Shown: positions 1 to 64,000 of the stretch, piece by piece | How the letters are laid out: the number at the start of each line of letters is the position of its first letter | Position numbering within the stretch: position 1 is the stretch's first letter | NCBI RefSeq assembly: GCF_003122215.1 | Contig: NZ_QEYD01000003.1 | Coordinates: 248,001 to 312,000 of the forward strand | From: Pararhodobacter marinus | Lineage (GTDB): Bacteria > Pseudomonadota > Alphaproteobacteria > Rhodobacterales > Rhodobacteraceae | Direction: 5' to 3' | Length of the DNA: 64,000 nt | Position numbers and translations under genes: made by a program | Notes under the pieces: model-generated | Database searches by the model: none | What the model was told of the DNA's origin: nothing | What the model saw: only the letters and a program-made list of their open reading frames with translations

Positions 1-497
1 AGGAAATTCGCCGTCGCCACGGGGTCCTCGCGCGCGGGGCCCTTCAGCGTTTCGATGAATCCTGCCAGCACGGTCAGTGGCGAGCGCATCTCGTGGCTGA
101 CATTGGCGACGAAATCGCGGCGCTGTTGCTCGGCCTCTTCGACGTGACTGATATCGCGCAGCGTGACCAGCACGCCGGGCTGCACGCCCTCGGCCAGGAT
201 CGGCGCGGCCTGCACACGCAGCACGGTGTCGCGGGTGGGCGTCGTCTGGATCATCCGCGCTTCCAGCGGCACGCCCGGCAGGCCCGGCTGCGACAGCGCC
301 GCCAGCGCCTTTTCCAGCGCCGCCGCCGGTTCGGGCTGCCGGATATAGCTGAAGGCCAGCGCGCCGGTCAGCGGGGCCGAGAACAGCTCGCGCGCGGCGG
401 GGTTGGCCAGCACGATCCGCCGCTCGGGCCCGACAAGCATCGCGGGATCGGGAAGCGCGTCCAGAAGGGCGCCGCAAGAGGCAAGATCAGCGGTCAT
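1..497 (-). CDS. PhoR-like sensor histidine kinase (N-terminal part, cut by window edge)
   Basis: The gene runs off the left edge; 165 codons are visible. Residues 10-115 look like a PAS domain (LLDALPDPAMLVGP near the start, then VTLRDISH). It leads directly into the HisKA dimerisation helix with the phospho-acceptor histidine in VANVSHEMRSPLTVL (about His135). No membrane helix precedes the PAS domain, so the visible part looks cytoplasmic. The PAS-to-H-box spacing and the RRDFVANVSHE wording are those of phosphate-type PhoR kinases. The ATP-binding domain lies outside the window, so the signal it senses cannot be judged. The start is the only in-frame ATG upstream of the PAS domain. Confidence 0.8.
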   Translation of the reverse strand, partial: MTADLASCGALLDALPDPAMLVGPERRIVLANPAARELFSAPLTGALAFSYIRQPEPAAALEKALAALSQPGLPGVPLEARMIQTTPTRDTVLRVQAAPILAEGVQPGVLVTLRDISHVEEAEQQRRDFVANVSHEMRSPLTVLAGFIETLKGPAREDPVATANF

Positions 498-645
498 GGC
501 GGTCAAGGGCGGGGCCTCGGAGGGACGGGTCGGGACTGGGCGCGCAGCCCGGACGAACGGGGCCTGCCCGGGGCTTCTCGCAGTCCCTTGTAACAGATTG
601 ATGACGGTCGCGTCAGGCGTGTATCTCGCTTCCCGCGCGCGCGGC

Positions 646-1560
646 TCACAAACCGTCGAGATCCAGAACCAGCGCCGCGTGATCGCTGGCCCGCGGCCGG
701 AGCGCGCCCACATCTTCCAGCCGGGGCTGCCGGCCCCCCGCCTCGCGGCTCAGCCCCGCCCGGATCGCACGCGGCACTGCGCCGGGCCAGCGCGCGGCCA
801 GAGCGGGCGAGGCGATCATCGCGTCGGGACAGCCCCGGCGGTGGTCGTCCTGCCACCAGGTCCAGCGCTCGGCCTCGGCCATCCGCTCGGTCAGATCCAC
901 GCCGAACGGCGCCAGCAGCGGCGCCACCGCCCGCTCAGGGTCACGCCCGGGATCGTTGAGATCGCCCAGCACCAGCCACAGCGCGCCCGGATCCGGATGC
1001 CGCGTCTCGATCACCCGGCGGACCGCCAGCGCCTCGACCCGGCGCCGCTGCCACGCCGCGTCGGGGTCGGGCCACGGCGCCTTGAAATGCACGACATAAA
1101 GGCTCAGCGCGCCCAGCCCCACCTCCAGCAGGTCACGGCTGAACACCGGCAGATCGGCGCGCGCGCCCGGCATCCCCTCAAGCCCCAGCGCGCCGGGCAG
1201 AAGCCGCGCATCGCTGCGCGCGGCGAAGGGCCGGCGCGCCATCGCCGCCAGATCGCGCCCGCCACCGTCATTGCCCGACAGACAGGCGCGGTACGGCCAG
1301 GGCGCGGCCCCGGTCGCGCGCAGCAGATGGTCGTGGAAATAATCCAGCGTCTCGCGGTCGAAGACCTCCTGCAGCGCGCAGATATCGGCATCGGCCCGCG
1401 CCAATACTCCCGCCGTCAGCCGCCGATCCGCGTAATCGAGCGGATCCGCCCTGCCATCGCCTTCGCCATCGCCTTCGCCGTCGCGCGCGCCGTCGAGCCG
1501 CTCGCGCCCGCCGGGATGGCGCAGGCGCAGGTTCTGGACGTTGAAGGTCAGAACCCGCAT
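646..1560 (-). CDS. Endonuclease/exonuclease/phosphatase (EEP) family protein
   Basis: A 304-residue protein of the DNase I-like EEP fold. It starts with the family strand MRVLTFNVQNL and has the metal-binding glutamate in CALQEVF, the catalytic LGDLND motif and the C-terminal ASDHAALV histidine motif, in that order. EEP enzymes cleave phosphodiester or phosphomonoester bonds; the substrate here cannot be inferred. No signal peptide is seen. The loop after the first strand holds an acidic GDGEGDGEGDG repeat, probably from tandem triplet expansion. The gene ends 142 bp from the divergent PhoR-like start, and its start lies 7 bp from the end of the upstream aldolase gene on the same strand, so the two are probably co-transcribed. 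Confidence 0.85.
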   Translation of the reverse strand: MRVLTFNVQNLRLRHPGGRERLDGARDGEGDGEGDGRADPLDYADRRLTAGVLARADADICALQEVFDRETLDYFHDHLLRATGAAPWPYRACLSGNDGGGRDLAAMARRPFAARSDARLLPGALGLEGMPGARADLPVFSRDLLEVGLGALSLYVVHFKAPWPDPDAAWQRRRVEALAVRRVIETRHPDPGALWLVLGDLNDPGRDPERAVAPLLAPFGVDLTERMAEAERWTWWQDDHRRGCPDAMIASPALAARWPGAVPRAIRAGLSREAGGRQPRLEDVGALRPRASDHAALVLDLDGL

Positions 1561-1567
1561 CCCGGCG

Positions 1568-2332
1568 TCAGCGGAACTTGGCGGCCAGCGCGCGCAGCCC
1601 GTTGGCCAGCACCAGCACGTCGATGCCCACCGCGCAGAAGGTAACGCCCATATCGATCCATTCGCGCGCCTGCGCCTCGTTCGAGGTCAGGATGCCGGGC
1701 GCCTTGCCCGCCGCCCGAATCCGCCGGATCGCATCGGCGATGGCGCCCTGCACCTCGGGCGCGCCGGGATTGCCGCGATAGCCCATATCCGCCGACAAGT
1801 CGGCAGGCCCGATGAACACCCCGTCCACGCCCTCGACCGCAAGGATGTCGTCCAGCGCCGCCATGCCCGCGCGGTTCTCGACCTGCACCAGCAGGCAGGT
1901 TTCCGCATCGGCCTTGTTGACGTAATCCGCCACGCCCGAGAACCGCGAGGCCCGCGCCAGGGCCGCGCCCACGCCGCGCATCCCGTCGGGCGGATAGCGC
2001 ATCGCGCGCACCAGGGCCTCGGCCTGCGCGCCCGATTCCACCATCGGCACCAGCACGGTCTGCGCGCCGATATCCAGCACCTGCTTGATGATCCAGGTCT
2101 CGCCCACCGGCACCCGCACCACCGGATGCGAGGCCGAGCGGCCCAGCGCCGCCAGCTGTTCGCGCATAGAACGGATGTCGTTGGGGGCATGCTCGCCGTC
2201 GATCAGCAGCCAGTCGAATCCCGCTTCGCCGGCGATCTCGGCCGCATAGCCATCGGCCAGCCCGACCCAGCAGCCGATCTGCGTCTCGCCCGCGGCCAAA
2301 GCTGCCTTGAACCCGTTTCTCTCGATCTCCAC
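1568..2332 (-). CDS. HpcH/HpaI-family aldolase (2-keto-3-deoxy acid aldolase type)
   Basis: A class II, metal-dependent pyruvate aldolase of the HpaI/GarL group, which splits 4-hydroxy-2-oxo acids into pyruvate and an aldehyde. Motifs: DWLLIDGEHAPND, the metal-binding glutamate in LLVQVENRAG, and GPADLSADMG with the metal-binding aspartate. I place the start at a GTG 57 bp inside the longest open frame, giving 254 residues beginning VEIERNGFKAAL. It has a GGAAAG ribosome site 6 nt upstream, and family members begin with similar short leaders. The longer frame would read into the extragenic repeat beside it. The physiological substrate is unknown. Confidence 0.85.
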   Translation of the reverse strand: MEIERNGFKAALAAGETQIGCWVGLADGYAAEIAGEAGFDWLLIDGEHAPNDIRSMREQLAALGRSASHPVVRVPVGETWIIKQVLDIGAQTVLVPMVESGAQAEALVRAMRYPPDGMRGVGAALARASRFSGVADYVNKADAETCLLVQVENRAGMAALDDILAVEGVDGVFIGPADLSADMGYRGNPGAPEVQGAIADAIRRIRAAGKAPGILTSNEAQAREWIDMGVTFCAVGIDVLVLANGLRALAAKFR

Positions 2333-2342
2333 GCTCTTTCCT

Positions 2343-2392
2343 TTCACTTTGCCGCAAATACTCCGGGGGTTTGGGGGCAGCGCCCCCAACCG
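2343..2392. repeat. Extragenic tag-plus-hairpin repeat, copy 1
   Basis: The intergenic segment reads CACTTTGCCGCAAATACTC followed by a G-rich/C-rich inverted repeat (GGGGGTTTGGGGGCAGCGCCCCC). A second copy, reverse-complemented and with GCCGGAAATACTC, lies after purL at about 44.81-44.90 kb. I recognise this tag-plus-hairpin from Rhodobacterales genomes generally, where it often sits behind genes as a terminator-like element. That recognition is from memory; the two copies in this window are directly visible. Confidence 0.6.
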
Positions 2393-2405
2393 TGCCGCAA
2401 GCGCC

Positions 2406-3815
2406 TCAGTCCGCCAGGTCCTTCAGCACGTCCCCCGCAAGGCGCACATCCTCCTCGGTACAGGCGAAACTGCCGACGGTGAAGCGCATGACGATCCGGC
2501 CCTGCGTGCGGCCCTGCGTGACATAGATCCGCCCGTCCTCGTTCACGCGGTTGACGAAGGCGATCATGTCCGCGTCCGACGCGTCTTTCAGCGCCAGCGT
2601 GAACAGCGCCAGCACCGGCTCGGTGATGATCTCGAAGCGCGGATCGGCGCGCAGGGTCTCGGCAAGATCCCCGCACCAGCGCACATGGTCGCGCATCACC
2701 GCGCGCAATCCCTCCAGCCCGTAGGCCCGCAGCACGAACCACAGCTTCAGCGCGCGGAACCGGCGCCCCAGCGGCACCGACCATTCCGAGTAATTGACGA
2801 ACCCGTCCTTGCCGTGGGTTTTCAGGTATTCGGGCTGGATCGCCAGCGTCTTTGTCAGCGCGGCGGGATCCTTCAGGTAATGGGCCGAGAAATCGAACTG
2901 CACGCCCATCCATTTATGCGGGTTCAGCACCAGCGAATCCGCGGCCTCGATCCCGGCCCAGAGATCGCGGAATTCGGGGCACAGCATCGCCGCCCCGGCC
3001 CAGGCGGCATCAACATGGGAATAAAGCCCTTCCTCCCGCGCCACCGCCAGCACCGCGCGCAGATCGTCGCAGGCGCCCGTCCCCGTGCCTCCCGTGCAGG
3101 CCACTATTCCGGCGGGCACGTATCCTGCCGCCCGGTCGCTGGCGATCTGTGCCCTCAGGGCATCAGGGTCCATCGCTCTGAGCGGCCCCTGCGTCGGGAT
3201 CCGCACGAGGTTCTCGGCCCCGATCCCCGCGACCCAGATCGCGCGGTCGACCGAGGTATGGACTTCGCTCGACGCATAGACCCGCAGCCGGGGCTGCCCG
3301 CTCAGCCCCTGCGCATTCCCCGCCCATTCGAGCGCGCGCTCACGCATCGTCAGCACCGCCGCCAGCGTCGCGGACGAGGCGCTGTCCTGAATGACGCCGT
3401 GGAACCCTTCGGGCAGGCCCAGCCCCTGCCGCAGCCAGTCGAGCATCAGCGTCTCGATCTCGGTCCCGGCGGGCGAGGTCTGCCAGAGCATGCATTGCTG
3501 CGCCATGATCGAGGCCGCGAAATCGGCGAGCATTGAGGCCGGCGTCGCGTTCGAGGGGAAATAGGCAAAGAAGCGCGGATGTTGCCAATGGGTCAGGCCC
3601 GGCACGACCTTTTCGTCGAGTTCCGACAGGATGCCGTCCAGCCCCTGCCCCGTTTCGGGCGGTGCCTTGGGAAATTGCGCGGCGATGGCACCGGGCGTGA
3701 GCGGCGCGCGGACCGGACGGTCAGGCAGCGCGCGGTGATACGCGGCCCCCCAGGCGGCGATATCGGCGCCAAGGCGGGCGAATTCCTCCCAGTCCATCAC
3801 GGGTTTCTCGGTCAT
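2406..3815 (-). CDS. Pyridoxal-dependent decarboxylase (aromatic amino acid decarboxylase family)
   Basis: A 469-residue group II PLP decarboxylase, normal length for the DDC/TDC family. The Schiff-base lysine is in LVLNPHKWMG (Lys301), and the aspartate pairing with the pyridine nitrogen is in YSHVDAAW (Asp269). The N-terminal HWQHPRFFAYFP is the family signature. Members turn L-DOPA, tryptophan, tyrosine or phenylalanine into amines; the sequence alone does not decide which. The enzyme is cytosolic with no signal peptide. It is followed on the same strand by the HpaI-type aldolase after 73 bp that contain an extragenic repeat, so co-transcription is uncertain. Confidence 0.9.
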   Translation of the reverse strand: MTEKPVMDWEEFARLGADIAAWGAAYHRALPDRPVRAPLTPGAIAAQFPKAPPETGQGLDGILSELDEKVVPGLTHWQHPRFFAYFPSNATPASMLADFAASIMAQQCMLWQTSPAGTEIETLMLDWLRQGLGLPEGFHGVIQDSASSATLAAVLTMRERALEWAGNAQGLSGQPRLRVYASSEVHTSVDRAIWVAGIGAENLVRIPTQGPLRAMDPDALRAQIASDRAAGYVPAGIVACTGGTGTGACDDLRAVLAVAREEGLYSHVDAAWAGAAMLCPEFRDLWAGIEAADSLVLNPHKWMGVQFDFSAHYLKDPAALTKTLAIQPEYLKTHGKDGFVNYSEWSVPLGRRFRALKLWFVLRAYGLEGLRAVMRDHVRWCGDLAETLRADPRFEIITEPVLALFTLALKDASDADMIAFVNRVNEDGRIYVTQGRTQGRIVMRFTVGSFACTEEDVRLAGDVLKDLAD

Positions 3816-3878
3816 CGTGGCGCCTCCCTCAGCCGTTCGCCGGGACAGAAACAGAAATTACTGCACAAAGCAAGCAAA

Positions 3879-4475
3879 TCACCCCGCCGCCGTCGGGTCG
3901 ATCTGCACCGGCAATCCCCTTGCCATCAGACGCACCAGTGGCGCGGGCGTCAACAGCGGCACAGGGCCTTTCGGCATGGGTGCGGGCCGATAGCCGTTGA
4001 AGGACCAGCGCGCCCAGCCCGTGGGCGTCCGAAGCACTGGCCCGCCCGCGTCGCGGATCATCGCCCCGGCCGGGACCTGCGGGGGATCCACGGGTACAAG
4101 CACCCGGCCCGTGCCGTCCCACCGTGCCGTGTGCAGGGCCGCGTCAATGGCGTCGGCCCGGCTGTCGCCGAAGCTTTCGGCCCAGAGCGCGCGAAAGCGC
4201 TGCCAGTCGGCATGACGGCACTCGGCGCAGGGGCGGTGCCCGGCGGCATAGGCGGTGGCCTCGTCGAGGAAGAACAGCGCGGTGTAGCGTCCGGCGGGCA
4301 TCGGGTCCCGCTGTCGCCCCCGGAACGCGGTCACGCAGGTGATCCAGCGCCGGCCCCGGTGATGGCGGCGGATCTGCCCTTCTGAGTCATGCAGACAACC
4401 GCGATTGCCCATCCAGACCAGACGCTGTGGCACGGCGTGAAGCTCTCCCTCGGGATCGACGCGGTTCCGGCGCAT
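3879..4475 (-). CDS. Conserved hypothetical protein with an Ada-like Cys motif
   Basis: A 198-residue soluble protein I cannot name. The clearest feature is GHRPCAECRHADWQRF (about residues 78-93), which resembles the zinc-binding Cys block of Ada-type methyl acceptors, but no methyltransferase motif is present. The C-terminal half is Pro-rich, with a WARWSFNGYRP segment. An AAAGGTG ribosome site precedes the ATG. It sits between the decarboxylase and a small membrane-protein gene on the opposite strand. The function is unknown. Confidence 0.6.
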   Translation of the reverse strand: MRRNRVDPEGELHAVPQRLVWMGNRGCLHDSEGQIRRHHRGRRWITCVTAFRGRQRDPMPAGRYTALFFLDEATAYAAGHRPCAECRHADWQRFRALWAESFGDSRADAIDAALHTARWDGTGRVLVPVDPPQVPAGAMIRDAGGPVLRTPTGWARWSFNGYRPAPMPKGPVPLLTPAPLVRLMARGLPVQIDPTAAG

Positions 4476-4584
4476 GGATCACACCTTTCTGATGATCCCG
4501 CGCGCCGGAGGCGGGACGCAGGCTTGATTTCGCCCCGGACCGGCGCAATGTCGTCTTCTGTCGAATCGGCGCGAAAGCTGAGCC

Positions 4585-4986
4585 ATGATGACGCACCTCC
4601 TGCGTCTTGTCCTGTTTGTGGCCCTTGGGGGCCTGTCGCGCGCCTTCGGGCGTCGGGGCGGGATGCTGGCCGTGGCGTTCCTGGCGGGTCTGGTTGCCTT
4701 TGGCCCCGTGGCGCAGGCACTGGTTCAGGACGAGCGCGCCGAGCGCGTTCTGGTCCTGATCGAGCCGCGCACGGCCGAGGCTCTGGCCAGCGACCGCGCC
4801 GTGCCGCTTCCTCCCTTACCCGATCCTGGCACCGATGCCGCGCTTCCTGCCCTGCAGCGCCCGGAGATGACGCCGGTCCCGTCGGGCAAGGTGCTCTGGC
4901 GCGTTGTGACGCGTCCCTCGGGCCTTGCGCCCCTCACCCGTCCGCATCCGCGCGGCCCCCCGGAGCTGATCGTCGCCCCCGTCTGA
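4585..4986 (+). CDS. Small membrane-anchored hypothetical protein
   Basis: A 133-residue protein with a hydrophobic N-terminus (LLRLVLFVALGGLSRAF and GGMLAVAFLAGLVAF). It is followed by a proline-rich tail of about 90 residues without recognisable motifs. The N-terminal helices suggest inner-membrane anchoring. It is divergent from the Ada-like hypothetical gene, and a 30-codon membrane micro-ORF follows 24 bp downstream. No family was recognised. Coding potential is supported mainly by the membrane-protein composition and the in-frame start, so confidence is moderate. Confidence 0.5.
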   Translation: MMTHLLRLVLFVALGGLSRAFGRRGGMLAVAFLAGLVAFGPVAQALVQDERAERVLVLIEPRTAEALASDRAVPLPPLPDPGTDAALPALQRPEMTPVPSGKVLWRVVTRPSGLAPLTRPHPRGPPELIVAPV

Positions 4987-5010
4987 CATTTTCGACAATG
5001 CGAGGATCCC

Positions 5011-5103
5011 ATGTTCCGTTATCCCACCCTGACGCTGTTTCTGGCGGCCATCACGGCGTTCATGATCTATGCCGTGGTTTCGCTGGTCATCCATCCTGTC
5101 TGA
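5011..5103 (+). CDS. 30-residue single-TM micro-protein
   Basis: A short frame encoding MFRYPTLTLFLAAI followed by more hydrophobic residues and a VIHPV end: one predicted transmembrane helix of about 20 residues with a short charged N-terminus. A GAGG ribosome site ends 5 nt before the ATG. It directly follows the small membrane protein gene on the same strand, so the two may be co-expressed. Such micro-proteins are often missed in annotation; function unknown. Confidence 0.4.
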   Translation: MFRYPTLTLFLAAITAFMIYAVVSLVIHPV

Positions 5104-5126
5104 CAGGCCAGTAGGCATGCCGGGCG

Positions 5127-6320
5127 TCACGGCAGCCGCGCGATGGCGGCAAGCCGGGCGCGCAGCGTGGCCACGCCTGCCGCGACTCCGGGCCTGAGCG
5201 TTCCGGGTCGCGGCGGGTCGATCAAGGTCTCGAACCAGTCCCGTGGCGGGTTTCGGCCCGCCGCCCGGCCCGGCCATGCCAACGCATCGAGGATCTCCTG
5301 CGCCTCGCGCGGCAGCCGGTCGGGCACGGTCTGCCCCGCGATCTCGGCCCAGATCCGCGTCCAGCAGCGCGCGACCGACCACGGGTTGTAGCCGCCACCG
5401 CCTGTGACGATCAGCCGCTCGGTCATGCGTCGGAGCGCGCGCAACACCCCGACATGCGCGTTGTTCGACAGCGCCAGACGGCTGAGCGGATCCTCGGTCA
5501 CCGCGTCGGCGCCGCATTGCAGGACGATCGCTTCGGGCGCGAAGGCCTCGATCGCGGGCAGGATCAGGTGCTCGCGCACATGTGCCATCTCGGTATCGTT
5601 GAAATCGCGCGGGACCGGAAGGTTCAGACAATTGCCCCCGCCGTCATCCTCCAGCGCGCCGGTGAACGGCCAGCGCCCCGCTTCATGAACCGACAATAGC
5701 AGCACGCCCGGCGCACCGGCCAGCCCCGCCTGCACCCCGTCGCAATGATGCGCGTCGATATCGACATAGGCCACGCGGTGCAGCCCCAGCCGCCGCAGGT
5801 GCAGGATCGTCAGCACCGGATCGTTGAGATAGCAAAAGCCACCGGCACGGTCGGCCATGGCGTGATGCGTGCCCGCGCCCGGCACATGCACGATCCCGCC
5901 ATGCCGCACGCGTTCGGCGGCCAGCAGGGCACCCCCGGCGCTGGTGGCGGGGCGCGTGAACATCAGCGGATGGATCGGGTTGGACAGCGTGCCCAGCCCG
6001 TGGCGTTCGCGCTCGGCTTCCGACACGTCACCCGTGGCCTCCGCCCGCTGAAGCACCTCGAGATAAACGGGGTTGTGAAACGCCGACAAAGCCGGGGTGC
6101 GGGCGCGGGGCGAGGCGATGTAGCGCTCGCGCGGGAGCCAGCCCAGCGCGCGGGCAAGGTCCATGACCGTCGAGACGCGCGGGATCGACAAAGGATGGTG
6201 CCGCGCGAAAGGCAAGGCGCGGTAGATCTCGGAGCCGATGAAGACGGGCGGCGCCGGCCCGATGCGCGCGGGCATCCGGCTGCGGCTCTCGGGATCGGTC
6301 AGGGAGAGGGCATCGCGCAT
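5127..6320 (-). CDS. Histone-deacetylase-family (AcuC-like) zinc deacetylase
   Basis: A class I/II HDAC-fold enzyme that removes acetyl groups from lysines or small amides. The catalytic His pair is in GAGTHHAMADRAGGF (about 152-153), zinc ligands are in VDIDAHHCDGVQ (Asp189, His191), another is in QCGADAV, and the GGGGYN loop follows. With the chosen ATG it has 397 residues; a second ATG 15 codons in would give 382, closer to AcuC. The open frame extends another 43 codons upstream through a GTG, but that part has no family similarity. In acetoin loci AcuC controls acetyl-CoA synthetase, but no acetoin genes are near, so the substrate is open. Confidence 0.85.
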   Translation of the reverse strand: MRDALSLTDPESRSRMPARIGPAPPVFIGSEIYRALPFARHHPLSIPRVSTVMDLARALGWLPRERYIASPRARTPALSAFHNPVYLEVLQRAEATGDVSEAERERHGLGTLSNPIHPLMFTRPATSAGGALLAAERVRHGGIVHVPGAGTHHAMADRAGGFCYLNDPVLTILHLRRLGLHRVAYVDIDAHHCDGVQAGLAGAPGVLLLSVHEAGRWPFTGALEDDGGGNCLNLPVPRDFNDTEMAHVREHLILPAIEAFAPEAIVLQCGADAVTEDPLSRLALSNNAHVGVLRALRRMTERLIVTGGGGYNPWSVARCWTRIWAEIAGQTVPDRLPREAQEILDALAWPGRAAGRNPPRDWFETLIDPPRPGTLRPGVAAGVATLRARLAAIARLP

Positions 6321-6487
6321 GGGGCCAAGCTGCAGACAGGGAACATGCCGCAACGCTAGCGCAGCCCCGGCGCGAAGGCGACCGGCGCGCGAAGGATTTT
6401 CTGCGCGCGTGGTGAAACTCTGGACGCGTTGTTGTCGTAACTCGGACACAGGCGCAGCAAAGCGCCGTCCCTGAACAGGAGAGAGAG

Positions 6488-6901
6488 ATGAAAAGCCTTG
6501 TCGCGATTGCCGCCACCGCCACCGTCCTTGCCGCTCCCGCGCTGGCCGACGATCACATGGCGCCGATGGTCGAAGCCTCGGATCAGAGCGTTGCCAACGG
6601 CGTGGTGAGCGCCGAGCGCATCGTCGCGCCCGCCAATGGCTGGATGGTCGTTCACCGCACCGATGCCGAGATGGCGCCCGGCCCGGTCGTGGGCTACGCC
6701 CCGATCCGCGAAGGCGAAACCACGGATGTCGCCGCGATCCTGACCGAAGCGGTCGAGCCGGGCCAGATGCTGATGCTGATGGTGCATGGCGAGGATGGCG
6801 GCATGTCGACCGGCGTGTTCGAATACACGCTGGGTGCCTCCGAGGATGGGCCGGTCCGCATGGACGGCGATCTGGTGATGACGGTGATTACCGCCGAGTA
6901 A
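6488..6901 (+). CDS. Secreted DUF7282-like / spondin-type small protein
   Basis: A 137-residue protein with a clear signal peptide (KSLVAIAATATVLAAPALA, cleavage after ALA before DDH). The mature part, with VVHRTDAEMAPGPVVGYAPI and an alternating beta-strand pattern, resembles the beta-sandwich repeats of DUF7282-type exported proteins. It is probably periplasmic or secreted. An AGGAGAGAG ribosome site lies directly before the ATG. It is monocistronic, with a hairpin behind it. No enzymatic motif is seen. Confidence 0.65.
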   Translation: MKSLVAIAATATVLAAPALADDHMAPMVEASDQSVANGVVSAERIVAPANGWMVVHRTDAEMAPGPVVGYAPIREGETTDVAAILTEAVEPGQMLMLMVHGEDGGMSTGVFEYTLGASEDGPVRMDGDLVMTVITAE

Positions 6902-6932
6902 CGCTGCCCGGCGATCATGGTATCCACATAGC

Positions 6933-6966
6933 GCCCCGGGTGCCCGTCAGGGCCCCGGGGCATTCT
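6933..6966 (+). terminator. Terminator-like hairpin after the DUF7282-like gene
   Basis: GCCCCGGG pairs with CCCGGGGC across a 13-nt loop, followed by a short ATTCTGTT stretch. The T-tract is weak. The placement between two convergent genes suggests it works for both. Confidence 0.45.
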
Positions 6967-6990
6967 GTTGCGCAAAAGGGCTTGGTTCGA

Positions 6991-7503
6991 TCAGCCGGAC
7001 GCGCCGATCCCGGCCTGAACGACGCTGCCCAGCCCCAGCGTATCGAAGGCATCGCGCCCGCCTTCCGGGCGCACGCCGATGCGTTCCAGCGCCTCGTTGA
7101 TCGCGCCCGGCCCTTGGCGCACCGGCATCGCGCGCAGACGCCCGTGATAGACCGTCGCCGCCTGTCCGCCCTCCGCGTCGCTCTCGATCAGCGCGAAGCG
7201 GTCGAAGCCCAGCTCGCGGGCGAGATGCAGCGTGATCGGCGCATCGGCCTCCATTTCCGAAAGCGGCCTGTCATCCGCGCCAGGGCGCGCGCGCATCCGC
7301 GAGGCATCGAGCGGGACGACAACGAATTCGCCCAAGTCAGACGGCGCAACGCCTAGCGCCGCCACGGAAACCGGCCGGGCGGGCCCCCTTGCAATGATGG
7401 CCGAAAGGATGCCGGGCGGAAGCCCCTGAACCGGCAAAGCCGACGCCGCAGGAAGGCCTGCGGAACGGCCTGCGCGAAGGGCTGCGGCGTTGGGCTGTGG
7501 CAT
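6991..7503 (-). CDS. Hypothetical protein, possibly controlled by a PhaR-like operator
   Basis: A 170-residue protein without recognised domain. The N-terminal 35 residues are Ala/Pro-rich and low in complexity; the rest looks like a mixed alpha/beta fold (LGEFVVVPLDASRM, LARELGFDRFALIESD). There is no signal peptide. The promoter region carries the perfect palindrome TGCTGCATCGCAGCA 33 bp upstream of the start, so the gene is probably repressor-controlled. Convergent with the DUF7282-like gene. Function unknown. Confidence 0.55.
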   Translation of the reverse strand: MPQPNAAALRAGRSAGLPAASALPVQGLPPGILSAIIARGPARPVSVAALGVAPSDLGEFVVVPLDASRMRARPGADDRPLSEMEADAPITLHLARELGFDRFALIESDAEGGQAATVYHGRLRAMPVRQGPGAINEALERIGVRPEGGRDAFDTLGLGSVVQAGIGASG

Positions 7504-7535
7504 GAACCGGCTCCGTCATGGGATTGCAGCGCCCA

Positions 7536-7550
7536 TGCTGCATCGCAGCA
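7536..7550. promoter_or_regulatory. CTGC-N3-GCAG palindrome (PhaR-like operator) before the 170-residue gene
   Basis: TGCTGC-ATC-GCAGCA is a perfect 15-bp palindrome lying between a TTGACG -35-like hexamer (reverse strand, 7557-7562) and the start of the leftward gene. Sites of the form CTGC-N3/4-GCAG are, as I recall, bound by the polyhydroxyalkanoate regulator PhaR in Rhodobacteraceae. A one-mismatch copy sits in the maoC-like promoter at 55646-55660. Confidence 0.4.
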
Positions 7551-7663
7551 CGCTTGCGTCAAGTCTTGGGGAAGAATTCACCGCCGCGCCCCGCACGGAT
7601 TTCGCTGAAAGCTGAACAAACACGCAATGGCGCGTCTTTTGTACCCGGCGAAACGGGTTTGAC

Positions 7664-7720
7664 TTGACAGTTTTAGACCAGCGGTCTAATTCCGTGTGAA
7701 CGTTTAGACCACCGGTCCAG
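7664..7720 (+). promoter_or_regulatory. tetR promoter with two operators
   Basis: A TTGACA -35 (7664-7669) is followed by TCTAAT (7685-7690) as a probable -10. The perfect palindrome TTAGACC-AGC-GGTCTAA (7673-7689) covers the spacer and -10. A second, imperfect copy, TTAGACC-ACC-GGTCCAG, lies at 7704-7720, ending 11 bp before the TetR ATG. The two copies are 31 bp apart, about three helical turns. This is the classic layout of an autorepressed TetR gene. Confidence 0.75.
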
Positions 7721-7731
7721 GAAAGCGCCCG

Positions 7732-8394
7732 ATGCCATCTTCTTCACCCAATTCCCCGCGCGCCCGTTTCCTTGAACTCGGGGAACCCGAGCGGGCGCTC
7801 TGGCTCGATCCTGCGGAAGCGGAGTTCGTCGCGCATGGTTTCGAGCGGGCTTCGCTCAACCGGATCATCGCGTCGGCGGGCGAAAGCAAGGGGCGGACCT
7901 ATCACTACTTTTCCGGCAAGGGCGCGTTGTTCGACGCCACGCTCGAGCGCCGTCTCGAACCGCTGGCCGGGCTGATGTTCACGCCCGAAGCGCTGGCGGA
8001 TATCGACCCTGCCGGGTTCTGGAAGGCGCTCGCGACGCTCTCGGCCCGCCTGACCGAGCGTTTTCAACAGGACGCAACGCTCGCCGCGCTGGTCCGCACG
8101 CTGCATCGCGAAAAGGCCGCTCAAGAGGCCGTCAGCGACAAGCTGGCCGGCTTCCGCGCGCGGATCGAGGGCGTGCTGGCCGCCGGTCGCTCGGTGGGCG
8201 CGGTGCGCGACGACCTGCCGCTGTCGATGCTGGCCGATGTGGCGCTGGATGTGCTGATTTCCGTCGATCGCTGGTTTGCCCGCCACGCGGACAGCCTGCC
8301 CGACGGCGACGAGGCGGCGCTGTCGCAACGCGCCTTTTCGCTTCTGATGACCCCGTTGCTTCCCCAATCGAAAAACGAAGGCCCCCTGTCATGA
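7732..8394 (+). CDS. TetR/AcrR-family transcriptional repressor
   Basis: A 220-residue regulator. The N-terminal HTH spans roughly residues 20-65: FVAHGFERASLNRII, then ESKGRTYHYFSGKGALF with the family's typical Y-Y/H-F recognition helix end. The C-terminal ligand domain is variable. Two TTAGACC-type operators overlap its own promoter, so it very likely represses itself and the membrane protein gene that follows with a 4-nt ATGA overlap. The inducing ligand is unknown. An AGGAAAG ribosome site precedes the ATG. Confidence 0.9.
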   Translation: MPSSSPNSPRARFLELGEPERALWLDPAEAEFVAHGFERASLNRIIASAGESKGRTYHYFSGKGALFDATLERRLEPLAGLMFTPEALADIDPAGFWKALATLSARLTERFQQDATLAALVRTLHREKAAQEAVSDKLAGFRARIEGVLAAGRSVGAVRDDLPLSMLADVALDVLISVDRWFARHADSLPDGDEAALSQRAFSLLMTPLLPQSKNEGPLS

Positions 8395-8873
8395 CCCTGC
8401 CCCGCGCCATCGCTGCATTCGTCCTGCTGAGCGCCGTGAACCTTGCCCTGATGGTGCCGGGCGGCATCGTCGAGACGCGCAGTTTCCCAGCCTATGACGT
8501 CGCCGTTCTGGCCGCGTTCAACATCTTCCTGACGGTCCTGGGGCTGGGGAGCCTGATCATGGGCTATCGCATCCTGCGAAGAGGCCGCGCGGGCGTGACG
8601 CCGCTTCTGGCCGGCCTGGGCTATGTGGCGGTGTATGTTCTGGACCTGGCCGAAATCTTCCCGGTCTCTGCCGAACCGATGTCGCGGGCGCTCTACACGA
8701 TGGAATGGATCGGCACCCTTCTGGGCGCCGTCCTTGTCGTCCTGTCGGGCTGGCAGATCGCACGCGGGGCCGAGTCAGGGACCGCGCGCCCCGCCCTGTC
8801 GGTGCCGATGATGATCGGGCTCGGTGTGGTGATGCTCGTCATCGTCGTCTTCGCCACATGGTCGGCGATGTGA
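8391..8873 (+). CDS. Five-TM membrane protein in the tetR operon
   Basis: A 160-residue integral membrane protein with about five hydrophobic segments: near residues 5-22, 34-60, 70-90, 105-122 and 138-158. The start codon overlaps the TetR stop by 4 nt, so translation is coupled and expression follows the TetR circuit. No transporter signature was recognised. Its pairing with a ligand-responsive repressor suggests a role in export of, or response to, a small molecule, but this is inference only. Confidence 0.65.
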   Translation: MTLPRAIAAFVLLSAVNLALMVPGGIVETRSFPAYDVAVLAAFNIFLTVLGLGSLIMGYRILRRGRAGVTPLLAGLGYVAVYVLDLAEIFPVSAEPMSRALYTMEWIGTLLGAVLVVLSGWQIARGAESGTARPALSVPMMIGLGVVMLVIVVFATWSAM

Positions 8874-8908
8874 GGGGCAGACGGCGGGGTTCTGCCACGG
8901 CCAAGCCC

Positions 8909-9907
8909 TCAGCCTTCCGACAGGCGCAAACCGTGCCGGCACAGCACCGCGCGCAGATCGTCGAGCGTCAGCAGCTCATCGAGATGGCGTACCCCCGTCT
9001 CCCCTGTCTCGGAAAGCCGAAGGGCAGCCTCGGCGGCCACCAGCGCGGTGATCTCGGCTTCCGCGCGCCCGTCGAGCGTCAGGCGGCAGACGGGCGCGTT
9101 CCCGGCATCGGTAAACGCCTCCACCACCAGAGCGGTGCGGTCGCTGCCGAACCGGAAGAACGGCAGAACGCGCGCCAGGATGCGGCGCAGCCGGGGCCGG
9201 CTCGCCACCGCCGCGAGCCACCGCAACGTCAAGGGCGTAACCAGCGGCGAGCCCAGAGCCAGCCGCGTCTCGACGGCCGGATACCCACGGCGCATCAGGC
9301 TGTGCTGATCCGAGAAGTCGAACGGGATCGTCGGCTGACCATGCCGGTCCTCGCCAAAGCGCATGGGCCGGATATCGCCGCGCGACAGGGGCGCCAGCGC
9401 GTTCAGCGTCCAGCCGATCGCCGCCGGCCCATGGGTATCGCCCAGCCCCAGCAGCACGCCGATCCGGAACCGTTGCGCCCCGGGGCAACGCGCGCGGGCC
9501 TCGCGGACAAGAAGATTGGTCAGTCCCGGTGCCAGCCCGACCGACAGGACCGCCAGCGCGCCGTTCTGCCGCGCCACGGGATCGAGCCCCTCGATCCGCC
9601 GCAGGACCGCATCGGTGGCCGAGATGTCGAGATACCGTGCGCCGCGCTCGACCACCGCCCGCGCCAGCGCGGCATCCGACGTGTCGAGACAACAGATCAC
9701 GGCATCGGCGGCGTCGAGCGCAGCGCCCCAACTCTCGGGCCGGGCGAGGTCCAGCGCGGTCCCCTCGCATCCAAGCCGGGCCGCCACGTCCGTTGCCTTG
9801 CTAGCGCTCCGCCCGGCGATCGTCACGCGCTGACCGGCCGCGACGAGGCGCCGCGCGATCTTCTGACCGACATGGCCATAGCCGCCGATGATGAGTATCC
9901 TGTTCAT
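8909..9907 (-). CDS. Saccharopine-dehydrogenase-like NAD(P)-binding protein
   Basis: A 332-residue Rossmann-fold protein. The N-terminal RILIIGGYGHVGQKIARRL is a GxGxxG dinucleotide-binding motif, and AGRSASKATDVAARLG follows with the Arg/Ser typical of NADP binding. The middle and C-terminal regions match the saccharopine dehydrogenase-like trans-acting enoyl reductase group rather than true lysine-pathway enzymes. I chose the ATG 22 codons inside the open frame because AGGAA lies before it and the fold starts immediately. It is divergent from an HxlR regulator 85 bp away, which probably controls it. Confidence 0.75.
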   Translation of the reverse strand: MNRILIIGGYGHVGQKIARRLVAAGQRVTIAGRSASKATDVAARLGCEGTALDLARPESWGAALDAADAVICCLDTSDAALARAVVERGARYLDISATDAVLRRIEGLDPVARQNGALAVLSVGLAPGLTNLLVREARARCPGAQRFRIGVLLGLGDTHGPAAIGWTLNALAPLSRGDIRPMRFGEDRHGQPTIPFDFSDQHSLMRRGYPAVETRLALGSPLVTPLTLRWLAAVASRPRLRRILARVLPFFRFGSDRTALVVEAFTDAGNAPVCRLTLDGRAEAEITALVAAEAALRLSETGETGVRHLDELLTLDDLRAVLCRHGLRLSEG

Positions 9908-9992
9908 GCCGTGTTCCTTGCCTGCAGGGCTGTCAGTGTTCGCGCCCCCGCTCAGATCACACCGACTCAGCACTCACCAAATGGGAAGCCCG

Positions 9993-10358
9993 ATGCCCGA
10001 CCTGCCCCCCGATCTGCCGCGCGTCTGCCGGCCCGATGAATGCCTGGCCGAGGATTGGCTGGGCTTTCTGGGCCATCGCTGGAATGCCCTGATCCTGTGG
10101 CATCTGTCCGACGGTCCGAAACGGTTCTCGGACCTGCAGGCCCTGTTGCCGCGGATTTCGGCCAAGGTGCTGACAGAACGGCTCGCGGGGATGACGGCCC
10201 GTGCGCTCGTCAGCCGTCGTGAGACCAACCTCTTCCCCCGCGAGGTCACCTATGCGCTGACGCCCCGCGGAGAATCGCTGCGCGGCATCCTGAGCGATCT
10301 CTACGACTGGGCCGAACGTCAGGCGCCGGTCCTCAGGACCGCCGGGACACGGCGGTGA
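9993..10358 (+). CDS. HxlR-family transcriptional regulator
   Basis: A 121-residue winged-helix protein of the HxlR type: WLGFLGHRWNALILWHLSDGPKRF is followed by LPRISAKVLTERLAGM and the wing ending in REVTYALTPRGESL. A Cys pair near the N-terminus (VCRPDECLAED) is placed where HxlR members carry redox-active cysteines. The start chosen has GGAAG 5 nt upstream; an ATG four codons earlier is possible. It is divergent from the oxidoreductase gene, typical of redox or electrophile-sensing pairs. Confidence 0.85.
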   Translation: MPDLPPDLPRVCRPDECLAEDWLGFLGHRWNALILWHLSDGPKRFSDLQALLPRISAKVLTERLAGMTARALVSRRETNLFPREVTYALTPRGESLRGILSDLYDWAERQAPVLRTAGTRR

Positions 10359-10921
10359 CGGGTCATCCATGCGCCAGGCCGGGCGCGCGCGGGCTCAGCA
10401 TCACCATGCGATCTGTCCGCGAGTTCCGCGACAGCTTGTACCCATGGGGGGTACAAACTCGCTCGATGGCAAACCTCGACGCAGTGCGCGTTTCTTGCGG
10501 AGTGGCCCGAGAAGCCGCTGATACTGCAGTCAGGCCCCGCTCGCCATGCACGAGTTGCGATAGACTGTCGGACACTAGAGAAGCCGACCGCGGCGTACGC
10601 CAAGGGGGCGGAGTACGCTCATTCGCCTTAACCTCGGACTGACTTTGGGACGCTCTTCGGGAGCGGAGATCCAGCGCAGCCTTCACCGCCGCACCGTTTG
10701 ATCAACGATATCGGGCTGATCTCAAGTCGTCTCCCCCCCAAATCGTCCGGGCAGAGATTGTAGGTCGCGTTTCGGCGGTCAGGCGCCGCTTGTTGGCGTT
10801 CTTCCTGGCCCAGCACGGGTTGGTGCTTTTTGCAACATTGCCGGTGGAGATGATCTATCCTCTTGTTAGCAAATTATAAATAATGACTGCGTGCTTTTGC
10901 GACGGGATGAGCACGACGCCT
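10359..10921. other. Gene-free stretch at the edge of the accessory region
   Basis: About 560 bp with no convincing coding frame on either strand. Open frames here are short, overlapping and without family similarity that I recognise. It contains one clean palindrome (10436-10456). The last 100 bp turn AT-rich before the LysR gene. This may be decayed mobile DNA marking the start of the accessory zone. Confidence 0.4.
10436..10456. promoter_or_regulatory. TTGTACCC-N5-GGGTACAA palindrome
   Basis: Two perfect 8-bp arms, TTGTACCC and GGGTACAA, separated by ATGGG. The size and symmetry suit a dimeric regulator. It lies 78 bp behind the HxlR gene, with no gene immediately downstream. It could be a leftover operator of a lost gene or a weak hairpin. 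Confidence 0.35.
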
Positions 10922-11830
10922 TCAACTCGCTCTTGAGGATCGCGCGAGTTCCCGTGCGAGATCCACGAAGACCTTGAAAGCCGCCGGCGGATTGCGCCGA
11001 CTCGGATAGTACAGGCAAAGCGGCGCCAGCGGCGGCGTCCACGCGTCGAGAACCCGCACCAGCCGCCCCGTGTCGATGTCCTCTCGCACGTCGGATTCCA
11101 TGAAGAACCCGATACCGAGACCATCAAGCACGGCAATGCGCGCCAGGCTGGCTTCGTCCAGAGTGATCGGCCCCTCGACATCGACAAGAACCGGCTGGCC
11201 CTCGGCTTCGAACCGCCAGCGAAAGAGCGCCCCATTCGGCAGGCGCGTCCGAATGCAGGCATGCGCCATCAGGTCGGAAGGCACCTTTGGCGGCTCCCGG
11301 CTTTCGAAATAGGCAGGCGCCGCGACCACCGCGTAGCGCCGCGCGGGCCCCAGCGGAATGGCGATCATATCGGTCGGCACAATGTTCTGACTGCGCACAC
11401 CAAAATCGAAACCGTCCGCAACGATGTCGATGAGGTTGCCTTCGGTCACGAGGTCGATCTGCACCCCCGGAAATCGCCGCAGGCATTCAAGGACAAGCGG
11501 CGCCAGGATCTCCCGGCCCGCCGTGGCGAAGGTACTGATGCGCAGAAGGCCGGTGGGAGTTTCCTGCTGCGAGCGGACCGTGTCGATCGCGCTGTGAATG
11601 TCCTTGAGCGCCGGGTTGACCTGATCGACGAAACGCTGCCCGGCGGCGGTCAGCGACACGCTGCGGGTCGTGCGATTGAAAAGCCGCACGCCGAGTTGCT
11701 CCTCGAGCTTCGCGACCGCGCTGCTGAGCGCGCTCGTGGACATCCCAACATCCAGCGCGGCCGCCCGGAACGATGCCCTGCGGGCAATCGCAAGGACCGC
11801 GTCGAAATCGGACAGCTTGTAGGTTCCCAT
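10922..11830 (-). CDS. LysR-family transcriptional regulator
   Basis: A 302-residue LTTR. The N-terminal HTH (residues 5-65: [53 protein letters not shown]) is followed by the two-lobed effector domain. The wording is that of the large AaeR/DmlR-like subgroup. It is divergent from a truncated SnoaL-like gene 156 bp away, whose intact form was probably its target. It lies in the accessory zone outside the Tn7-like element. Confidence 0.9.
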
Positions 11831-11986
11831 TATCCCGAAAGTCCAAACGCCACATCCGGATTTGTCCCGCTTATTCGCATTGTGTCAAACCCATAAATTC
11901 TGGCTCGTGGCGCCGGTCCCGACCCGAAAGGTCAAGCGGCGAGGCTGGTCGCTGCCACCGATCCCTACCCAGACAGGAGAGCCATC

Positions 11987-12232
11987 ATGAGTATCGAACT
12001 GCCAGACGCGATTGAGGCGTATTTTTCGGCCGACAAGAAGGGCAACGCGCAGGCCATCGCCGAGGTCTTCACGCAGGACGCCACGGTTACCGACGAAGGC
12101 AATACCTACACGGGTCGCGACGCGATCCGGCAGTGGATGGCGAATGCCTCCACGCAATACACCTACACGGTAGACCGTCCTTCTCGTAGGCCGACATCCA
12201 CCGGCGCAAGGTTCGCGGACTTGGCATCTTGA
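11987..12232 (+). pseudogene. SnoaL-like (NTF2-fold) protein, truncated
   Basis: The first ~62 codons read as a normal SnoaL/NTF2-like protein (AYFSADKKGNAQAIAEVF, GNTYTGRDAIRQWMA, YTYTVD), with a good ribosome site (CAGGAGAG) and start. At about 12175 the family pattern stops and the frame runs into sequence that on the other strand resembles a transposase, ending after 81 codons. Intact members have about 120-150 residues, so roughly half is missing. The truncation point coincides with the transposase fragment, which suggests a past insertion. Confidence 0.65.
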
Positions 12233-12380
12233 GCGAACTGGTTTCGGCATCATAGGTGATGAGCATCCTCGTACCCGCTGCCCTCTTATCTGTCGTCGCC
12301 GAGAAAATCAGTCGGCCCACCGCAGTCGGAGCGCGCCGCCTAACATTTGAGATTGCAGCGCTCAGCTCTTCGCGCCCCTG
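12178..12380 (-). pseudogene. Fragment of a Mu/TniA-type transposase
   Basis: On the minus strand a frame of about 65 codons reads REELSAAISNVRRRAPTAVG and later PSPRTLRRWMSAYEKDGL. This resembles the helix-turn-helix region preceding the catalytic core in TniA/Mu-type transposases. It has no start and stops abruptly where the SnoaL-like gene begins, so it is a remnant. It is not the same protein as the complete tnsB at 27.1-29.3 kb, so a second element once lay here. Confidence 0.4.
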
Positions 12381-12665
12381 AAGTCATGGCAGGTTCCTAG
12401 GCTGCCAGCGTAGCTTGTATACGAGAAGCTCCTTGCGCCCAGGACAGCGTGACAAAGGTCGCGCCTTCGGAATAGCGCTTTCGATCCGTGCTTTCCGCCA
12501 AATGTAACGCAAGCACAAAAGACCATCCTTGCGAAATAAATTCCCGAAAACCCTTTTGGCCGCGAGACTCCCAGAACCATCTTCCTCGGGACAGAATCGA
12601 ATTCTGCACCCAAGGTGCATGCTGATAATACGCGAAAACTGGGCGTTTCCGCCCGGTGGTCACGT
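12381..12665. other. Gene-free flank left of the Tn7-like element
   Basis: About 285 bp with only overlapping short frames on the minus strand, none with recognisable similarity. The base composition is more AT-rich than the chromosome average. It separates the transposase remnant from the proposed left end of the Tn7-like transposon. Confidence 0.35.
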
Positions 12666-12843
12666 TGTGCTTATCAGAATGGCCAAAAAACTACCTACAA
12701 AGGACAATTAGTCCTTTCAATTTCAACAACTGTGACGACAACATAAAAACGGCCATTGCGGCATCGCAAGTCATTGATTTTACGAGCACCAGAACAATAT
12801 CCGGCGGCGAAAACGGCCATTTAACAACCTTATTTTGGCTATG
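12666..12843. repeat. Left-end binding-site array of the Tn7-like element
   Basis: Four copies of a core related to YGGCYAT: TGGCCA within AATGGCCA (12678-12685), CGGCCATT (12750-12757), CGGCCATT (12814-12821) and TGGCTAT (12836-12842). The spacing is wide (about 70, 64 and 22 bp), as in the left end of Tn7 where TnsB sites are dispersed. The surrounding DNA is AT-rich (AAAA runs next to each core). Confidence 0.5.
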
Positions 12844-12872
12844 GGTTTCGCATCCTCGCCATGTCGGAACGC

Positions 12873-12904
12873 AAAAAAGTGGCCGCCCCGAGGGACGGCC
12901 ACTT
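12873..12904 (-). terminator. Rho-independent terminator behind the tniQ-like gene
   Basis: Read leftward, AAGTGGCCG and CGGCCACTT form a 9-bp stem with a 10-nt loop, followed by six Ts. It begins 28 bp after the TniQ-like stop codon and just inside the left-end site array. Confidence 0.8.
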
Positions 12905-12931
12905 CTTGATCTTGGATTTGGCTGGATGTCG

Positions 12932-13984
12932 CTACAACCGAAATCGCTCCGGCAATTCGCTCCGCCGGAAAATTCGCGCACCGATTTCTGTCTTCAGCAA
13001 CATCGGCTTCGCACCGGCGGCTTTCATCTCCTGCTTCAGGCCGTCCACGCCAAGTTCGAGGGCTGCTCCGATATGCACTTCGGTCGTGAACTCGGAAAGG
13101 AAACGCTCGGCAGCATCCAGCGGAAACCGGTGAATGACGTGCTTGCCGTCATTGGTCAGGATCTTGTGTGACGGCAGGATGCCCATCTGGACCAGCTCCC
13201 AACCCGAGGCAACCGGGATGCGGAGACGACCGAACACCTCCATCGGCGACAGGCCGATCATGACTTCGGACACGATTGCCTTGGCTTCCGCTGGATCCAG
13301 ATAGATCGCATCGAACCCTTGGCCGTCGATCATCCGAACGACGTTCTTCAGGTAGCCTGCGAGGATGAGGTGTACGATCTCGCCCGCCGGGGCATTCGCC
13401 TTCATCGCCGCCTTCGCGAGATCAACCATGCCATCCGGCACGCTGCCGACGGGTTTTGCGTTGACGAAAAGGCGATGGATCAGCTCCTTGATTTCCTTCT
13501 CGTCTACGCTTTTCTTCGTTCGGCCTCGGGCCCAAGTGAGCTCGGTCACGATCGGAGAAAGGATCCGTTCCTCCATGAGTTGCTCGGCAAGTGGGCGGGT
13601 GCACCGGAGCCGCTTGGGCAAGCTGTTGACCGGAACAAGCCGACGCATGCTCTCTGCGATTTCCCGACCGAGGTGAGCATCGAAAACATGCAGTGCCTCT
13701 TCGGCCGTATCGGCGGGGATCAGACCCTTCGCCTCCAGCAAGGATCGAAGGGTGCGCCGATCAACATCGCATTCACGTGCGAGGCTCGCACAGGTGTGCA
13801 GCCGCCGCTCACCAAGGTCCTCCCCGAGCACATGTGAACCGGCGGGCATTGCCATGTTTTCGAATACGTAGTCACGGAGGATATGGAACGCAGCGAGGCG
13901 GGCGGCATAGCCCATCGCTGACTCGAGAGGATCGAAGGCAATCCGGAGGGAGAGGATGCCCAAGCCAGGCAACCGGTGCAGCAC
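12932..13984 (-). CDS. tniQ: TniQ/TnsD-like target-selection protein (probable)
   Basis: A 350-residue protein (GTG start). PLESAMGYAARLAAFHIL near the N-terminus resembles the opening of TniQ proteins. A helix-turn-helix-like stretch follows (SLARECDVDRRTLRSLLEAKG), and the C-terminus has the pattern of repeated DNA-binding modules seen in TniQ/TnsD (ASGWELVQMGILPSHKI, then a basic tail). TniQ proteins choose the target site of Tn7-like elements. No CxxC zinc-finger pair is evident, which is unusual. Upstream, a 17-codon frame with a good AGGAG site (ATG at 14081) stops just before this gene, so the true N-terminus could have been lost by frameshift. It is transcribed outward toward the left end. 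Confidence 0.5.
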   Translation of the reverse strand: MLHRLPGLGILSLRIAFDPLESAMGYAARLAAFHILRDYVFENMAMPAGSHVLGEDLGERRLHTCASLARECDVDRRTLRSLLEAKGLIPADTAEEALHVFDAHLGREIAESMRRLVPVNSLPKRLRCTRPLAEQLMEERILSPIVTELTWARGRTKKSVDEKEIKELIHRLFVNAKPVGSVPDGMVDLAKAAMKANAPAGEIVHLILAGYLKNVVRMIDGQGFDAIYLDPAEAKAIVSEVMIGLSPMEVFGRLRIPVASGWELVQMGILPSHKILTNDGKHVIHRFPLDAAERFLSEFTTEVHIGAALELGVDGLKQEMKAAGAKPMLLKTEIGARIFRRSELPERFRL

Positions 13985-14323
13985 GCGCTTCTGCAGTCTT
14001 TCGGCGGGCCTCCTGCTGGAGGGTCCTTCAGCGAAGGTTCGCTGCTGTCATCGCTGTTTTCGACCGTTCTTCGTTCGACATGGCGCTTCTCCTGTGGTTT
14101 GGCGCCTGACAGGTTGGCCGATTTCCTCGGGGCAGAAGAAAATTTCTCCAGAAATCCGCGCGCGAGTTGTTCGGGCTGGTTGCCTTGGTAGGTGGCAGGT
14201 TTGAAGATCAGTCGGAGGGGAACCAAGATCTTTCCGTCGTCTGGGCCGCCGACGAGGCGGCGGCTCGGTTGTTCTCAGTGACAGCAGGTTGCCCTCGACA
14301 CGACATCAAGGGACGAAGGCACC
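13985..14323. other. Intergenic stretch between the tniQ-like and GIY-YIG genes
   Basis: About 340 bp. It contains a leftward micro-frame of 17 codons (14028-14081) with a strong AGGAG ribosome site, which is either a leader peptide or the displaced start of the tniQ-like gene. Nothing else was recognised. Confidence 0.35.
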
Positions 14324-15277
14324 TTACTTCTTGGAAAAGCGCGCCATGCCGGGCAGCAACCAGAAGACAGAATTGGCGTCGTCAAGCCTGCCCCAGAAGA
14401 ACTCCCTGCCCAAGCTTTCCAGTCGAGGGATGGCACGTTCCTTAAAGAGCGTTTCGCTCGCTTCGGCCGATTTCTTGTCAGCGAAGGGCTGCGAGATCAT
14501 GCTGATCGTCCACTTGCCGCCGGCCGCCGGGGGGATGCCTGCGTTCAATTCCGCCAGCCTGCGCTTGGTATCGTTCGAAACCCCGATCTTCATGGCCACG
14601 GACTTGTCGCCAAACTCCTTCCGCCGATTGAGCAGCGCATGCCCGTCGCCCTCGAAGACGGCGAGGTAAACGTAGGCCTCGCCGTCCTCGTAATTGGCCG
14701 TGCGCTCGCCGTGACTGCCCGGGAAAGCCCTGGACGGTTTGAACACCTGCCCGAACGGGATCGCTCCCGTCTCTTGGGTTTCCACCGGGGGTTCCCCGAA
14801 GACATTGACCTCCCTAACCTTGATCTTCAGGGCTTGTTCGATCTCGTCGTCATCCAGTTCCGCACCGTGTACGGCCAGTGCTTGCCCGGCCTCGGCGCGG
14901 TAGGAGTTGAAGGCGATCTGACTGATCATCAGCTTCTCCTCAGTACGCCAAGCACGGCGCACCGGGATCGCGTGGCTCCAACGACCCAGCCAGCCTCGCT
15001 CGCTTTTACGTTCCATGCCGACCTTGGAAGCCTTGTCTTCGTCTCGGATTGCGCGCACCTCAATCTCGAGAAAGCCGAGAACGTAGGACCGCTCGGCCTT
15101 GTCAGTCTCGGAAGTGCTGGCGCCGTAGATCATGATCAGATCACCGTCGCTCAGCTTGCGCAGGTAAGCGTCGCGGTCGGTCTCCTTGGACCAACCGACG
15201 TAGCCGTCGTCTTCCGGGCTGAAGCCATAGAAAGAACGAATGCGGATGCGTTTGCCGTTTGGCAGGCCGGTGTTCAT
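14324..15277 (-). CDS. GIY-YIG nuclease-like protein with N-terminal EVE/PUA-like domain
   Basis: A 317-residue protein. The N-terminal ~75 residues (RIRSFYGFSPEDDGYVGW, KLSDGDLIMIYGAS, YVLGFLEIE) read like a PUA/EVE-type domain, a fold that in other proteins binds modified bases. The C-terminal part (about 220-310) has the GIY-YIG layout: AYVYLAVFEGD, then VAMKIGVSNDTKRRLAELN with the catalytic Arg, and later a glutamate in the last helix. I chose the ATG with AAGGAAAT upstream; the open frame extends 57 more codons into non-family sequence. It lies 44 bp behind the type I R-M operon on the same strand and may be co-transcribed. A modification-dependent nuclease is plausible but unproven. 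Confidence 0.55.
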   Translation of the reverse strand: MNTGLPNGKRIRIRSFYGFSPEDDGYVGWSKETDRDAYLRKLSDGDLIMIYGASTSETDKAERSYVLGFLEIEVRAIRDEDKASKVGMERKSERGWLGRWSHAIPVRRAWRTEEKLMISQIAFNSYRAEAGQALAVHGAELDDDEIEQALKIKVREVNVFGEPPVETQETGAIPFGQVFKPSRAFPGSHGERTANYEDGEAYVYLAVFEGDGHALLNRRKEFGDKSVAMKIGVSNDTKRRLAELNAGIPPAAGGKWTISMISQPFADKKSAEASETLFKERAIPRLESLGREFFWGRLDDANSVFWLLPGMARFSKK

Positions 15278-15321
15278 GACGTGGATTTCCTTGGGTGGCG
15301 GGCTGCGGATGCCAAGTGGGA

Positions 15322-15792
15322 TCAAACGGGCGGAGGGCGCAGGACCGGCAGACGGTCTTGCTCGGCCAATTCGTTCGACAGTGCGGTCAGGCGGGAGAGC
15401 GAGATCGGGCGCTGGCCGTTCTTCTGCATCGCACCAGCAGCGGCCCATGCGACGGGACCGGGGCCGTTGAAGATTACGCGGATCGGGCCGCCAACGGGGC
15501 GGTGCAGGACGATCAGGTGTTCGGGCTCGTGGCGGATTGCGACGCCACGGCCCTGGGTCAGCTTGATTTCCACCTGGCGACCATCGCGGGCGCGGGCGTC
15601 GTGGCCGTGGGTGGAGGCCGGATTCAGGTCAAGGTCGAACATGTAGGCGGCGACGACCTCGCCAATGCTGCCGACGAGATGGCCGTCGAGGGTGAATTTC
15701 CGACCGGGGAATATCCGTTCGAGGCCATCGGCCGCGGTGTAGAGATCGTCGAGCAAGGCGGCGACGCGCGCCCAGTCGACGTGGTCGCTCAT
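15322..15792 (-). CDS. DUF6998-like protein with PD-(D/E)XK-type motif, coupled to hsdS
   Basis: A 156-residue protein. VGSIGEVVAAYMFDLDL, GHDARARDGRQVEIKLTQ give a glutamate, a GHD aspartate and an E-x-K triad in the order of the PD-(D/E)XK nuclease fold. A tail without motifs follows. Similar small proteins commonly sit beside restriction-modification genes. Its ATG overlaps the hsdS stop by 4 nt, so it is translated as part of the hsd operon. Whether it cuts DNA or accessorises the R-M complex is unknown. Confidence 0.6.
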   Translation of the reverse strand: MSDHVDWARVAALLDDLYTAADGLERIFPGRKFTLDGHLVGSIGEVVAAYMFDLDLNPASTHGHDARARDGRQVEIKLTQGRGVAIRHEPEHLIVLHRPVGGPIRVIFNGPGPVAWAAAGAMQKNGQRPISLSRLTALSNELAEQDRLPVLRPPPV

Positions 15793-17492
15793 TCCACCGC
15801 TTCCAAGGCGTCGGTGGCGGGGTTCAGCGCCTCGTGGAGGAGGGCCTCGAGCAGGCGGATGCGGGTGGTGTCGGTGGTGGTCAGGGCGGCCTCCAGCCGG
15901 TCGCAGAGGGCCATGAGGGCGTCGACCTTGGCCACAATGCGGTGTTGTTCGGCGAGAGGCGGTAGGGCTACTACGAATTCGCTGATGTCCTCTCGAGAAA
16001 TGCCGGGGATAAGGCTGCGGGCCTCTTCTTGGAGCTTTACAGCGAGGCGGTCTGCGATGAGTTCAAGGAAACCTATCTCCCAGCCAAGCGGCTCCATCGC
16101 CATGAGTTGGCGACTGATTGCAACTTCGTTGAGGTCGCAGATCATAGCCTTGCCAACGCCCGAACCTTTAACTGTGATAAGGAGCTGGCCCTTTATCGCG
16201 ACCGCCTTTCGGACGAGGGCAGCACGACGGACAACTGCGCCATTTGAACCAAAGTCGGATGGGCCAGTAATGTAGGGAAGCCCCTCGTCGATATTCTCTG
16301 AGTATTCCGACGGCTGAAGGTGCTGCCCCGATATCAATTGTATGATATTGCCGAGCCGCACCCACACCCATCCTGATGGTAGATCGAAAGGCAACTCATC
16401 GTTGCGAATGGCCGCAAGCGGCTTGGATGTTCTGATTTTTTTGGCTTTGACCTTTAGGTGCCGCTCGGCTTCGATCGCCTTCAATAGCTCCGACGCAGGT
16501 TCGTCCGCCAGGTCCTGTTCCACCAGTTTGCCGCGGACGGCGAGGTTGAGGATGGTTTGGCGGAGGGTCTTGATCTGGTCGGGGCGCGTGGTGAGGGCGG
16601 GGAGTGCTTCGAGGACGAAGGCGGCGTGGGTGGGGAAATCCTCGGGGTTGGTATCAGGGGGCGTCAGGCGGGCGAAGCTGGCGGCGGTGAGCTTGTCGCG
16701 CACTTCCTCCCGCGTCTTGCGAGCCTCCGCCAGCCGATCACAGAGCGCCATGAGCTCATCGACCTTGGCGACGATCCGGTGTTGTTCGGCGAGAGGGGGA
16801 AGCGGGAATGGCGAGCTTGTAAAATACTCACTGGAAACCCGCTTCTGCCCGGCGGTGCCGGTCATCTTTGGAATGCCAGTCTCGATGAATTGAGGACTCT
16901 TCAGGAACAGAACGACGAAGTCGGGATCGACGAGGACTGGGCGAAGGATATGCAACTCTGTCGTGCCGCTTCCAAATCCGCCTGTGAGATTCCGGAAAAC
17001 CGTGGATTTCCCATTCTCAAAGCAGGGAGTTATCTTCGCAAGACCAACGTCACCCTCTGCAAAGTGCGTGTAGCCTTTCTTGATTTCTGCCCAAGGGCGG
17101 ACCTCATGATCGTTCGCTACGCCGTATTCAGTGGAGATCATCGGCATCGGTACGAACGATGCTTCGACATGGTCGTCGGCTTCATTCCGTGGTGAGATGA
17201 ACCCGAGGTTCGAAATCTGGCTCCATGCCCAGTTAGCTGGCAAGTCTGCCCAAATCTCGGCAGGGTCCATGTCGGCGACTTTGCGAGGCTTCCGCAGGCC
17301 ACTCTCGCTAAGTATCTCGGCCTTCCTATCCTCAATCCTTTGGACAAGGCGGGCCGCAGGCTCATCCCCCGCATCCTGCTCCACCAGCTTCCCACGCACC
17401 GCCAGATCCAACACGAACCGCCGCAGCCGTGCGATGGCGTCCGGCGCTTCGCTCATCTGGTCGTAAACCTCCAGCAACCGTTCCGCGTTCAT
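15789..17492 (-). CDS. hsdS: Type I restriction-modification specificity subunit HsdS
   Basis: A 567-residue subunit with two target recognition domains, each followed by the conserved helix PLAEQHRIVAKVDELMALCDRL (second copy with DALM). The LAVRGKLVEQD segment also occurs twice, at about residues 30 and 305. This duplicated layout and the wording are those of the type IB (EcoAI/EcoEI) group. HsdS binds the bipartite recognition sequence and joins HsdM and HsdR. The start overlaps the hsdM stop by 4 nt. The two TRDs differ from each other, so the target should be asymmetric. Confidence 0.95.
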   Translation of the reverse strand: MNAERLLEVYDQMSEAPDAIARLRRFVLDLAVRGKLVEQDAGDEPAARLVQRIEDRKAEILSESGLRKPRKVADMDPAEIWADLPANWAWSQISNLGFISPRNEADDHVEASFVPMPMISTEYGVANDHEVRPWAEIKKGYTHFAEGDVGLAKITPCFENGKSTVFRNLTGGFGSGTTELHILRPVLVDPDFVVLFLKSPQFIETGIPKMTGTAGQKRVSSEYFTSSPFPLPPLAEQHRIVAKVDELMALCDRLAEARKTREEVRDKLTAASFARLTPPDTNPEDFPTHAAFVLEALPALTTRPDQIKTLRQTILNLAVRGKLVEQDLADEPASELLKAIEAERHLKVKAKKIRTSKPLAAIRNDELPFDLPSGWVWVRLGNIIQLISGQHLQPSEYSENIDEGLPYITGPSDFGSNGAVVRRAALVRKAVAIKGQLLITVKGSGVGKAMICDLNEVAISRQLMAMEPLGWEIGFLELIADRLAVKLQEEARSLIPGISREDISEFVVALPPLAEQHRIVAKVDALMALCDRLEAALTTTDTTRIRLLEALLHEALNPATDALEAVE

Positions 17493-18937
17493 CGGGCAAG
17501 TGCCTCGGTCAAGATGGCCTTCAGCTCGGCCCGCAGGCTGTCGACCGAGGCTTCGGCCTTGGTCAGATCATTCAGCAGGGTCTCGGGGTCGCCCCAGTCC
17601 TTCTCGACGACATGCGGGTTCTTGATGTCGAGGTTGAAGCCGCGCTCCCGGACATCATTGATCGACACCTTCCAGGCGCGTTCACTCTCCTGCCGCCCCT
17701 CGCGGGCCTCTCCGCCCCACCATGCGGCGCAGTCGTCCAGATGCTCCAGCCGGATCGGCTTGGTCATGGAATAGGCCTTCTGCGTCTCCGGCACGCGGTG
17801 TTCCCAGTACCAGATGTCCTGCGTGGGCGTGCCCTTTTCAAAGAACAGCAGGTTCGTGCCGATGGAGGCGTAAGGTTTGAAGACCGAGTTCGGCAGCCGC
17901 ACGATGGTGTGCAGGTTGCATTCCTCAAGCAGGTGTTCCTTGAGCCGGGTCTTGATGCCCTCGCCAAAGAGCGAGCCATCGGGCAGGACCACGGCGGCGC
18001 GGCCGGTGTCCTTGAGCAGGCGGATGATGAGGGCAAGGAAGAGGTCGGCGGTTTCGCGGGTGCGGAAGGTGGGGAAGTTGTTCTCGATCCCGTCCTCTTC
18101 CTTGCCGCCAAAGGGCGGGTTGGACAGGACGATGTCGACCTTGTCGGCCTGTCCCCAGCTGCCCAGCGGGCGGGCGAGCGTGTTGTCATGGCGGACCCAG
18201 GACGGCTCCTCAACCCCGTGCAGCAGCATATTGGTGACGCAGAGCATGTGGGGGAGCGGTTTCTTCTCGACCGCGCGCAGGGAGGCCTGCATCAGCGTCT
18301 CGTCCTCGGGGCGCTTGATGTGGGTGTCACGCATGTGGCGCATGGCGCAGGTCAGGAAGCCACCGGTGCCGCAGGCCGGGTCCATGAGGATCTCGCCGGG
18401 CTTCGGGTCCATCTGCTGCACCATGAAGGCGGTGACGGCGCGGGGCGTGTAGTATTCGCCGGCGTTGCCCGCGTTCTGGAGGTCGTTCAGCAGCTGTTCG
18501 TAGATGTCGCCGAAGTGCTGGCGTTCGGACAGGTTGTTGAAATCGACCTCGTTGATCTTGTTGATCACCTGCCGCATGAGCTGGCCGGACTTCATGTAGT
18601 TGTAAGCGTCCTCGAAGACATCGCGCACAACCTTGGCGCGGGGGCCTTTCTGCGGCGACAGGATCTTGAGGCGCGGGAAGAGGTCGTCGTTGACGAAGCT
18701 CAGCAGGGCGTCGCCCGTGATGCCCTCGGGATCGGCCGCCCAGAAGCGCCATTGCAGGTCCTCGGGGATGGGCGAGGTGTAGTCGTCGAGGGTGATTTCC
18801 AGCGCCTCGTCCTGGTCATCCATGATCTTGAGGAAGAACATCCAGACCAGCTGTGACATGCGCTGCGCGTCACCGTCGACGCCGGTGTCCTTGCGCATGA
18901 TGTCCTGGATGGACTTGACGAGGTTGCGGACGGACAT
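17489..18937 (-). CDS. hsdM: Type I restriction-modification DNA methyltransferase HsdM
   Basis: A 482-residue N6-adenine methyltransferase. The SAM-binding motif DPACGTGGF lies at about residues 186-194, and the catalytic NPPF at 273-276 (LSNPPFGGKEEDG). The N-terminal helical bundle (SVRNLVKSIQDIMRKD) contacts HsdS. Length matches the type IB group. The order is hsdR, hsdM, hsdS, transcribed leftward, with a 2-bp gap to hsdR and a 4-nt overlap to hsdS, so all three are one operon. No frameshift was seen; the system looks intact. Confidence 0.95.
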   Translation of the reverse strand: MSVRNLVKSIQDIMRKDTGVDGDAQRMSQLVWMFFLKIMDDQDEALEITLDDYTSPIPEDLQWRFWAADPEGITGDALLSFVNDDLFPRLKILSPQKGPRAKVVRDVFEDAYNYMKSGQLMRQVINKINEVDFNNLSERQHFGDIYEQLLNDLQNAGNAGEYYTPRAVTAFMVQQMDPKPGEILMDPACGTGGFLTCAMRHMRDTHIKRPEDETLMQASLRAVEKKPLPHMLCVTNMLLHGVEEPSWVRHDNTLARPLGSWGQADKVDIVLSNPPFGGKEEDGIENNFPTFRTRETADLFLALIIRLLKDTGRAAVVLPDGSLFGEGIKTRLKEHLLEECNLHTIVRLPNSVFKPYASIGTNLLFFEKGTPTQDIWYWEHRVPETQKAYSMTKPIRLEHLDDCAAWWGGEAREGRQESERAWKVSINDVRERGFNLDIKNPHVVEKDWGDPETLLNDLTKAEASVDSLRAELKAILTEALAR

Positions 18938-18939
18938 GA

Positions 18940-21393
18940 TCAGGCACTTTCTTCGTAGAGCGCCGCCTGCACTTCATGAACGGCGCGAATGTAGTCGGGT
19001 TTCTTACCGAAAGCCCGGATCAGTTCAACCTCGGTGCCCATGCCGGAGAAGGGATTGATTTTCAGGATCTTGGGATCGTCGATGTTGATGACACCGTCGT
19101 CCGAGTACTTGTCGAGCAGGGCCTCGAGAACAGCGCGCGCCTGGGGGCCGAACTTCGTGAACACATCGCGCTTTTTGACATTCTCGGCGCGTTCTTTGCG
19201 GGTCAGCGGCTTGGCGTCGAAGGCGATGTGGCAGATCAAGTCGAACGGGTCGAGATCCAATCCCAGCTCGTCGGCGATCACGTCGAGGGGCAGTCCCTCA
19301 TCGGCGAGTTCCTCGATCAGGGCGTTCTTGCGTTCGCTTTCTTTCCAGCGGCGCAGGAAGTCGTCGAGGCTGGTGAACCGCTGACGCATGGCCTTGCGGG
19401 TGTAGTCGCGCAGGGACTCAGTCACCAGTTTGCCGTTTTCATCGAGGTATTCGACGCGCTCCGCGACGATGTCGGCGCCCACGCCGTCGATGTAGACCTT
19501 CGGGCGTGGACCGGGGCCGGTGGTGCTCAGGATGCTTTCGTTGCGCGGATCTATCAGTACGGTCTCGTTCTCACCGATGTCATCCACGCCCGATGTGTCG
19601 TCGTTGTTGGTCGGGGTATCGTCCGGTGGGGTCACAGGATCGTCCGGGCCGGGTTGGTAGATCTGGACGGGTTCTCCGTCGAAGTCGGGGTCGGCGAAAT
19701 GGCTCGATGCGCCGCGGAAATCCATTAGCGTGAAGAACAGCTTCCGGCTGTCTTCGTGCAAGCGTGTGCCGCGTCCGACGATCTGCTTGAACTCGGTCAT
19801 CGACCCGACTTCCCGATCGAGCACGATCAGACGGCAGGTCTGAGCATCGACACCGGTGGACAGCAGCTTGGATGTCGTCACGATCACGGGGTAGGAAGCC
19901 TCGGGGTCGATGAAGTTCCCGAGCTGGTCGATCCCTTCCTTGTCGTTTCCGGTGATGCGCATGACATAGCGGGCATTCTTCGCAACCATATCCGCATTCT
20001 CATTGATCAAGGCCTGCCGCATTCGCGCGGCGTGCTCCTGATCCACGCAGAAGACGATGGTCTTCGCCATGCGGTCCCCGCTGTCGCGCAAGAACTCGGT
20101 CACCTTCTTTGCGACGAGCTTGGTCCGATCATCGAGCACCACCGTGCGGTCGAAGTCCTTGGCGTTGTAGATCCGATCCTCGACCTCTTCGCCATCCCGA
20201 TCCAACTGCCCCTTCTCCGGGCGATACCCTTGCACATCGCGGTCGATGTGGACCTTGATGACCTTGTAAGGCGCGAGGAAACCGTCACGGATGCCTTGCT
20301 TCAAGGTGTAGCTGTAAACCGGTGCGCCGAAGTACTCGATGTTCGAGGCGTACTCCGTCTCTTTCGGAGTCGCGGTCAAGCCGATCTGCACGGCAGACGA
20401 GAAGTGATCCAGAATCTCACGCCAAGCCGAGTCTGCTGACGCGCTGCCCCGGTGACATTCGTCGATGATGATCAGGTCGAAGAAATCCTTGGAGAACTCA
20501 CGGTAGATCTTCTGGCTCTCGTTTGGCCCGGTGATCGCCTGATACAGGCCAAGATAAATCTCGTAGGACGGGTCGATCCGCCGCTTGTTGTCCAGCGCGA
20601 GGGTCACGCTTTCTTGCGTCCCATCAGGACGCTCGATGGTCTTCGACTGCGTAGAGAGCTTCGCCATCTTGCCGCTGAAGGGCCGGAAGTCGTTGATCAT
20701 GGTCTGGTCGATCAGGACGTTTCGGTCGGCCAGAAACAGCACCCGTTTGCCCGGGAACGCGTTGCGAAAGCGCCAGATGATTTGAAACGCCGTATAGGTC
20801 TTGCCTGTCCCTGTTGCCATGACGAGCAGAACACGGTCTTGCCCCTTGGCAATCGCCTCCATCGTCTTGTTGATCGCGTTGACCTGGTAGTATCGCGGCT
20901 CCTTGCCGGACCCGTCGTCGTGGTAGTCTTGGAGAGCGATCTTTTCTTCCGCGTCGGTCAAACCTTTCCAGACCTTGTAGCGGTGCCAAAGTTCATCGGG
21001 GCTCGGAAACTCGTCCAATCCCAATGTTTGCTCGACTTCGGGTGACGTGCCAGTTCGGTCATGGAAAATGAAGCCGTCGCCATTCGAAGAAAACACGAAC
21101 GGGATATCAAGCGTTTCGGCATACCCCTGGGCCTGCTGCAAACCGCCACCCACAGGCTGCTTGTTATCCTTCGCTTCGATAATGGCGATGGGGATGTTGG
21201 GCTTGGCAGAGAGGATGTAGTCAGCGCGCTTCCCTTCACCGCGACTGACCATCTTGCCGCGCACGATGATCCGCCCTTTGGTGAAGCTGACTTCTTCGCG
21301 GATCTGTGTGGTGAGGTTCCATCCTGCGGCGACCAGCGCGGGGGTAATGAATTTCGAGCAGATATCGCGCTCGCTAAGAATCCTCTTATCCAT
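18940..21393 (-). CDS. hsdR: Type I restriction enzyme HsdR (translocating endonuclease)
   Basis: An 817-residue subunit, the size of EcoAI/EcoEI HsdR. The N-terminal nuclease has D58 (RADYIL) and E73-K75 (IAIIEAKD), a PD-(D/E)XK triad. The SF2 motor follows with Walker A ATGTGKT (193-199), DECH (311-314) and a later VGRGTRLHED motif VI. It translocates DNA after HsdS recognition and cuts unmethylated DNA at a distance. It is the first gene of the hsd operon. All motifs are intact, so restriction should be functional. Confidence 0.95.
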   Translation of the reverse strand: MDKRILSERDICSKFITPALVAAGWNLTTQIREEVSFTKGRIIVRGKMVSRGEGKRADYILSAKPNIPIAIIEAKDNKQPVGGGLQQAQGYAETLDIPFVFSSNGDGFIFHDRTGTSPEVEQTLGLDEFPSPDELWHRYKVWKGLTDAEEKIALQDYHDDGSGKEPRYYQVNAINKTMEAIAKGQDRVLLVMATGTGKTYTAFQIIWRFRNAFPGKRVLFLADRNVLIDQTMINDFRPFSGKMAKLSTQSKTIERPDGTQESVTLALDNKRRIDPSYEIYLGLYQAITGPNESQKIYREFSKDFFDLIIIDECHRGSASADSAWREILDHFSSAVQIGLTATPKETEYASNIEYFGAPVYSYTLKQGIRDGFLAPYKVIKVHIDRDVQGYRPEKGQLDRDGEEVEDRIYNAKDFDRTVVLDDRTKLVAKKVTEFLRDSGDRMAKTIVFCVDQEHAARMRQALINENADMVAKNARYVMRITGNDKEGIDQLGNFIDPEASYPVIVTTSKLLSTGVDAQTCRLIVLDREVGSMTEFKQIVGRGTRLHEDSRKLFFTLMDFRGASSHFADPDFDGEPVQIYQPGPDDPVTPPDDTPTNNDDTSGVDDIGENETVLIDPRNESILSTTGPGPRPKVYIDGVGADIVAERVEYLDENGKLVTESLRDYTRKAMRQRFTSLDDFLRRWKESERKNALIEELADEGLPLDVIADELGLDLDPFDLICHIAFDAKPLTRKERAENVKKRDVFTKFGPQARAVLEALLDKYSDDGVINIDDPKILKINPFSGMGTEVELIRAFGKKPDYIRAVHEVQAALYEESA

Positions 21394-21895
21394 GTCGCCT
21401 TACCGGAATACTCAACCACATGATCAATGTCTGACGCTACTTTGCTTTCATGCGCGAAGACAAGGATGTGTGTCGGGAGGAGGCCAGGCGGTGGCCCTGA
21501 TCTGATCCCCAGAACTGCACCGCTTGTAGCCGGCTTTCTTCACTACGCTGCCTTGGCGGGCCGCGGGTGCCCACACTCCTTCGCAGCCAACATCGAGAAC
21601 GTGTCGGGAGGGAACCGGTATCGGACGCTTCCTAACACCTGCTTAGGCTGATCCCTGCTGGGCCTGCCGCGCCACCGGTTGGCACATGTTCGAAACACTT
21701 GAAGCGTGAACCAGAATGAGACGGAGGTCGTGCCTCGCTGCGACCAGCGCAAACAATGCCCCCGAGCGCGTGGCGCCGAGCCGACCCATCACGCCACAGC
21801 CAATAAAGTGATTTACCTAACACTCTACCATCACTTTTCTCTTGTGGTAAATTAGTGATTCAGATATCTCACCGTTATCAGTCAGGAGAATCGAT
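21394..21895. other. Intergenic region between hsdR and the glycosylase operon, with a candidate promoter
   Basis: About 500 bp between divergent operons. No gene was recognised in the first 400 bp. The last 90 bp are AT-rich and hold an inverted repeat, ATTTACC (21811-21817) and GGTAAAT (21846-21852), plus two direct AGTGATT words. A TTGTGG / TATCTC promoter-like pair follows. This looks like a regulated promoter for the rightward three-gene operon. Confidence 0.4.
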
Positions 21896-22162
21896 ATGCG
21901 CCTTACTCGCCATGCTGACCGCCGCCGCATCCAACGCAGCCTGCCCATCGAGGTTGTCTCTACGATCCACGCCTACGGCACCGAGCGGCACGCGAAAGGT
22001 GCCCTCAGCCTGACTCTGGATGGTCGCGCCATCGCACTGGCGGCTGAACATGACCGTCGCCTCTCCGCCGAGCTCGAGCGCTACCGCGGAGCCTACATCA
22101 TCGTCGCATCCGGCGATCGTGTTGTAACAGCTGCGCGCCGTACGCGTCGCTTTCGCCGCTAA
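21896..22162 (+). CDS. Small DUF4258-like protein, first gene of the glycosylase operon
   Basis: An 88-residue basic protein. It opens with RLTRHADRRRIQRSLP, the type of start seen in DUF4258-like small proteins, and ends with ERYRGAYIIVASGDRVVTAA and an RRTRRFRR tail. DUF4258 proteins resemble RelE-fold toxins in size but usually lack proven activity. A CAGGAGAA ribosome site precedes the ATG. The next gene starts 25 bp downstream with its own ribosome site. Function unknown. Confidence 0.55.
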   Translation: MRLTRHADRRRIQRSLPIEVVSTIHAYGTERHAKGALSLTLDGRAIALAAEHDRRLSAELERYRGAYIIVASGDRVVTAARRTRRFRR

Positions 22163-22186
22163 ACAATCGCTTTGAGGAGTCCTGAC

Positions 22187-22972
22187 TTGGCTCAGAACCT
22201 TGCAATCGCCCGCGCAATGCTTCCGCGCATCACGTCCCAAAATTGCCATGACCCGCTGAAAGCCCCCGAACTGCTTCTTGAAGCGTCTGGTGCGATCCGC
22301 ATTATCTACGCGCCGTTCGACCGCATCGAGATGAGCGCTCGCCTGGTCGTGGTCGGCATCACGCCTGGCATGACACAAGCCGTCAACGCCCTGATCGCTG
22401 CAAAAGCAGCGTCTAACGCACTCAGTCTCGAAGCAACGCTTGCGAAAGCGAAATTGACAGCCAGCTTCTCTGGCAGTTCAATCCGCAACAATCTGGTCGC
22501 GATGCTCGACGCCATCGGTGTCGCGAAGCACTTCGGGCAACAAAGCACGGCCGCTATGTTTCAGCCCGGTGCGACGGACGTGCATTTTACGTCAGCGCTG
22601 CGCTATCCTGTCTTCGTGGATGGCAAGAACTACAACGGCTCGCCTGACATGCTGTCGACGCCTATCTTGCGCAAGCAGATTGATACGTATCTGGCCGAGG
22701 AAGCGCAGCTGCTGGGCAAGGCAATCTGGCTGCCGCTTGGCCCTAAGGCCGAGGCCGCTGTGTCTCATCTTGCCAAGGAAGGGCTTCTTGATCCTGCTCG
22801 TATCTTGTCCGGAATGCCGCATCCAAGTGGAGCCAATGCCGAGCGTGTCGCTGTATTCCTTGGCCGCAAGAAGCCTGAAGACGCGTCACGCCAAACAAAT
22901 CCATTGCCTTTGATTGCGGCACATCAGCGGCTCAAGGCCCAGATCGCGAATCTCGAAAGGAACGCCGCATGA
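22187..22972 (+). CDS. Uracil-DNA-glycosylase-superfamily protein
   Basis: A 261-residue protein (TTG start, GAGGAG 7 nt upstream). VVVGITPGMTQ matches the UDG-superfamily motif 1 loop, and SGMPHPSGANAERVAVFLG carries the HPSG motif 2 loop that pushes into the DNA minor groove. The segment between (TSALRYPVFVDGKNYNG) is specific to a less studied branch. UDG-superfamily enzymes excise uracil or modified bases; in phage defence a member of this superfamily has been shown to excise hypermodified phage bases. The start inside an R-M-bearing transposon suggests a defence rather than repair role, by inference. It overlaps the next gene by 4 nt. Confidence 0.65.
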   Translation: MAQNLAIARAMLPRITSQNCHDPLKAPELLLEASGAIRIIYAPFDRIEMSARLVVVGITPGMTQAVNALIAAKAASNALSLEATLAKAKLTASFSGSSIRNNLVAMLDAIGVAKHFGQQSTAAMFQPGATDVHFTSALRYPVFVDGKNYNGSPDMLSTPILRKQIDTYLAEEAQLLGKAIWLPLGPKAEAAVSHLAKEGLLDPARILSGMPHPSGANAERVAVFLGRKKPEDASRQTNPLPLIAAHQRLKAQIANLERNAA

Positions 22973-23910
22973 GCAAGGCCGGTGAGATCCCTTACACTTG
23001 GAAGCAGATCGAGGATCAAGTCCGCGAAGCGATCCTTTGCCAAGCAAGCATCTTGGAGACCTTCGGCCCTTGGCAGGATCAGAACTTGGTTGCGGATTAC
23101 CTCTGCCTTGATCGTGACTCTTTTCGTGGACGGTCAGTCGAAGATGTTAGGTCCGAGGAGCTCGACATCTCAGAACACCAAATGCTCATCTTGGTAAAAG
23201 CAGCATATAATTATGCCTATCAGTTGGACGGAGCGTCGAGAAAAATCGATTCCGAATGGCATGATGTCGGTGCACTGATGGAAGGTTTTCCTCAAACAGA
23301 CGCCAACGGAGAACCATCGCCGTTTTGCATGCTGAACGATTTCCCCCTCAGACGAATGCTCGAAACATTCTACGCGCGGTTCGCTCTCTACGACTCTGAT
23401 GAGTTCGAGTATATCGAGTATCAGCCAAGCATCCGAGAACTGTCCTTGCTTGCGAACATGACGGTTCCTGCTGTGCGAACCTCACTCAGCAAAGAGGGCT
23501 TCAAGCTCGAAAAAGTGCAGCGCATTTCTCGTGGCAACCAAGAAGAAGCGTCGTTCCGCCTCAACACGGCCGATGCCAGACTGTGGCTTTCGCGTCGCCG
23601 CGGGTTCATTCCGCAGCGGTCGCAAGATCTGGTGGCGCAGATGGCTCAGATCATCTCAATGCTCCTCACGGACAAGTCAGCGAGCTTCCCGGAACTACTC
23701 AGCCGGTTGCTCGACCTTCGTCAGATCAAATCGGAGGATCTTGCATCCGAAGCTGACTTGGATCCGGCGTGGCTGTCCGATCTAACCACGGGAGCCGAAG
23801 CCGCTCCGGATATTGAGGCGCTGCGCCGGCTTGCCAATGCGTTGGAGTTACCGGAGCCGGAGTTCGCAGCCGCTGCTGTCTCGCACCTTGTCTCCATGAT
23901 GCGAACGTGA
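22969..23910 (+). CDS. Unrecognised HTH-containing protein, coupled to the glycosylase
   Basis: A 313-residue soluble acidic protein, no known family. The middle (about residues 145-200) resembles a helix-turn-helix followed by a wing: IRELSLLANMTVPAVRTSL, then EASFRLNTADARLWLSRRRG. The C-terminus (about 240-300) looks like a second, XRE-like helical unit (SEADLDPAWLSDL, IEALRRLANALELP). The ATG overlaps the glycosylase stop by 4 nt. It could autoregulate the operon or guide the glycosylase to DNA. Neither is shown by sequence alone. Confidence 0.55.
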   Translation: MSKAGEIPYTWKQIEDQVREAILCQASILETFGPWQDQNLVADYLCLDRDSFRGRSVEDVRSEELDISEHQMLILVKAAYNYAYQLDGASRKIDSEWHDVGALMEGFPQTDANGEPSPFCMLNDFPLRRMLETFYARFALYDSDEFEYIEYQPSIRELSLLANMTVPAVRTSLSKEGFKLEKVQRISRGNQEEASFRLNTADARLWLSRRRGFIPQRSQDLVAQMAQIISMLLTDKSASFPELLSRLLDLRQIKSEDLASEADLDPAWLSDLTTGAEAAPDIEALRRLANALELPEPEFAAAAVSHLVSMMRT

Positions 23911-24088
23911 GGGCAAGGCGGCGGTTTTGGCGCATGGCTATTGGTCGGGCGCGACGCGAGACATCGTGGCGTCCGGCTCAAAGCGGCCACTTGACTAAGG
24001 ACTCGAATGCAACCCGCCTTTGCGACATTCAGTTGGGTCCAGTCTCTCTTCATCTGCGCCTTAACCAGCCAGCCCAAAAAAGCCTCAG

Positions 24089-25054
24089 TCAATTTGTGGG
24101 AGTCGGAAGGATGCCAGCAACTATCAGGCGAATAACATCACCCGCTCTATCACGAACAAAATAGGTCTGGAGATAAACCTGATCCTTTTTCATGGTGTCA
24201 ATCAAAGTCTGCTTGATTCGAGGTAGGATGTCGTATGGAATGCTGAAGCTAACTGTCACAGCTCCATTTTCAATTTTCACCTTACCCCAGCCATTGTCTT
24301 TATTGAATTGAATTACATCACACAAGAGAGCTGTAATCTCCTTGTCTACAATAGATGTTTCAATTTCCGCAGCCATATTCTGATCCAAGAACAAGACAGG
24401 CTTTAATGCTCCAGAAACTGAGGAAGACACCTCAAGGGAATCCGCGCTCCTTCGCAGCGCAGTCGCCATTTCACTTATCAGCGGGGCAGACATGGCTATC
24501 AATTTTTGACTTCGAGCGAAATCAATTTTCTTTATTGATTCTGTGTTCTCATTCATTCGTTCCTCTCTGGATACTTCAGCAAGGCGACGCCTGACAACAT
24601 CCCGTATATCCGCAGGGACTTCATCAAGCTCGGCTTTTCCTGAGCCTATACTTTCCGCAATCTCATCTACTTTAGACTGAGGTTTGTCCGCGCCCGCACG
24701 GCGCCCGATCGGGCCATATTCTTTCAAAGAATCTTCATCTATCTTTTCAATTACACGTTCGCTGACATAAGCAACCAAATCACCCAAGGACAGATCTATG
24801 AACTCTTCGTCGGACTTGCCTTTGCCGTTGTCTTCCACGTTGATGTTGAACGAGCCGTCGGACTGGCTGACAAGTCTGACATCACGGTTCGACTTACTTG
24901 AGATATTCTTGTTGAACCTTCCAGAAGCTCTGAACTGGGACAACTTCACGAGAAGGCGAGCAGCGGCATACTGAAATCGGGCAGATTCATAGAAGTTCAT
25001 GCGGTGCTCATCCGCAAGCGCACCTTCAAAATGAAAGGTTATGTTCTCGGGCAT
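24089..25054 (-). CDS. Unrecognised 321-residue protein, divergent from a two-TM protein
   Basis: A soluble, charged protein opening with FHFEGALADEHRMNFYESAR, then FQYAAARLLVKLSQFRASG. The N-terminal third looks beta/alpha; the middle (about 95-200) is strongly helical and rich in Glu, Lys and Asp; the C-terminus (FSIPYDILPRIKQTLIDTM) looks beta/alpha again. I vaguely recall similar uncharacterised proteins (DUF7946-like) but cannot confirm. No catalytic motif is evident. Codon use and composition are clearly more AT-rich than the flanking chromosome and the R-M operon, so it was acquired separately. It faces the membrane-protein gene across 134 bp. Confidence 0.6.
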   Translation of the reverse strand: MPENITFHFEGALADEHRMNFYESARFQYAAARLLVKLSQFRASGRFNKNISSKSNRDVRLVSQSDGSFNINVEDNGKGKSDEEFIDLSLGDLVAYVSERVIEKIDEDSLKEYGPIGRRAGADKPQSKVDEIAESIGSGKAELDEVPADIRDVVRRRLAEVSREERMNENTESIKKIDFARSQKLIAMSAPLISEMATALRRSADSLEVSSSVSGALKPVLFLDQNMAAEIETSIVDKEITALLCDVIQFNKDNGWGKVKIENGAVTVSFSIPYDILPRIKQTLIDTMKKDQVYLQTYFVRDRAGDVIRLIVAGILPTPTN

Positions 25055-25188
25055 CCATAAAGTTCCTTGCCTGGCAATGAGTGCATTGCCAATTTCAACG
25101 ACTCATGGTGAAGTACGACCTTGCTACCCTGCCTTACCTCCGCCTTCAATCTCAGAGTGTTATCTTCAGCAAGTGACGGGCGCAAATT

Positions 25189-25809
25189 ATGAATGAAATC
25201 AGCATTGGTGCGGTTGGCGCTGCGACGATTGCCGGCTTGGTGTCGATGCTTGGACTGATCATCGGAAAAGAACAAAAAGTTTCCGAATTCCGACAGATCT
25301 GGATAGACCAACTTAGAAAATGCGTTGTGGACTATCTGGTAAATATTAACGCGGTTTGTGATATTATTAGGCTAAAAGATTCTGGGAAAAGCTATGACGA
25401 TTCCGCTTTGATAGCACACTACAAACTATTGAACGAGGCCAGCCACGGAATAACTTTGCGCGTAAATGATGATGAGGTTCCAGCCAAGGCCCTTTTGGCT
25501 GCGATGAAAGATTTTGAGGCCTTAGCAAGCAACAACAAGTCACTCACCCCGGAGAAGATCAAGGCCGTAGAAAGTCTCTTCATTCGGGATTCGAAAGCAC
25601 TTTTGAAATTTGAGTGGAACAGAGTAAAGAAAGGAGAGAAGATCTTTGTTTGGACGAAAAGAATTATCCTTTTGATAATTATTGTGCTTCTGGTGCTTCT
25701 GGGATACTTTTTGATTGAGAGTTCAAACAACAGTTTATTGGACAGCCAAAGCAATCCAGAACTTCATTTGGTATTTAGTGTCAATAGTGAGATTCACTCA
25801 CTCAGTTGA
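25189..25809 (+). CDS. Two-TM membrane protein, possible effector of an unknown module
   Basis: A 206-residue protein with a hydrophobic segment at residues 6-25 (IGAVGAATIAGLVSMLGLII), then KEQKVSEFRQIWIDQLRKCV. A helical cytoplasmic middle follows, and a second strong helix at about 160-180 (RIILLIIIVLLVLLGYFLI). The KEQKxSEFRQxWID wording after the first helix recurs in membrane proteins of defence islands, as I recall. It is AT-rich like its divergent neighbour. A membrane effector paired with a cytosolic sensor would fit, but this is inference. Confidence 0.55.
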   Translation: MNEISIGAVGAATIAGLVSMLGLIIGKEQKVSEFRQIWIDQLRKCVVDYLVNINAVCDIIRLKDSGKSYDDSALIAHYKLLNEASHGITLRVNDDEVPAKALLAAMKDFEALASNNKSLTPEKIKAVESLFIRDSKALLKFEWNRVKKGEKIFVWTKRIILLIIIVLLVLLGYFLIESSNNSLLDSQSNPELHLVFSVNSEIHSLS

Positions 25810-26373
25810 AACCGCCCAGTTGGTGGCGGCCGACTGACGTTTAGGTAGCTCGTTGCGCCGTATCAAATTTCCGCTCTCGTCACCTTCTATTTAGTCGAGT
25901 GCGGCCGCGGCGAACTTCCGTTTCCCGTCCTGTACATTCGTCATGCTGAATTTCCCGGCTTACTCTCATGGCAGGAGGTCCGCAGGCTTGCTTGTTCGGC
26001 CGGACATTGGGGAATGGCCCGTATCCAGCTTGGCGGTCAAACGCGCTTCCTCGTGGGGTGTTGTGTCCAGTTCGTTGCAAAACGCGAGAACGGATCGGAA
26101 CGGCACGCCCGCATGCATACGGTAGTGGAAGGGCACGTGGCGCAGCCTTCATTTGCAGGGTGGGAGATCGGCGACAAAGTTCAGGGGCACACCATGGCGC
26201 CAGCCGACCATCAACTCTCGAATAAAATATCGCTCAAAATCAATTAGATAGCAGAAGATCGCTCGAGTTCCGAAGATTTTTCCCAGAAATTTCTTCCGTA
26301 ATTCTTGAATGGACCAAGGTTCTCTTCAGGCCAGCCATCGCTCGGCCGATCGCTTCGCAGAGAGAGAACAAAG
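25810..26373. other. Gene-free stretch before tnsA
   Basis: About 560 bp without a convincing gene. Several short overlapping frames exist in all plus-strand frames between 25943 and 26247 but none resembles a known protein. The last 100 bp are AT-rich and probably hold the tnsA promoter. The GC-rich middle may be a relic of another insertion. Confidence 0.35.
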
Positions 26374-27102
26374 ATGGATCACGACTGGAACAGCGGCGAC
26401 GATGAGTGGGCCGAGAGTTTGATGCCTGTCCGCAACCAAGATGTCCGCGCGGCCGACATGCTACCCGCACGACCAAAGACAGACCGTACTCCCGGTGTCG
26501 GCGCCAAGAAGCACTTCTCCTGTGCGTTCGTTCATGGCGCCGGTGCTGGATCGGTCATGAACACCGATAGCCTCACCGAGAAACGGGTCGCGCTCGTCCT
26601 GCTGGCTCGACCGGATGTCGTCGAGCTGGAGAACCAGGTGCTCTTCACATGGCTTGCGCCCCAGGGGGTCACCAGGCGTCACTACTTTGACTTTCGAGCG
26701 ACGATGACGGACGGCAGCCGCACCGCGATCATGGTCAAGTATGATGCCAAGCTCCGGCAAGACGGTTTCCAAGCCGAAATCGCGGAGATTGCAGAGCACG
26801 TCACCCCGGACTTTGCCGACCGCGTGACCCTGATGACCGAAAAGCACCTCGACCCAGTCGACGTGTTCAATGCCACGCTGTTCAATTCCGTCCGTCATCC
26901 CGATGAGGACGCCGATGCCATCATGCGCGAGGCGGTCAGAGGACTGAGCGGAGCCGCAAGGATCAGCGACCTGATTGATCGTACCGGTTTGAAAGGCCGC
27001 GGCTTCCGATCCATTGCGCGGCTGATCGCGGCACGTGAACTTCAGCTCCGGGATCGCGATCGCGTGGCCTATGAGAGCTTTGTCCTGCGGAGGGCCGCCT
27101 GA
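26374..27102 (+). CDS. tnsA: TnsA-like transposon endonuclease
   Basis: A 242-residue protein. SLTEKRVALVLLARPDV (Glu69), HYFDFRATMTDG (Asp106) and TAIMVKYD (Lys122) give the E...D...K arrangement of TnsA, the restriction-enzyme-like subunit that makes the 5' cuts at Tn7 ends; in E. coli TnsA these are E63, D114 and K132. The start chosen follows AGAGAGAA and removes 23 codons of non-family sequence. Its stop overlaps the tnsB start by one base (TGATG), so the two are translationally coupled. With TnsA the element should move by cut-and-paste. Confidence 0.75.
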   Translation: MDHDWNSGDDEWAESLMPVRNQDVRAADMLPARPKTDRTPGVGAKKHFSCAFVHGAGAGSVMNTDSLTEKRVALVLLARPDVVELENQVLFTWLAPQGVTRRHYFDFRATMTDGSRTAIMVKYDAKLRQDGFQAEIAEIAEHVTPDFADRVTLMTEKHLDPVDVFNATLFNSVRHPDEDADAIMREAVRGLSGAARISDLIDRTGLKGRGFRSIARLIAARELQLRDRDRVAYESFVLRRAA

Positions 27103-29333
27103 TGCTCGATGTTCAGGTCAGCCCCAGTCTCCCGCGTTTCGCGTTCGGCAGGTATGACGAGGTGATCCTCGACGGCATCTCATACCGCGCGACGGATTGC
27201 AGCGACGATGGCTACATACTCGTCCGAACCGACGCCAGTGACGTTGCAGAGTCCTTCTCCCATGCCGTCCTGTCTCAGCGGGTCATCAACGGCACGCTGG
27301 AACATCGTCGTGACGAGTTCCTTTCTCAGCATGCGAGGCGGCGCTTGCGCCAACCGACACGGGAGCTCTCGACTCTTTCGCCGAAGACACAACGCAAGGC
27401 GAAGAACCATGAGGCCCTCGTGCTTGCGTTTCTCGAGTTGGAAAAGGAAGGCAAGGTCAAGCGGACCGAGGATGCAACCAAGGAAGCCCTTGAAGAAATC
27501 AAGTTTCGCGCCGGCAAGTACTATTCGATCGCGAGCGAGGCAGATGGCGGCCAGTTTGCTCGAAACACGCGGGTGTCGCCGGAGAAAGTCAGTGCGAGCC
27601 GGCTACTGAAGCGGGTTGCCCCTTATTCGCGCGACGGCCTTTCTGCGCTCTACGGTCAGGACACTCAGAACCGCCGAGAGCGCCGTATCGGTCCGGATGA
27701 GCTGTGCCTGCTGACACTGACAATTCGGAACTACCTGTCTCCGGAGCGGCCTTCCATCGCTGACATTGTCGATGATGTCAGCAGAGCCTTCCGAGCCGAA
27801 AACCTCCGTCGCAAGGCCCTGTTCGAGCAAGGGTCCGCAGGTCAAGGCTCCGGACAGCCGACGTCCTATCTGGTGCCGCCGTCGCGCGAGACCATCCGTC
27901 GCGAGATCAACAAACTCGACCCCTTTGAGGTTGTTGCGGCCCGACATGGTCTCGATGCAGCTCGCAAGAAGTTTGCCCCGGTCGGCACGGGGATGACTCT
28001 GACACGGCCACTCGAGCGGGTGGAGATGGACGCCTGGAAAGTCGATCTCAAGACGATCATGTCAGAGGCCGGGATCTGGTCGATGCTCGATGAAGAGGAG
28101 AAGGCGGCCTTCGGTCTGGATATGGGCAAGAAGACGCGCTGGTTCCTGGTTGCCGCGATGTGTGCGACGACCCGCTGCATCCTCGCCATGAAGCTGGCGC
28201 GCGCCGAAAGCGGCCGTGCTGCGATGCAGACAATCGACATGATCGTGCGCGACAAGGGGCATTGGGCAGATGCCGTGGGCACTCTGACCCCCTGGAGCAT
28301 GTCCGGCACTCCGGAGCTTATCGTCACGGACGCAGGGTCCGGGTTCATCGATTTCGACACGCGTACCGCGGCGACCGATCTCGGTATCAACATCGACGCA
28401 GGTCCGGCGGGGATGCCCGAGTTTCGCGGCAGGATCGAACGGATGTTCGGCACGATGGCCGGCAGCTTCATCGGACGCTTCACGGGGCGGACGTTCAGCA
28501 ACACTATCGCCAAGGGCGATTACGACTCTGACAAGCGCGCCGCCCTGACTTCGGAGGAGCTGAGCGAAGCCCTCGTGCGCTGGGTCGTGGACGTCTATCA
28601 TCGTCGTCCACACGCGGGCCTCGGCGGAGAAACGCCCCTGAATTGTTGGACCCGCCTCGTCGACAAATACGGTGTCGCGCCGATGCCGTCGCTGGAGCGC
28701 CGTCGCAAGGCACTGGGAACGCGGACGAAGTACACGGTCACGAAGACAGGCATCACGATCCTCGGCATTCGCTACCATTCCGACGCGCTGGCGCGGTGGT
28801 TCATGCATGCTCGGGATCCGGAGGTGCGCGTGCGTTGGTATTCCGAGGATCTCGGTGCCATCGCCGTGGAATTGGACGGCGTCTGGGTTGAGATCCCCTC
28901 GGTGCTGACGCGTTTCCGCGGTCAGCGCGCGGGCGTCTGGCTCCGGACCGTGCGCGAAATCCGTGCTGCTTACGCCGCGGAAGCCGCAGTCAGCGAAGCG
29001 ATCATCGCCCGGACCATGGACCATATTGTCGCCCTGAACGCCAACGCGATGGCGCGCCAAGGGTTGTTCGTCGAGGATTTTTCCGAAGAGCGGCTCAAGA
29101 AGCTGGACGCCACTCTGATGATCGGCTTCCGGGTCGAGGACACGCCCCGTGCTGCCACCGTGCCGACCGGCGAGGATGGCCTCGGGATCGATCTGCCGAC
29201 GCGCCGTAGCCCCGGCGCCGACCACGCCCAACCTGAAGCAAGCAGCGGGCCCGATATCTGCGAGGCGACAGTCGTCGATGATGTCTACGACGTGCCAGAT
29301 CTCGATGACGATTGGTCGATCGGAGAAAAGTGA
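27102..29333 (+). CDS. tnsB: TnsB/TniA-type DDE transposase
   Basis: A 743-residue Mu/TnsB-family transposase. The catalytic residues are Asp310 (RVEMDAWKVD), Asp410 (LIVTDAGSGF) and Glu446 (FRGRIERMFGTM), a DD35E spacing as in TnsB. The N-terminal ~290 residues should hold the site-specific DNA-binding domains; the C-terminal ~150 contain the Mu-type beta barrel and a tail that in Tn7 contacts TnsC. It makes the 3' cuts and joins the ends to target DNA. A strong hairpin follows 23 bp after the stop, so the small genes behind it are a separate unit. Confidence 0.9.
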   Translation: MLDVQVSPSLPRFAFGRYDEVILDGISYRATDCSDDGYILVRTDASDVAESFSHAVLSQRVINGTLEHRRDEFLSQHARRRLRQPTRELSTLSPKTQRKAKNHEALVLAFLELEKEGKVKRTEDATKEALEEIKFRAGKYYSIASEADGGQFARNTRVSPEKVSASRLLKRVAPYSRDGLSALYGQDTQNRRERRIGPDELCLLTLTIRNYLSPERPSIADIVDDVSRAFRAENLRRKALFEQGSAGQGSGQPTSYLVPPSRETIRREINKLDPFEVVAARHGLDAARKKFAPVGTGMTLTRPLERVEMDAWKVDLKTIMSEAGIWSMLDEEEKAAFGLDMGKKTRWFLVAAMCATTRCILAMKLARAESGRAAMQTIDMIVRDKGHWADAVGTLTPWSMSGTPELIVTDAGSGFIDFDTRTAATDLGINIDAGPAGMPEFRGRIERMFGTMAGSFIGRFTGRTFSNTIAKGDYDSDKRAALTSEELSEALVRWVVDVYHRRPHAGLGGETPLNCWTRLVDKYGVAPMPSLERRRKALGTRTKYTVTKTGITILGIRYHSDALARWFMHARDPEVRVRWYSEDLGAIAVELDGVWVEIPSVLTRFRGQRAGVWLRTVREIRAAYAAEAAVSEAIIARTMDHIVALNANAMARQGLFVEDFSEERLKKLDATLMIGFRVEDTPRAATVPTGEDGLGIDLPTRRSPGADHAQPEASSGPDICEATVVDDVYDVPDLDDDWSIGEK

Positions 29334-29356
29334 CGCTCCTCACGGCACGTTCGAAG

Positions 29357-29388
29357 CCCCCGCAGTTCACCGTGGACCGCGGGGGTTT
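29357..29388 (+). terminator. Terminator hairpin behind tnsB
   Basis: CCCCCGC (29357-29363) pairs with GCGGGGG (29379-29385), followed by TTT. The loop itself can pair (GTTCAC/GTGGAC), extending the stem. Confidence 0.65.
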
Positions 29389-29606
29389 CTCATCGCCGTG
29401 ATCAGCAGGTGTTTCGACGAGCACTGGCAGCGGCGAGAAAACTTCACAAGCGCCGATCTTTATTCTTCGTCATCGGCGCTGGCGGCCAATGTCTTGAATG
29501 GAACGGCAGGCGAAGGAGAGCAAGGGGACCCGAAGGCAGCAGAACGCGGATGGAACGGACTGACACGGCCACGAATGGCCGCTCGCACAGCTTAAGGAGT
29601 ATCATC

Positions 29607-30017
29607 ATGCTGCGCACCCACACCCCGTTCCAGTCCATCGACGCCCATCACGCTGCCGTCTGCGCGCATTTCGCGACTCACGGCGAGGCGCTCCGTAACG
29701 CCGCAGGCCTGCTGCAAGCAGGGTCCGGCGAAGCTCGCGTCGTGCGGATCATGACCGAACTGCGCAACTCCGCGAAACTCGATCGGGCGATGCGCCGCCG
29801 GCTGCTCGATCTCCATCGTCTGATCGCCCTCGACTCGGACTTCGGGGATCCCGAGACCGACGCGGGGCTCTGGTTGCTGCCGGACCCAGACAGTGCCGAA
29901 GTCCAGGAAATCTGTCTCCTCGCGGACAGGCTCTACGATTTGCTCGTCACGATCGGTGAATTTGACGATGAGACCGACGGTTCCTCGTTCGCGGTCGAAG
30001 ACCGGCACGCCGCCTGA
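29607..30017 (+). CDS. Hypothetical protein behind tnsAB
   Basis: A 136-residue soluble, helical, acidic protein with AAGGAG 7 nt before the ATG. No family was recognised. Segments such as EARVVRIMTELRNSAKLDRA and RRRLLDLHRLIALDSDFGDP suggest a helical bundle; the end is acidic (FDDETDG). There is no Walker motif, so it is not a TnsC. A second small gene follows 29 bp downstream. It occupies the position where tnsC normally lies. Confidence 0.55.
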   Translation: MLRTHTPFQSIDAHHAAVCAHFATHGEALRNAAGLLQAGSGEARVVRIMTELRNSAKLDRAMRRRLLDLHRLIALDSDFGDPETDAGLWLLPDPDSAEVQEICLLADRLYDLLVTIGEFDDETDGSSFAVEDRHAA

Positions 30018-30046
30018 CCCCCTGCAATAGAAGAGAGGAGACCGCG

Positions 30047-30483
30047 ATGCCGTCTTTCAAACACCTGTCGCTCGAAGAGCTGTGGACCCAGACCCTTCAG
30101 GAACTCGACATCCTTCACGACCGCTTCGATTGCAACAGAAGCGGGCTCTCGGCCACTGAGCGGAACACAGTGATGCAATCTCTCGCCGGCTTGCGTTCCC
30201 AAGGTCCTTTGGCCGACGACGCGGACGACCATGTTGGCCGAATTGAGACCCACCTGCGGATGCCGTTGACAGGGAGACACTTGGCTTCCGCAATGTCTTT
30301 GATGGCTATGACGATCCAGAGCTTGGATCCGTGGGGACGGTCATCTCGGTTCCGGTTCTGTCGGAGCACGGGCGTACAGTCGATGAACTTCGACAGGCTT
30401 TCCGGGTGATCGTCCGCATGCGCGAGCTGATTTCGGCTCGGATTGATGCGCGCCGCCAGATAGCTCAGTTGCAGCCGGAATAA
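30047..30483 (+). pseudogene. Hypothetical gene with probable frameshift
   Basis: The first part (PSFKHLSLEELWTQTLQELD, then SGLSATERNTVMQSLAGLRS) is in one frame up to about 30250. A second frame from about 30251 to a TAA at 30481 reads smoothly as VDRETLGFRNVFDGYDDPEL and later GRTVDELRQAFRVIVRMREL. Together they would make one protein of about 145 residues. The junction needs a one-base change, so either the gene is broken or two frames overlap. Function unknown. Confidence 0.4.
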
Positions 30484-30569
30484 GTTGCGCCCTGCAGCGA
30501 GACGCTCGCCCGCCTGACATCAGATCGTGCCGGATCCTCTCCGTCGGCAGGACCACCACCAAGACAAGC

Positions 30570-30595
30570 AAGGCCGCAGGGAAACCTGCGGCCTT
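30570..30595 (+). terminator. Rho-independent-type hairpin
   Basis: AAGGCCGCAGG and CCTGCGGCCTT form an 11-bp stem with a GAAA tetraloop, followed by a short TTTGT. It ends the transcript of the small genes behind tnsB. Confidence 0.75.
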
Positions 30596-30748
30596 TGTCA
30601 TGTCTGGATCGGGCTATGGGTAACAAGCAGCACACGATCATGGCTCGAGCAAACCCTGGGTCACCGCTTTGGGTCGCAGTTCCGCTGCCCTATACTCTCC
30701 GAGACGCCGACTGAACTGCCCAGCTGCCCTTTCGAAAGGGAAACCCCG

Positions 30749-30832
30749 TATGGCACACGGAATTCCCCAATGGCCGTCGTTACTGTGCGAATAGCCGTTT
30801 TTTAGTCCCAAATGGCCAAAGTAAGCGTGTCA
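30749..30832. repeat. Right-end TnsB-site array with 21-bp period
   Basis: AATGGCCA at 30811-30818, AATAGCCG at 30790-30797 and AATGGCCG at 30769-30776 share one orientation and are spaced exactly 21 bp. A degenerate fourth (TATGGCAC, 30749-30756) is 20 bp further in. Several copies are followed by T-runs or flanked by A/T. The orientation is opposite to the left-end sites. Tn7's right end likewise has four closely packed TnsB sites. Confidence 0.6.
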
Positions 30833-30855
30833 TCACAACAACAGACCCTGCCCCC

Positions 30856-33123
30856 TTACCCGCATTTCGAGTGACCGCAGGCGCGGCAGGTCATGCAGCC
30901 TTCGATCATCACCAGTTCATAGGCACCGCAGGAGGGGCAGGATTTCGGCTTGGCGTTGCCCTTGACCGAAAAGGCCGCGCCCGCCTTGGGGTCGGATTTC
31001 AGGCCAAGCCCGGCGCCTTCGATGAAGCCGATGGCGATCAGATGTTCCTCGATCACGCCGCCGATCGCGGCAAGGATCGAGGGGATGTATTTCCCCTGCA
31101 TCCATGCTCCGCCGCGCGGGTCGAAAACCGCTTTCAGCTCTTCCACCACGAAGGACACATCGCCACCGCGCCGGAACACCGCCGAGATCATCCGCGTCAG
31201 CGCCACGGTCCAGGCGTAATGCTCCATGTTCTTCGAGTTGATGAAGACCTCGAAGGGCTGGCGGCGGCCGGCCACCACGATGTCGTTGACGGTAATGTAG
31301 ATCGCGTGCTCGCTCACCGGCCATTTCAGCTTGTAGGTCTGGCCCTCCAGCGCCTCGGGGCGGTCGAGGGGTTCGGAGAGATAGATCACCTCGGCGCCCG
31401 TCTCGGCCTGCGGCACGGTGTCGGCCTTCTCGGACACGGCCAGCACCGAGCCCGTCACCGCATTGGGGCGGTAGGTGGTGCAGCCCTTGCAGCCCATATC
31501 CCAGGCCGAGAGATACACGTCCTTGAAGGTCTCGAAATCGATGTCCTCGGGGCAGTTGATGGTCTTCGAGATGCTGGAATCGACCCATTTCTGCGCCGCG
31601 GCCTGCATCCGCACATGGTCCATCGGTGCCAGCGTCTGGGCCGAGACGAAGTAATCGGGCAGCTCGGCATCGCCGAATTTCTCGCGCCACAGGCTGACGG
31701 CGTAATCGACGACCTCTTCCTCGGTCCGCGAGCCGTCCTTTTGCAGCACCTTGCGGGTATAGGCATAGGCGAAGACCGGCTCGATCCCCGACGAGACATT
31801 GCCCGCATAGAGGCTGATCGTGCCCGTCGGCGCGACCGAGGTGAGCAGCGCGTTGCGGATGCCGTGGGTGCGGATCGCGTCGCGCACGTCGTCATCCATC
31901 TGCTGCATGTTGCCCGAGGCGAGGTACGGCTCGGCCTCGAAAAGCGGGAAGGCGCCCTTCTCTTTCGCCAGATCGACCGAGGCCAGATACGACGCCCGCG
32001 CGATGGCCTTCATCCAGGCTTCGGTCTGGGCGACGGCCTCGTCCGAGCCATAGCGCAGGCCCATCATCAGCAGCGCGTCGGCGAGGCCGGTGACGCCAAG
32101 ACCGATACGCCGCTTGGCCTGCGCTTCCTGCGCCTGTTGGGGCAGCGGGAATTTCGACGCATCGACCACGTTGTCCATCATGCGGATCGCGGTGCGCACC
32201 AGTTCCTCCAGCTCGGCCGGGTCGATCCCGGCATCCGTCTCGAACGGGGCCGAGACGAGCCGCGCGAGGTTGATCGAGCCCAAGAGGCACGCGCCATAGG
32301 GTGGCAGGGGCTGCTCGCCGCAGGGATTGGTGGCGGCGATGGTCTCGGCGTAGCCGAGGTTGTTGGCCTTGTTGATGCGGTCGATGAAGATCACGCCCGG
32401 CTCGGCGTAATCGTAGGTCGCGCGCATGATCTTGTTCCACAGGTCGCGCGCGGGCAGGCTGCGATAGGTGCGGCCGTCAAAGGTCAGGTCCCAGGGCGCA
32501 TCGTTCTTCACCGCTTCCATGAACGGATCGGTCACCAGCACCGACAGGTTGAACATGCGCAGGCGGGCCGAATCCTGCTTGGCCTCGATGAATTGCTCGA
32601 TATCGGGGTGATCGCAGCGCATCGTCGCCATCATGGCCCCCCGGCGCGAGCCCGCCGACATGATCGTGCGGCACATCGCGTCCCAGACATCCATGAAGCT
32701 GAGCGGCCCCGAGGCATCGGCAGCCACGCCGGCCACGGGCGAACCCTTGGGCCGGATGGTCGAGAAATCGTAGCCGATGCCACCGCCCTGCTGCATGGTC
32801 AGGGCGGCTTCCTTGAGCATCTCGAAAATGCCGCCCATGCTGTCGGGGATCGTGCCCATGACGAAACAGTTGAACAGGGTCACCGAGCGCCCGGTTCCGG
32901 CCCCGGCCAGGATGCGACCGGCGGGCAGGAAGCGGAAATCCTCGAGCGCGGCGTAGAACTTGTCTTCCCATGCCTGGGGCTGGTCCTCGACCCGGGCCAG
33001 ATCGCGGGCGACACGGCGCCAGCTGTCTTCGAGCGTGGCATCGACCGGCGTGCCGTCGGCGGCTTTCATCCGGTATTTCATGTCCCAGATCTGCGCGGCG
33101 ATGGGGGCGGCGAAACGGCTCAT
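30856..33123 (-). CDS. nrdJ: Adenosylcobalamin-dependent (class II) ribonucleotide reductase
   Basis: A 755-residue B12-dependent reductase that makes deoxynucleotides with or without oxygen. The core has NPCGEQPLPPYGACLLGSIN and LTSVAPTGTISLYAGNVSSG. The C-terminus has the zinc/redox module CPSCGAYELVMIEGCMTCRA and a final CGHSKCG, characteristic of NrdJ/NrdZ proteins. The ATG chosen (MSRFAAPI) removes 53 upstream codons of non-family sequence. It is monocistronic, and its 3' end lies 24 bp from the proposed transposon boundary, so the element inserted directly behind an essential gene. Confidence 0.95.
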   Translation of the reverse strand: MSRFAAPIAAQIWDMKYRMKAADGTPVDATLEDSWRRVARDLARVEDQPQAWEDKFYAALEDFRFLPAGRILAGAGTGRSVTLFNCFVMGTIPDSMGGIFEMLKEAALTMQQGGGIGYDFSTIRPKGSPVAGVAADASGPLSFMDVWDAMCRTIMSAGSRRGAMMATMRCDHPDIEQFIEAKQDSARLRMFNLSVLVTDPFMEAVKNDAPWDLTFDGRTYRSLPARDLWNKIMRATYDYAEPGVIFIDRINKANNLGYAETIAATNPCGEQPLPPYGACLLGSINLARLVSAPFETDAGIDPAELEELVRTAIRMMDNVVDASKFPLPQQAQEAQAKRRIGLGVTGLADALLMMGLRYGSDEAVAQTEAWMKAIARASYLASVDLAKEKGAFPLFEAEPYLASGNMQQMDDDVRDAIRTHGIRNALLTSVAPTGTISLYAGNVSSGIEPVFAYAYTRKVLQKDGSRTEEEVVDYAVSLWREKFGDAELPDYFVSAQTLAPMDHVRMQAAAQKWVDSSISKTINCPEDIDFETFKDVYLSAWDMGCKGCTTYRPNAVTGSVLAVSEKADTVPQAETGAEVIYLSEPLDRPEALEGQTYKLKWPVSEHAIYITVNDIVVAGRRQPFEVFINSKNMEHYAWTVALTRMISAVFRRGGDVSFVVEELKAVFDPRGGAWMQGKYIPSILAAIGGVIEEHLIAIGFIEGAGLGLKSDPKAGAAFSVKGNAKPKSCPSCGAYELVMIEGCMTCRACGHSKCG

Positions 33124-33303
33124 GGCGGGATCCTGAGGGCAAGGGAGCAGTATAGGGAGAAGGCGCAGGATATAGGACCAGCGATGCGCGCGGTCAACGC
33201 CGCAGGCGGCGCTTTCGACGGCCCTCGCGGCGTCTCGCCGAGCCGCTTTCACCCTCTCGTGCGATCCCTTGTCCTTCGCCACGCGCCGCTACATATTGCG
33301 GCC

Positions 33304-33729
33304 ATGACCACGCATATCCTCAAGCTGAGCGTCGGCACCGAGTCGGTCGACGATCTCGAAGCCTGGCAGAAACTGCGCGCCGAACAGGCGCCCGACGGGC
33401 TGCCGCGCCACGTCACCCGGATGTGGCCCAAACGCGCGGACGAGGTGCTGGATGGCGGGTCGATCTACTGGGTGATCAAGGGTCTGGTGCTGGCACGCCA
33501 GCGGATCCTGCGGCTCGACCCGGTCGAGGGCGCGGACGGCATCCAGCGCTGCGCGATGGTGTTCGAACCGAAGCTGTTCCGCACCGAACCGGCGCCGCGG
33601 CGTCCGTTTCAGGGCTGGCGGTATCTGAAACCCGAGGACGCGCCGCGCGACATGCCCGAATACCGCGAGGGCGACGACGAATTGCCGCCCGAACTGGCCG
33701 AGGCCCTGGCAGAATTCGGCCTGCGCTGA
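33304..33729 (+). CDS. DUF1489-family protein
   Basis: A 141-residue soluble protein of a family widespread in alphaproteobacteria and of unknown function. Signature parts are THILKLSVGTESVDDLEAWQ, HVTRMWPKRADEVLDGGSIY and FVIKG/VIKGLVLARQRIL. It is divergent from nrdJ across 180 bp. The much longer open frame that reads through from the nrdJ antisense strand is a GC artefact; the family similarity begins at this ATG. Confidence 0.85.
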   Translation: MTTHILKLSVGTESVDDLEAWQKLRAEQAPDGLPRHVTRMWPKRADEVLDGGSIYWVIKGLVLARQRILRLDPVEGADGIQRCAMVFEPKLFRTEPAPRRPFQGWRYLKPEDAPRDMPEYREGDDELPPELAEALAEFGLR

Positions 33730-33807
33730 CGCGCAGGCCGGGTCTTTGCGGGAGGGGAGGAAAACGGCGGTCCGGGTCACGGACCGGCCGTGGCCGGGTG
33801 ACCTTGG

Positions 33808-33969
33808 TCAGCCGATCGCGAAGACGCCCAGAAGCATCAGCAGGAACAGCACCAGCACGATCACGATGAGGATCTTGGCACCGCTGAGCGCCAGCCCCGA
33901 CAGGCGGCCAAAACCGAGAAGAGCCGCAACGGCGGCGACGACGAGCAGTATCAGGATCCATTCAAGCAT
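33808..33969 (-). CDS. DUF1328 (YtjA-like) small membrane protein
   Basis: A 53-residue protein made of two hydrophobic helices: MLEWILILLVVAAVAALLGF, and ILIVIVLVLFLLMLLGVF after a GLALSGAK turn. This is the DUF1328/UPF0391 layout of stress-related small membrane proteins. A GAGGAAAA ribosome site precedes the ATG. It is convergent with the DUF1489 gene. Function unknown in the family. Confidence 0.8.
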   Translation of the reverse strand: MLEWILILLVVAAVAALLGFGRLSGLALSGAKILIVIVLVLFLLMLLGVFAIG

Positions 33970-34068
33970 AGGGGTTTTTCCTCAATATCTTCGCGGGCGC
34001 ATGCCGCTATCCAGAGGCAAACGTCCCGCGGGCCGCCCCGGTTCCGGCGCCCTGCGCAATTTCGTCCC

Positions 34069-34605
34069 TCACCGATCCTGCATCGCCTGCCATTCGGCCA
34101 GCGCCGGATTGGCCGGCAGCGCATCCCTGTCCCGCCCGGGCGCCGGGGCATCAGGAGCCACCGCAGGCGCCGCCTGCCCGGCCACGGCGGCGATCAGCCG
34201 CCCGCCCCGCAGGTAATGCGTCTCGCGCGCGCCGAAATAGAAGGCGACCACCGCCCCCAGCAGCCACCAGAGCGGCTCGGGCACTTCGGCCAGCCCGCGC
34301 ATCCGCAGCGCAAAGCCCGGCGGGTCCACCATGGCATAGGCGAACAGTCCCAGCGTTCCCAGCGCCAGCATCGGTCTGGGCAGGCGGTTGAGCCCGTTGA
34401 CCAGCCCGTCGAACCACCCTGCCCCGCTTGCGCCGAACTCGGCCGCATAGGCGGCCTGCGTGGCGCTGAACGCGTCGTGACCCAACTCCATCCGCCGCGT
34501 GGCGTTGGGGCGGAAGACCTCGGCCACCTGCGCCCCGACCCGGCCGATCTCGGCCACGCCGCCGCGCGCGAAGAGCGCCCGCGCAATGCCCGTAATCAAG
34601 CCCAT
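34069..34605 (-). CDS. GTA-type three-TM holin
   Basis: A 178-residue membrane protein starting MGLITGIARALFARGG. It has hydrophobic segments near residues 73-93 (PMLALGTLGLFAYAMV) and 107-125 (PLWWLLGAVVAFYFGA), with a Pro/Ala-rich tail. This is the Holin_3TM form found with gene transfer agents. It permeabilises the inner membrane so the endolysin can reach the wall. Its start overlaps the endolysin stop by 10 nt. Confidence 0.75.
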   Translation of the reverse strand: MGLITGIARALFARGGVAEIGRVGAQVAEVFRPNATRRMELGHDAFSATQAAYAAEFGASGAGWFDGLVNGLNRLPRPMLALGTLGLFAYAMVDPPGFALRMRGLAEVPEPLWWLLGAVVAFYFGARETHYLRGGRLIAAVAGQAAPAVAPDAPAPGRDRDALPANPALAEWQAMQDR

Positions 34606-35207
34606 GCCGCCACCCTTTCGCGATGCTCCGCCTCGCTCAGATGAAAGCGCGGCGCGATGAATTCCTCGGCCCGGGTGATCCACCCGCCCTTGCCGCCGTC
34701 GCGCCGTCGCGCATAGCGCCGGGACGCCGGACGCCGGTCGGCCAGCGCGTAATAGTAATCGCGGCGGGCGATGCCATAGGCATCGGCGATGTGGTCGGGG
34801 GCGATCTCGGCCGCCGCGCGCGCGGCCGCAAGCGTCAGCGGACCGATCGCCCCGTCGACGACCAGGTCGTAGCCCATCGCATTCAGAAGCCGCTGCAGGA
34901 TGCGCACGGCGTTGCTGCCCGCATTGACATACATGTCGAACACGCCGGGCTGCAGCGCGGCGGGCAGCCCCGCAAGGCCGGGGCGGTGATAGTAATGTTG
35001 CAAGAAGATCGCCACCGCCTGTTCACGGCCGAGCGCGCGGACATCCGCTTCGTCGACCGTCCCGTCCCCGTTCAGGTCCAGACCCAGCCGCCGCATCGTA
35101 TGGATGGTCACGCCGAAATTCGTGGCGCCGCCCGGATCATCGGGGTCGTTCACGAAGCCGCCCTCGCGGGCGACGATCTCTTCGGCCAGCTCTCGCACAT
35201 CGCGCAT
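34596..35207 (-). CDS. GTA-type endolysin (GH108 peptidoglycan hydrolase)
   Basis: A 203-residue lysozyme-like enzyme. The catalytic glutamate lies in VAREGGFVNDPDDPGGATNF, the GH108 hallmark EGG...DPGG.T..G. The C-terminal part (AAEIAPDHIADAYGIARRDY) is the peptidoglycan-binding helical unit. An EF-hand-like DLNGDGTVDEADVR loop at about residue 45 is unusual and may bind calcium. It is transcribed with the holin. In Rhodobacter capsulatus the homologous pair lies outside the main GTA cluster and releases the particles by lysis. Confidence 0.85.
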   Translation of the reverse strand: MRDVRELAEEIVAREGGFVNDPDDPGGATNFGVTIHTMRRLGLDLNGDGTVDEADVRALGREQAVAIFLQHYYHRPGLAGLPAALQPGVFDMYVNAGSNAVRILQRLLNAMGYDLVVDGAIGPLTLAAARAAAEIAPDHIADAYGIARRDYYYALADRRPASRRYARRRDGGKGGWITRAEEFIAPRFHLSEAEHRERVAAWA

Positions 35208-35261
35208 CGCCTTCTCCCGTCGCTGCAAACGGAGGGGAGAGTTGCGACCGAAAGGCTGAAA

Positions 35262-35768
35262 TCAGGTATCGCGACCGGACGTTGCGTAGTTTTCGCCGTG
35301 ATACTCGCATTCCTGCGCGTTGGCCGCAGCGTTGGGGCTGCCCTGAACGCCCACCGCATCGGCGACCTCGCGCGGCATGTAGGTCTCGTCATGCTTGGCG
35401 AGGATCTCGGTCGCCACGAACACGCCGTCGACCAGCCGGCCGGTCGCCACCGTGCCCTCGTTCTCGCCGAACAGGTCGGGCAGGATCCCCCGGAAGGTCA
35501 CCGGTACGGATTCGCAGAAATCGGTGACACGGAAGCTGACGGTTTCGCCCTGCCCGCGCGTGATCGACCCGACCTCGACCATGCCGCCAAGGCGGAACAC
35601 CTCGTTCGCGGCGGGCGGCTCGGCCATCACCTGGCTGGGCGAGCGGAAGAAGTTGATCCCGTCGCGCATGGCAAAGCCGATCAGCCCGGTGCTGAGCGCC
35701 AGCGCCGCGACGGCCACGACGATGATCTGCACGCGGCGGGTCTTCTTGAGGCTCTTCATGCCGGCCAT
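35262..35768 (-). CDS. ccmE: Cytochrome c maturation heme chaperone CcmE
   Basis: A 168-residue periplasmic protein anchored by one N-terminal helix (VQIIVVAVAALALSTGLIGF). The covalent heme ligand is His126 in AKHDETYMP, with Tyr130 in the conserved H-x3-Y position. The beta-barrel OB fold (VGSITRGQGETVSFRVTDF) precedes it. CcmE carries heme from CcmABCD to CcmFH. No other ccm gene is adjacent, as is common in Rhodobacterales. A GGAG ribosome site precedes the ATG. Confidence 0.95.
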   Translation of the reverse strand: MAGMKSLKKTRRVQIIVVAVAALALSTGLIGFAMRDGINFFRSPSQVMAEPPAANEVFRLGGMVEVGSITRGQGETVSFRVTDFCESVPVTFRGILPDLFGENEGTVATGRLVDGVFVATEILAKHDETYMPREVADAVGVQGSPNAAANAQECEYHGENYATSGRDT

Positions 35769-35854
35769 GGGATTGCTCCGATCGCTCGCTCGGGGGTCAT
35801 TGCGGCATCAGCTAGGCTCTCGCGGCCCGAAGCGCAATCGGGCCGAATGCCGCA

Positions 35855-36667
35855 TCAGGCCGCGCGGAACGGGATCCGGCGGCGCAGGAACTGGGTGGCC
35901 TTGCGGCCCACCGCCGCCGGGTCGCCCGTGGTCAGGAACGCGCTTTCGCGCCCCTCGCCCACCATCTCGGGATGGCGCTTGAGGTAATCGTCAAGGCTTG
36001 CCGCCACCAACTCGGGCTGGGAATAGACCGACACGTCGGGGCCCAGAGCGGCGCGGAACGCGTCTTCCATCAGCGGGTAATGGGTGCAGCCCAGCACGGC
36101 GGCCTCGGGCTTCGGCATCCGGCGGTGCAGCGCCTCGACATGGCTGTGAACCAGCGCCTCGGCCAGGATCATGTCGCCCTGTTCGATCGCGTCGACCACG
36201 CCGCCGCAGGGCTGCGCCTCGACATCGACGCCGATCGCGCGGAAGGCCAGTTCGCGCTGGAAGGCGCGGCTGGCCACGGTGGCGGGGGTGGCGAACAGCG
36301 CCACATGCTTTACCGCCACTTCGCGCGGCGGCGAGTTGTCGCCCCATTGCCGTTCGGTCAGCGATTCGATCAGCGGCACGAACACGCCCAGCACGCGCTT
36401 GTCCTTGGGGATCCACGTCTCCTGCATCCGCCGGAGCGCCGCCGCCGAGGCGGTGTTGCAGGCCAGGATGACCAGGTCACAGCCTTCGTCAAAAAGCCGC
36501 TGCACGCCCTTGGTGGTCAGCTGGTAGATGTCCTCGGCGTCGCGGGTGCCGTAGGGCGTGTTGGCATTGTCGCCGTAATAGACGAAGGGCACATCGGGAA
36601 GGCGCCTGTTCAGCGCATCCAGAACCGTGAGCCCGCCCAGCCCTGAATCGAACACGCCTACTGCCAT
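35855..36667 (-). CDS. murI: Glutamate racemase MurI
   Basis: A 270-residue cytosolic enzyme that makes D-glutamate for peptidoglycan. It begins [17 protein letters not shown], with the two catalytic cysteines in [11 protein letters not shown] (Cys70) and VLGCTHYPL (Cys194). Length is normal. The ATG lies 8 bp behind the acyltransferase stop on the same strand, so both are probably co-transcribed. Confidence 0.95.
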
Positions 36668-36675
36668 CTGTGCCT

Positions 36676-37602
36676 CTATCGCCGATAGGTCTCCTCGAAT
36701 TCGTGGCCCAGACGGGCCCAGTCCGAGGGGTCTGGCGACAAGTCATACGTCCTGCGGCGCAGGAAATCCATCACCTCTTTAGGGGTTTGCGCCGCGCTCG
36801 CGACTTCCTGATGGGGGATCGGCCTGCCCACGGCCAGCCGCACCGGGCGATCCGTCCGCGCGGCGAATTCGCGCACCAGAAGCGCCATGCGCAGGGTGTA
36901 ATGCAGGTGGCTCGACACTTGGAACAGGGCGCTGTTCTGACCGTCGAACCACAGCGGAACGATGGTGGCGCCCGACTGCGTAACCATCTTCGCGGTAAAG
37001 CTGCGCCAGACCGGATCGCGCGCGGGCGCAAGCGGCGTCGCCCCGGTTGCCACGGTGCCCCCCGGGAAGATGCCCACCGCGCCGCCCGCCTTCAGGTAGC
37101 GGATCGCCTCGGCCCGGGTGGCGATGTTGCGGGCCTGCGCCGCGCGGCTGCCCGAGAAATCGATGGGCAGGATCGCGCGCGCCACGTCGGGGGCCTTGTC
37201 GAAGACCTGATGCGCGACGATGCGGAAATCCCCGCCCCGGACCGCCGACAGGATATGCCCCATGACCAGCCCGTCGAGGATCCCGAACGGATGGTTCGAT
37301 ACCACGACCAGCGGCCCGGACGGGGGGATCGCGTCGAGCGAGCCGCGCAGCACATCCAGCCGCAGGCCGAAGCGCTCCATCATCACGCGCCAGAAATCGC
37401 GCCCCGAGGCGACCTCGTCGGCGTAACCTTCGGCGCGGCGCATAAGCGACAGGCGGCCGGTAGCGTTCTCGACCGTGCGTATCACCGCGCGGCCCAGGGG
37501 CGAGGCGGCGGAATGGGCATAGGTGATCTCACGCGTGACGCCCCTGGGGCGACGCGGGCGAGGCGTTGACGGCAGCGGCGGGTCGATGATGGCGAAGGAC
37601 AT
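36676..37602 (-). CDS. Lysophospholipid acyltransferase family (PlsC-like) protein
   Basis: A 308-residue membrane-associated acyltransferase. The HX4D-type motif appears as [17 protein letters not shown], and [16 protein letters not shown] follows as the glycerol-phosphate binding motif. It transfers an acyl chain to a lysolipid; in Rhodobacterales relatives act on phosphatidate or ornithine lipid precursors. Transcribed together with murI. The exact acceptor is not deducible. Confidence 0.8.
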
Positions 37603-37696
37603 GGGCGGACCTCGTGCGGTTGGCCCGTCCTAGCAGCGCAGAATGACAAAACGGCGACGCCGCAGCGCCGCCGTTTCCGTCGTCCCAGACCGGATG

Positions 37697-40600
37697 TTAC
37701 TGGGCAGCCATCCGCGTGGGCGTCCCGCCCGAGGCAATGGCCGCCAGCAGCTCCTCGCGCCGTTTCGCCGCTGCGCGCTCGTTCGCTTCCTTGACCGGGC
37801 CATAGCCGCGAATGGACAAGGGCAGCATCGCCAGCTCGAGGATCGGATCGCGGGTCGCGGGCGTCAGTTTGGGCAGAACTTCCTGCATGTCGCCTTCGAA
37901 CTGTTTGATAAGGCTGCGTTCCATCTTGCGCTCGGACGAATAGCCGAAGGGGTCGAACGGCGTGCCGCGCAGGCCCTTCATCTTCGCCAGCATCCGGAAA
38001 CCCGACATCATCCAGGGCCCGAATTCGCGTTTTTTCGGGCGGCCCTGTGAATCCTTGCCCGTCATGATCGGCGGGGCCAGGTGGAACTTCATCACGAAAT
38101 CGCCCTCGAAGGTCTCGCGGGCCTTGGCCTCGGTCGCCAGGTGCAGCCGCGCGACCTCGTATTCGTCCTTGTAGGCCAGCAGCTTGAAATACCCCTTGGC
38201 GACGGCCTCGCGCAGCGGCTTGTCCTCGATCCCGTCGACGAGCTTGCGGAAGCGTCTGGCCAGCCGCTTGCCCTGATACTCGACGAGCCGCGCCTCGCGA
38301 TAGGCGACCGGATCGGCGGGCAGGCTGGCAGTGTCGGCGGGCGCGATCACGCGCGCGGCCTCGTCGGGATGCAGCGCGGCCCAACGACCGATCTCGAAGG
38401 CGCGAAGGTTGCCCTCGACGGCCGCCTTGTTGAGACGGATCGCCTCGCGGATCGCGTCGCCCGACAGCGGGATCAGCCCCATCTGCCACGCGCCCCCGAG
38501 CACCATCATGTTGGAATAGATCGAGTCGCCCAGCAACAGACGCGACAGTTCCGACGCGTCGAACATCGTCAGACCGTCGCGCAGGCGGGCCTCAAGAGAG
38601 ACTTGCAAGTCTTTGACCGGAAGCCTGAATTCTGTGTTCTGGGTAAACGCGCCGGTGATGATTTCATGGCTGTTGACCACGGCGCCGGTGCGCCCCGTGG
38701 TCATCAGGCCCACGGTCTTCGCGCCCGCCGTCACCACCAGATCGCCCCCGATCACCGCGTCGGCCTCGCCCACGGCAACGCGCACGGCGCTGATATCCTC
38801 GGGCCTGTTGGCGAGCCGCAGATGGATATGCACCGCGCCGCCCTTCTGGGCGAGCCCCGCCATCTCCATCATGCCCGCGCCCTTGCCGTCGATCTGGGCG
38901 GCCTGCGCCATCACGGCGCCCACGGTGACGACACCGGTGCCGCCGACACCGGTGATCACCACGTTATGGGTGCCGGTGATCGCGGGCAATGCGGGGTCGG
39001 GAAGGTCCGGCAAGTCCAGCGCCTGGGTCGCGGCTTTCTTCAGCGTGGCGCCTTCCAGCGTGACAAAGGACGGGCAGAAGCCCTTGAGACAACTGAAATC
39101 CTTGTTGCACGACGACTGGTCGATCGCGCGCTTGCGGCCCAGTTCGGTTTCCACCGGGACGATCGACACGCAGTTCGACTGCACACCGCAATCGCCACAG
39201 CCCTCGCAGACATCGGTGTTGATGAAGACCCGACGGTCGGGGTCGGGGAATTGCCCGCGCTTGCGGCGGCGGCGTTTTTCGGCGGCGCAGGTCTGGACAT
39301 AGATCAGCGCCGAGACGCCCTTGGTCTCGGCCAGTTTCTCCTGCGCGCTCATCAGGTCCGCGCGCTCGACCTTCTCGACACCCGAGGGGAATTGCGACAG
39401 GTCCAGATCTTCCTTCTCGTCATAGACCACCACGACCGGGCGGACCCCCATGGCGACGATCTCGCGCGCGATCTGATAAGCGGTCAGCCCGCCCTCATTC
39501 TTCTGGCCACCGGTCATGGCGACGGCGTCGTTGAACAGGATCTTGTAGGTGATGGTGGTACCGGCCGCCAACGCGGCGCGGATGGCCTGCACGCCTGAAT
39601 GGTTATAGGTCCCGTCGCCGAGATTCTGGAAAACATGCCCGCGATGCGAGAACAGGCTCTCGCCGATCCAGTTCGCGCCCTCGCCGCCCATATGCGTGAA
39701 GCCCTGTGTCGAACGGTCCATCCACTGCACCATGTAGTGACAGCCGATCCCGGCATAGGCGCGGCTGCCCTCGGGCAGCTTGGTCGAGCTGTTATGCGGG
39801 CAGCCCGAGCAGAACCAGGGCGTGCGCTGCGCGATATCGGGGGCGTTGTCGGCGCGGCGCGTCTCGGCCATCCGTTCCAGGCCCGCGCGAATCGTTTCGC
39901 TGTCGCAGCCCTCTTCCAGAAAGATGCCGCCCAGTTTTTCGGCAATCATCACCGGATCGAGCGCATAACGCGTGGGGAACAGCTCTTCGGAATGCATCCC
40001 CCCGGCGCCACCCTTGTACCAGCCATAGACCCGGCGGCCCCGGCGGTCGTCGAAGATGGCTTCCTTGATCTGCACCTCGATCAGCTTGCGCTTTTCCTCG
40101 ACGCAGATGATCAGGTCCAGATCGTCGGCCCATTCGTGGAACGAGGTCATGTCCAGTGGCCAGGTCTGACCGACCTTGTAGGTGGTGATGCCCAGCCGCT
40201 CGCAGCTTTCCTCGTCCAGCCCCAAGAGTCCCAGCGCATGCACGAGGTCGAGCCAGTTCTTGCCCGCAGCGACCAGACCGATCTTCGCGCCCGGCTTGCC
40301 CCAGATCCGCTTGTCCATGCGGTTGGCGCGGCTGAAGGCTTCGGCGGCGAAGCGCTTGTAGTCGATCATCCGCGCTTCCTGCGCGACGGGCGTGTCCTGC
40401 AAACGGATGTTCAGCCCGCCCTCGGGCATCTGGAAATCGGGGCGAACGAAGGTCATGCGATGCGGATCGGCATCGACCACGGCGGTGGCCTCGATCGTGT
40501 CCTTCATCGTCTTCAAGCCCACCCAGAGCCCGGAAAACCGACTGAGTTCATAGGCATAGTGCCCGTAATCCAGGATTTCCTGAACCCCGGCAGGCGAGAC

Positions 40601-41110
40601 GATGGGCATGTAGGCATCGACCATGGCCCAGTCGGACTGGTGCAGCACGGTCGAAGATTCACCGGTATGGTCGTCCCCCATCGCCATGATGACCCCGCCA
40701 TGCGGCGAGGTTCCGGCCATGTTGGCATGTTTCATCGGGTCGCCCGAGCGGTCGACGCCGGGCCCCTTGCCGTACCACAGTGCGAAGACGCCGTCATAGG
40801 CGCCCTCGCCCCGAAGCTCGGCCTGCTGGGTGCCCCAGATGGCGGTCGCGGCAAGGTCCTCGTTCAGGCCTTCCTGGAATTTTACCTGGGCGCTGTCGAG
40901 AAACGGCTTCGCGCGCTGCATCTGCAGGTCGACTCCGCCCAGCGGCGAGCCGCGATACCCGGTGACGAAGCCTGCCGTGTTAAGTCCCGCCGCCCGGTCG
41001 CGCGCCGATTGCGCGAGCATCAGCCGAACAAGGGCTTGTGTACCATTAAGCAATACCGGAGACTTCTCGAGGTCGAACCGGTCGTTCAGAGACACCGTTT
41101 GCTTACCCAT
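37697..41110 (-). CDS. Fused indolepyruvate ferredoxin oxidoreductase (IorAB-type)
   Basis: A 1137-residue protein that oxidatively decarboxylates aryl 2-oxo acids to acyl-CoA. From the N-terminus: a pyrimidine-binding domain (FVTGYRGSPLGGVDLQMQ), the TPP-binding domain (WFCSGCPHNSSTKLPEGSR, GDGTYNHSGVQ), a ferredoxin-like cluster with many cysteines (CEGCGDCGVQSNC, SCLKGFCP), a gamma domain (VITGVGGTGVVTVGAVMAQ) and a C-terminal DUF6537-like part. The ATG chosen is five codons inside the open frame. The divergent LysR gene 170 bp away is the probable regulator. Subunit fusion into one chain is usual in proteobacteria. Confidence 0.93.
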   Translation of the reverse strand: MGKQTVSLNDRFDLEKSPVLLNGTQALVRLMLAQSARDRAAGLNTAGFVTGYRGSPLGGVDLQMQRAKPFLDSAQVKFQEGLNEDLAATAIWGTQQAELRGEGAYDGVFALWYGKGPGVDRSGDPMKHANMAGTSPHGGVIMAMGDDHTGESSTVLHQSDWAMVDAYMPIVSPAGVQEILDYGHYAYELSRFSGLWVGLKTMKDTIEATAVVDADPHRMTFVRPDFQMPEGGLNIRLQDTPVAQEARMIDYKRFAAEAFSRANRMDKRIWGKPGAKIGLVAAGKNWLDLVHALGLLGLDEESCERLGITTYKVGQTWPLDMTSFHEWADDLDLIICVEEKRKLIEVQIKEAIFDDRRGRRVYGWYKGGAGGMHSEELFPTRYALDPVMIAEKLGGIFLEEGCDSETIRAGLERMAETRRADNAPDIAQRTPWFCSGCPHNSSTKLPEGSRAYAGIGCHYMVQWMDRSTQGFTHMGGEGANWIGESLFSHRGHVFQNLGDGTYNHSGVQAIRAALAAGTTITYKILFNDAVAMTGGQKNEGGLTAYQIAREIVAMGVRPVVVVYDEKEDLDLSQFPSGVEKVERADLMSAQEKLAETKGVSALIYVQTCAAEKRRRRKRGQFPDPDRRVFINTDVCEGCGDCGVQSNCVSIVPVETELGRKRAIDQSSCNKDFSCLKGFCPSFVTLEGATLKKAATQALDLPDLPDPALPAITGTHNVVITGVGGTGVVTVGAVMAQAAQIDGKGAGMMEMAGLAQKGGAVHIHLRLANRPEDISAVRVAVGEADAVIGGDLVVTAGAKTVGLMTTGRTGAVVNSHEIITGAFTQNTEFRLPVKDLQVSLEARLRDGLTMFDASELSRLLLGDSIYSNMMVLGGAWQMGLIPLSGDAIREAIRLNKAAVEGNLRAFEIGRWAALHPDEAARVIAPADTASLPADPVAYREARLVEYQGKRLARRFRKLVDGIEDKPLREAVAKGYFKLLAYKDEYEVARLHLATEAKARETFEGDFVMKFHLAPPIMTGKDSQGRPKKREFGPWMMSGFRMLAKMKGLRGTPFDPFGYSSERKMERSLIKQFEGDMQEVLPKLTPATRDPILELAMLPLSIRGYGPVKEANERAAAKRREELLAAIASGGTPTRMAAQ

Positions 41111-41280
41111 CGTGCACCCTCCCAAGCGCTTGCCGATTTGCTGGCCTGTCTGGGATTATAGGTCAAAATTGCTGACCTTCCACCCCCTTGTTAGCGAAAT
41201 CTTGGCTTTCGCCGTTCACATCGATCCGATAGACACATCCCTGCACGCTCGGACCGGGCCTCAGAACAGATTACGCCGCG

Positions 41281-42186
41281 ATGGATTGGGACAAACTTCG
41301 AATTTTTCACGCGGTCGCGGACGCGGGCAGCCTGACGCATGCCGGCGACACGCTGGGGCTGAGCCAGTCGGCAGTCAGCCGCCAGATCCGGGGTCTGGAA
41401 GAATCGCTGGGCACGACGCTGTTCCATCGCCATGCGCGCGGGCTGATCCTGACCGAGCAGGGCGAATTGCTGTTTGACGCCACGCGCGCGATGAGCAAGC
41501 GGCTCGACACCGCCGCCGCGCGGATCCGCGACAGCGAAGAAGAGGTGTATGGCGAGCTGCGCGTGACCTCGACCACCGCCTTCGGCACCCTGTGGCTGGC
41601 GCCGCGCCTGCCCTCGCTCTATGCCAAGTATCCTGAGCTGAAGATCGACTTGATGCTGGAAGAGCGGGTTCTCGACCTGCCCATGCGCGAGGCCGATGTC
41701 GCCATCCGCATGAAAGAGCCCAGCCAGGCGGACCTGATCCGCAAGCGGCTGATGGGTGTGAAGATGCGGCTATACGCGTCGCCCGAATACCTGAAGGAAA
41801 ACGGCACGCCGCAGACGCTGCCGGAGATGGCGCATCACCGGCTGGTCTGCCAGAACGCCAACGCGCATCAGGTCTCGGCCGGCGCCGCTCTGGTGCGCGA
41901 GCTGATGACCCACGCGATCCGCACGACCTTTACGGTGAACAACTATTTCGGCGTCTTGCAGGCGGTCATCAATCATCTGGGTATCGGCGTTCTGCCCGAC
42001 TACCTGACCGAGGACTTCCCGCAACTGGTCCGCGTGCTGCCGGACGTGGAAAGCGCGGATGTTCCGGTGTTCCTCGCCTATCCCGAGGAACTGCGCCACT
42101 CCAAGCGGATCGCGGCCTTCCGCGACTTCGTGCTGGAGGGCGTGATCGCCTATCGCAAGCAACGCGTGACGGCATCCGACCTTTGA
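41281..42186 (+). CDS. LysR-family transcriptional regulator next to the indolepyruvate oxidoreductase
   Basis: A 301-residue LTTR. The N-terminal HTH spans residues 1-60 (MDWDKLRIFHAVADAGSLTH, SQSAVSRQIRGLEESLG), followed by the effector-binding domain. It is divergent from the oxidoreductase gene, and the 170-bp gap is the likely binding region. It may also regulate itself. Effector unknown; aromatic amino acid breakdown products are an inference from the neighbour. Confidence 0.9.
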   Translation: MDWDKLRIFHAVADAGSLTHAGDTLGLSQSAVSRQIRGLEESLGTTLFHRHARGLILTEQGELLFDATRAMSKRLDTAAARIRDSEEEVYGELRVTSTTAFGTLWLAPRLPSLYAKYPELKIDLMLEERVLDLPMREADVAIRMKEPSQADLIRKRLMGVKMRLYASPEYLKENGTPQTLPEMAHHRLVCQNANAHQVSAGAALVRELMTHAIRTTFTVNNYFGVLQAVINHLGIGVLPDYLTEDFPQLVRVLPDVESADVPVFLAYPEELRHSKRIAAFRDFVLEGVIAYRKQRVTASDL

Positions 42187-42625
42187 TCGATCGCCCTCAG
42201 GTTGCGCCCGCCGAGTGAGGCATGCATGCAACGCATCACGGCTATGATGCAAGCGCAGCAACGAAATCATTGAACGCATGCAACGACTCGACTATTTGAA
42301 GTGTCAAGATGCATGGCTCTGTCATGTATCTTTACCTCCCTGTTGGACTTGGGCCGAGCTTTGCTCGGCCTTTTTTTGGCGCATCGGGCAGCCGACTCGG
42401 CCAGGCGCCCAACAAGCGGGCAGTTTGAGAACGCCACCCGCGCCCCCAAGCCCGCCGGCCTGCCGCCGGGGGTCGGCGCCGAAACGGGATGCAGGCGCGA
42501 TCACCGGTCGCCTTCCGGCAGAAAAACCCGAAAAAATGCCGTGGCGGACGGGATCGGCCACAGGCGGCGCTTTTCCTTGCGCATCGCTTGGCCTATGACG
42601 CCCCCAAGCATTGGAGACCTCGCCC
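42187..42625. other. Intergenic region with a possible small RNA
   Basis: About 440 bp between the LysR gene and purL. The first part repeats the word CATGCAACG twice (near 42222 and 42277). A strong terminator lies at 42352-42377, 166 bp behind the LysR stop, preceded by TTTACCTCCC, an anti-Shine-Dalgarno-like stretch. This pattern would fit a short sRNA ending at 42377. The remaining 250 bp lead into purL without a gene. Confidence 0.35.
42352..42377 (+). terminator. Strong Rho-independent terminator
   Basis: GGCCGAGC-TTT-GCTCGGCC forms a perfect 8-bp stem with a 3-nt loop and seven Ts. It ends either the long 3' UTR of the LysR gene or an independent small RNA. Confidence 0.9.
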
Positions 42626-44788
42626 GTGACCACCGAGCCCGCCATCACCCCCGACCTGATCGCAGCCCACGGCCTGAAGCCCGACGAATACGATCGCATC
42701 CTCGAGATCATCGGCCGTGAACCCAGCTTCACCGAGCTGGGCATCTTCTCGGCCATGTGGAACGAGCATTGCTCGTACAAATCCTCGAAGAAATGGTTGC
42801 GCACGCTGCCCACCACCGGCCCGCAGGTAATCTGCGGTCCCGGCGAGAATGCGGGCGTCGTGGATATCGGCGACGGTCAGGCGCTGATCTTCAAGATGGA
42901 GAGCCACAACCACCCGTCCTATATCGAGCCCCACCAGGGCGCGGCGACGGGCGTGGGCGGCATCCTGCGCGACGTGTTCACCATGGGCGCGCGCCCCATC
43001 GCCGCGATGAACGCGCTGAGCTTCGGCCTGCCGTCCCATCCCAAGACCGCCCATATCGTCAAGGGCGTGGTCGAGGGCATCGGCAGCTACGGCAATTGCT
43101 TTGGCGTGCCCAACGTGGGCGGCGAGGTCCGCTTCCATGCCAGCTATAACGGCAACTGCCTTGTGAACGCCTTCGCCGCGGGACTGGCCGATGCCGACAA
43201 GATCTTCTACTCGGCCGCCTCGGGCGTCGGCATGCCGGTCGTCTATCTGGGCGCCAAGACCGGGCGCGACGGCGTCGGCGGCGCGACCATGGCGTCCGCG
43301 GAATTCGACGACACGATCGAGGAAAAGCGCCCCACGGTGCAGGTGGGCGACCCGTTCACCGAAAAGCGCCTGATGGAAGCCACGCTGGAGCTGATGCAGA
43401 CCGGCGCGGTGATCTCGATCCAGGACATGGGAGCCGCGGGCCTGACCTGTTCGGCGGTCGAGATGGGCGACAAGGGCAAGCTGGGCGTCAAGCTGCAGCT
43501 CGATGCCGTGCCGCAGCGCGAAACGGCGATGACCGCCTACGAGATGATGCTGTCGGAAAGCCAGGAGCGGATGCTCATGGTGCTGCATCCCGAGAAGGAA
43601 GCCGAAGCGCGCGCGGTGTTCGAGAAATGGGATCTCGATTTCGCCATTGTCGGCGAAACCATCGCCGAAGACCGCTTCCTGATCCTGCATGGCAACGAGA
43701 TCAAGGCCGACCTGCCGCTGTCGAAACTGTCCTCGGAAGCGCCGGAATACGACCGCCCCTGGATCGAGACGCCCGCCCCCGCCGCGCTGGAGCCGGTCGC
43801 GCAGATCGACCCGATCGACGGGCTGAAGGCGCTGATCGCCAGCCCCAACTACGCCCACAAGGCCTGGGTCTGGGAACAATACGACCACATGGTCATGGGC
43901 GACACGGTGCGCGTGCCGGGTCTGGGCGCGGGCGTCGTACGCGTGCATGGCACGCAGAAAGCCGTTGCCTTCACCTCGGACGTGACCCCGCGCTACGTCA
44001 AGGCGAACCCGGTCGAAGGCGGCAAGCAGGCGGTGGCCGAGGCCTATCGCAACCTGACCGCCGTCGGCGCGCGGCCGCTTGCGACCACCGACAACCTGAA
44101 TTTCGGCAATCCCGAGAAGCCCGAGATCATGGGCCAGTTCGTGGGCGCCATCAAAGGCATCGGCGAGGCCTGCGCGGCGCTCGACATGCCGATCGTGTCG
44201 GGCAATGTCTCGCTCTACAACGAAACCGACGGCACCGGGATCCTGCCGACGCCCACCATCGGCGCGGTCGGGCTTCTGGACAGCCTTGACGAGCTGATCG
44301 CAGGCCAGCCGGTCCTGGGCGATGTGGCGCTGGTGATCGGTGAGACGAAGGGTCATCTGGGCCAGTCCGCGATCCTGGCCGAAGTGTTCAACCGCGAGGA
44401 CGGCGACGCGCCGCAGGTGGACCTGGACGCCGAGAAGCGCAATGGCGAATTCCTGCGTGCGAACCGCGCGCTTGTCAGCGCGGCGACGGATCTGGGCGAT
44501 GGCGGCCTTGCGCTCGCGGCCTTCGAGATGGCCGAAGCCGCCGGGATCGGCGTGAGCCTCGACGCGGCGACGACCGAGTTTCTGTTCGGCGAAGATCAGG
44601 CGCGCTATCTCGTCGCCTGCTCGTTCGACCGGGCCGAGGCGCTGATGGTCGCGGCCAGCGCCGCCGGCGTGACGCTGACCTCGGTCGGCAAGTTCGGCGG
44701 CGACACGGTGTCGATGGGGGCCTCGTCGGCGCCGCTGGCCGAGCTGTCGGCGCTTTATCGCGGCGCCTTCGAGGCGGCGATTTCCTGA
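42626..44788 (+). CDS. purL: Phosphoribosylformylglycinamidine synthase subunit PurL
   Basis: A 720-residue small-type PurL, the ATP-dependent amidotransferase step 4 of purine synthesis, which works with PurQ and PurS encoded elsewhere. Signature: [39 protein letters not shown], and a second AIRS-like half with [17 protein letters not shown] chose a GTG start with GGAGA upstream; a TTG five codons earlier is also open. Length is typical. The extragenic repeat follows directly behind it. Confidence 0.95.
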
Positions 44789-44805
44789 TCCCGGAATTCC
44801 CGAAG

Positions 44806-44900
44806 AAAGCGGGGGGCTGCGAGCCCCCCGCACCCCCCGCTCCAAGGGGGGCACGCCCCCCTTGGAAATCCCCGTGAGTATTTCCGGCAAAGTGAAAATG
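44806..44900. repeat. Extragenic tag-plus-hairpin repeat, copy 2
   Basis: Two GC hairpins in succession (GGGGGGCTGCGAGCCCCCC, then CCAAGGGGGG with CCCCCCTTGG), followed by GAGTATTTCCGGCAAAGTG, which is the reverse complement of the tag beside the aldolase gene at 2343-2361 with one base changed. It lies behind purL and probably ends its transcript. Confidence 0.6.
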
Positions 44901-44939
44901 GGGGTTGTTTCGTCCTGCGGCGCGCGGCAGGGGGAGGTC

Positions 44940-45446
44940 ATGCATGATCTTCCCGATCTCACCCCCGATTGCGCGTCCTGCGCGGCGCTGTGCTGCATGG
45001 CGCTGCCCTTCGATGCGGGCGAGGACTTCGCCTTCGACAAGCCCGCGCTGCATCCCTGCCCCAACCTGTCGGGCCATGCCTGCACGATCCATGAGCGGCT
45101 GGACGCCGAGGGGTTTCGCGGCTGCACGCTCTACGATTGTCTGGGCGCCGGGCAGCGCGTGGTGCACGAGGTCTTCGACGGCGCGGACTGGCGCCAGGAC
45201 GCCGCGCTGAGGGCGCCGATGGGCGAGGCGCTGCTCTTGATGCGGCGGATCCATGCGGCTTTGGAATTGCTGAAGGCGACGGAGCGGATGGTTCTGCCCC
45301 GGGATCTGACCGCCGAGAGGGACGCCCTGATGACGCTCTATGCCCCCGCGGAGCGCTGGACGCCGGAGCGGCTGCGCGCCGTTGCGGCATCGGGGCTGGA
45401 AACGCGGCTCAGAAGCTTTCTGACCGCGCTGCGACCCCATGTTTGA
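44940..45446 (+). CDS. Cys-rich hypothetical protein (YkgJ-like metal-binding type)
   Basis: A 168-residue protein with a dense Cys pattern in the first 60 residues: CASCAALCCMALPF, then HPCPNLSGHACTIH and RGCTLYDC. This is similar to the YkgJ-type zinc/iron-chelating clusters. The rest is helical. A GGGGGAGG ribosome site precedes the ATG; the open frame starts 26 codons earlier inside the extragenic repeat, which I exclude. Upstream of bolA by 76 bp. Role unknown; metal or Fe-S handling is possible. Confidence 0.6.
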   Translation: MHDLPDLTPDCASCAALCCMALPFDAGEDFAFDKPALHPCPNLSGHACTIHERLDAEGFRGCTLYDCLGAGQRVVHEVFDGADWRQDAALRAPMGEALLLMRRIHAALELLKATERMVLPRDLTAERDALMTLYAPAERWTPERLRAVAASGLETRLRSFLTALRPHV

Positions 45447-45522
45447 CACCGCGCATCCCGGCGCCGGGACTTGCACCCGAACCGCCCGGGTTCTACATCT
45501 GTCTCAATTCAAGGAGACGCGC

Positions 45523-45765
45523 ATGCCCATCTCGGCGACCGAAATCGAAACCCTGCTGCGCGAGAGCTTTCCCTCGGCGCAGATCACCATCACCGACCTT
45601 GCCGGCGACGGAAACCATTACGCCGCCGAGGTGATCGATCCCAGCTTCAAGGGCCAGAACCGGGTCCAGCAGCAGCGCGCGGTCTATGCCGCGCTGAAGG
45701 GCAAGATGGACGGCCATAACGGCGACCTGCACGCGCTGGCGCTGACCACCAAGGCCCCGGATTGA
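45523..45765 (+). CDS. BolA-family protein
   Basis: An 80-residue BolA-like protein with the KH-like fold: ISATEIETLLRESFPSAQIT, then DGNHYAAEVIDPSFKGQNRV, where the histidine and loop form the Fe-S binding site shared with a monothiol glutaredoxin. AAGGAG precedes the ATG. The gene for such a glutaredoxin (grxD) follows after one small gene, which supports a BolA-Grx complex in iron-sulphur or iron regulation. Confidence 0.9.
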   Translation: MPISATEIETLLRESFPSAQITITDLAGDGNHYAAEVIDPSFKGQNRVQQQRAVYAALKGKMDGHNGDLHALALTTKAPD

Positions 45766-45788
45766 CCGGCAGCCGGGGCGGCAGGGCG

Positions 45789-46085
45789 ATGCGCGAAAGC
45801 CGCGATCCGGCGGGCTGGCGGCTGGCCATGCTGACCTCGGCCGCGCTGGTCGGGCTGGCGCTTCACGCGGCGCTGACCGGTCCCGAAATTGGGATGACGC
45901 CGCCCGAGATTGCCATGGCGCGGATCTTTCACGCGGCGCTGACCGGGCTTGCGATCTTCTGGCTGTGGCGGCTGGGCCCGCTGACCGAGGGGCGCGAGAC
46001 CCGCAAACCGCTCACGGCTTTCGTGCTGGGGCTTGCAATCTTTGCCGGATCGGGGCTTCTCGCCCGCGATTTCGGGATTATCTGA
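45789..46085 (+). CDS. Three-TM hypothetical protein between bolA and grxD
   Basis: A 98-residue membrane protein with hydrophobic segments near residues 10-28, 45-62 and 75-92 (LTAFVLGLAIFAGSGLLA). An in-frame TTG nine codons earlier overlaps the bolA stop and could be the start instead. No family was recognised. Its position inside the bolA-grxD group suggests co-transcription. Confidence 0.5.
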   Translation: MRESRDPAGWRLAMLTSAALVGLALHAALTGPEIGMTPPEIAMARIFHAALTGLAIFWLWRLGPLTEGRETRKPLTAFVLGLAIFAGSGLLARDFGII

Positions 46086-46177
46086 GACGACAACCGCGCC
46101 GGTCACCCGTTCCGGCCCGCACCGAAACACGCGCCCGACAACTTGCGCCCGACGGCGCACCGAGGAAAGGACCCAAG

Positions 46178-46537
46178 ATGAGCGTTCAGGACCAGATCCG
46201 CGAGAAAGTCGACAGCACCGATGTCGTGCTGTTCATGAAAGGCTCGAAAACCATGCCGCAATGCGGGTTCTCCAGCCGCGTCGCCGGCGTGCTGAACTTC
46301 ATGGGGGTCGAGTATACCGATATCGACGTGCTGGCCGATCCCGATCTGCGCCAGGGCATCAAGGACTTCTCGGACTGGCCGACGATTCCGCAACTCTACG
46401 TCAAGGGCGAGTTCGTCGGCGGCTGTGACATCATCACCGAGATGACGCTGTCGGGCGAGCTGGACCAGCTGTTCGACGCCAAGGGCGTGACCTATGACAA
46501 GGACGCCGCGAACAAGATCCGCGAGGCGAATGCCTGA
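46178..46537 (+). CDS. grxD: Monothiol glutaredoxin Grx4/GrxD
   Basis: A 119-residue monothiol glutaredoxin. The active site CGFS is at residues 29-32 (TMPQCGFSSRV), with WPTIPQLYVKGEFVGGCDII as the glutathione-binding part. It binds a [2Fe-2S] cluster with glutathione and partners with BolA in cluster delivery. GAGGAAAGG lies before the ATG. Confidence 0.95.
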   Translation: MSVQDQIREKVDSTDVVLFMKGSKTMPQCGFSSRVAGVLNFMGVEYTDIDVLADPDLRQGIKDFSDWPTIPQLYVKGEFVGGCDIITEMTLSGELDQLFDAKGVTYDKDAANKIREANA

Positions 46538-46677
46538 GATCGGCGCGGCCGGATCAGGAAACCGGGGCCGGTGCGTTGCACCGGCCCTTTTCTTATCCGG
46601 CGCCCTGCGGATTGAACCCTGCCCCCTGCCCCGGCTACCTATGGGTCCGGCCGGCTACAGGGAGAGGCAAGACAACA

Positions 46678-47367
46678 ATGGAAGCGACGATCACCTTTAT
46701 CGGCCTTGGCGCCATGTTCGTCATCATGGGCGTCCTGATCGCGCGCTCGGTGCGGCGCGACCGGGAGATCAGGGCGGGCTTCCGGGCCTATGCCGAAGCA
46801 CAGGGCCTGACCCATGATTACCGCAAGGTCCGGGGCAAGGGCGCTGAGGCGGCGTTTGCCGATCCGCAGCAGGGGATGACACTGATCGTCCAGCGCCGCC
46901 ACGCGAAGCAATCGGGCAACAGCCGCAGCCGTTCGGGGGGCAACGCGGTCGTGCAGTTCGACGATCCGCGCCTGCCGGGCGGGATCGTGATCTATACGCG
47001 GGAAATGCAAGAGGGCATGGCGCAGGCGGCGAGCACCTTCGCTGGTCTTCTGGACAACAAGATCGGCAAGAGGCTGGTCGGGCGGCTTCTGGGCGACGAT
47101 ATCGGCGCCCATCTGGGCGAGGTCGACGAACAGCCGGTGCCGCCGGGGCTGGATCTGACGATCCTGGCCAGCGTTGATCCCGCGCCGTGGTTCGATGCCG
47201 CCGCCGCAGAGCGGGCGCTGGCGCCGTTCAGCGAGGGCGAACAGCCGATGGTGATGATCACCGGGAACGGGCTGCAGCTGCGGCTGGCGCGCGAGGTGAC
47301 CGCGCCAGAGGCGCTGGACCGGCTGATCGACACCGCGCGGCGGCTGAAGGCCGAGATCCGGCGCTGA
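46678..47367 (+). CDS. Membrane-anchored hypothetical protein
   Basis: A 229-residue protein with one N-terminal transmembrane helix (ITFIGLGAMFVIMGVLIARS) and a soluble domain without recognised family. It includes a basic stretch (QRRHAKQSGNSRSRSGG). A GGAGAGG ribosome site is present. It is convergent with zapA. The open frame extends 34 codons upstream but without the membrane helix. Function unknown. Confidence 0.55.
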   Translation: MEATITFIGLGAMFVIMGVLIARSVRRDREIRAGFRAYAEAQGLTHDYRKVRGKGAEAAFADPQQGMTLIVQRRHAKQSGNSRSRSGGNAVVQFDDPRLPGGIVIYTREMQEGMAQAASTFAGLLDNKIGKRLVGRLLGDDIGAHLGEVDEQPVPPGLDLTILASVDPAPWFDAAAAERALAPFSEGEQPMVMITGNGLQLRLAREVTAPEALDRLIDTARRLKAEIRR

Positions 47368-47373
47368 GACCGC

Positions 47374-47745
47374 TCAGCGGTTCTCGAGCTCCTCGGCCAT
47401 GGCCTCGGCCCGGTCGGCAAGGTCGGTCATGCGTTCGAGCGTGCCTTCGGGCAGGGCCGGCGCGGCAAAGGCCGGCGTGGCGCGCAGGCGCTCGGCCTCG
47501 GCGCGCAGATCGGCCAGCTCGGCCTCCAGCTGCTTGACACGGTCCTCGGCCCCGGCGGTCTTGTCGGCCAGCATCAGCCCCGCCATCAGCAGCATCTTGG
47601 ATTCCGGCAGGCGGCCGATCTGGCCGATCAGCGTCGTTGCCTCGGCATCCAGAAGCGCCGCGGCGGCCCGCAGGTAATGCTCTTCGCCCGGCTGGCAGGC
47701 GACATCGAAGCTCTTGCCGCCGATGGTGACGGTTTCGTTGGGCAT
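47374..47745 (-). CDS. zapA: Cell division protein ZapA
   Basis: A 123-residue protein: an N-terminal beta/alpha domain (TVTIGGKSFDVACQPGEEHY) followed by a coiled coil (about 65-100, RVKQLEAELADLRAEAERL). ZapA cross-links FtsZ filaments at the division site. It is 13 bp behind a coiled-coil gene on the same strand, a common alphaproteobacterial pairing. The start is taken eight codons inside the open frame, at MPNETVTIGG. Confidence 0.85.
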   Translation of the reverse strand: MPNETVTIGGKSFDVACQPGEEHYLRAAAALLDAEATTLIGQIGRLPESKMLLMAGLMLADKTAGAEDRVKQLEAELADLRAEAERLRATPAFAAPALPEGTLERMTDLADRAEAMAEELENR

Positions 47746-47758
47746 GGGGGCCTCCGGC

Positions 47759-48286
47759 TCAGCGCGCATCCGCCGCGAGAAGCGGCTTCAATTCCGACAG
47801 GATTTCTTCCATCTCGGCCATTTCCGCGCGGCGTTCGGCCTGCAGCGCTTCCAGTTCGGCCGAAATCGACTTGTTGATCAGCGTGGCGTCGGGGAAACCC
47901 TCGATCTGGGCCTCGCGCAGGGCGGTGTTCGATTCCATCAGCTTGGCATTGGCCTTTTTCAGCCGCAGCATTTCGAGGCTTTGCAGATCCAGCTGCTCGG
48001 TCAGGCGCGCAAGACGGCGTTCAAGCTGCCCGATCGTGGTTTCCTGCCGCTGCTTGACCTGGTGCACCCGCTCGGAAAGCTGGGAATTGGCCGCGCGTTC
48101 CTTTTCCAGCGCTTCGCGCAGGCTGGCGATGGTGGCCGCCTGTTCGGGATCGGGCGCGGCCTCGGCCGGACGGCCCAGCCCGAAGACCGAGCCCTTCGCC
48201 GCTTTCGCGGCGCCCTTTTCCAACTGGAATGCAATCCGGTCGAGCGCCGCCGATAGCCTGCGTTCAACGGGAGCCAGATCGCTCAT
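47759..48286 (-). CDS. Coiled-coil protein upstream of zapA
   Basis: A 175-residue protein dominated by coiled coil from about residue 50 to 165 (SLREALEKERAANSQLSERV, QLERRLARLTEQLDLQSLEM). The short N-terminal part reads SDLAPVERRLSAALDRIAFQ. It is transcribed ahead of zapA and is divergent from tkt. A structural or division-related role is inferred from the neighbour only. Confidence 0.7.
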   Translation of the reverse strand: MSDLAPVERRLSAALDRIAFQLEKGAAKAAKGSVFGLGRPAEAAPDPEQAATIASLREALEKERAANSQLSERVHQVKQRQETTIGQLERRLARLTEQLDLQSLEMLRLKKANAKLMESNTALREAQIEGFPDATLINKSISAELEALQAERRAEMAEMEEILSELKPLLAADAR

Positions 48287-48459
48287 GTGCTTCTCCTCGA
48301 GACAGCCCGGTTCCTGCAGCGCACGAATCATGCTCCCCGCAGGTCCGGGAGAGTTTTGACCGAGAATAGGTTGAAAATCGCGCCTTTCCAACCGATCAGC
48401 GCCCCGAGCGCGCCACTTCCCGCCCGCCAAGCTTGATCTTGGTCCGATCCCTGTTATGA

Positions 48460-48471
48460 GCCTGCGCTAAC
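48460..48471. promoter_or_regulatory. Weak LacI-type operator before tkt
   Basis: GCCTGCGCTAAC matches the palindromic 12-mer found at both gap genes (GTTTGCGCTAAC) at 10 of 12 positions. It lies 27 bp before the tkt start, just behind a TTATGA -10-like hexamer. Confidence 0.4.
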
Positions 48472-48497
48472 ATTCCCCACCGTGAAGGAACGCTGCC

Positions 48498-50510
48498 TTG
48501 GAAATCGCCACGCTTCGAGACACGCACCCCGATCACTGGCGCCTTGCCACCGCCATCCGTGTTCTGGCCATGGATGCGGTCGCCGCCGCCAATTCCGGGC
48601 ATTCGGGCATGCCGATGGGCATGGCCGATGTTGCGACCGTGCTGTTCCGCAACCACCTGAAGTTCGACGCCTCGGCGCCCGACTGGGCCGACCGCGACCG
48701 CTTCATCCTGTCGGCAGGCCACGGCTCGATGCTGCTGTATGCGCTGCTGCATCTGACCGGCTATGCCGACATGACGCTCGAGCAGGTGAAGAATTTCCGC
48801 CAATGGGGCGCGATCACCGCCGGGCACCCGGAATACGGCCATGCCAAGGGCATCGAGACGACCACCGGACCGCTGGGTCAGGGGCTGGCCAACTCGGTCG
48901 GTTTCGCCATGGCCGAAGAGCACCTGCGCGCGCGCTGGGGGGCGAAGGTTCAGGACCATTACACCTATGTCATCGCGGGCGACGGCTGCCTGATGGAGGG
49001 CGTGAGCCAGGAAGCGATCGGCCTTGCCGGGCGTCACCAGCTGTCGAAATTGATCGTGCTGTGGGACAACAACGGCATCACGATCGACGGCAAGGTCTCG
49101 TTGTCGGACGTGACCGACCAGAAGGCGCGCTTCGCGGCGTCGGGCTGGGACGTGTTCGAATGCGACGGCCATGACCCCGCCGATATCGACCGCGCGATCA
49201 CCGAGGCCAAGGCCTCGCCCCGCCCGGCCATGGTCGCCTGCACCACGCACATCGCCGTGGGCTCCTCGGCGCAGGATACCTCGAAAGGCCACGGCGCGCT
49301 GACCGATGCGCAGCTGATCGCCGATACCCGCAAGGTCTATGGCTGGGAGCACGGCGCGTTCGACATTCCCGCCGACATCAAGGCCGACTGGGAAGCCATC
49401 GGCGCGAAAGGCGCCGAAGAGCGCAAGGCCTGGGAAGCGCGCATCGCGGCCCTCGCCCCCGCCAAGCAGGCCGAGTTCGAGCGTATCTTCGCGCGCGATC
49501 TGCCCAAGCGCCTGACCGCCGCGATCCGCAAGGTCAAGCGCGACGCGATCGAGACACCGAAGAAGATGGCGACCCGCGCGGCATCCGAAGTGGCGCTGAA
49601 GGCGATCAACCCGATCGTGACCGACACGATGGGCGGCTCGGCCGACCTGACCGGGTCGAACAACACCCGGACCGACGATCTGGGCGCCTTCGACGTGACC
49701 AGCCGCAAGGGCCGCTATGTCTACTGGGGCATCCGCGAGCATGGCATGGCGGCGGCGATGAACGGTCTGGCGCTGCATGGCGGCATCCGGCCCTATTCGG
49801 GCACCTTCATGGCCTTCACCGATTACGCCCGCCCCTCGATGCGCCTGTCGGCGCTGATGGGCGTGCCGGTGGTCTATGTCATGACCCATGACAGCATCGG
49901 GCTGGGCGAGGACGGCCCGACCCACCAGCCGGTCGAGCATCTGGCGATCAGCCGCGCGACGCCCAACACGCTGGTCTTCCGCCCCGCCGACGTGGTCGAG
50001 GCGGCCGAGGCCTGGGAATGCGCGCTGGAGCAGAAGACGACGCCCTCGGTGATCTCGCTTTCGCGGCAGGGCGTGGCGCAGGCGCGCACGCAGAACACCT
50101 CGAAGAACCTCGTGAGCCAGGGCGCCTATGTGCTGGCCGAGGCCGAGGCGAAGCGCCGCGTGATCCTGATCGCCACCGGCTCCGAGGTCGAAATCGCGCT
50201 GAAGGCGCGCACGATGCTGGAAGCCGAAGGCATCGGCACGCGGGTCGTCTCGATGCCCTGCATGGAACTGTTCGCGCAGCAAGACGAAGCGTATCGCAAG
50301 CGCGTGTTGCCGGCGGGTCCGGTCCGCGTGGGGATCGAAGCCGCGATGCGCGCCGGCGGCTGGGATCGCTGGCTGCTGGGCGAGCGGGCGAAGAAATCGG
50401 ACTTCGTGGGGATGGAGTCGTTCGGCGCCTCGGCGCCCGCCGAGACGCTTTATAAAAAGTTCGGCATCACTGCCGAGGCGACGGTGGCCAAGGCCAAGGC
50501 GCTGCTGTAA
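48498..50510 (+). CDS. tkt: Transketolase
   Basis: A 670-residue TPP-dependent transketolase of the pentose phosphate/Calvin routes. Motifs: [38 protein letters not shown], the [16 protein letters not shown]/Mg site followed by [10 protein letters not shown], and [17 protein letters not shown]. The start is a TTG with GAAGGAA 7 nt upstream; no ATG is available before the first conserved helix. It is monocistronic, with a long hairpin behind it. A weak copy of the gap operator lies just upstream, so it may share their regulator. Confidence 0.95.
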
Positions 50511-50529
50511 GCGCACGGCCAGACAGTTC

Positions 50530-50557
50530 GGGCACCCGGCTTTCGGGCCGGGTGCCC
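50530..50557 (+). terminator. Hairpin behind tkt
   Basis: GGGCACCCGGC and GCCGGGTGCCC form an 11-bp stem with a 6-nt loop. No T-tract follows, so termination efficiency is uncertain. Confidence 0.5.
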
Positions 50558-50681
50558 TGCCCCCTCGGAAAGCGAGGGGCCGGAAGAAGGAGTTTCATGC
50601 ACAGAATTCAGCGCTGAGCCGTCAGACGGCTGAGAACCCGGCCGCCCCAAGGGCGCGCCGACGGAATGATATTTTCTGTGG

Positions 50682-51140
50682 ATGAAACATGACCAATCCT
50701 ATCCAGACGATCCGGGCCATGACCCGGAAACCGATCCCGCGGCGCTGTCGGCGCTGTGGCTCGCGGCTTCGCTCGGGGCGCATGGCTTTCTGGGCCGCGC
50801 GCGGCTTGAAGCGCAGCGTGGGCTGATCGAAACGCGCTATCTGCCGATGGCGGAAACCTTCGTGGCCGAAGCCGTCGATGGCACTCGGCTGGGCTTCATC
50901 AGCCTGCTGGGCGATTTTGTCGCCGCGCTCTTCGTCGCACCCGGGGCCCAGGGGCACGGCATCGGTCGGGCGCTTCTGAACCACGCCCGGGCACGGCGCG
51001 GGGCGCTGGAACTCGAGGTCTATGCCGAGAATGCCGGGGCGTTGCGGTTTTACCGGCGTTACGGCTTTCGCGCGGTCTCGCGGCGGGCGCATGACGACGA
51101 AGGGCTGCCCCACGCCACGATCCGGATGCGCCTCGATTGA
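50682..51140 (+). CDS. GNAT-family N-acetyltransferase
   Basis: A 152-residue acetyltransferase. The acetyl-CoA-binding motif A is VAPGAQGHGIGRALLNHARA (Q/RxxGxG/A), followed by VYAENAGALRFYRRYGFRA. The N-terminal half is short. The substrate cannot be inferred. It is convergent with the aminopeptidase gene. Confidence 0.85.
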   Translation: MKHDQSYPDDPGHDPETDPAALSALWLAASLGAHGFLGRARLEAQRGLIETRYLPMAETFVAEAVDGTRLGFISLLGDFVAALFVAPGAQGHGIGRALLNHARARRGALELEVYAENAGALRFYRRYGFRAVSRRAHDDEGLPHATIRMRLD

Positions 51141-51150
51141 CAACCATGAC

Positions 51151-51178
51151 CAAAGCCGCCCCGACCGGGGCGGCTTTG
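51151..51178. terminator. Bidirectional terminator behind the GNAT gene
   Basis: CAAAGCCGCCCC and GGGGCGGCTTTG form a 12-bp perfect stem with a 4-nt loop, and T/A runs at both ends allow function in both directions. Confidence 0.7.
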
Positions 51179-51187
51179 CGGGCCGGT

Positions 51188-51284
51188 GCGGTGCGTGCCA
51201 AGCACGCACCCTACAGCCTCGGGACAGGGCGGATCCGTTGCCCCGATAGGCGACGGTGTAGGGTGCGTGCTTGGCACGCACCGC
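51188..51284. repeat. Perfect 28-bp inverted repeat (REP-like element)
   Basis: Arms 51188-51215 and 51257-51284 are exact reverse complements, 41 bp apart. Each arm is itself near-palindromic (GTGCGTGCCAAGCACGCAC), so it can fold alone or with its partner. It lies between the convergent GNAT and aminopeptidase genes. The layout of two inverted REP units matches a bacterial interspersed mosaic element. Confidence 0.75.
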
Positions 51285-51304
51285 CCCCTCAACTCAGGTC
51301 ATCG

Positions 51305-52540
51305 TCACGCCCATTCGCCCTTGCGCATCACCGGCACGCGCTCGCCCGACTGGGTGATGCCGTCGACATCGATCTGGTCCGAGCCGATCATCCAGTCGAT
51401 ATGGATCGCGCTGGCATTCCCGCCCCGGCGCGCGACTTCCTCGGCGGGCATCGTCTCGCCGCCCTGGAAACAGGTGGCATAGCACTGGCCCAGCGCGATA
51501 TGGCTGGCCGCGTTTTCATCGAACAGGGTGTTGTAGAACAGCATCCCCGATTGCGAGATCGGCGAGCCATGCGGCACCAGCGCCACCTCGCCCAGCCGCC
51601 GCGCGCCTTCGTCGGTATCGAGCACCTTCTGCAGCACCGCCTCGCCCTTGGTGGCCTTGGCCTCGACGATGCGGCCTTCCTCGAACCGGACCTGGATATT
51701 CTCGATCAGCGTGCCCTGATGCGACAGCGGCTTGGTGGCCGAGACATGGCCCGAGACGCGGCGGCAATCGGGCGTGGTGAAGACCTCTTCGGTGGGGATG
51801 TTGGGGTTGCAGGTGATGCCGTTGGTGCTGGCCGTCGCGCCGGCGAGCCAGCGGTGCCCTTCGGCCAGACCGACCTGCAGATCGGTGCCCGGCCCGGTGA
51901 AATGCAGCGCCGAGAAATTCTGCGCATCGAGCCATGACGAGCGGCGCGTCAGTTCGGCGTTATGCGCCTCCCACCGCGCGACCGCATCCCCGTCATCGAC
52001 GCGCGAGGCGGCAAAGATCGCCTCCGCCAGCCGGCGCTGGGCGTCATGCTCGGACAGGTCGGGCGAGACGAGCCGCGCCCAGGCGGCATCGGGCCAGGCG
52101 ACGATGCTCCAGTTGGTGGCGAAGCGGGTGATGCGCTCGCGCGCCGGGGTATAGGCCATCGACATCGCCTTGTTGGCGCGCCCCACCTTGTCGGGATCCT
52201 CGTTGGCCAGCAGCATCGGGTCGCCCCCGGCAATGGCCAGCCGCGCGGCCCCCTTGTCGTAGGCCGCGGCCATGCCGTCATAGAGCCAGCCCGCGGCGCT
52301 GTCGAAGCTTTCGTCGCGTGCATGGCGGTAGCGCGCCAGCGTCACCTCGTCATCCGACAGGATCGGCGTCACCACGCCCGCGCCCGCCTTGTAGGCATGC
52401 GCGGTAATCCGGCGCACCAGCGGCAGGGCGCTGACCGGCGCGGTCAGCACGAGGTCCTGGCCGGGCTGCAGGTTCAGCCCCACCCTGACCGCGACTTCGG
52501 CCAGGCGGTCGAGTTTGACGGGATCGATCGGATCTTGCAT
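51305..52540 (-). CDS. M29-family aminopeptidase
   Basis: A 411-residue metallo-aminopeptidase (AmpS/PepS type). Metal ligands sit in NIPTEEVFTTPDCRRVSG, in ASHIALGQCY, and in SAIHIDWMIGSDQIDVDG. The N-terminal part (LDRLAEVAVRVGLNLQPGQD) is the family's dimerisation start. It is cytosolic and releases N-terminal residues from peptides. Convergent with the GNAT gene, with a REP-like element between. Confidence 0.9.
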   Translation of the reverse strand: MQDPIDPVKLDRLAEVAVRVGLNLQPGQDLVLTAPVSALPLVRRITAHAYKAGAGVVTPILSDDEVTLARYRHARDESFDSAAGWLYDGMAAAYDKGAARLAIAGGDPMLLANEDPDKVGRANKAMSMAYTPARERITRFATNWSIVAWPDAAWARLVSPDLSEHDAQRRLAEAIFAASRVDDGDAVARWEAHNAELTRRSSWLDAQNFSALHFTGPGTDLQVGLAEGHRWLAGATASTNGITCNPNIPTEEVFTTPDCRRVSGHVSATKPLSHQGTLIENIQVRFEEGRIVEAKATKGEAVLQKVLDTDEGARRLGEVALVPHGSPISQSGMLFYNTLFDENAASHIALGQCYATCFQGGETMPAEEVARRGGNASAIHIDWMIGSDQIDVDGITQSGERVPVMRKGEWA

Positions 52541-52657
52541 TGCGTTACCTTTTTTCGTCCGGGCGTTGCCCCGGCATCAGGGGAAGGATAAACCCGCCCT
52601 GCCCCCCGTCAATGCGTGTCCCCCTTCACGGCGGAACGGCGTCACGAAAGGACCCCT

Positions 52658-53539
52658 ATGACCCAGCTGATCGCATCGCTTGCCGAGATCTCGGCGCCCT
52701 ATGATGTCCTCTATTGCGACCTGTGGGGCTGCCTGCACAATGGCAAGGCGCTTTTCCCCGAGGCCGTGGCCGCGCTGCAGGCCTTCCGCGCCAAGGGCGG
52801 CACCGTCGTGCTGATGACCAACGCGCCGCGCACCCGGCATTCGGTGAAGAAGCGGCTCGACCAGATGGGTCTGCCCGAGGATGCCTATGACGCCATCGCC
52901 GCTTCGGGCGATGCGACGCAGGTGGCGATGCTGCAGGGCGCGGCCGGGCGCAAGCTGTGGCATCTGGGGCCGGGCAAGGATGAAGACCTGTTCGCCATCA
53001 TCCCCGACTGGCTGCAGGACCAGCCGCCGATCGAGCGCGTCGAGCTGGACGAGGCCGAGGGCATTATCTGCACCGGGCCCTTCGACGAGTTCAACGAAAC
53101 GCCCGAGGATTATCGCGGCCGTTTCCTGAGCGCCAAGACGCGCGGGTTGAAGATGCTGTGTGCCAATCCCGACCTGATGGTCGATTTCGGCGAAACCCGC
53201 ATTCCCTGCGCCGGCGCGCTGGCCGAGCTTTACGCCGAGATGGGCGGCGAGGTCCTGCAATTCGGCAAGCCCTTCCCGCCGATCTATGACCTTGCCCGCA
53301 GCATCCTCGCCGAGAAGGGCCTCTCCTACGAGCCCGACGCGGTGCTGGCCATCGGCGACGGCGTGCGCACGGATATTCGCGGCGCGCAGGCCGAGGGGAT
53401 CGACGCGCTGTTCGTCACCGGCGGGCTGGAGGCCACGCGCTTCGGCGCGGATGTCGCGGCTCCCGATGCCGGGCTTCTGGACAGCTGGCTGGCCTCCGAG
53501 GATCTGCATCCGCGCTACGCCATCGGCCGGCTGCGCTGA
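52658..53539 (+). CDS. TIGR01459-family HAD-IIA hydrolase
   Basis: A 293-residue HAD phosphatase of subclass IIA. Motif I is YDVLYCDLWGCLHNGKALFP (unusual D-x-W in place of DxDG), motif II is VVLMTNAPRT and motif IV is AIGDGVRTDIRGAQAEGID. The cap sits between motifs II and III, as in the NagD group. The substrate is unknown; family members occur mainly in alphaproteobacteria. The ATG chosen follows GAAAGGA and skips 14 open codons. Confidence 0.85.
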   Translation: MTQLIASLAEISAPYDVLYCDLWGCLHNGKALFPEAVAALQAFRAKGGTVVLMTNAPRTRHSVKKRLDQMGLPEDAYDAIAASGDATQVAMLQGAAGRKLWHLGPGKDEDLFAIIPDWLQDQPPIERVELDEAEGIICTGPFDEFNETPEDYRGRFLSAKTRGLKMLCANPDLMVDFGETRIPCAGALAELYAEMGGEVLQFGKPFPPIYDLARSILAEKGLSYEPDAVLAIGDGVRTDIRGAQAEGIDALFVTGGLEATRFGADVAAPDAGLLDSWLASEDLHPRYAIGRLR

Positions 53540-53600
53540 GCGGTCTTGCCTGCGGGGCGCTGCGGGCTACCTGACCTGTGAAAACACGACATTGCGAAAA

Positions 53601-53629
53601 GCCCGGCCCCCTGCGCGCCGGGCCTTTTT
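53601..53629 (+). terminator. Rho-independent terminator behind the HAD hydrolase gene
   Basis: GCCCGGC and GCCGGGC pair across a 9-nt loop, followed by five Ts. Confidence 0.75.
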
Positions 53630-53650
53630 CCGGACAGACAAGGAGAGATC

Positions 53651-54214
53651 ATGACGCTCACGCTGAAAATCATCATCGGGTCCACGCGCCCCACCCGCAA
53701 AGGCCCGGCCGTCGCCAAATGGATCGACGGGCTGGCGCGCAAGAACGATGCGTTCAAGGTCGAGCTGGTGGATCTGGCCGAGATCGGGCTGCCGCTGCTT
53801 GATGAGCCGCACCACCCGGCGATGAAGAAATACGAGCACGAGCATACCAAGCGCTGGTCCGCCGCGATCGAGGATGCCGACGCGCTGATCTTCGTGACGC
53901 CGGAATACGATTTCTTCGCCCCCGCCTCGCTGGTCAACGCGATCCAGTGCCTGAGCCAGGAATGGAAATACAAGGTCGCGGGCGTGGTTTGCTATGGCGG
54001 GATCTCGGGCGGGCTGCGCTCGTCCCAGGAATTGCGGATGCTCCTGGTCAATAACGGCGTGATGCCGATCCAGCAGGTCGTTCCGCTGCCGATGTTCGCC
54101 GACAGCATCAACGAGGACGGCGTTTTCGTGGCCAATGACAAGATGGTCGAAGGCGCCGAGGGCATGTTGTCGGAACTGGTCAAATGGGGCACCGCCCTCA
54201 AGACCCTGCGCTAA
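53651..54214 (+). CDS. NADPH-dependent FMN reductase family protein
   Basis: A 187-residue flavodoxin-like enzyme. The phosphate-binding loop is IIGSTRPTRKGPAVAKWI, and VTPEYDFFAPASLVNAI is the active-site/FMN-binding loop. It reduces flavins, quinones or azo compounds. An AAGGAGAG ribosome site precedes the ATG. It is convergent with the MFS gene; no operon partner is seen. Confidence 0.85.
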   Translation: MTLTLKIIIGSTRPTRKGPAVAKWIDGLARKNDAFKVELVDLAEIGLPLLDEPHHPAMKKYEHEHTKRWSAAIEDADALIFVTPEYDFFAPASLVNAIQCLSQEWKYKVAGVVCYGGISGGLRSSQELRMLLVNNGVMPIQQVVPLPMFADSINEDGVFVANDKMVEGAEGMLSELVKWGTALKTLR

Positions 54215-54231
54215 CGACCCGTCGCTGACGC

Positions 54232-55440
54232 CTATCCGCCGACCGGAGAACCGCCGGGCGCGGGCTGCCTGCCCAGAAGGTGGCCTGCGATCCCGGTGAT
54301 CGCGCAGAAGACAAGCATCGGACCCAGCGCCCAGACCCACTCGCCCCCGCCCAGCGAAACCGCGGCCGCAACCATCGGTGCGCCGATGAACTGCCCCATC
54401 GACGAGCCCTGCATCAGCATGCCGTTGCCCGCGCTGACATGGCGCAGCGAGGGCGCGAAGCGCGGCACACAGGTGAAAAGCGCCGGCGGGATCAGCCCGC
54501 CCGCGAAGGAAAAGACCAGCGCCAGCGCGATCCTCAGCCAGACGGGCGGCCCGGGCAGGAAAATGCCCAGCGTGCACAAAGCCATGATCGCCGTTCCCGT
54601 GATGATCATCGGACCCGTCCGGCCTCCGCGTCGGATCACCCACCCCCCGAACAGACAACCCGGCGCGTTGATCAGCACCACCAGCGCGGTCACCAGCGCC
54701 GCAAAGGACAGGTCCGACGCGAAGCTTTCGGTCAGGAAGGTGGGCAGCCACGACATCAGCGTCACCCACTGGAACGCATAGGCGCAGAAGACCAGCGCGA
54801 TCAGCTGGAAGCCCCGCGTGCGCAGGGCATCAAGCGCCAGATGCAGGAACGGCGCGCCTGAGGGCCTCGGCAAATCCAGCCTGCGCATCTGGTGCAGCAC
54901 CGCCCAGGCCACGAAGGGCGAAACGATGGCCAGGAACCACCACGTCCCGCGCCAGCCAAAGGCCCAGAGCAGAAGCGGCGCGGCCAGCATGGTCATCGCC
55001 ATGCCGCTGGGATGGTAGATGCTCCAGATCCCCAGAACCATGCCCTGATCGCGCGGGGCCGAAGCCGCGACCATCGCATAAGGCAGGCAGACGGTGACCG
55101 AAACGAAGCCCACGCCCTCGATGAAGCGGCTCGCCAGCATGGCCTCGACGCTGTGCGCCGTGGCGCCGATGATCCCGCCCAAGACCAGGCAGGCAAAGCC
55201 GAAGCCCACCATGCGCAACCGGCCCGTCCGGTCGGCAAGCCCGCCGAACAGCACCGCCAGCGTCATCCCGACCGCGTTGAACATCGACAGCACGAAGCCG
55301 CCCGCCACCAGTCCGAAATCCAGATCGGCGCGAATGAGCGGCAGCGCGGGCGGCAGTTTCCCGACATGCGCCGAGCACATCGCCCCGGCAAAGGTCATCA
55401 CTCCCACCGCCAGCCATGCGGTCTTCGCGCGCTCGCTCAT
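54232..55440 (-). CDS. MFS transporter
   Basis: A 402-residue major facilitator with about 12 hydrophobic helices. The loop 2-3 motif is VLFGGLADRTGRLRMVG, and a second GGWVIRRGGRTGP follows between helices 8 and 9. The wording is nearest to CynX/NimT-like anion or nitro-compound carriers. Substrate unknown. It is divergent from the maoC-like gene. Confidence 0.85.
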   Translation of the reverse strand: MSERAKTAWLAVGVMTFAGAMCSAHVGKLPPALPLIRADLDFGLVAGGFVLSMFNAVGMTLAVLFGGLADRTGRLRMVGFGFACLVLGGIIGATAHSVEAMLASRFIEGVGFVSVTVCLPYAMVAASAPRDQGMVLGIWSIYHPSGMAMTMLAAPLLLWAFGWRGTWWFLAIVSPFVAWAVLHQMRRLDLPRPSGAPFLHLALDALRTRGFQLIALVFCAYAFQWVTLMSWLPTFLTESFASDLSFAALVTALVVLINAPGCLFGGWVIRRGGRTGPMIITGTAIMALCTLGIFLPGPPVWLRIALALVFSFAGGLIPPALFTCVPRFAPSLRHVSAGNGMLMQGSSMGQFIGAPMVAAAVSLGGGEWVWALGPMLVFCAITGIAGHLLGRQPAPGGSPVGG

Positions 55441-55620
55441 TGCCCCTCCTCAGGGCCCTTCGCGGCCCTTCCGTCCCTTGCGCCATCGGTAACGCGGTTC
55501 GCAGATGGATGCTACATCTGTTCAGGAATATTTCCGGGTCATACCGCGCCATTCGGCAACCGTGTGCGCAATTTAGTTTCGACTTTATGGCAACAAACGA
55601 CCTAATATTACAAAGCCATG

Positions 55621-55660
55621 TTGCCAATGTGTCGCCGTAGCGCTATGTTGCACCGCAGCA
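55621..55660 (+). promoter_or_regulatory. maoC-like promoter with CTGC/GCAG-type operator
   Basis: TTGCCA (55621-55626), a 17-bp spacer and TATGTT (55644-55649) form a good sigma-70-type promoter. TGTTGC-ACC-GCAGCA (55646-55660) overlaps the -10 and expected start. It differs by one base from the perfect palindrome at 7536-7550. Confidence 0.45.
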
Positions 55661-55674
55661 CAAGAGTGAGCCCC

Positions 55675-56160
55675 ATGGGACATCAGACCGGAACCCGCGC
55701 CATGCTTGACAGCCGTCCGAACGACAATCTGCCCCGCGGCACGATCTGCATCGAGGATCTGGAAATCGGTCTCTCGCGTTATCTGCGCAAAGAGATCACC
55801 GACCGCGACATCGAATTGTTCGCCGAGGTCTCGACCGACCATAACCCGGTGCATCTGGACGAATCCTATGCGCAGGACACGATCTTCGCGGGCCGGATCG
55901 CGCATGGCATGCTGACCGCGGGCCTGATCAGCGCGGTGATCGGCGAACAGCTTCCGGGCCATGGCACGATCTATATGGGCCAGTCGCTGAAATTCCTGGC
56001 CCCCGTGCGCCCAGGCGACGTGGTGCTGGCCGAGGTCACGGTGCGCGAGATCGAGTATGCCAAGCGCCGCGTCACCCTTGAATGTCGCTGCTCGGTGGGC
56101 AATACCACCGTCCTGAAGGGCGAGGCGCTGGTTCTGGCGCCCAGCCGCAAGTTCGACTGA
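55675..56160 (+). CDS. MaoC-family (hotdog) enoyl-CoA hydratase/dehydratase
   Basis: A 161-residue hotdog-fold protein. The hydratase motif is VSTDHNPVHLDESYAQDT with catalytic Asp/His, followed by FAGRIAHGMLTAGLISAV. It hydrates (R)-specific enoyl-CoA, linking fatty acid oxidation to PHA monomers or other acyl-CoA routes. A second ATG nine codons in (MLDSRPNDN) is an alternative start. The promoter carries a PhaR-like operator, which would fit a PHA connection. ribF follows 45 bp downstream. Confidence 0.85.
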   Translation: MGHQTGTRAMLDSRPNDNLPRGTICIEDLEIGLSRYLRKEITDRDIELFAEVSTDHNPVHLDESYAQDTIFAGRIAHGMLTAGLISAVIGEQLPGHGTIYMGQSLKFLAPVRPGDVVLAEVTVREIEYAKRRVTLECRCSVGNTTVLKGEALVLAPSRKFD

Positions 56161-56205
56161 GGCCGCTTTCCCCTGCGGGAGCCGCGGCACGCGCCGCGGG
56201 GCAGA

Positions 56206-57132
56206 ATGCAGATAGTCACTTCTTGGACCGGCCTTGACGACACCCAACGGGGTGCTTCGGCGGCGATGGGCAATTTCGACGGCGTGCATCTGGGCCATCA
56301 GGCGGTGATCGACGGGGCACGGCGTCCGGGCCTGCCGCTGGGCGTCATCACGTTCGAACCCCATCCGCGCGAGGTCTTCGCGCCCGACGCGCCGCCCTTC
56401 CGGCTGATGAACGCCGAATCCCGCCGCAACCGGCTGGAGAAGATCGGCGTCGACATCCTGTACGAATTGCCCTTCTCGCTTGAGCTGGCGGCCCTTCCGC
56501 CCGAAGCCTTCGCGCGCGAGGTTCTGGTCGAGGGGCTCGGCATCAAGCATGTCGTCGTCGGCTCGGATTTCCGTTTCGGCAAGGCGCGCGCCGGCACGAC
56601 CGAGATGCTCGCCGATCTGGGGCAGGAGATGGGGTTTGCCGTCAGCGTACAGTCGCTCATCGGCGGCGAGGACGGCGCGATCAGCTCGACCGCGATCCGC
56701 ACCGCTCTGGCCGAGGGGCGACCGCGTGACGCAGCCGAGATGCTGGGCCATTACCACCGCATCGACGGCGCCGTCGTGCATGGCGAGAAACGTGGGCGCG
56801 CGCTTGGCTATCCTACTGCCAACATGGCGGTCGACCGGCTGCACCTGCCGAAGCTCGGTGTCTACGCGGTGAAGGTCGCCATTCTGGGCGGGCCGCAGCG
56901 GGGCTTTTACGACGGGGTCGCCAGCCTTGGCGTTCGGCCCATGTTCGGCGAGAACACCCCCAATTTCGAAGTCCACCTGTTCGACTTCGCGGGCGATCTC
57001 TACGATCAGCACCTCTCGGTCGCGCTGGTCGAGTATCTGCGCCCCGAGATGAAATTCGACGGGCTGCCCGCGCTGATCGACCAGATGGACCATGACAGCC
57101 AGCGCGCCCGCGCGATTCTGGCGCGCGAGTGA
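56206..57132 (+). CDS. ribF: Bifunctional riboflavin kinase / FAD synthetase RibF
   Basis: A 308-residue enzyme converting riboflavin to FMN and FAD. The N-terminal nucleotidyl transferase domain has AMGNFDGVHLGHQAVI and ISSTAIRTAL. The C-terminal riboflavin kinase domain has GRALGYPTANMAVD and FEVHLFDFAGDLYDQ. Length is typical. Probably co-transcribed with the maoC-like gene. Confidence 0.95.
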   Translation: MQIVTSWTGLDDTQRGASAAMGNFDGVHLGHQAVIDGARRPGLPLGVITFEPHPREVFAPDAPPFRLMNAESRRNRLEKIGVDILYELPFSLELAALPPEAFAREVLVEGLGIKHVVVGSDFRFGKARAGTTEMLADLGQEMGFAVSVQSLIGGEDGAISSTAIRTALAEGRPRDAAEMLGHYHRIDGAVVHGEKRGRALGYPTANMAVDRLHLPKLGVYAVKVAILGGPQRGFYDGVASLGVRPMFGENTPNFEVHLFDFAGDLYDQHLSVALVEYLRPEMKFDGLPALIDQMDHDSQRARAILARE

Positions 57133-57196
57133 CGACCTGCGGTTGACAGGCCCGCGCGAAGCGAGAACACTTGCGGAACATCCGCAGGAGTTCCCG

Positions 57197-57778
57197 ATGC
57201 AGGCCGACGCCGTCACCCGACCGCTCACCCCCGAACACAGCGACGCCTTCGAGGCCGTGATGGGCCCGAATGGCGCCTGCTATGGCTGCTGGTGTACCTA
57301 TTTCCTGCTGCCCCCCAAGGAGCGCGCGGCGATGAGCGCGGGCGACAAGCATGATTTGATGATGGCGCGGATTGCAGCAGGCCCGCCGCCCGGCCTGCTG
57401 CTGTGGATCGGCGATGCCCCGGCGGGCTGGATGCAGATCGGCCCGCGCGCCCAAGTGCCGCAGTGGAACAACCCGCGCCGCTCGTCCACGCCCCTGCCTG
57501 ACGGTCCGGCCGACGATCCAGGGGTCTGGGCGGTCACCTGTTTTTTCCTGCGCGCGCCCTACCGGGGCCGGGGACTGAGCCGGGTTCTGCTGAAGGCCGG
57601 GATCGACCATGCCCGCGCGAACGGCGCCAGGCTGCTGGAATCAAGCCCGATGGACCACGCCAAGCAGTCGAAATCCGTGGGCCTGTTCGTCGGATCGACC
57701 GCCGTGTTCGAAGCGGCGGGCTTCGAGACCGTGGCCCGCCACAAACCCAATCGCCCGCTGATGCGCCTGGCGCTGTGA
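57197..57778 (+). CDS. GNAT-family N-acetyltransferase (cysteine-rich N-terminus)
   Basis: A 193-residue acetyltransferase. Acetyl-CoA binding is in FFLRAPYRGRGLSRVLLKAG. The N-terminal ACYGCWCTYFLLPPKE stretch with three cysteines is typical of a GNAT branch of unknown substrate. The chosen ATG has GCAGGAG upstream; the open frame reads 35 codons further back into the ribF end. Substrate unknown. Confidence 0.8.
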   Translation: MQADAVTRPLTPEHSDAFEAVMGPNGACYGCWCTYFLLPPKERAAMSAGDKHDLMMARIAAGPPPGLLLWIGDAPAGWMQIGPRAQVPQWNNPRRSSTPLPDGPADDPGVWAVTCFFLRAPYRGRGLSRVLLKAGIDHARANGARLLESSPMDHAKQSKSVGLFVGSTAVFEAAGFETVARHKPNRPLMRLAL

Positions 57779-57818
57779 CCCTCTTCCCTTTCGCCGGCGA
57801 AAGGTACAGGGTCGCGCC

Positions 57819-58301
57819 ATGACAAAGGCCCCCCCTTCCGACCCAGCCGCCCCCGCCCTGCGCCCCCGGTTCTGGGAAACCGTCTCGCTGTCCGACATGA
57901 CCCCGGCCGAATGGGAAGCGCTCTGCGACGGCTGCGGCAAATGCTGCCTGAACAAGCTGGAAGATGCCGATACCGGCGAGGTGTTCTTCACCAATATCGC
58001 CTGCCGCCTGTTCGACGATTCCACCTGCCGCTGCGCGAATTACGAGATCCGCAAGACCATCGTGCCCGAATGCGTCGTGCTGACGCCCGACACGCTGGAC
58101 GAGGTCACCTACTGGATGCCCCGGAGCTGCGCCTATCGCCGGCTGAACGAAGGGCGCGGACTGGCCGAGTGGCACCCGCTGATCTCGGGCGATCCGCAAT
58201 CGGTGCACCGCGCGGGCATCTCGGTCAAGGATCGCACCGTACCCGAATTCGACGTCCCCGAGGACGATTGGGAAGACCATATCATCGACGAGGAGCTGTA
58301 A
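57819..58301 (+). CDS. YcgN-family cysteine cluster protein
   Basis: A 160-residue UPF0260 protein. The cysteine cluster is WEALCDGCGKCCLNKLED, then ACRLFDDSTCRCANY and VPECVVL. The arrangement suggests a metal or Fe-S site. Function in the family is unknown. Its TAA overlaps the ATG of the threonine aldolase gene by one base, so both are co-translated. Confidence 0.9.
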   Translation: MTKAPPSDPAAPALRPRFWETVSLSDMTPAEWEALCDGCGKCCLNKLEDADTGEVFFTNIACRLFDDSTCRCANYEIRKTIVPECVVLTPDTLDEVTYWMPRSCAYRRLNEGRGLAEWHPLISGDPQSVHRAGISVKDRTVPEFDVPEDDWEDHIIDEEL

Positions 58302-59353
58302 TGTACCTGGCCTCTGACAACACTTCGGGCGTGCCCGAGCAGGTTCTGGCCGCGCTGACGGCCGCGAATGACGGCTTTGCGCTGGGTTATGGCGCCGATG
58401 CGCTGATGGACCGGGTGCGCGACAAGATCCGCGCGCTGTTCGAGGCGCCCGAGGCCGCCGTCTATCTGGTTGCCACCGGCACCGCCGCCAATTCGCTGGC
58501 GATCGCCAGCTACATCCAGCCATGGCAGACGGTCTATTGCCACCGCCACGCGCATATCGAGGAAGACGAATGCTGCGCGCCCGAATTCTACGCGGGCGGC
58601 GCGAAGCTGACGCTGCTGGACGGGCCGGATGCCAAGATCGACGCCGACCAGCTGGAACAGGGTCTCGCCAGCGCGCCCGGGGGCGTGCACCATGTGCAGA
58701 AAGGCCTGCTGAGCCTGACCAACATCACCGAGCGCGGTGCGCGCTATTCGGTGGCCGAGGTGACGCGGCTTTGCGCCATCGCCAAGGCGCATGGCCTGCC
58801 CGTGCATCTGGACGGCGCGCGCTTTTCCAACGCCATCGTCGCCGAGGGCTGCAGCCCGGCCGAGATGACGTGGAAAGCGGGCGTGGACGTGGTGTCTTTC
58901 GGCGGCACCAAGAACGGCCTGATGGGCGTCGAGGCGGTGGTTTTCTTCGATCCCGCCAAGGCTTGGGAATTCGAGCTGCGGCGCAAGCGCGGCGGGCACC
59001 TGTTCTCGAAGCATCGCTATCTGAGCGCGCAGATGGACGCCTATCTGACCGACGATCTGTGGCGCGATCTGGCGATCACCGCGAATGCCCGCGCCGCGGC
59101 GCTGGAAGCGGGCCTGCGCGAGGCCGGGGCAAGGCTGGTGCATCCGAGGGGCGGCAATATCCTGTTCGCCGAGTTCCCGCTCAAGGCGCATGAAGCCCTG
59201 CGCAAGGCGGGTGCGGTTTACTACGACTGGCCCGCCCCGCCGCCCGAAGGCGCCGGCCCCGACCATCCGCATCAATGCCGGCTGGTCGCCTCGTGGTCGA
59301 CGACCGAGGCGCATGTGGCTGACTTCGTTGAGATCCTGAAAGGCGCGCTGTAA
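58301..59353 (+). CDS. Low-specificity threonine aldolase / beta-eliminating lyase family
   Basis: A 350-residue fold-type I PLP enzyme that splits L-threonine or allo-threonine to glycine and acetaldehyde. The Schiff-base lysine is Lys204 (SFGGTKNGLMG), and the pyridine-binding aspartate is Asp171 (VHLDGARFSN). VATGTAANSLAIAS is the phosphate-binding start. Coupled to the YcgN-like gene upstream. Confidence 0.9.
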   Translation: MYLASDNTSGVPEQVLAALTAANDGFALGYGADALMDRVRDKIRALFEAPEAAVYLVATGTAANSLAIASYIQPWQTVYCHRHAHIEEDECCAPEFYAGGAKLTLLDGPDAKIDADQLEQGLASAPGGVHHVQKGLLSLTNITERGARYSVAEVTRLCAIAKAHGLPVHLDGARFSNAIVAEGCSPAEMTWKAGVDVVSFGGTKNGLMGVEAVVFFDPAKAWEFELRRKRGGHLFSKHRYLSAQMDAYLTDDLWRDLAITANARAAALEAGLREAGARLVHPRGGNILFAEFPLKAHEALRKAGAVYYDWPAPPPEGAGPDHPHQCRLVASWSTTEAHVADFVEILKGAL

Positions 59354-59354
59354 C

Positions 59355-59639
59355 TCAGCGCGCCAGATAGGCGATGGCGAACGCCGCGGCCAGCGCGACG
59401 AGCTGCACGGAGATGATGCCGTTGAGCTGCTGGCGGAACGGTTCCTTGCGGATCTTGTGACGCAGGCTCATCTGCGCGATCTTCGCGCCGATCGAACCGC
59501 CCAGGAAGGCCAGCGCCAGAAGCCGGTCCTCGGGCACGCGGCGGCGGCCTTCGATGGCCAGCCGCTTGTCGCGCGCGAAAGCCGCGAACGCGGCCACGTT
59601 CACGACAACGAGATAGACAAGGGCAAGGATCTGGAACAA
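59355..59639 (-). CDS. DUF1294 membrane protein
   Basis: A 94-residue protein with helices at both ends (LALVYLVVVNVAAFAAF, VQLVALAAAFAIAYLA) and the family centre ARDKRLAIEGRRRVPEDRLL. The LALAFLGGSIGAKIAQM segment is the third helix. DUF1294 proteins are small inner-membrane proteins of unknown role. It is divergent from gap across the region with two operators. Confidence 0.85.
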   Translation of the reverse strand: MFQILALVYLVVVNVAAFAAFARDKRLAIEGRRRVPEDRLLALAFLGGSIGAKIAQMSLRHKIRKEPFRQQLNGIISVQLVALAAAFAIAYLAR

Positions 59640-59768
59640 GGGGCGCTGAGGTCGGTTACGACAATCGGTTGCGGCGGATGCGGGGTCGGCGTGCGACCCG
59701 GTTCCGCCCTCTTAGGACGCGCCGCCGGGTAACGCAATGCCGCCCGCGCGGCAGGCGGGGCGCACAAC

Positions 59769-59810
59769 GTTATCGCAAACACCGCGCAGCCTTTCAGGGT
59801 TTGCGCTAAC
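59769..59810. promoter_or_regulatory. Two LacI-type operators before the first gap gene
   Basis: GTTATCGCAAAC (59769-59780) and GTTTGCGCTAAC (59799-59810) are centred 30 bp apart. The second is the exact reverse complement of the 12-mer GTTAGCGCAAAC before the second gap gene. The first differs from that 12-mer by one base. The CG-centred palindrome is typical of LacI-family regulators. It resembles the motif I recall for the Rhodobacter central-carbon regulator CceR. Confidence 0.6.
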
Positions 59811-59964
59811 GTCTTGCGAAATAGCAGTTTTCGCCCTTTCTCTGCCACAGTCGAAACTGTATATCCGGCGCAGACAGAACGTCAGGCCCCTCCCCGCGGG
59901 CGCGTGCCCCCGCCGTGCCCTTCTTGCCTTCCGCCTCGTTCCGAGCCCAGACGGAGACAGACAC

Positions 59965-60966
59965 ATGACCATCACCCTCGGCATCAACGGATTCGGCCGC
60001 ATTGGCCGCTGCACCCTCGCCGCCATCGCCGAAGCGGCCCGCAACGATGTCGAGGTCGTGGCGATCAACGCGACCGGCCCGATCGAAACCAATGCCCACC
60101 TGCTGAAATACGATTCGGTCCATGGCCGCTTCCCCGGCACGATCCGGGTCGAAGGCAACACCATGGATCTGGGCCGCGGTCCGATCCGCGTGATGTCGAC
60201 CTACAACCCGGACGAGCTGGACTGGGAAGGCGTCGACGTGGTTCTGGAATGCACCGGCAAGTTCAACGACCGCTCGAAAGCCGCCGTGCATCTGGGCCGC
60301 GGTGCCAAGCGCGTGCTGGTCTCGGCGCCTGCCAAGAATGCCGACAAGACCATCGTCTACGGCGTCAACCACCGCATGCTGACCAATGAGCATCTGGTCG
60401 TGTCGAACGGGTCGTGCACCACCAACTGCCTGGCCCCGCTGGCCAAGGTCCTGAACGACGCCATCGGCATCGAATCGGGCATCATGACCACGATCCACAG
60501 CTATACCGGCGACCAGCCGACGCTGGACCGCCGCCACAAGGACCTGTACCGCGCCCGCGCCGCCGCCATGGCGATGATCCCCACCTCGACCGGCGCCGCG
60601 AAGGCTCTGGGCGAAGTGCTGCCGGAACTGTCGGGCAAGCTGGACGGCACCTCGATGCGCGTGCCGACGCCGAACGTGTCGGCCGTGGACCTGACCTTCG
60701 TCGCCTCGAAGGACGTGACGGTCGAGGACGTGAACGAAGTCGTGCGCGAAGCCGCCGCCGGCGCGATGGGTGCCGTGCTGGCCTATGACGACGAGCCGAA
60801 GGTCTCGATCGACTTCAACCACACCTCGCATTCGTCGATCTTCGCGCCCGAACAGACCAAGGTCGTGGGCGGCCGCACCGTGCGCGTGCTGGCTTGGTAC
60901 GACAACGAATGGGGCTTCTCGTGCCGGATGGCCGATGTGGCCGGCGCGATGGGCCGCCTGATCTGA
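59965..60966 (+). CDS. gap: Type I glyceraldehyde-3-phosphate dehydrogenase, copy 1 (GapB-like cofactor loop)
   Basis: A 333-residue GAPDH. The Rossmann start is [16 protein letters not shown], and the catalytic cysteine is in [16 protein letters not shown]. The residue that normally contacts the NAD ribose (Asp after VAIN) is Ala36 here (VAINATG), as in gluconeogenic NADP-using GapB enzymes such as that of Bacillus subtilis (INAS). The second copy at 62.8 kb has Asp there. So this copy is predicted to accept NADP and work in the anabolic direction. GGAGAC precedes the ATG; a strong terminator follows. Confidence 0.95.
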   Translation: MTITLGINGFGRIGRCTLAAIAEAARNDVEVVAINATGPIETNAHLLKYDSVHGRFPGTIRVEGNTMDLGRGPIRVMSTYNPDELDWEGVDVVLECTGKFNDRSKAAVHLGRGAKRVLVSAPAKNADKTIVYGVNHRMLTNEHLVVSNGSCTTNCLAPLAKVLNDAIGIESGIMTTIHSYTGDQPTLDRRHKDLYRARAAAMAMIPTSTGAAKALGEVLPELSGKLDGTSMRVPTPNVSAVDLTFVASKDVTVEDVNEVVREAAAGAMGAVLAYDDEPKVSIDFNHTSHSSIFAPEQTKVVGGRTVRVLAWYDNEWGFSCRMADVAGAMGRLI

Positions 60967-60990
60967 GCCCTTCCGACATCCGATTGTCGA

Positions 60991-61015
60991 AACGCCCGGC
61001 CCATGGCCGGGCGTT
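60991..61015 (+). terminator. Terminator behind gap copy 1
   Basis: AACGCCCGGCC and GGCCGGGCGTT form an 11-bp stem with a 3-nt CAT loop, ending in TTTT. Confidence 0.85.
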
Positions 61016-61195
61016 TTGCGTTGCGGCAAGGCCATGAACCGCGGTTGAGGCCGCTGAACCGCGGGCAAGACACCCGCCGTCTCAACCCCGGACCCATGGC
61101 GCCCGCGCCGATTCCGTCCTTTCTGAACAGCACAGCGCGACCGCAGGCCCCGCCGATCCGCCGCGCTGACGAAACCCAAGCAAAGGACAACTCCG

Positions 61196-61444
61196 ATGAA
61201 ATACCTCGCCCTCGCCGCCGCTCTTCTTCTGCCCGCCACCGCCGCGTTGGCCTCGGGCGGCGCCGTTCCCGCCGAGACCGAAGCGCAGATCCGCACCCTG
61301 CTGACCGATCAGGGCTATGAAGTCCGCTCGGTCCAGACCGAAGACGGGATGTACGAAGCCTATGCGCTGAAAGACGGCCAGCGCTTCGAGATCTATCTCG
61401 ATTCCGCGCTCAACATCGTGCGCGGCGCCGATAGCGACGACTGA
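61196..61444 (+). CDS. Exported PepSY-domain protein
   Basis: An 82-residue protein with a signal peptide (KYLALAAALLLPATAALA) and a single PepSY domain (EAQIRTLLTDQGYEVRSVQ, EAYALKDGQRFEIYLD). PepSY units bind and inhibit or sense in the periplasm. It starts a three-gene group with the cytochrome b and LuxR genes, a grouping common for membrane redox modules. Confidence 0.85.
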   Translation: MKYLALAAALLLPATAALASGGAVPAETEAQIRTLLTDQGYEVRSVQTEDGMYEAYALKDGQRFEIYLDSALNIVRGADSDD

Positions 61445-61493
61445 TCGCGCGCTCCTCGCCGGAAATGGGCCGCGCCTTAGACGCGCGGCCCGC

Positions 61494-61541
61494 CCCGTCC
61501 ACCGAACCGCCCGTCCATCGAACCGCCCGTCCACCGAACCG
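61494..61541. repeat. 16-bp tandem repeat, three copies
   Basis: Units of CCCGTCCACCGAACCG (one with ATCG in place of ACCG) repeat three times between the PepSY and cytochrome b genes. Length polymorphism between strains is likely; no function is evident. Confidence 0.6.
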
Positions 61542-61556
61542 AAGGAACACACGACC

Positions 61557-62096
61557 ATGCGCCGCGTCAGGGTCTGGGACCCGCTCATCCGGCTCTTTCA
61601 CTGGAGCCTCGTCATCGCCTTTGCCGCCAATGCCCTGCTGACCGATCCCGAAAGCGCGATCCATGTCTGGATCGGCTATGTCGCGGTCGGGCTGATCGGC
61701 TTCCGCCTGCTCTGGGGGCTGGTCGGCACGCGCTATGCGCGGTTCTCCAGCTTTCCGCCCTCGATCCGAGGGGCGATGCACCAGGTCTCCGACATCGCCA
61801 CCGGGCGGCGGCAGGCGCATCTGGGCCATACGCCGCTGGGCGCGCTGATGATCTACAACCTGCTGCTGACGATCCTTGCCATCGGCGCCAGCGGCTACAT
61901 GATGACCACGAACGCCTTCTGGGGCGTCGAATGGGTCGAGGAACTGCACGAGGTGCTGGTGACCTGGGCCGAGGTGTCGATCCTTGTCCATATTGGCGCG
62001 GTCTTGTGGGAAAGCCGCCGCACGGGCGTCAATCTGCCGCGCGCGATGATCAGCGGTGACAAGATCGTTCCCGATACGCTAACCACTCAGGAATGA
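61557..62096 (+). CDS. Cytochrome b561/Ni-Fe-hydrogenase-type cytochrome b
   Basis: A 179-residue membrane cytochrome with about four helices. It starts VRVWDPLIRLFHWSLVIAF with the first heme histidine; others are in AIHVWIGYVAVG, EELHEVLVTWAEVSILVHIG. It passes electrons between quinol and periplasmic partners. The stop overlaps the LuxR-type gene by 4 nt (ATGA), so the two are coupled. Confidence 0.88.
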   Translation: MRRVRVWDPLIRLFHWSLVIAFAANALLTDPESAIHVWIGYVAVGLIGFRLLWGLVGTRYARFSSFPPSIRGAMHQVSDIATGRRQAHLGHTPLGALMIYNLLLTILAIGASGYMMTTNAFWGVEWVEELHEVLVTWAEVSILVHIGAVLWESRRTGVNLPRAMISGDKIVPDTLTTQE

Positions 62097-62611
62097 CCCA
62101 GCCCGCCCCCGACCGCCCCGCCGTCGTCGCCGTGCTTATCGCGGTTCAATCGCTCTGCGCGGCGTATTTCCTTGTCGACGTGCTGCACGATGTGCAGGCC
62201 GGCGGGCACGGACCGTTCGAAGCCTTCCTTCTGGCCGAATCCGTCGCCACGCTGGCACTGATCGCGGGGATCGCCTTCGAAATCCGGGTGTTGTTCCGGC
62301 TGCTCGAGCGCAAGGCGCATCTGGAACACCAGGTGAGCCTTGCCGCCCGCGCCTTTCACGACGTGGTCGATGCGCGCTTCCTGCAATGGGGTCTGACCGC
62401 GGCCGAGCGGGACGTGGCGCATTTCTCCGTCAAGGGCCTGTCGATCAGCGAGATCGCCGCCCTGCGCCAATCCGCCACCGGGACGGTGAAATCGCAACTC
62501 AACGCGATCTATCGCAAGGCCGGGGTCGGCAATCGCGGTGAACTTCTGAGCCTGCTGATCGAAGATCTGGTCGCGACCGGCATCGAACCGGGCACCGCCG
62601 CACCGGCCTGA
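62093..62611 (+). CDS. Membrane-anchored LuxR-type regulator
   Basis: A 172-residue protein with two N-terminal hydrophobic helices (VVAVLIAVQSLCAAYFLVD, LLAESVATLALIAGIAFEI). A linker helix and a C-terminal LuxR HTH follow (LTAAERDVAHFSVKGLSISE, TGTVKSQLNAIYRKAGVGN). There is no receiver domain. So it is probably a one-component regulator tethered to the inner membrane. The coupled cytochrome b could supply its signal; this is inference. Confidence 0.85.
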   Translation: MTQPAPDRPAVVAVLIAVQSLCAAYFLVDVLHDVQAGGHGPFEAFLLAESVATLALIAGIAFEIRVLFRLLERKAHLEHQVSLAARAFHDVVDARFLQWGLTAAERDVAHFSVKGLSISEIAALRQSATGTVKSQLNAIYRKAGVGNRGELLSLLIEDLVATGIEPGTAAPA

Positions 62612-62714
62612 GCGCCCCTGCACAATGCTGCACCAGGGGTCCCGGCGCCGTGCGGAAATGGCGGGCCGCCCGGATGAATTTTTCGCAACGCGGGCCCCGT
62701 TGACACGCGAAACG

Positions 62715-62750
62715 TTGACTTTTCGCGCAATATGTGCTGTTAGCGCAAAC
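62715..62750 (+). promoter_or_regulatory. Promoter and LacI-type operator before the second gap gene
   Basis: TTGACT (62715-62720) is followed after 17 bp by TGTTAG (62738-62743). The palindrome GTTAGCGCAAAC (62739-62750) overlaps this -10 region, so the bound protein should block transcription. The same 12-mer lies reversed before gap copy 1. Confidence 0.6.
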
Positions 62751-62790
62751 ATACGCCTCGGCCACAGCAACCCCGGGGCAAGGAGCCTCC

Positions 62791-63795
62791 ATGACCACCA
62801 CGCTTGCCATCAACGGCTTCGGTCGCATCGGACGCCTCGTGCTGCGCGCGCTGATGGACCAGAACCGCAGTGATCTCGAAGTCGTCGCCATCAACGATCT
62901 CGGCCCGGTCGAAACCAACGCCCACCTGATGCGCTTCGACAGCGTGCATGGCCGCTACGACCGCGAGGTGACGACGGGCGAGTCCTGGATGAATGTCGGC
63001 GGCGGCGAGATCCGCGTCACCGCGCTGCGCAACCCGGCGGAACTGCCGTGGAAGGATGTCGACGTGGTGCTCGAATGCACGGGCGTCTTCACCGATGCGG
63101 AAAAGGCGAAGATCCACCTTGAAAACGGCGCCACGCGGGTGCTGGTCTCGGCGCCGTCCAAAGGTGCGGATGCGACGATCGTGTACGGCGTCAATCACGG
63201 CACGCTGAAGCCCGCGCACCGGGTCATCTCGAACGCGTCCTGCACCACCAACTGCCTTGCGCCGGTGGCGAAGGTTCTCAATGACAGCGTGGGCATCGTC
63301 AAAGGTTTCATGACGACGATCCATTCCTATACCGGCGACCAGCCGACGCTGGACACGATGCACAAGGACATGTACCGCGCCCGCGCCGCCGCGCTCAGCA
63401 TGATCCCCACCTCGACCGGCGCCGCGCGTGCCGTGGGGCTGGTTCTGCCGGAACTCGACGGCAAGCTCGACGGCGTGGCGATCCGGGTGCCCACGCCGAA
63501 TGTCTCGGCGGTCGACCTGACCTTCGAGGCGGCGCGCGACACCACGGTGGACGAGATCAACGCGGCCCTTTCCGCCGCTGCGGCCGAAGGCCCGCTCAAG
63601 GGCATTCTGGGCGTGACCGGCGACAAGAACGTGTCGATCGACTTCAACCATGACCGGCGCTCGTCGATCGCGGCGCTGGACCAGACCAAGGTGCTGGGCG
63701 GCACGATGGTCCGCGTGCTGGCGTGGTATGACAACGAATGGGGCTTTTCCAACCGGATGCTCGACACGGCTGCCGAGGTCGCAAAGCTGGGCTGA
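62791..63795 (+). CDS. gap: Type I glyceraldehyde-3-phosphate dehydrogenase, copy 2 (NAD-type)
   Basis: A 334-residue GAPDH close to copy 1, with the catalytic cysteine in [16 protein letters not shown] and the NAD-ribose contact Asp36 retained (VAINDLG). It is therefore predicted to prefer NAD and serve glycolysis. AAGGAG lies before the ATG. The promoter has one LacI-type operator overlapping the -10. It follows the LuxR-type gene by 179 bp but has its own promoter. Confidence 0.95.
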
Positions 63796-63831
63796 GTGCC
63801 AATTGTTTCAAACTCTGTCGTAAAGTTGCAT

Positions 63832-63869
63832 TCCCGGCGCGCCTGCCCCCCTGTGCGCCGGGAGTTTTT
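63832..63869 (+). terminator. Terminator behind gap copy 2
   Basis: TCCCGGCGC and GCGCCGGGA form a 9-bp stem across a 14-nt loop, followed by GTTTTTG and more Ts. Confidence 0.8.
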
Positions 63870-63886
63870 GTTTTTATTCTAGACAG

Positions 63887-64000
63887 ATGGATATCGTCAC
63901 TATCGTCGCGGTCACCGCCGCCCTGTTCGTCGTCATCGGCTTGTCAGAGCCGCTGGCCTCGCGCACGCGGCTGCCGGCGACGGTGATCCTGGCCCTGCTG
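63887..64000 (+). CDS. Cation/proton antiporter (CPA1-type), start only
   Basis: The first 38 codons are visible before the window ends: MDIVTIVAVTAALFVVIGLS, then SRTRLPATVILALL. This matches the first helix and following loop of NhaP-type Na+/H+ antiporters. The remainder lies outside the window. Confidence 0.6.
   Translation, partial: MDIVTIVAVTAALFVVIGLSEPLASRTRLPATVILALL

What the first reader, a model, noticed from the sequence alone, without database searches (positions are those of the whole stretch)
21811..23910. Three-gene operon built around a UDG-superfamily enzyme
A small DUF4258-like protein, a UDG-superfamily protein (GITPG and HPSG loops) and an HTH protein are tightly coupled. 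The promoter before them holds an inverted repeat. UDG-superfamily enzymes have a precedent in phage defence by removing modified phage bases. In a restriction-bearing transposon this could be a base-excision defence with its own regulator.
Basis: partly seen in the sequence, partly recalled or inferred. Interest (0 to 1): 0.65.

Follow-up and report, generated by a model that had tools for sequence, protein, structure and literature searches.

The report
Toxin-linked base-excision defence operon
A mobile three-gene bacterial operon pairs an unusual DNA-base-removing enzyme with a toxin-like protein and a DNA-binding regulator; it probably helps bacteria attack foreign DNA that carries altered bases, though nobody has tested this.

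Summary
Three tight genes (DUF4258-type 21896-22162; UDG-superfamily 22187-22972; HTH 22969-23910) follow a perfect dyad, AAAGTGAT-N17-ATCACTTT. The enzyme is not housekeeping: it folds like a UDG (pLDDT 96) but forms its own clade (100/99). GITPG has Thr in 71 of 72 homologues, and Ser stands in 71 of 72 where family-4 UDGs align Asn (weak alignment). The genome has a separate family-4 UDG. Of 80 glycosylase loci from other genomes, 61 keep the HTH gene and 45 keep both partners, in several orders. New here: the small protein models as a RelE/ParE-toxin fold, so the other two genes look like a toxin-antitoxin pair. In two genomes that pair stands without the glycosylase, before a GIY-YIG/exonuclease protein. 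In two other loci a DUF4258 relative with another HTH type precedes a helicase. Best reading: a mobile base-excision defence enzyme under toxin-antitoxin-like control, acting on a modified base. Activity, substrate and defence are inferred, and a PADLOC neighbour test did not support enrichment. Antiviral glycosylases (Brig1-3, Dag1/2) are known; their sequences could not be compared, so the enzyme may already be described. The exchangeable toxin-like controller is the new part.

The parts
21805..21837 (.). Perfect dyad AAAGTGAT-N17-ATCACTTT upstream of o1: candidate operator
   Evidence: coordinates; L002 has the same dyad and spacing; spacing 17 highest over 27 loci, 0 of 60 shuffled sets reach it
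21896..22162 (+). o1 (D): 88-aa DUF4258-type protein, RelE/ParE-like fold in the model
   Evidence: 13 of 43 homologues hit DUF4258; pLDDT 90.1; ranks 1-16 are RelE/ParE-type toxins, Z 5.9-4.9
22174..22189 (+). GAGGAG ribosome-binding-like site and TTG start of o2
22187..22972 (+). o2 (U): 261-aa UDG-superfamily protein of a separate clade
22355..22369 (+). Motif GITPG (o2 residues 57-61)
22820..22831 (+). Motif HPSG (o2 residues 212-215)
22969..23910 (+). o3 (H): 313-aa protein with a C-terminal Cro/C1-type HTH

Best explanation
The operon is a mobile, self-regulated base-excision defence module. U (o2) is a divergent UDG-superfamily DNA glycosylase that most likely flips out and removes a modified, non-uracil base from incoming phage or plasmid DNA; the abasic sites then block its replication. 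H (o3) binds the upstream dyad and represses the operon. D (o1), a RelE/ParE-fold protein, forms with H a toxin-antitoxin-like pair that keeps the operon under control and may act as a back-up when H is lost or titrated. Shown: the gene set, the predicted fold, the separate clade, the residue changes, the synteny, the conserved dyad, and D/H beside other DNA-directed proteins. Inferred: glycosylase activity, a modified-base substrate, the defence role, repression by H, any toxicity of D.
For: UDG-superfamily fold: the first 41 Foldseek rows are UDG-superfamily enzymes (one at E<=0.001); VIA Z 9.6, 3.9 A over 165 residues, to a family-4 UDG. Separate clade, 100/99; the own genome has a family-4 UDG elsewhere. 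Motif positions kept almost without exception but altered from housekeeping UDGs. Synteny in 61 (H) and 45 (D and H) of 80 loci; D, U and H distances correlate (r 0.75-0.80, 46 loci). Conserved dyad. Sporadic: 7 of 390 genomes of the order, own included, at E<=1e-25; on 35 plasmid records. Mobile and restriction families among nearest neighbours, not in control genes. UDG-superfamily antiviral enzymes exist (PMC11078745, PMC13160076, passages). D model resembles RelE-type toxins and DUF4258 is listed as a BECR-fold toxin family of unknown target (PMC11980606, passages).
Against: No assay. PADLOC models matched by 146 nearest neighbours (134) were fewer than by 146 control genes (222; a type I system in the control adds many models), so defence-island enrichment is not shown. 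The residue mapping rests on a weak profile alignment (E 0.025, probability 1.9). D fold Z is under 8, and Foldseek alone gave nothing below E 0.88. 19 of 80 loci hold neither partner, so the trio is not obligatory. Nearest relative L037 lacks a clear dyad (best score 6 of 8).
Confidence: 0.5

Rival explanations
1. D and H are an ordinary type II toxin-antitoxin addiction module; U is cargo that gains stability by linkage and works on its own.
For: D-H pairs without U; U without D and H in 19 of 80 loci; RelE-like fold of D.
Against: Three genes of one strand that keep together through several gene orders with 4-nt overlaps, correlated distances, and DNA-directed proteins as recurrent third genes.
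Confidence: 0.2
2. U itself is a toxin that removes bases from the host's own DNA and D or H neutralises it: a tripartite toxin-antitoxin system.
For: Tight operon; altered active-site positions; abasic sites would be toxic.
Against: U occurs without D and H in 19 of 80 loci and without D in 35 of 80, so neither is a needed antidote; other neutralisers were not excluded.
Confidence: 0.1
3. U is an accessory repair enzyme for uracil or damaged bases carried by mobile elements.
For: UDG fold and motif frame; carried on plasmids.
Against: Separate clade; Thr and Ser at conserved positions; the host already has a family-4 UDG; controlled by its own regulator genes.
Confidence: 0.12
4. U has lost catalysis and binds DNA as a sensor or blocking protein.
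For: Positions that are usually catalytic or base-reading are Thr and Ser (their usual roles are recalled).
Against: T59, Q64 and S136 are kept in 71 of 72 and H212 in 72 of 72, and residue 45 is acidic in 72 of 72, as expected of a working enzyme with altered chemistry.
Confidence: 0.08

Closest known systems
Brig1 and Brig3 antiviral DNA glycosylases (PMC11078745, PMC13160076; passages read)
   Same: UDG-superfamily fold; Brig1 is also 261 aa, and its paper reports an S. tokodaii UDG as best structural match, as found here; found among defence and mobile genes
   Different: Partners reported in the passages are other genes (for example bapA, ADP-ribosyl glycohydrolase), not DUF4258 and HTH; their catalytic residues (Brig3 N50, E55, W100, D127; Brig1 Y121, E147) could not be aligned here for lack of sequence
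Brig2, Dag1 and Dag2 (Getz et al. preprint, not held; known only from citing passages)
   Same: Antiviral glycosylases against modified thymine (Brig2, in Pseudomonas) and guanine (Dag1/2); several o2 homologues are from Pseudomonas
   Different: Unknown: sequences not available; o2 may belong here
Family-4 UDG, UdgX and SMUG1
   Same: Fold and motif frame
   Different: GITPG in place of GE(A/G)PG or GEQPG; separate clade from the family-4 and UdgX rows; only one Cys in o2, so no set of iron-sulphur ligands
DUF4258 (PF14076) toxins of the RelE/ParE superfamily (PMC11980606, passages)
   Same: Family match in homologues, RelE-like model, HTH gene alongside
   Different: Here the pair comes with a third gene, a glycosylase; toxicity unknown
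PabI restriction glycosylases (PMC10273834, passages)
   Same: Defence by base excision as a principle
   Different: Half-pipe fold and a partner methyltransferase; neither is found in o1-o3

Membership tests
UDG superfamily | UDG alpha/beta fold | tested here: met
UDG superfamily | Motif frame GxxPG ... HPS | tested here: met
   G57, P60, H212, P213, S214 in 72 of 72; T59 and G61 in 71 of 72
UDG superfamily | DNA glycosylase activity | not testable with these tools
   needs an assay
Housekeeping UDG family 1 (Ung) | GQDPY and HPSPLS motifs, grouping with Ung | tested here: not met
Housekeeping UDG family 4 | GE(A/G)PG motif, iron-sulphur cysteines, grouping with family 4 | tested here: not met
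   GITPG, one Cys in the o2 sequence, separate clade; the cysteine feature is recalled
SMUG1 / MUG / family 5 | Grouping with these families | tested here: inconclusive
   SMUG1 is the top Foldseek hit, but 7 of 28 housekeeping rows, some apparently of these kinds, were left out of the tree
Brig antiviral glycosylases | Catalytic residues of Brig1 or Brig3 | tested here: inconclusive
   no Brig sequence at hand; by spacing alone Q64 would match Brig1 Q81 and Brig3 E55, and no acidic residue is conserved near Brig1 E147 / Brig3 D127 (residues; o2 columns)
Brig antiviral glycosylases | Protection against phages with modified bases | not testable with these tools
   needs plaque assays
DUF4258 / RelE-ParE type II toxin-antitoxin | DUF4258 profile match or RelE-like fold of the small protein | tested here: met
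   13 of 43; Z 5.9-4.9; modest, Foldseek alone not significant
DUF4258 / RelE-ParE type II toxin-antitoxin | DNA-binding partner gene next to it | tested here: met
   o3 in the window; D and H together in 45 of 80 loci, not always adjacent
DUF4258 / RelE-ParE type II toxin-antitoxin | Toxicity of D neutralised by H | not testable with these tools
   needs expression tests
PabI restriction glycosylase | Half-pipe fold with a cognate methyltransferase | tested here: not met
   o2 has the UDG fold; none of o1-o3 is a methyltransferase; features from passages

The most novel reading that the evidence does not exclude
A toxin-antitoxin-like pair (DUF4258 RelE-fold protein plus HTH protein) serves as an exchangeable control and back-up cassette for DNA-attacking defence enzymes. 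The pair runs a modified-base glycosylase here and a GIY-YIG/exonuclease protein in other genomes; the RelE-fold half, with another HTH type, stands before a helicase. When a phage disables the enzyme or drains the HTH protein, the toxin is freed. The glycosylase would be a new antiviral branch with a Thr/Ser active site and its own base specificity.
Probability: 0.27. Interest if true: 0.8.

Novelty: new variant of a known kind. Interest (0 to 1): 0.6.

Why it matters
Base excision is a recent addition to bacterial immunity, and few enzyme families and substrates are known. A family found in at least 320 genome stretches with altered motif residues is a direct lead to another base modification that bacteria recognise. 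If a toxin-like pair controls swappable DNA enzymes, it also gives a handle for finding hidden defence genes and a testable account of how harmful DNA enzymes are kept in check.

Tried and rejected
Csx16/Cas_VVA1548 hits of o1 (E 0.0073-0.055): taken as chance beside the DUF4258 and RelE evidence. TrbA hit of o3 (E 1e-6): covers only the HTH. Solved structures by sequence: only 2 insignificant hits for o2 (E 0.71 and 0.91), none for the o2 alignment at E<=5. Viral fold library for o2: none at E<=0.001. Foldseek for o1: best E 0.88. PADLOC enrichment of neighbours: not shown. Consensus promoter/terminator scan: not clearly above chance (1 promoter-like against 1.1 expected, 5 terminator-like against 3.2). 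Rfam and tRNA genes: none in the window. Transposon end repeats: no convincing pair among those listed. Actinomycetota: 2 of 296 genomes match, one being the genome of L094 used as centre and the other covering model positions 5-70 only. Brig1 could not be located for lack of a sequence.

Papers: none holds DUF4258, uracil-DNA glycosylase and phage together; the listings show the Brig papers and none whose listing describes this operon. Getz et al. is not held, so a prior description cannot be excluded. DefensePredictor (PMC13092281, figure-legend passages only) names UDG among domains of predicted systems not yet validated as defensive.

Rows dropped before counts: A2 used 42 of 55 o1 rows and the window in place of its copy; A4 36 of 72 o3 rows; A3 72 of 104 o2 rows (duplicates, fragments and some others left out by hand). 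The tree used 21 of 28 housekeeping UDGs (the other 7 lacked my two-motif pattern), 16 o2-family rows and one neighbour protein (a second one lacked the pattern). Neighbour set: 146 of 161 called genes; 15, mostly short, were dropped to fit. Control: 146 of 236 genes, drawn at random from 20 regions whose coordinates I chose in 11 genomes; control genes are longer on average (324 against 256 aa). The first operator test used 6 loci that I chose after seeing the upstream sequences and left out the nearest relative L037; with 10-bp arms its best spacing was 13, not 17. I repeated it without choice on 27 loci and rest on that. The distance test left out 9 loci as duplicates or degenerate; L013 was left out without my checking that it is either.

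Full report
What is there. The three ORFs are tight: o1 21896-22162; o2 with a TTG start at 22187 after GAGGAG; o3 22969-23910, overlapping o2 by ATGA. Upstream lies a perfect dyad, AAAGTGAT-N17-ATCACTTT, at 21805-21837. Locus L002, whose glycosylase is 65% identical, has the same dyad and spacing. A first test on six loci picked by eye gave spacing 17 as best. Repeated on all 27 non-duplicate loci of order o1-o2-o3, spacing 17 is again the highest of 4-25 (168; next 163), and 0 of 60 dinucleotide-shuffled sets reach it at any spacing (maximum 161). The place of the best match varies, and the nearest relative L037 shows only 6 of 8 pairs.

The glycosylase. The window copy has a sub-threshold PF03167 match; 64 of 72 family members scanned match at E<=0.01. 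AlphaFold2 gives pLDDT 96.2 and pTM 0.92. The first 41 Foldseek PDB rows are UDG-superfamily enzymes (SMUG1, UdgX, UNG, TDG, a Thermotoga UDG), one of them at E<=0.001. VIA-align gives Z 9.6 over 165 residues at 3.9 A for the Sulfolobus tokodaii family-4 UDG. The Brig1 paper reports a UDG of the same organism as its best Dali match, Z 9.2 (PMC11078745, passage).

Not a housekeeping UDG. The same genome has one other PF03167 gene, of family-4 type (G000:C28). In a tree of 38 rows the 16 o2-family rows are one side of a branch with support 100/99, apart from the family-1, family-4, UdgX and GQAPG rows (seven housekeeping rows without the motif pair were left out, so SMUG-like and family-5-like branches are barely covered). 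Across 72 members T59 is kept in 71, Q64 in 71, S136 in 71 and H212 in 72, and residue 45 is Asp or Glu in 72. A weak profile alignment (E 0.025, probability 1.9) sets GITPG on GEAPG and S136 on the Asn of the family-4 strand motif. That this Asn reads uracil is recalled, not from a call. From this I infer a non-uracil substrate.

Spread and synteny. A scan of genomes of 84,980 species found 320 stretches encoding a relative; the best 80 loci were kept. Of these 80, 61 hold H, 45 D, 45 both and 19 neither within the fetched stretch (up to 6 kb each side); 10 lie near a contig end. Gene orders vary (D-U-H, H-D-U, H-U, U-H, D-H-U, H-U-D), all on one strand save one of 104 rows, some of which are duplicates. 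D, U and H distances correlate over 46 loci (r 0.75-0.80; 0 of 2000 permutations each). In the window's order, 12 of 390 genomes match at E<=0.001 and 7, own included, at E<=1e-25: sporadic. Thirty-five plasmid records match at E<=1e-5, among them an Agrobacterium tumefaciens plasmid with the same three genes.

Setting. The operon lies between a type I restriction system (specificity, N6 methylase and EcoEI-type R subunit) and TnsA/TnsB-like genes. The flanks are mostly not shared: among loci L002-L105, hsdM-like genes occur in 4, hsdS-like in 2 and hsdR-like in 1, and the other eight flanking genes tested in none (many stretches are short). Among 146 nearest neighbours in other loci, 17 of the 19 Pfam families with two or more members are integrase, transposase, resolvase, MmeI or Mrr restriction domains or related; among 146 control genes none of the 11 such families is. 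PADLOC did not show enrichment: 134 models matched against 222 in the control, where a type I system adds many. The mobile and restriction setting is therefore supported; the defence-island claim is not.

The small protein. DUF4258 matches 13 of 43 o1 family members. The o1 model (pLDDT 90.1) aligns best with RelE, ParE, YoeB, BrnT and YafQ toxins: ranks 1-16, Z 5.9-4.9. Such Z values alone can mean a common arrangement, and Foldseek alone gave nothing below E 0.88; the agreement with DUF4258 is what carries the call. DUF4258 is listed as a BECR-fold toxin family of unknown target (PMC11980606, table passage). So D plus H looks like a toxin-antitoxin pair.

The pair without the glycosylase. 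In G006 and G223, which gave no U match (not among the 12), D and H stand together and are followed by a related protein in orders D-H-X and H-D-X. X has an exonuclease domain (PF00929, E 3e-13 and 1.2e-14) and an N-terminal part that matches plasmid proteins annotated as GIY-YIG nuclease (query residues 2-184, 34%); Pfam itself gave no GIY-YIG hit at E<=0.01. H-like proteins also precede X in a viral contig (L220) and in a Ruegeria plasmid (L223), where X is split. In a Rhodovastum plasmid and in G407 a D homologue follows an HTH gene of another type and precedes a protein annotated as UvrD-helicase in the former; the two are 55% identical. In an Azospirillum plasmid H follows a GLNPGG...HPS protein that looks like another glycosylase by motif only. 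In Belnapia L100 a second PF03167-like gene lies just upstream of the o2 homologue (E 2.3e-4). These few cases suggest a controller pair with exchangeable DNA-directed enzymes; their frequency was not measured.

Mechanism. Most likely H represses the operon through the dyad; U scans DNA and removes a modified base from invading DNA; and the abasic sites stop replication, as others report for Brig1 and Brig3. D is either a co-regulator with H or a toxin held by H. Since 19 of 80 loci hold U with neither partner, the partners are not needed for U to be tolerated, which speaks against U being a host-killing toxin.

Novelty. Antiviral UDG-superfamily glycosylases are known: Brig1 and Brig3 (passages read), Brig2 and Dag1/Dag2 (known only from citing passages). 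Brig2 protects Pseudomonas, and several o2 homologues come from Pseudomonas, so o2 may fall in that group; this could not be tested. No listing describes the operon, but the key preprint is not held. I file it as a new variant of a known kind.

Noticed in passing
window 26305-29333: TnsA-like (NF033179 E 0.0027, below cut-off) and TnsB-like (PADLOC TnsB E 2.5e-10; Mu-transpos_C) genes; I saw no TnsC-like gene beside them, but did not search for one.
   Followed up: partly
window 14324-15792: A protein with a weak T5orf172 match (E 0.0047) and a DUF6998 protein (E 3e-49) follow the type I restriction genes.
   Followed up: no
window 24089-25809: Two genes of low third-position GC (0.47-0.48) with only sub-threshold family matches (DUF7946 E 6e-4; DUF7248 E 1.4e-3) lie between the operon and the TnsA/B-like genes.
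   Followed up: no
L208:9627-11147; L220:4125-5243; L103:5032-5922: A C-terminal stretch of about 75 residues is shared between the exonuclease protein of L208 and H-like proteins of L220 and L103 (49-59% identity).
   Followed up: partly
L222:3256-4095: Alloyangia plasmid: a gene annotated as uracil-DNA glycosylase family (GQDPYP type) lies close to, and divergent from, a GIY-YIG/exonuclease relative.
   Followed up: partly
L010:5090-5606: Vibrio plasmid: an annotated Phd/YoeB toxin-antitoxin pair lies upstream of an o2 homologue that has no D or H nearby.
   Followed up: no
L085:5953-7308: The Propylenella o2 homologue has a long C-terminal extension without a Pfam match at E<=0.01.
   Followed up: partly
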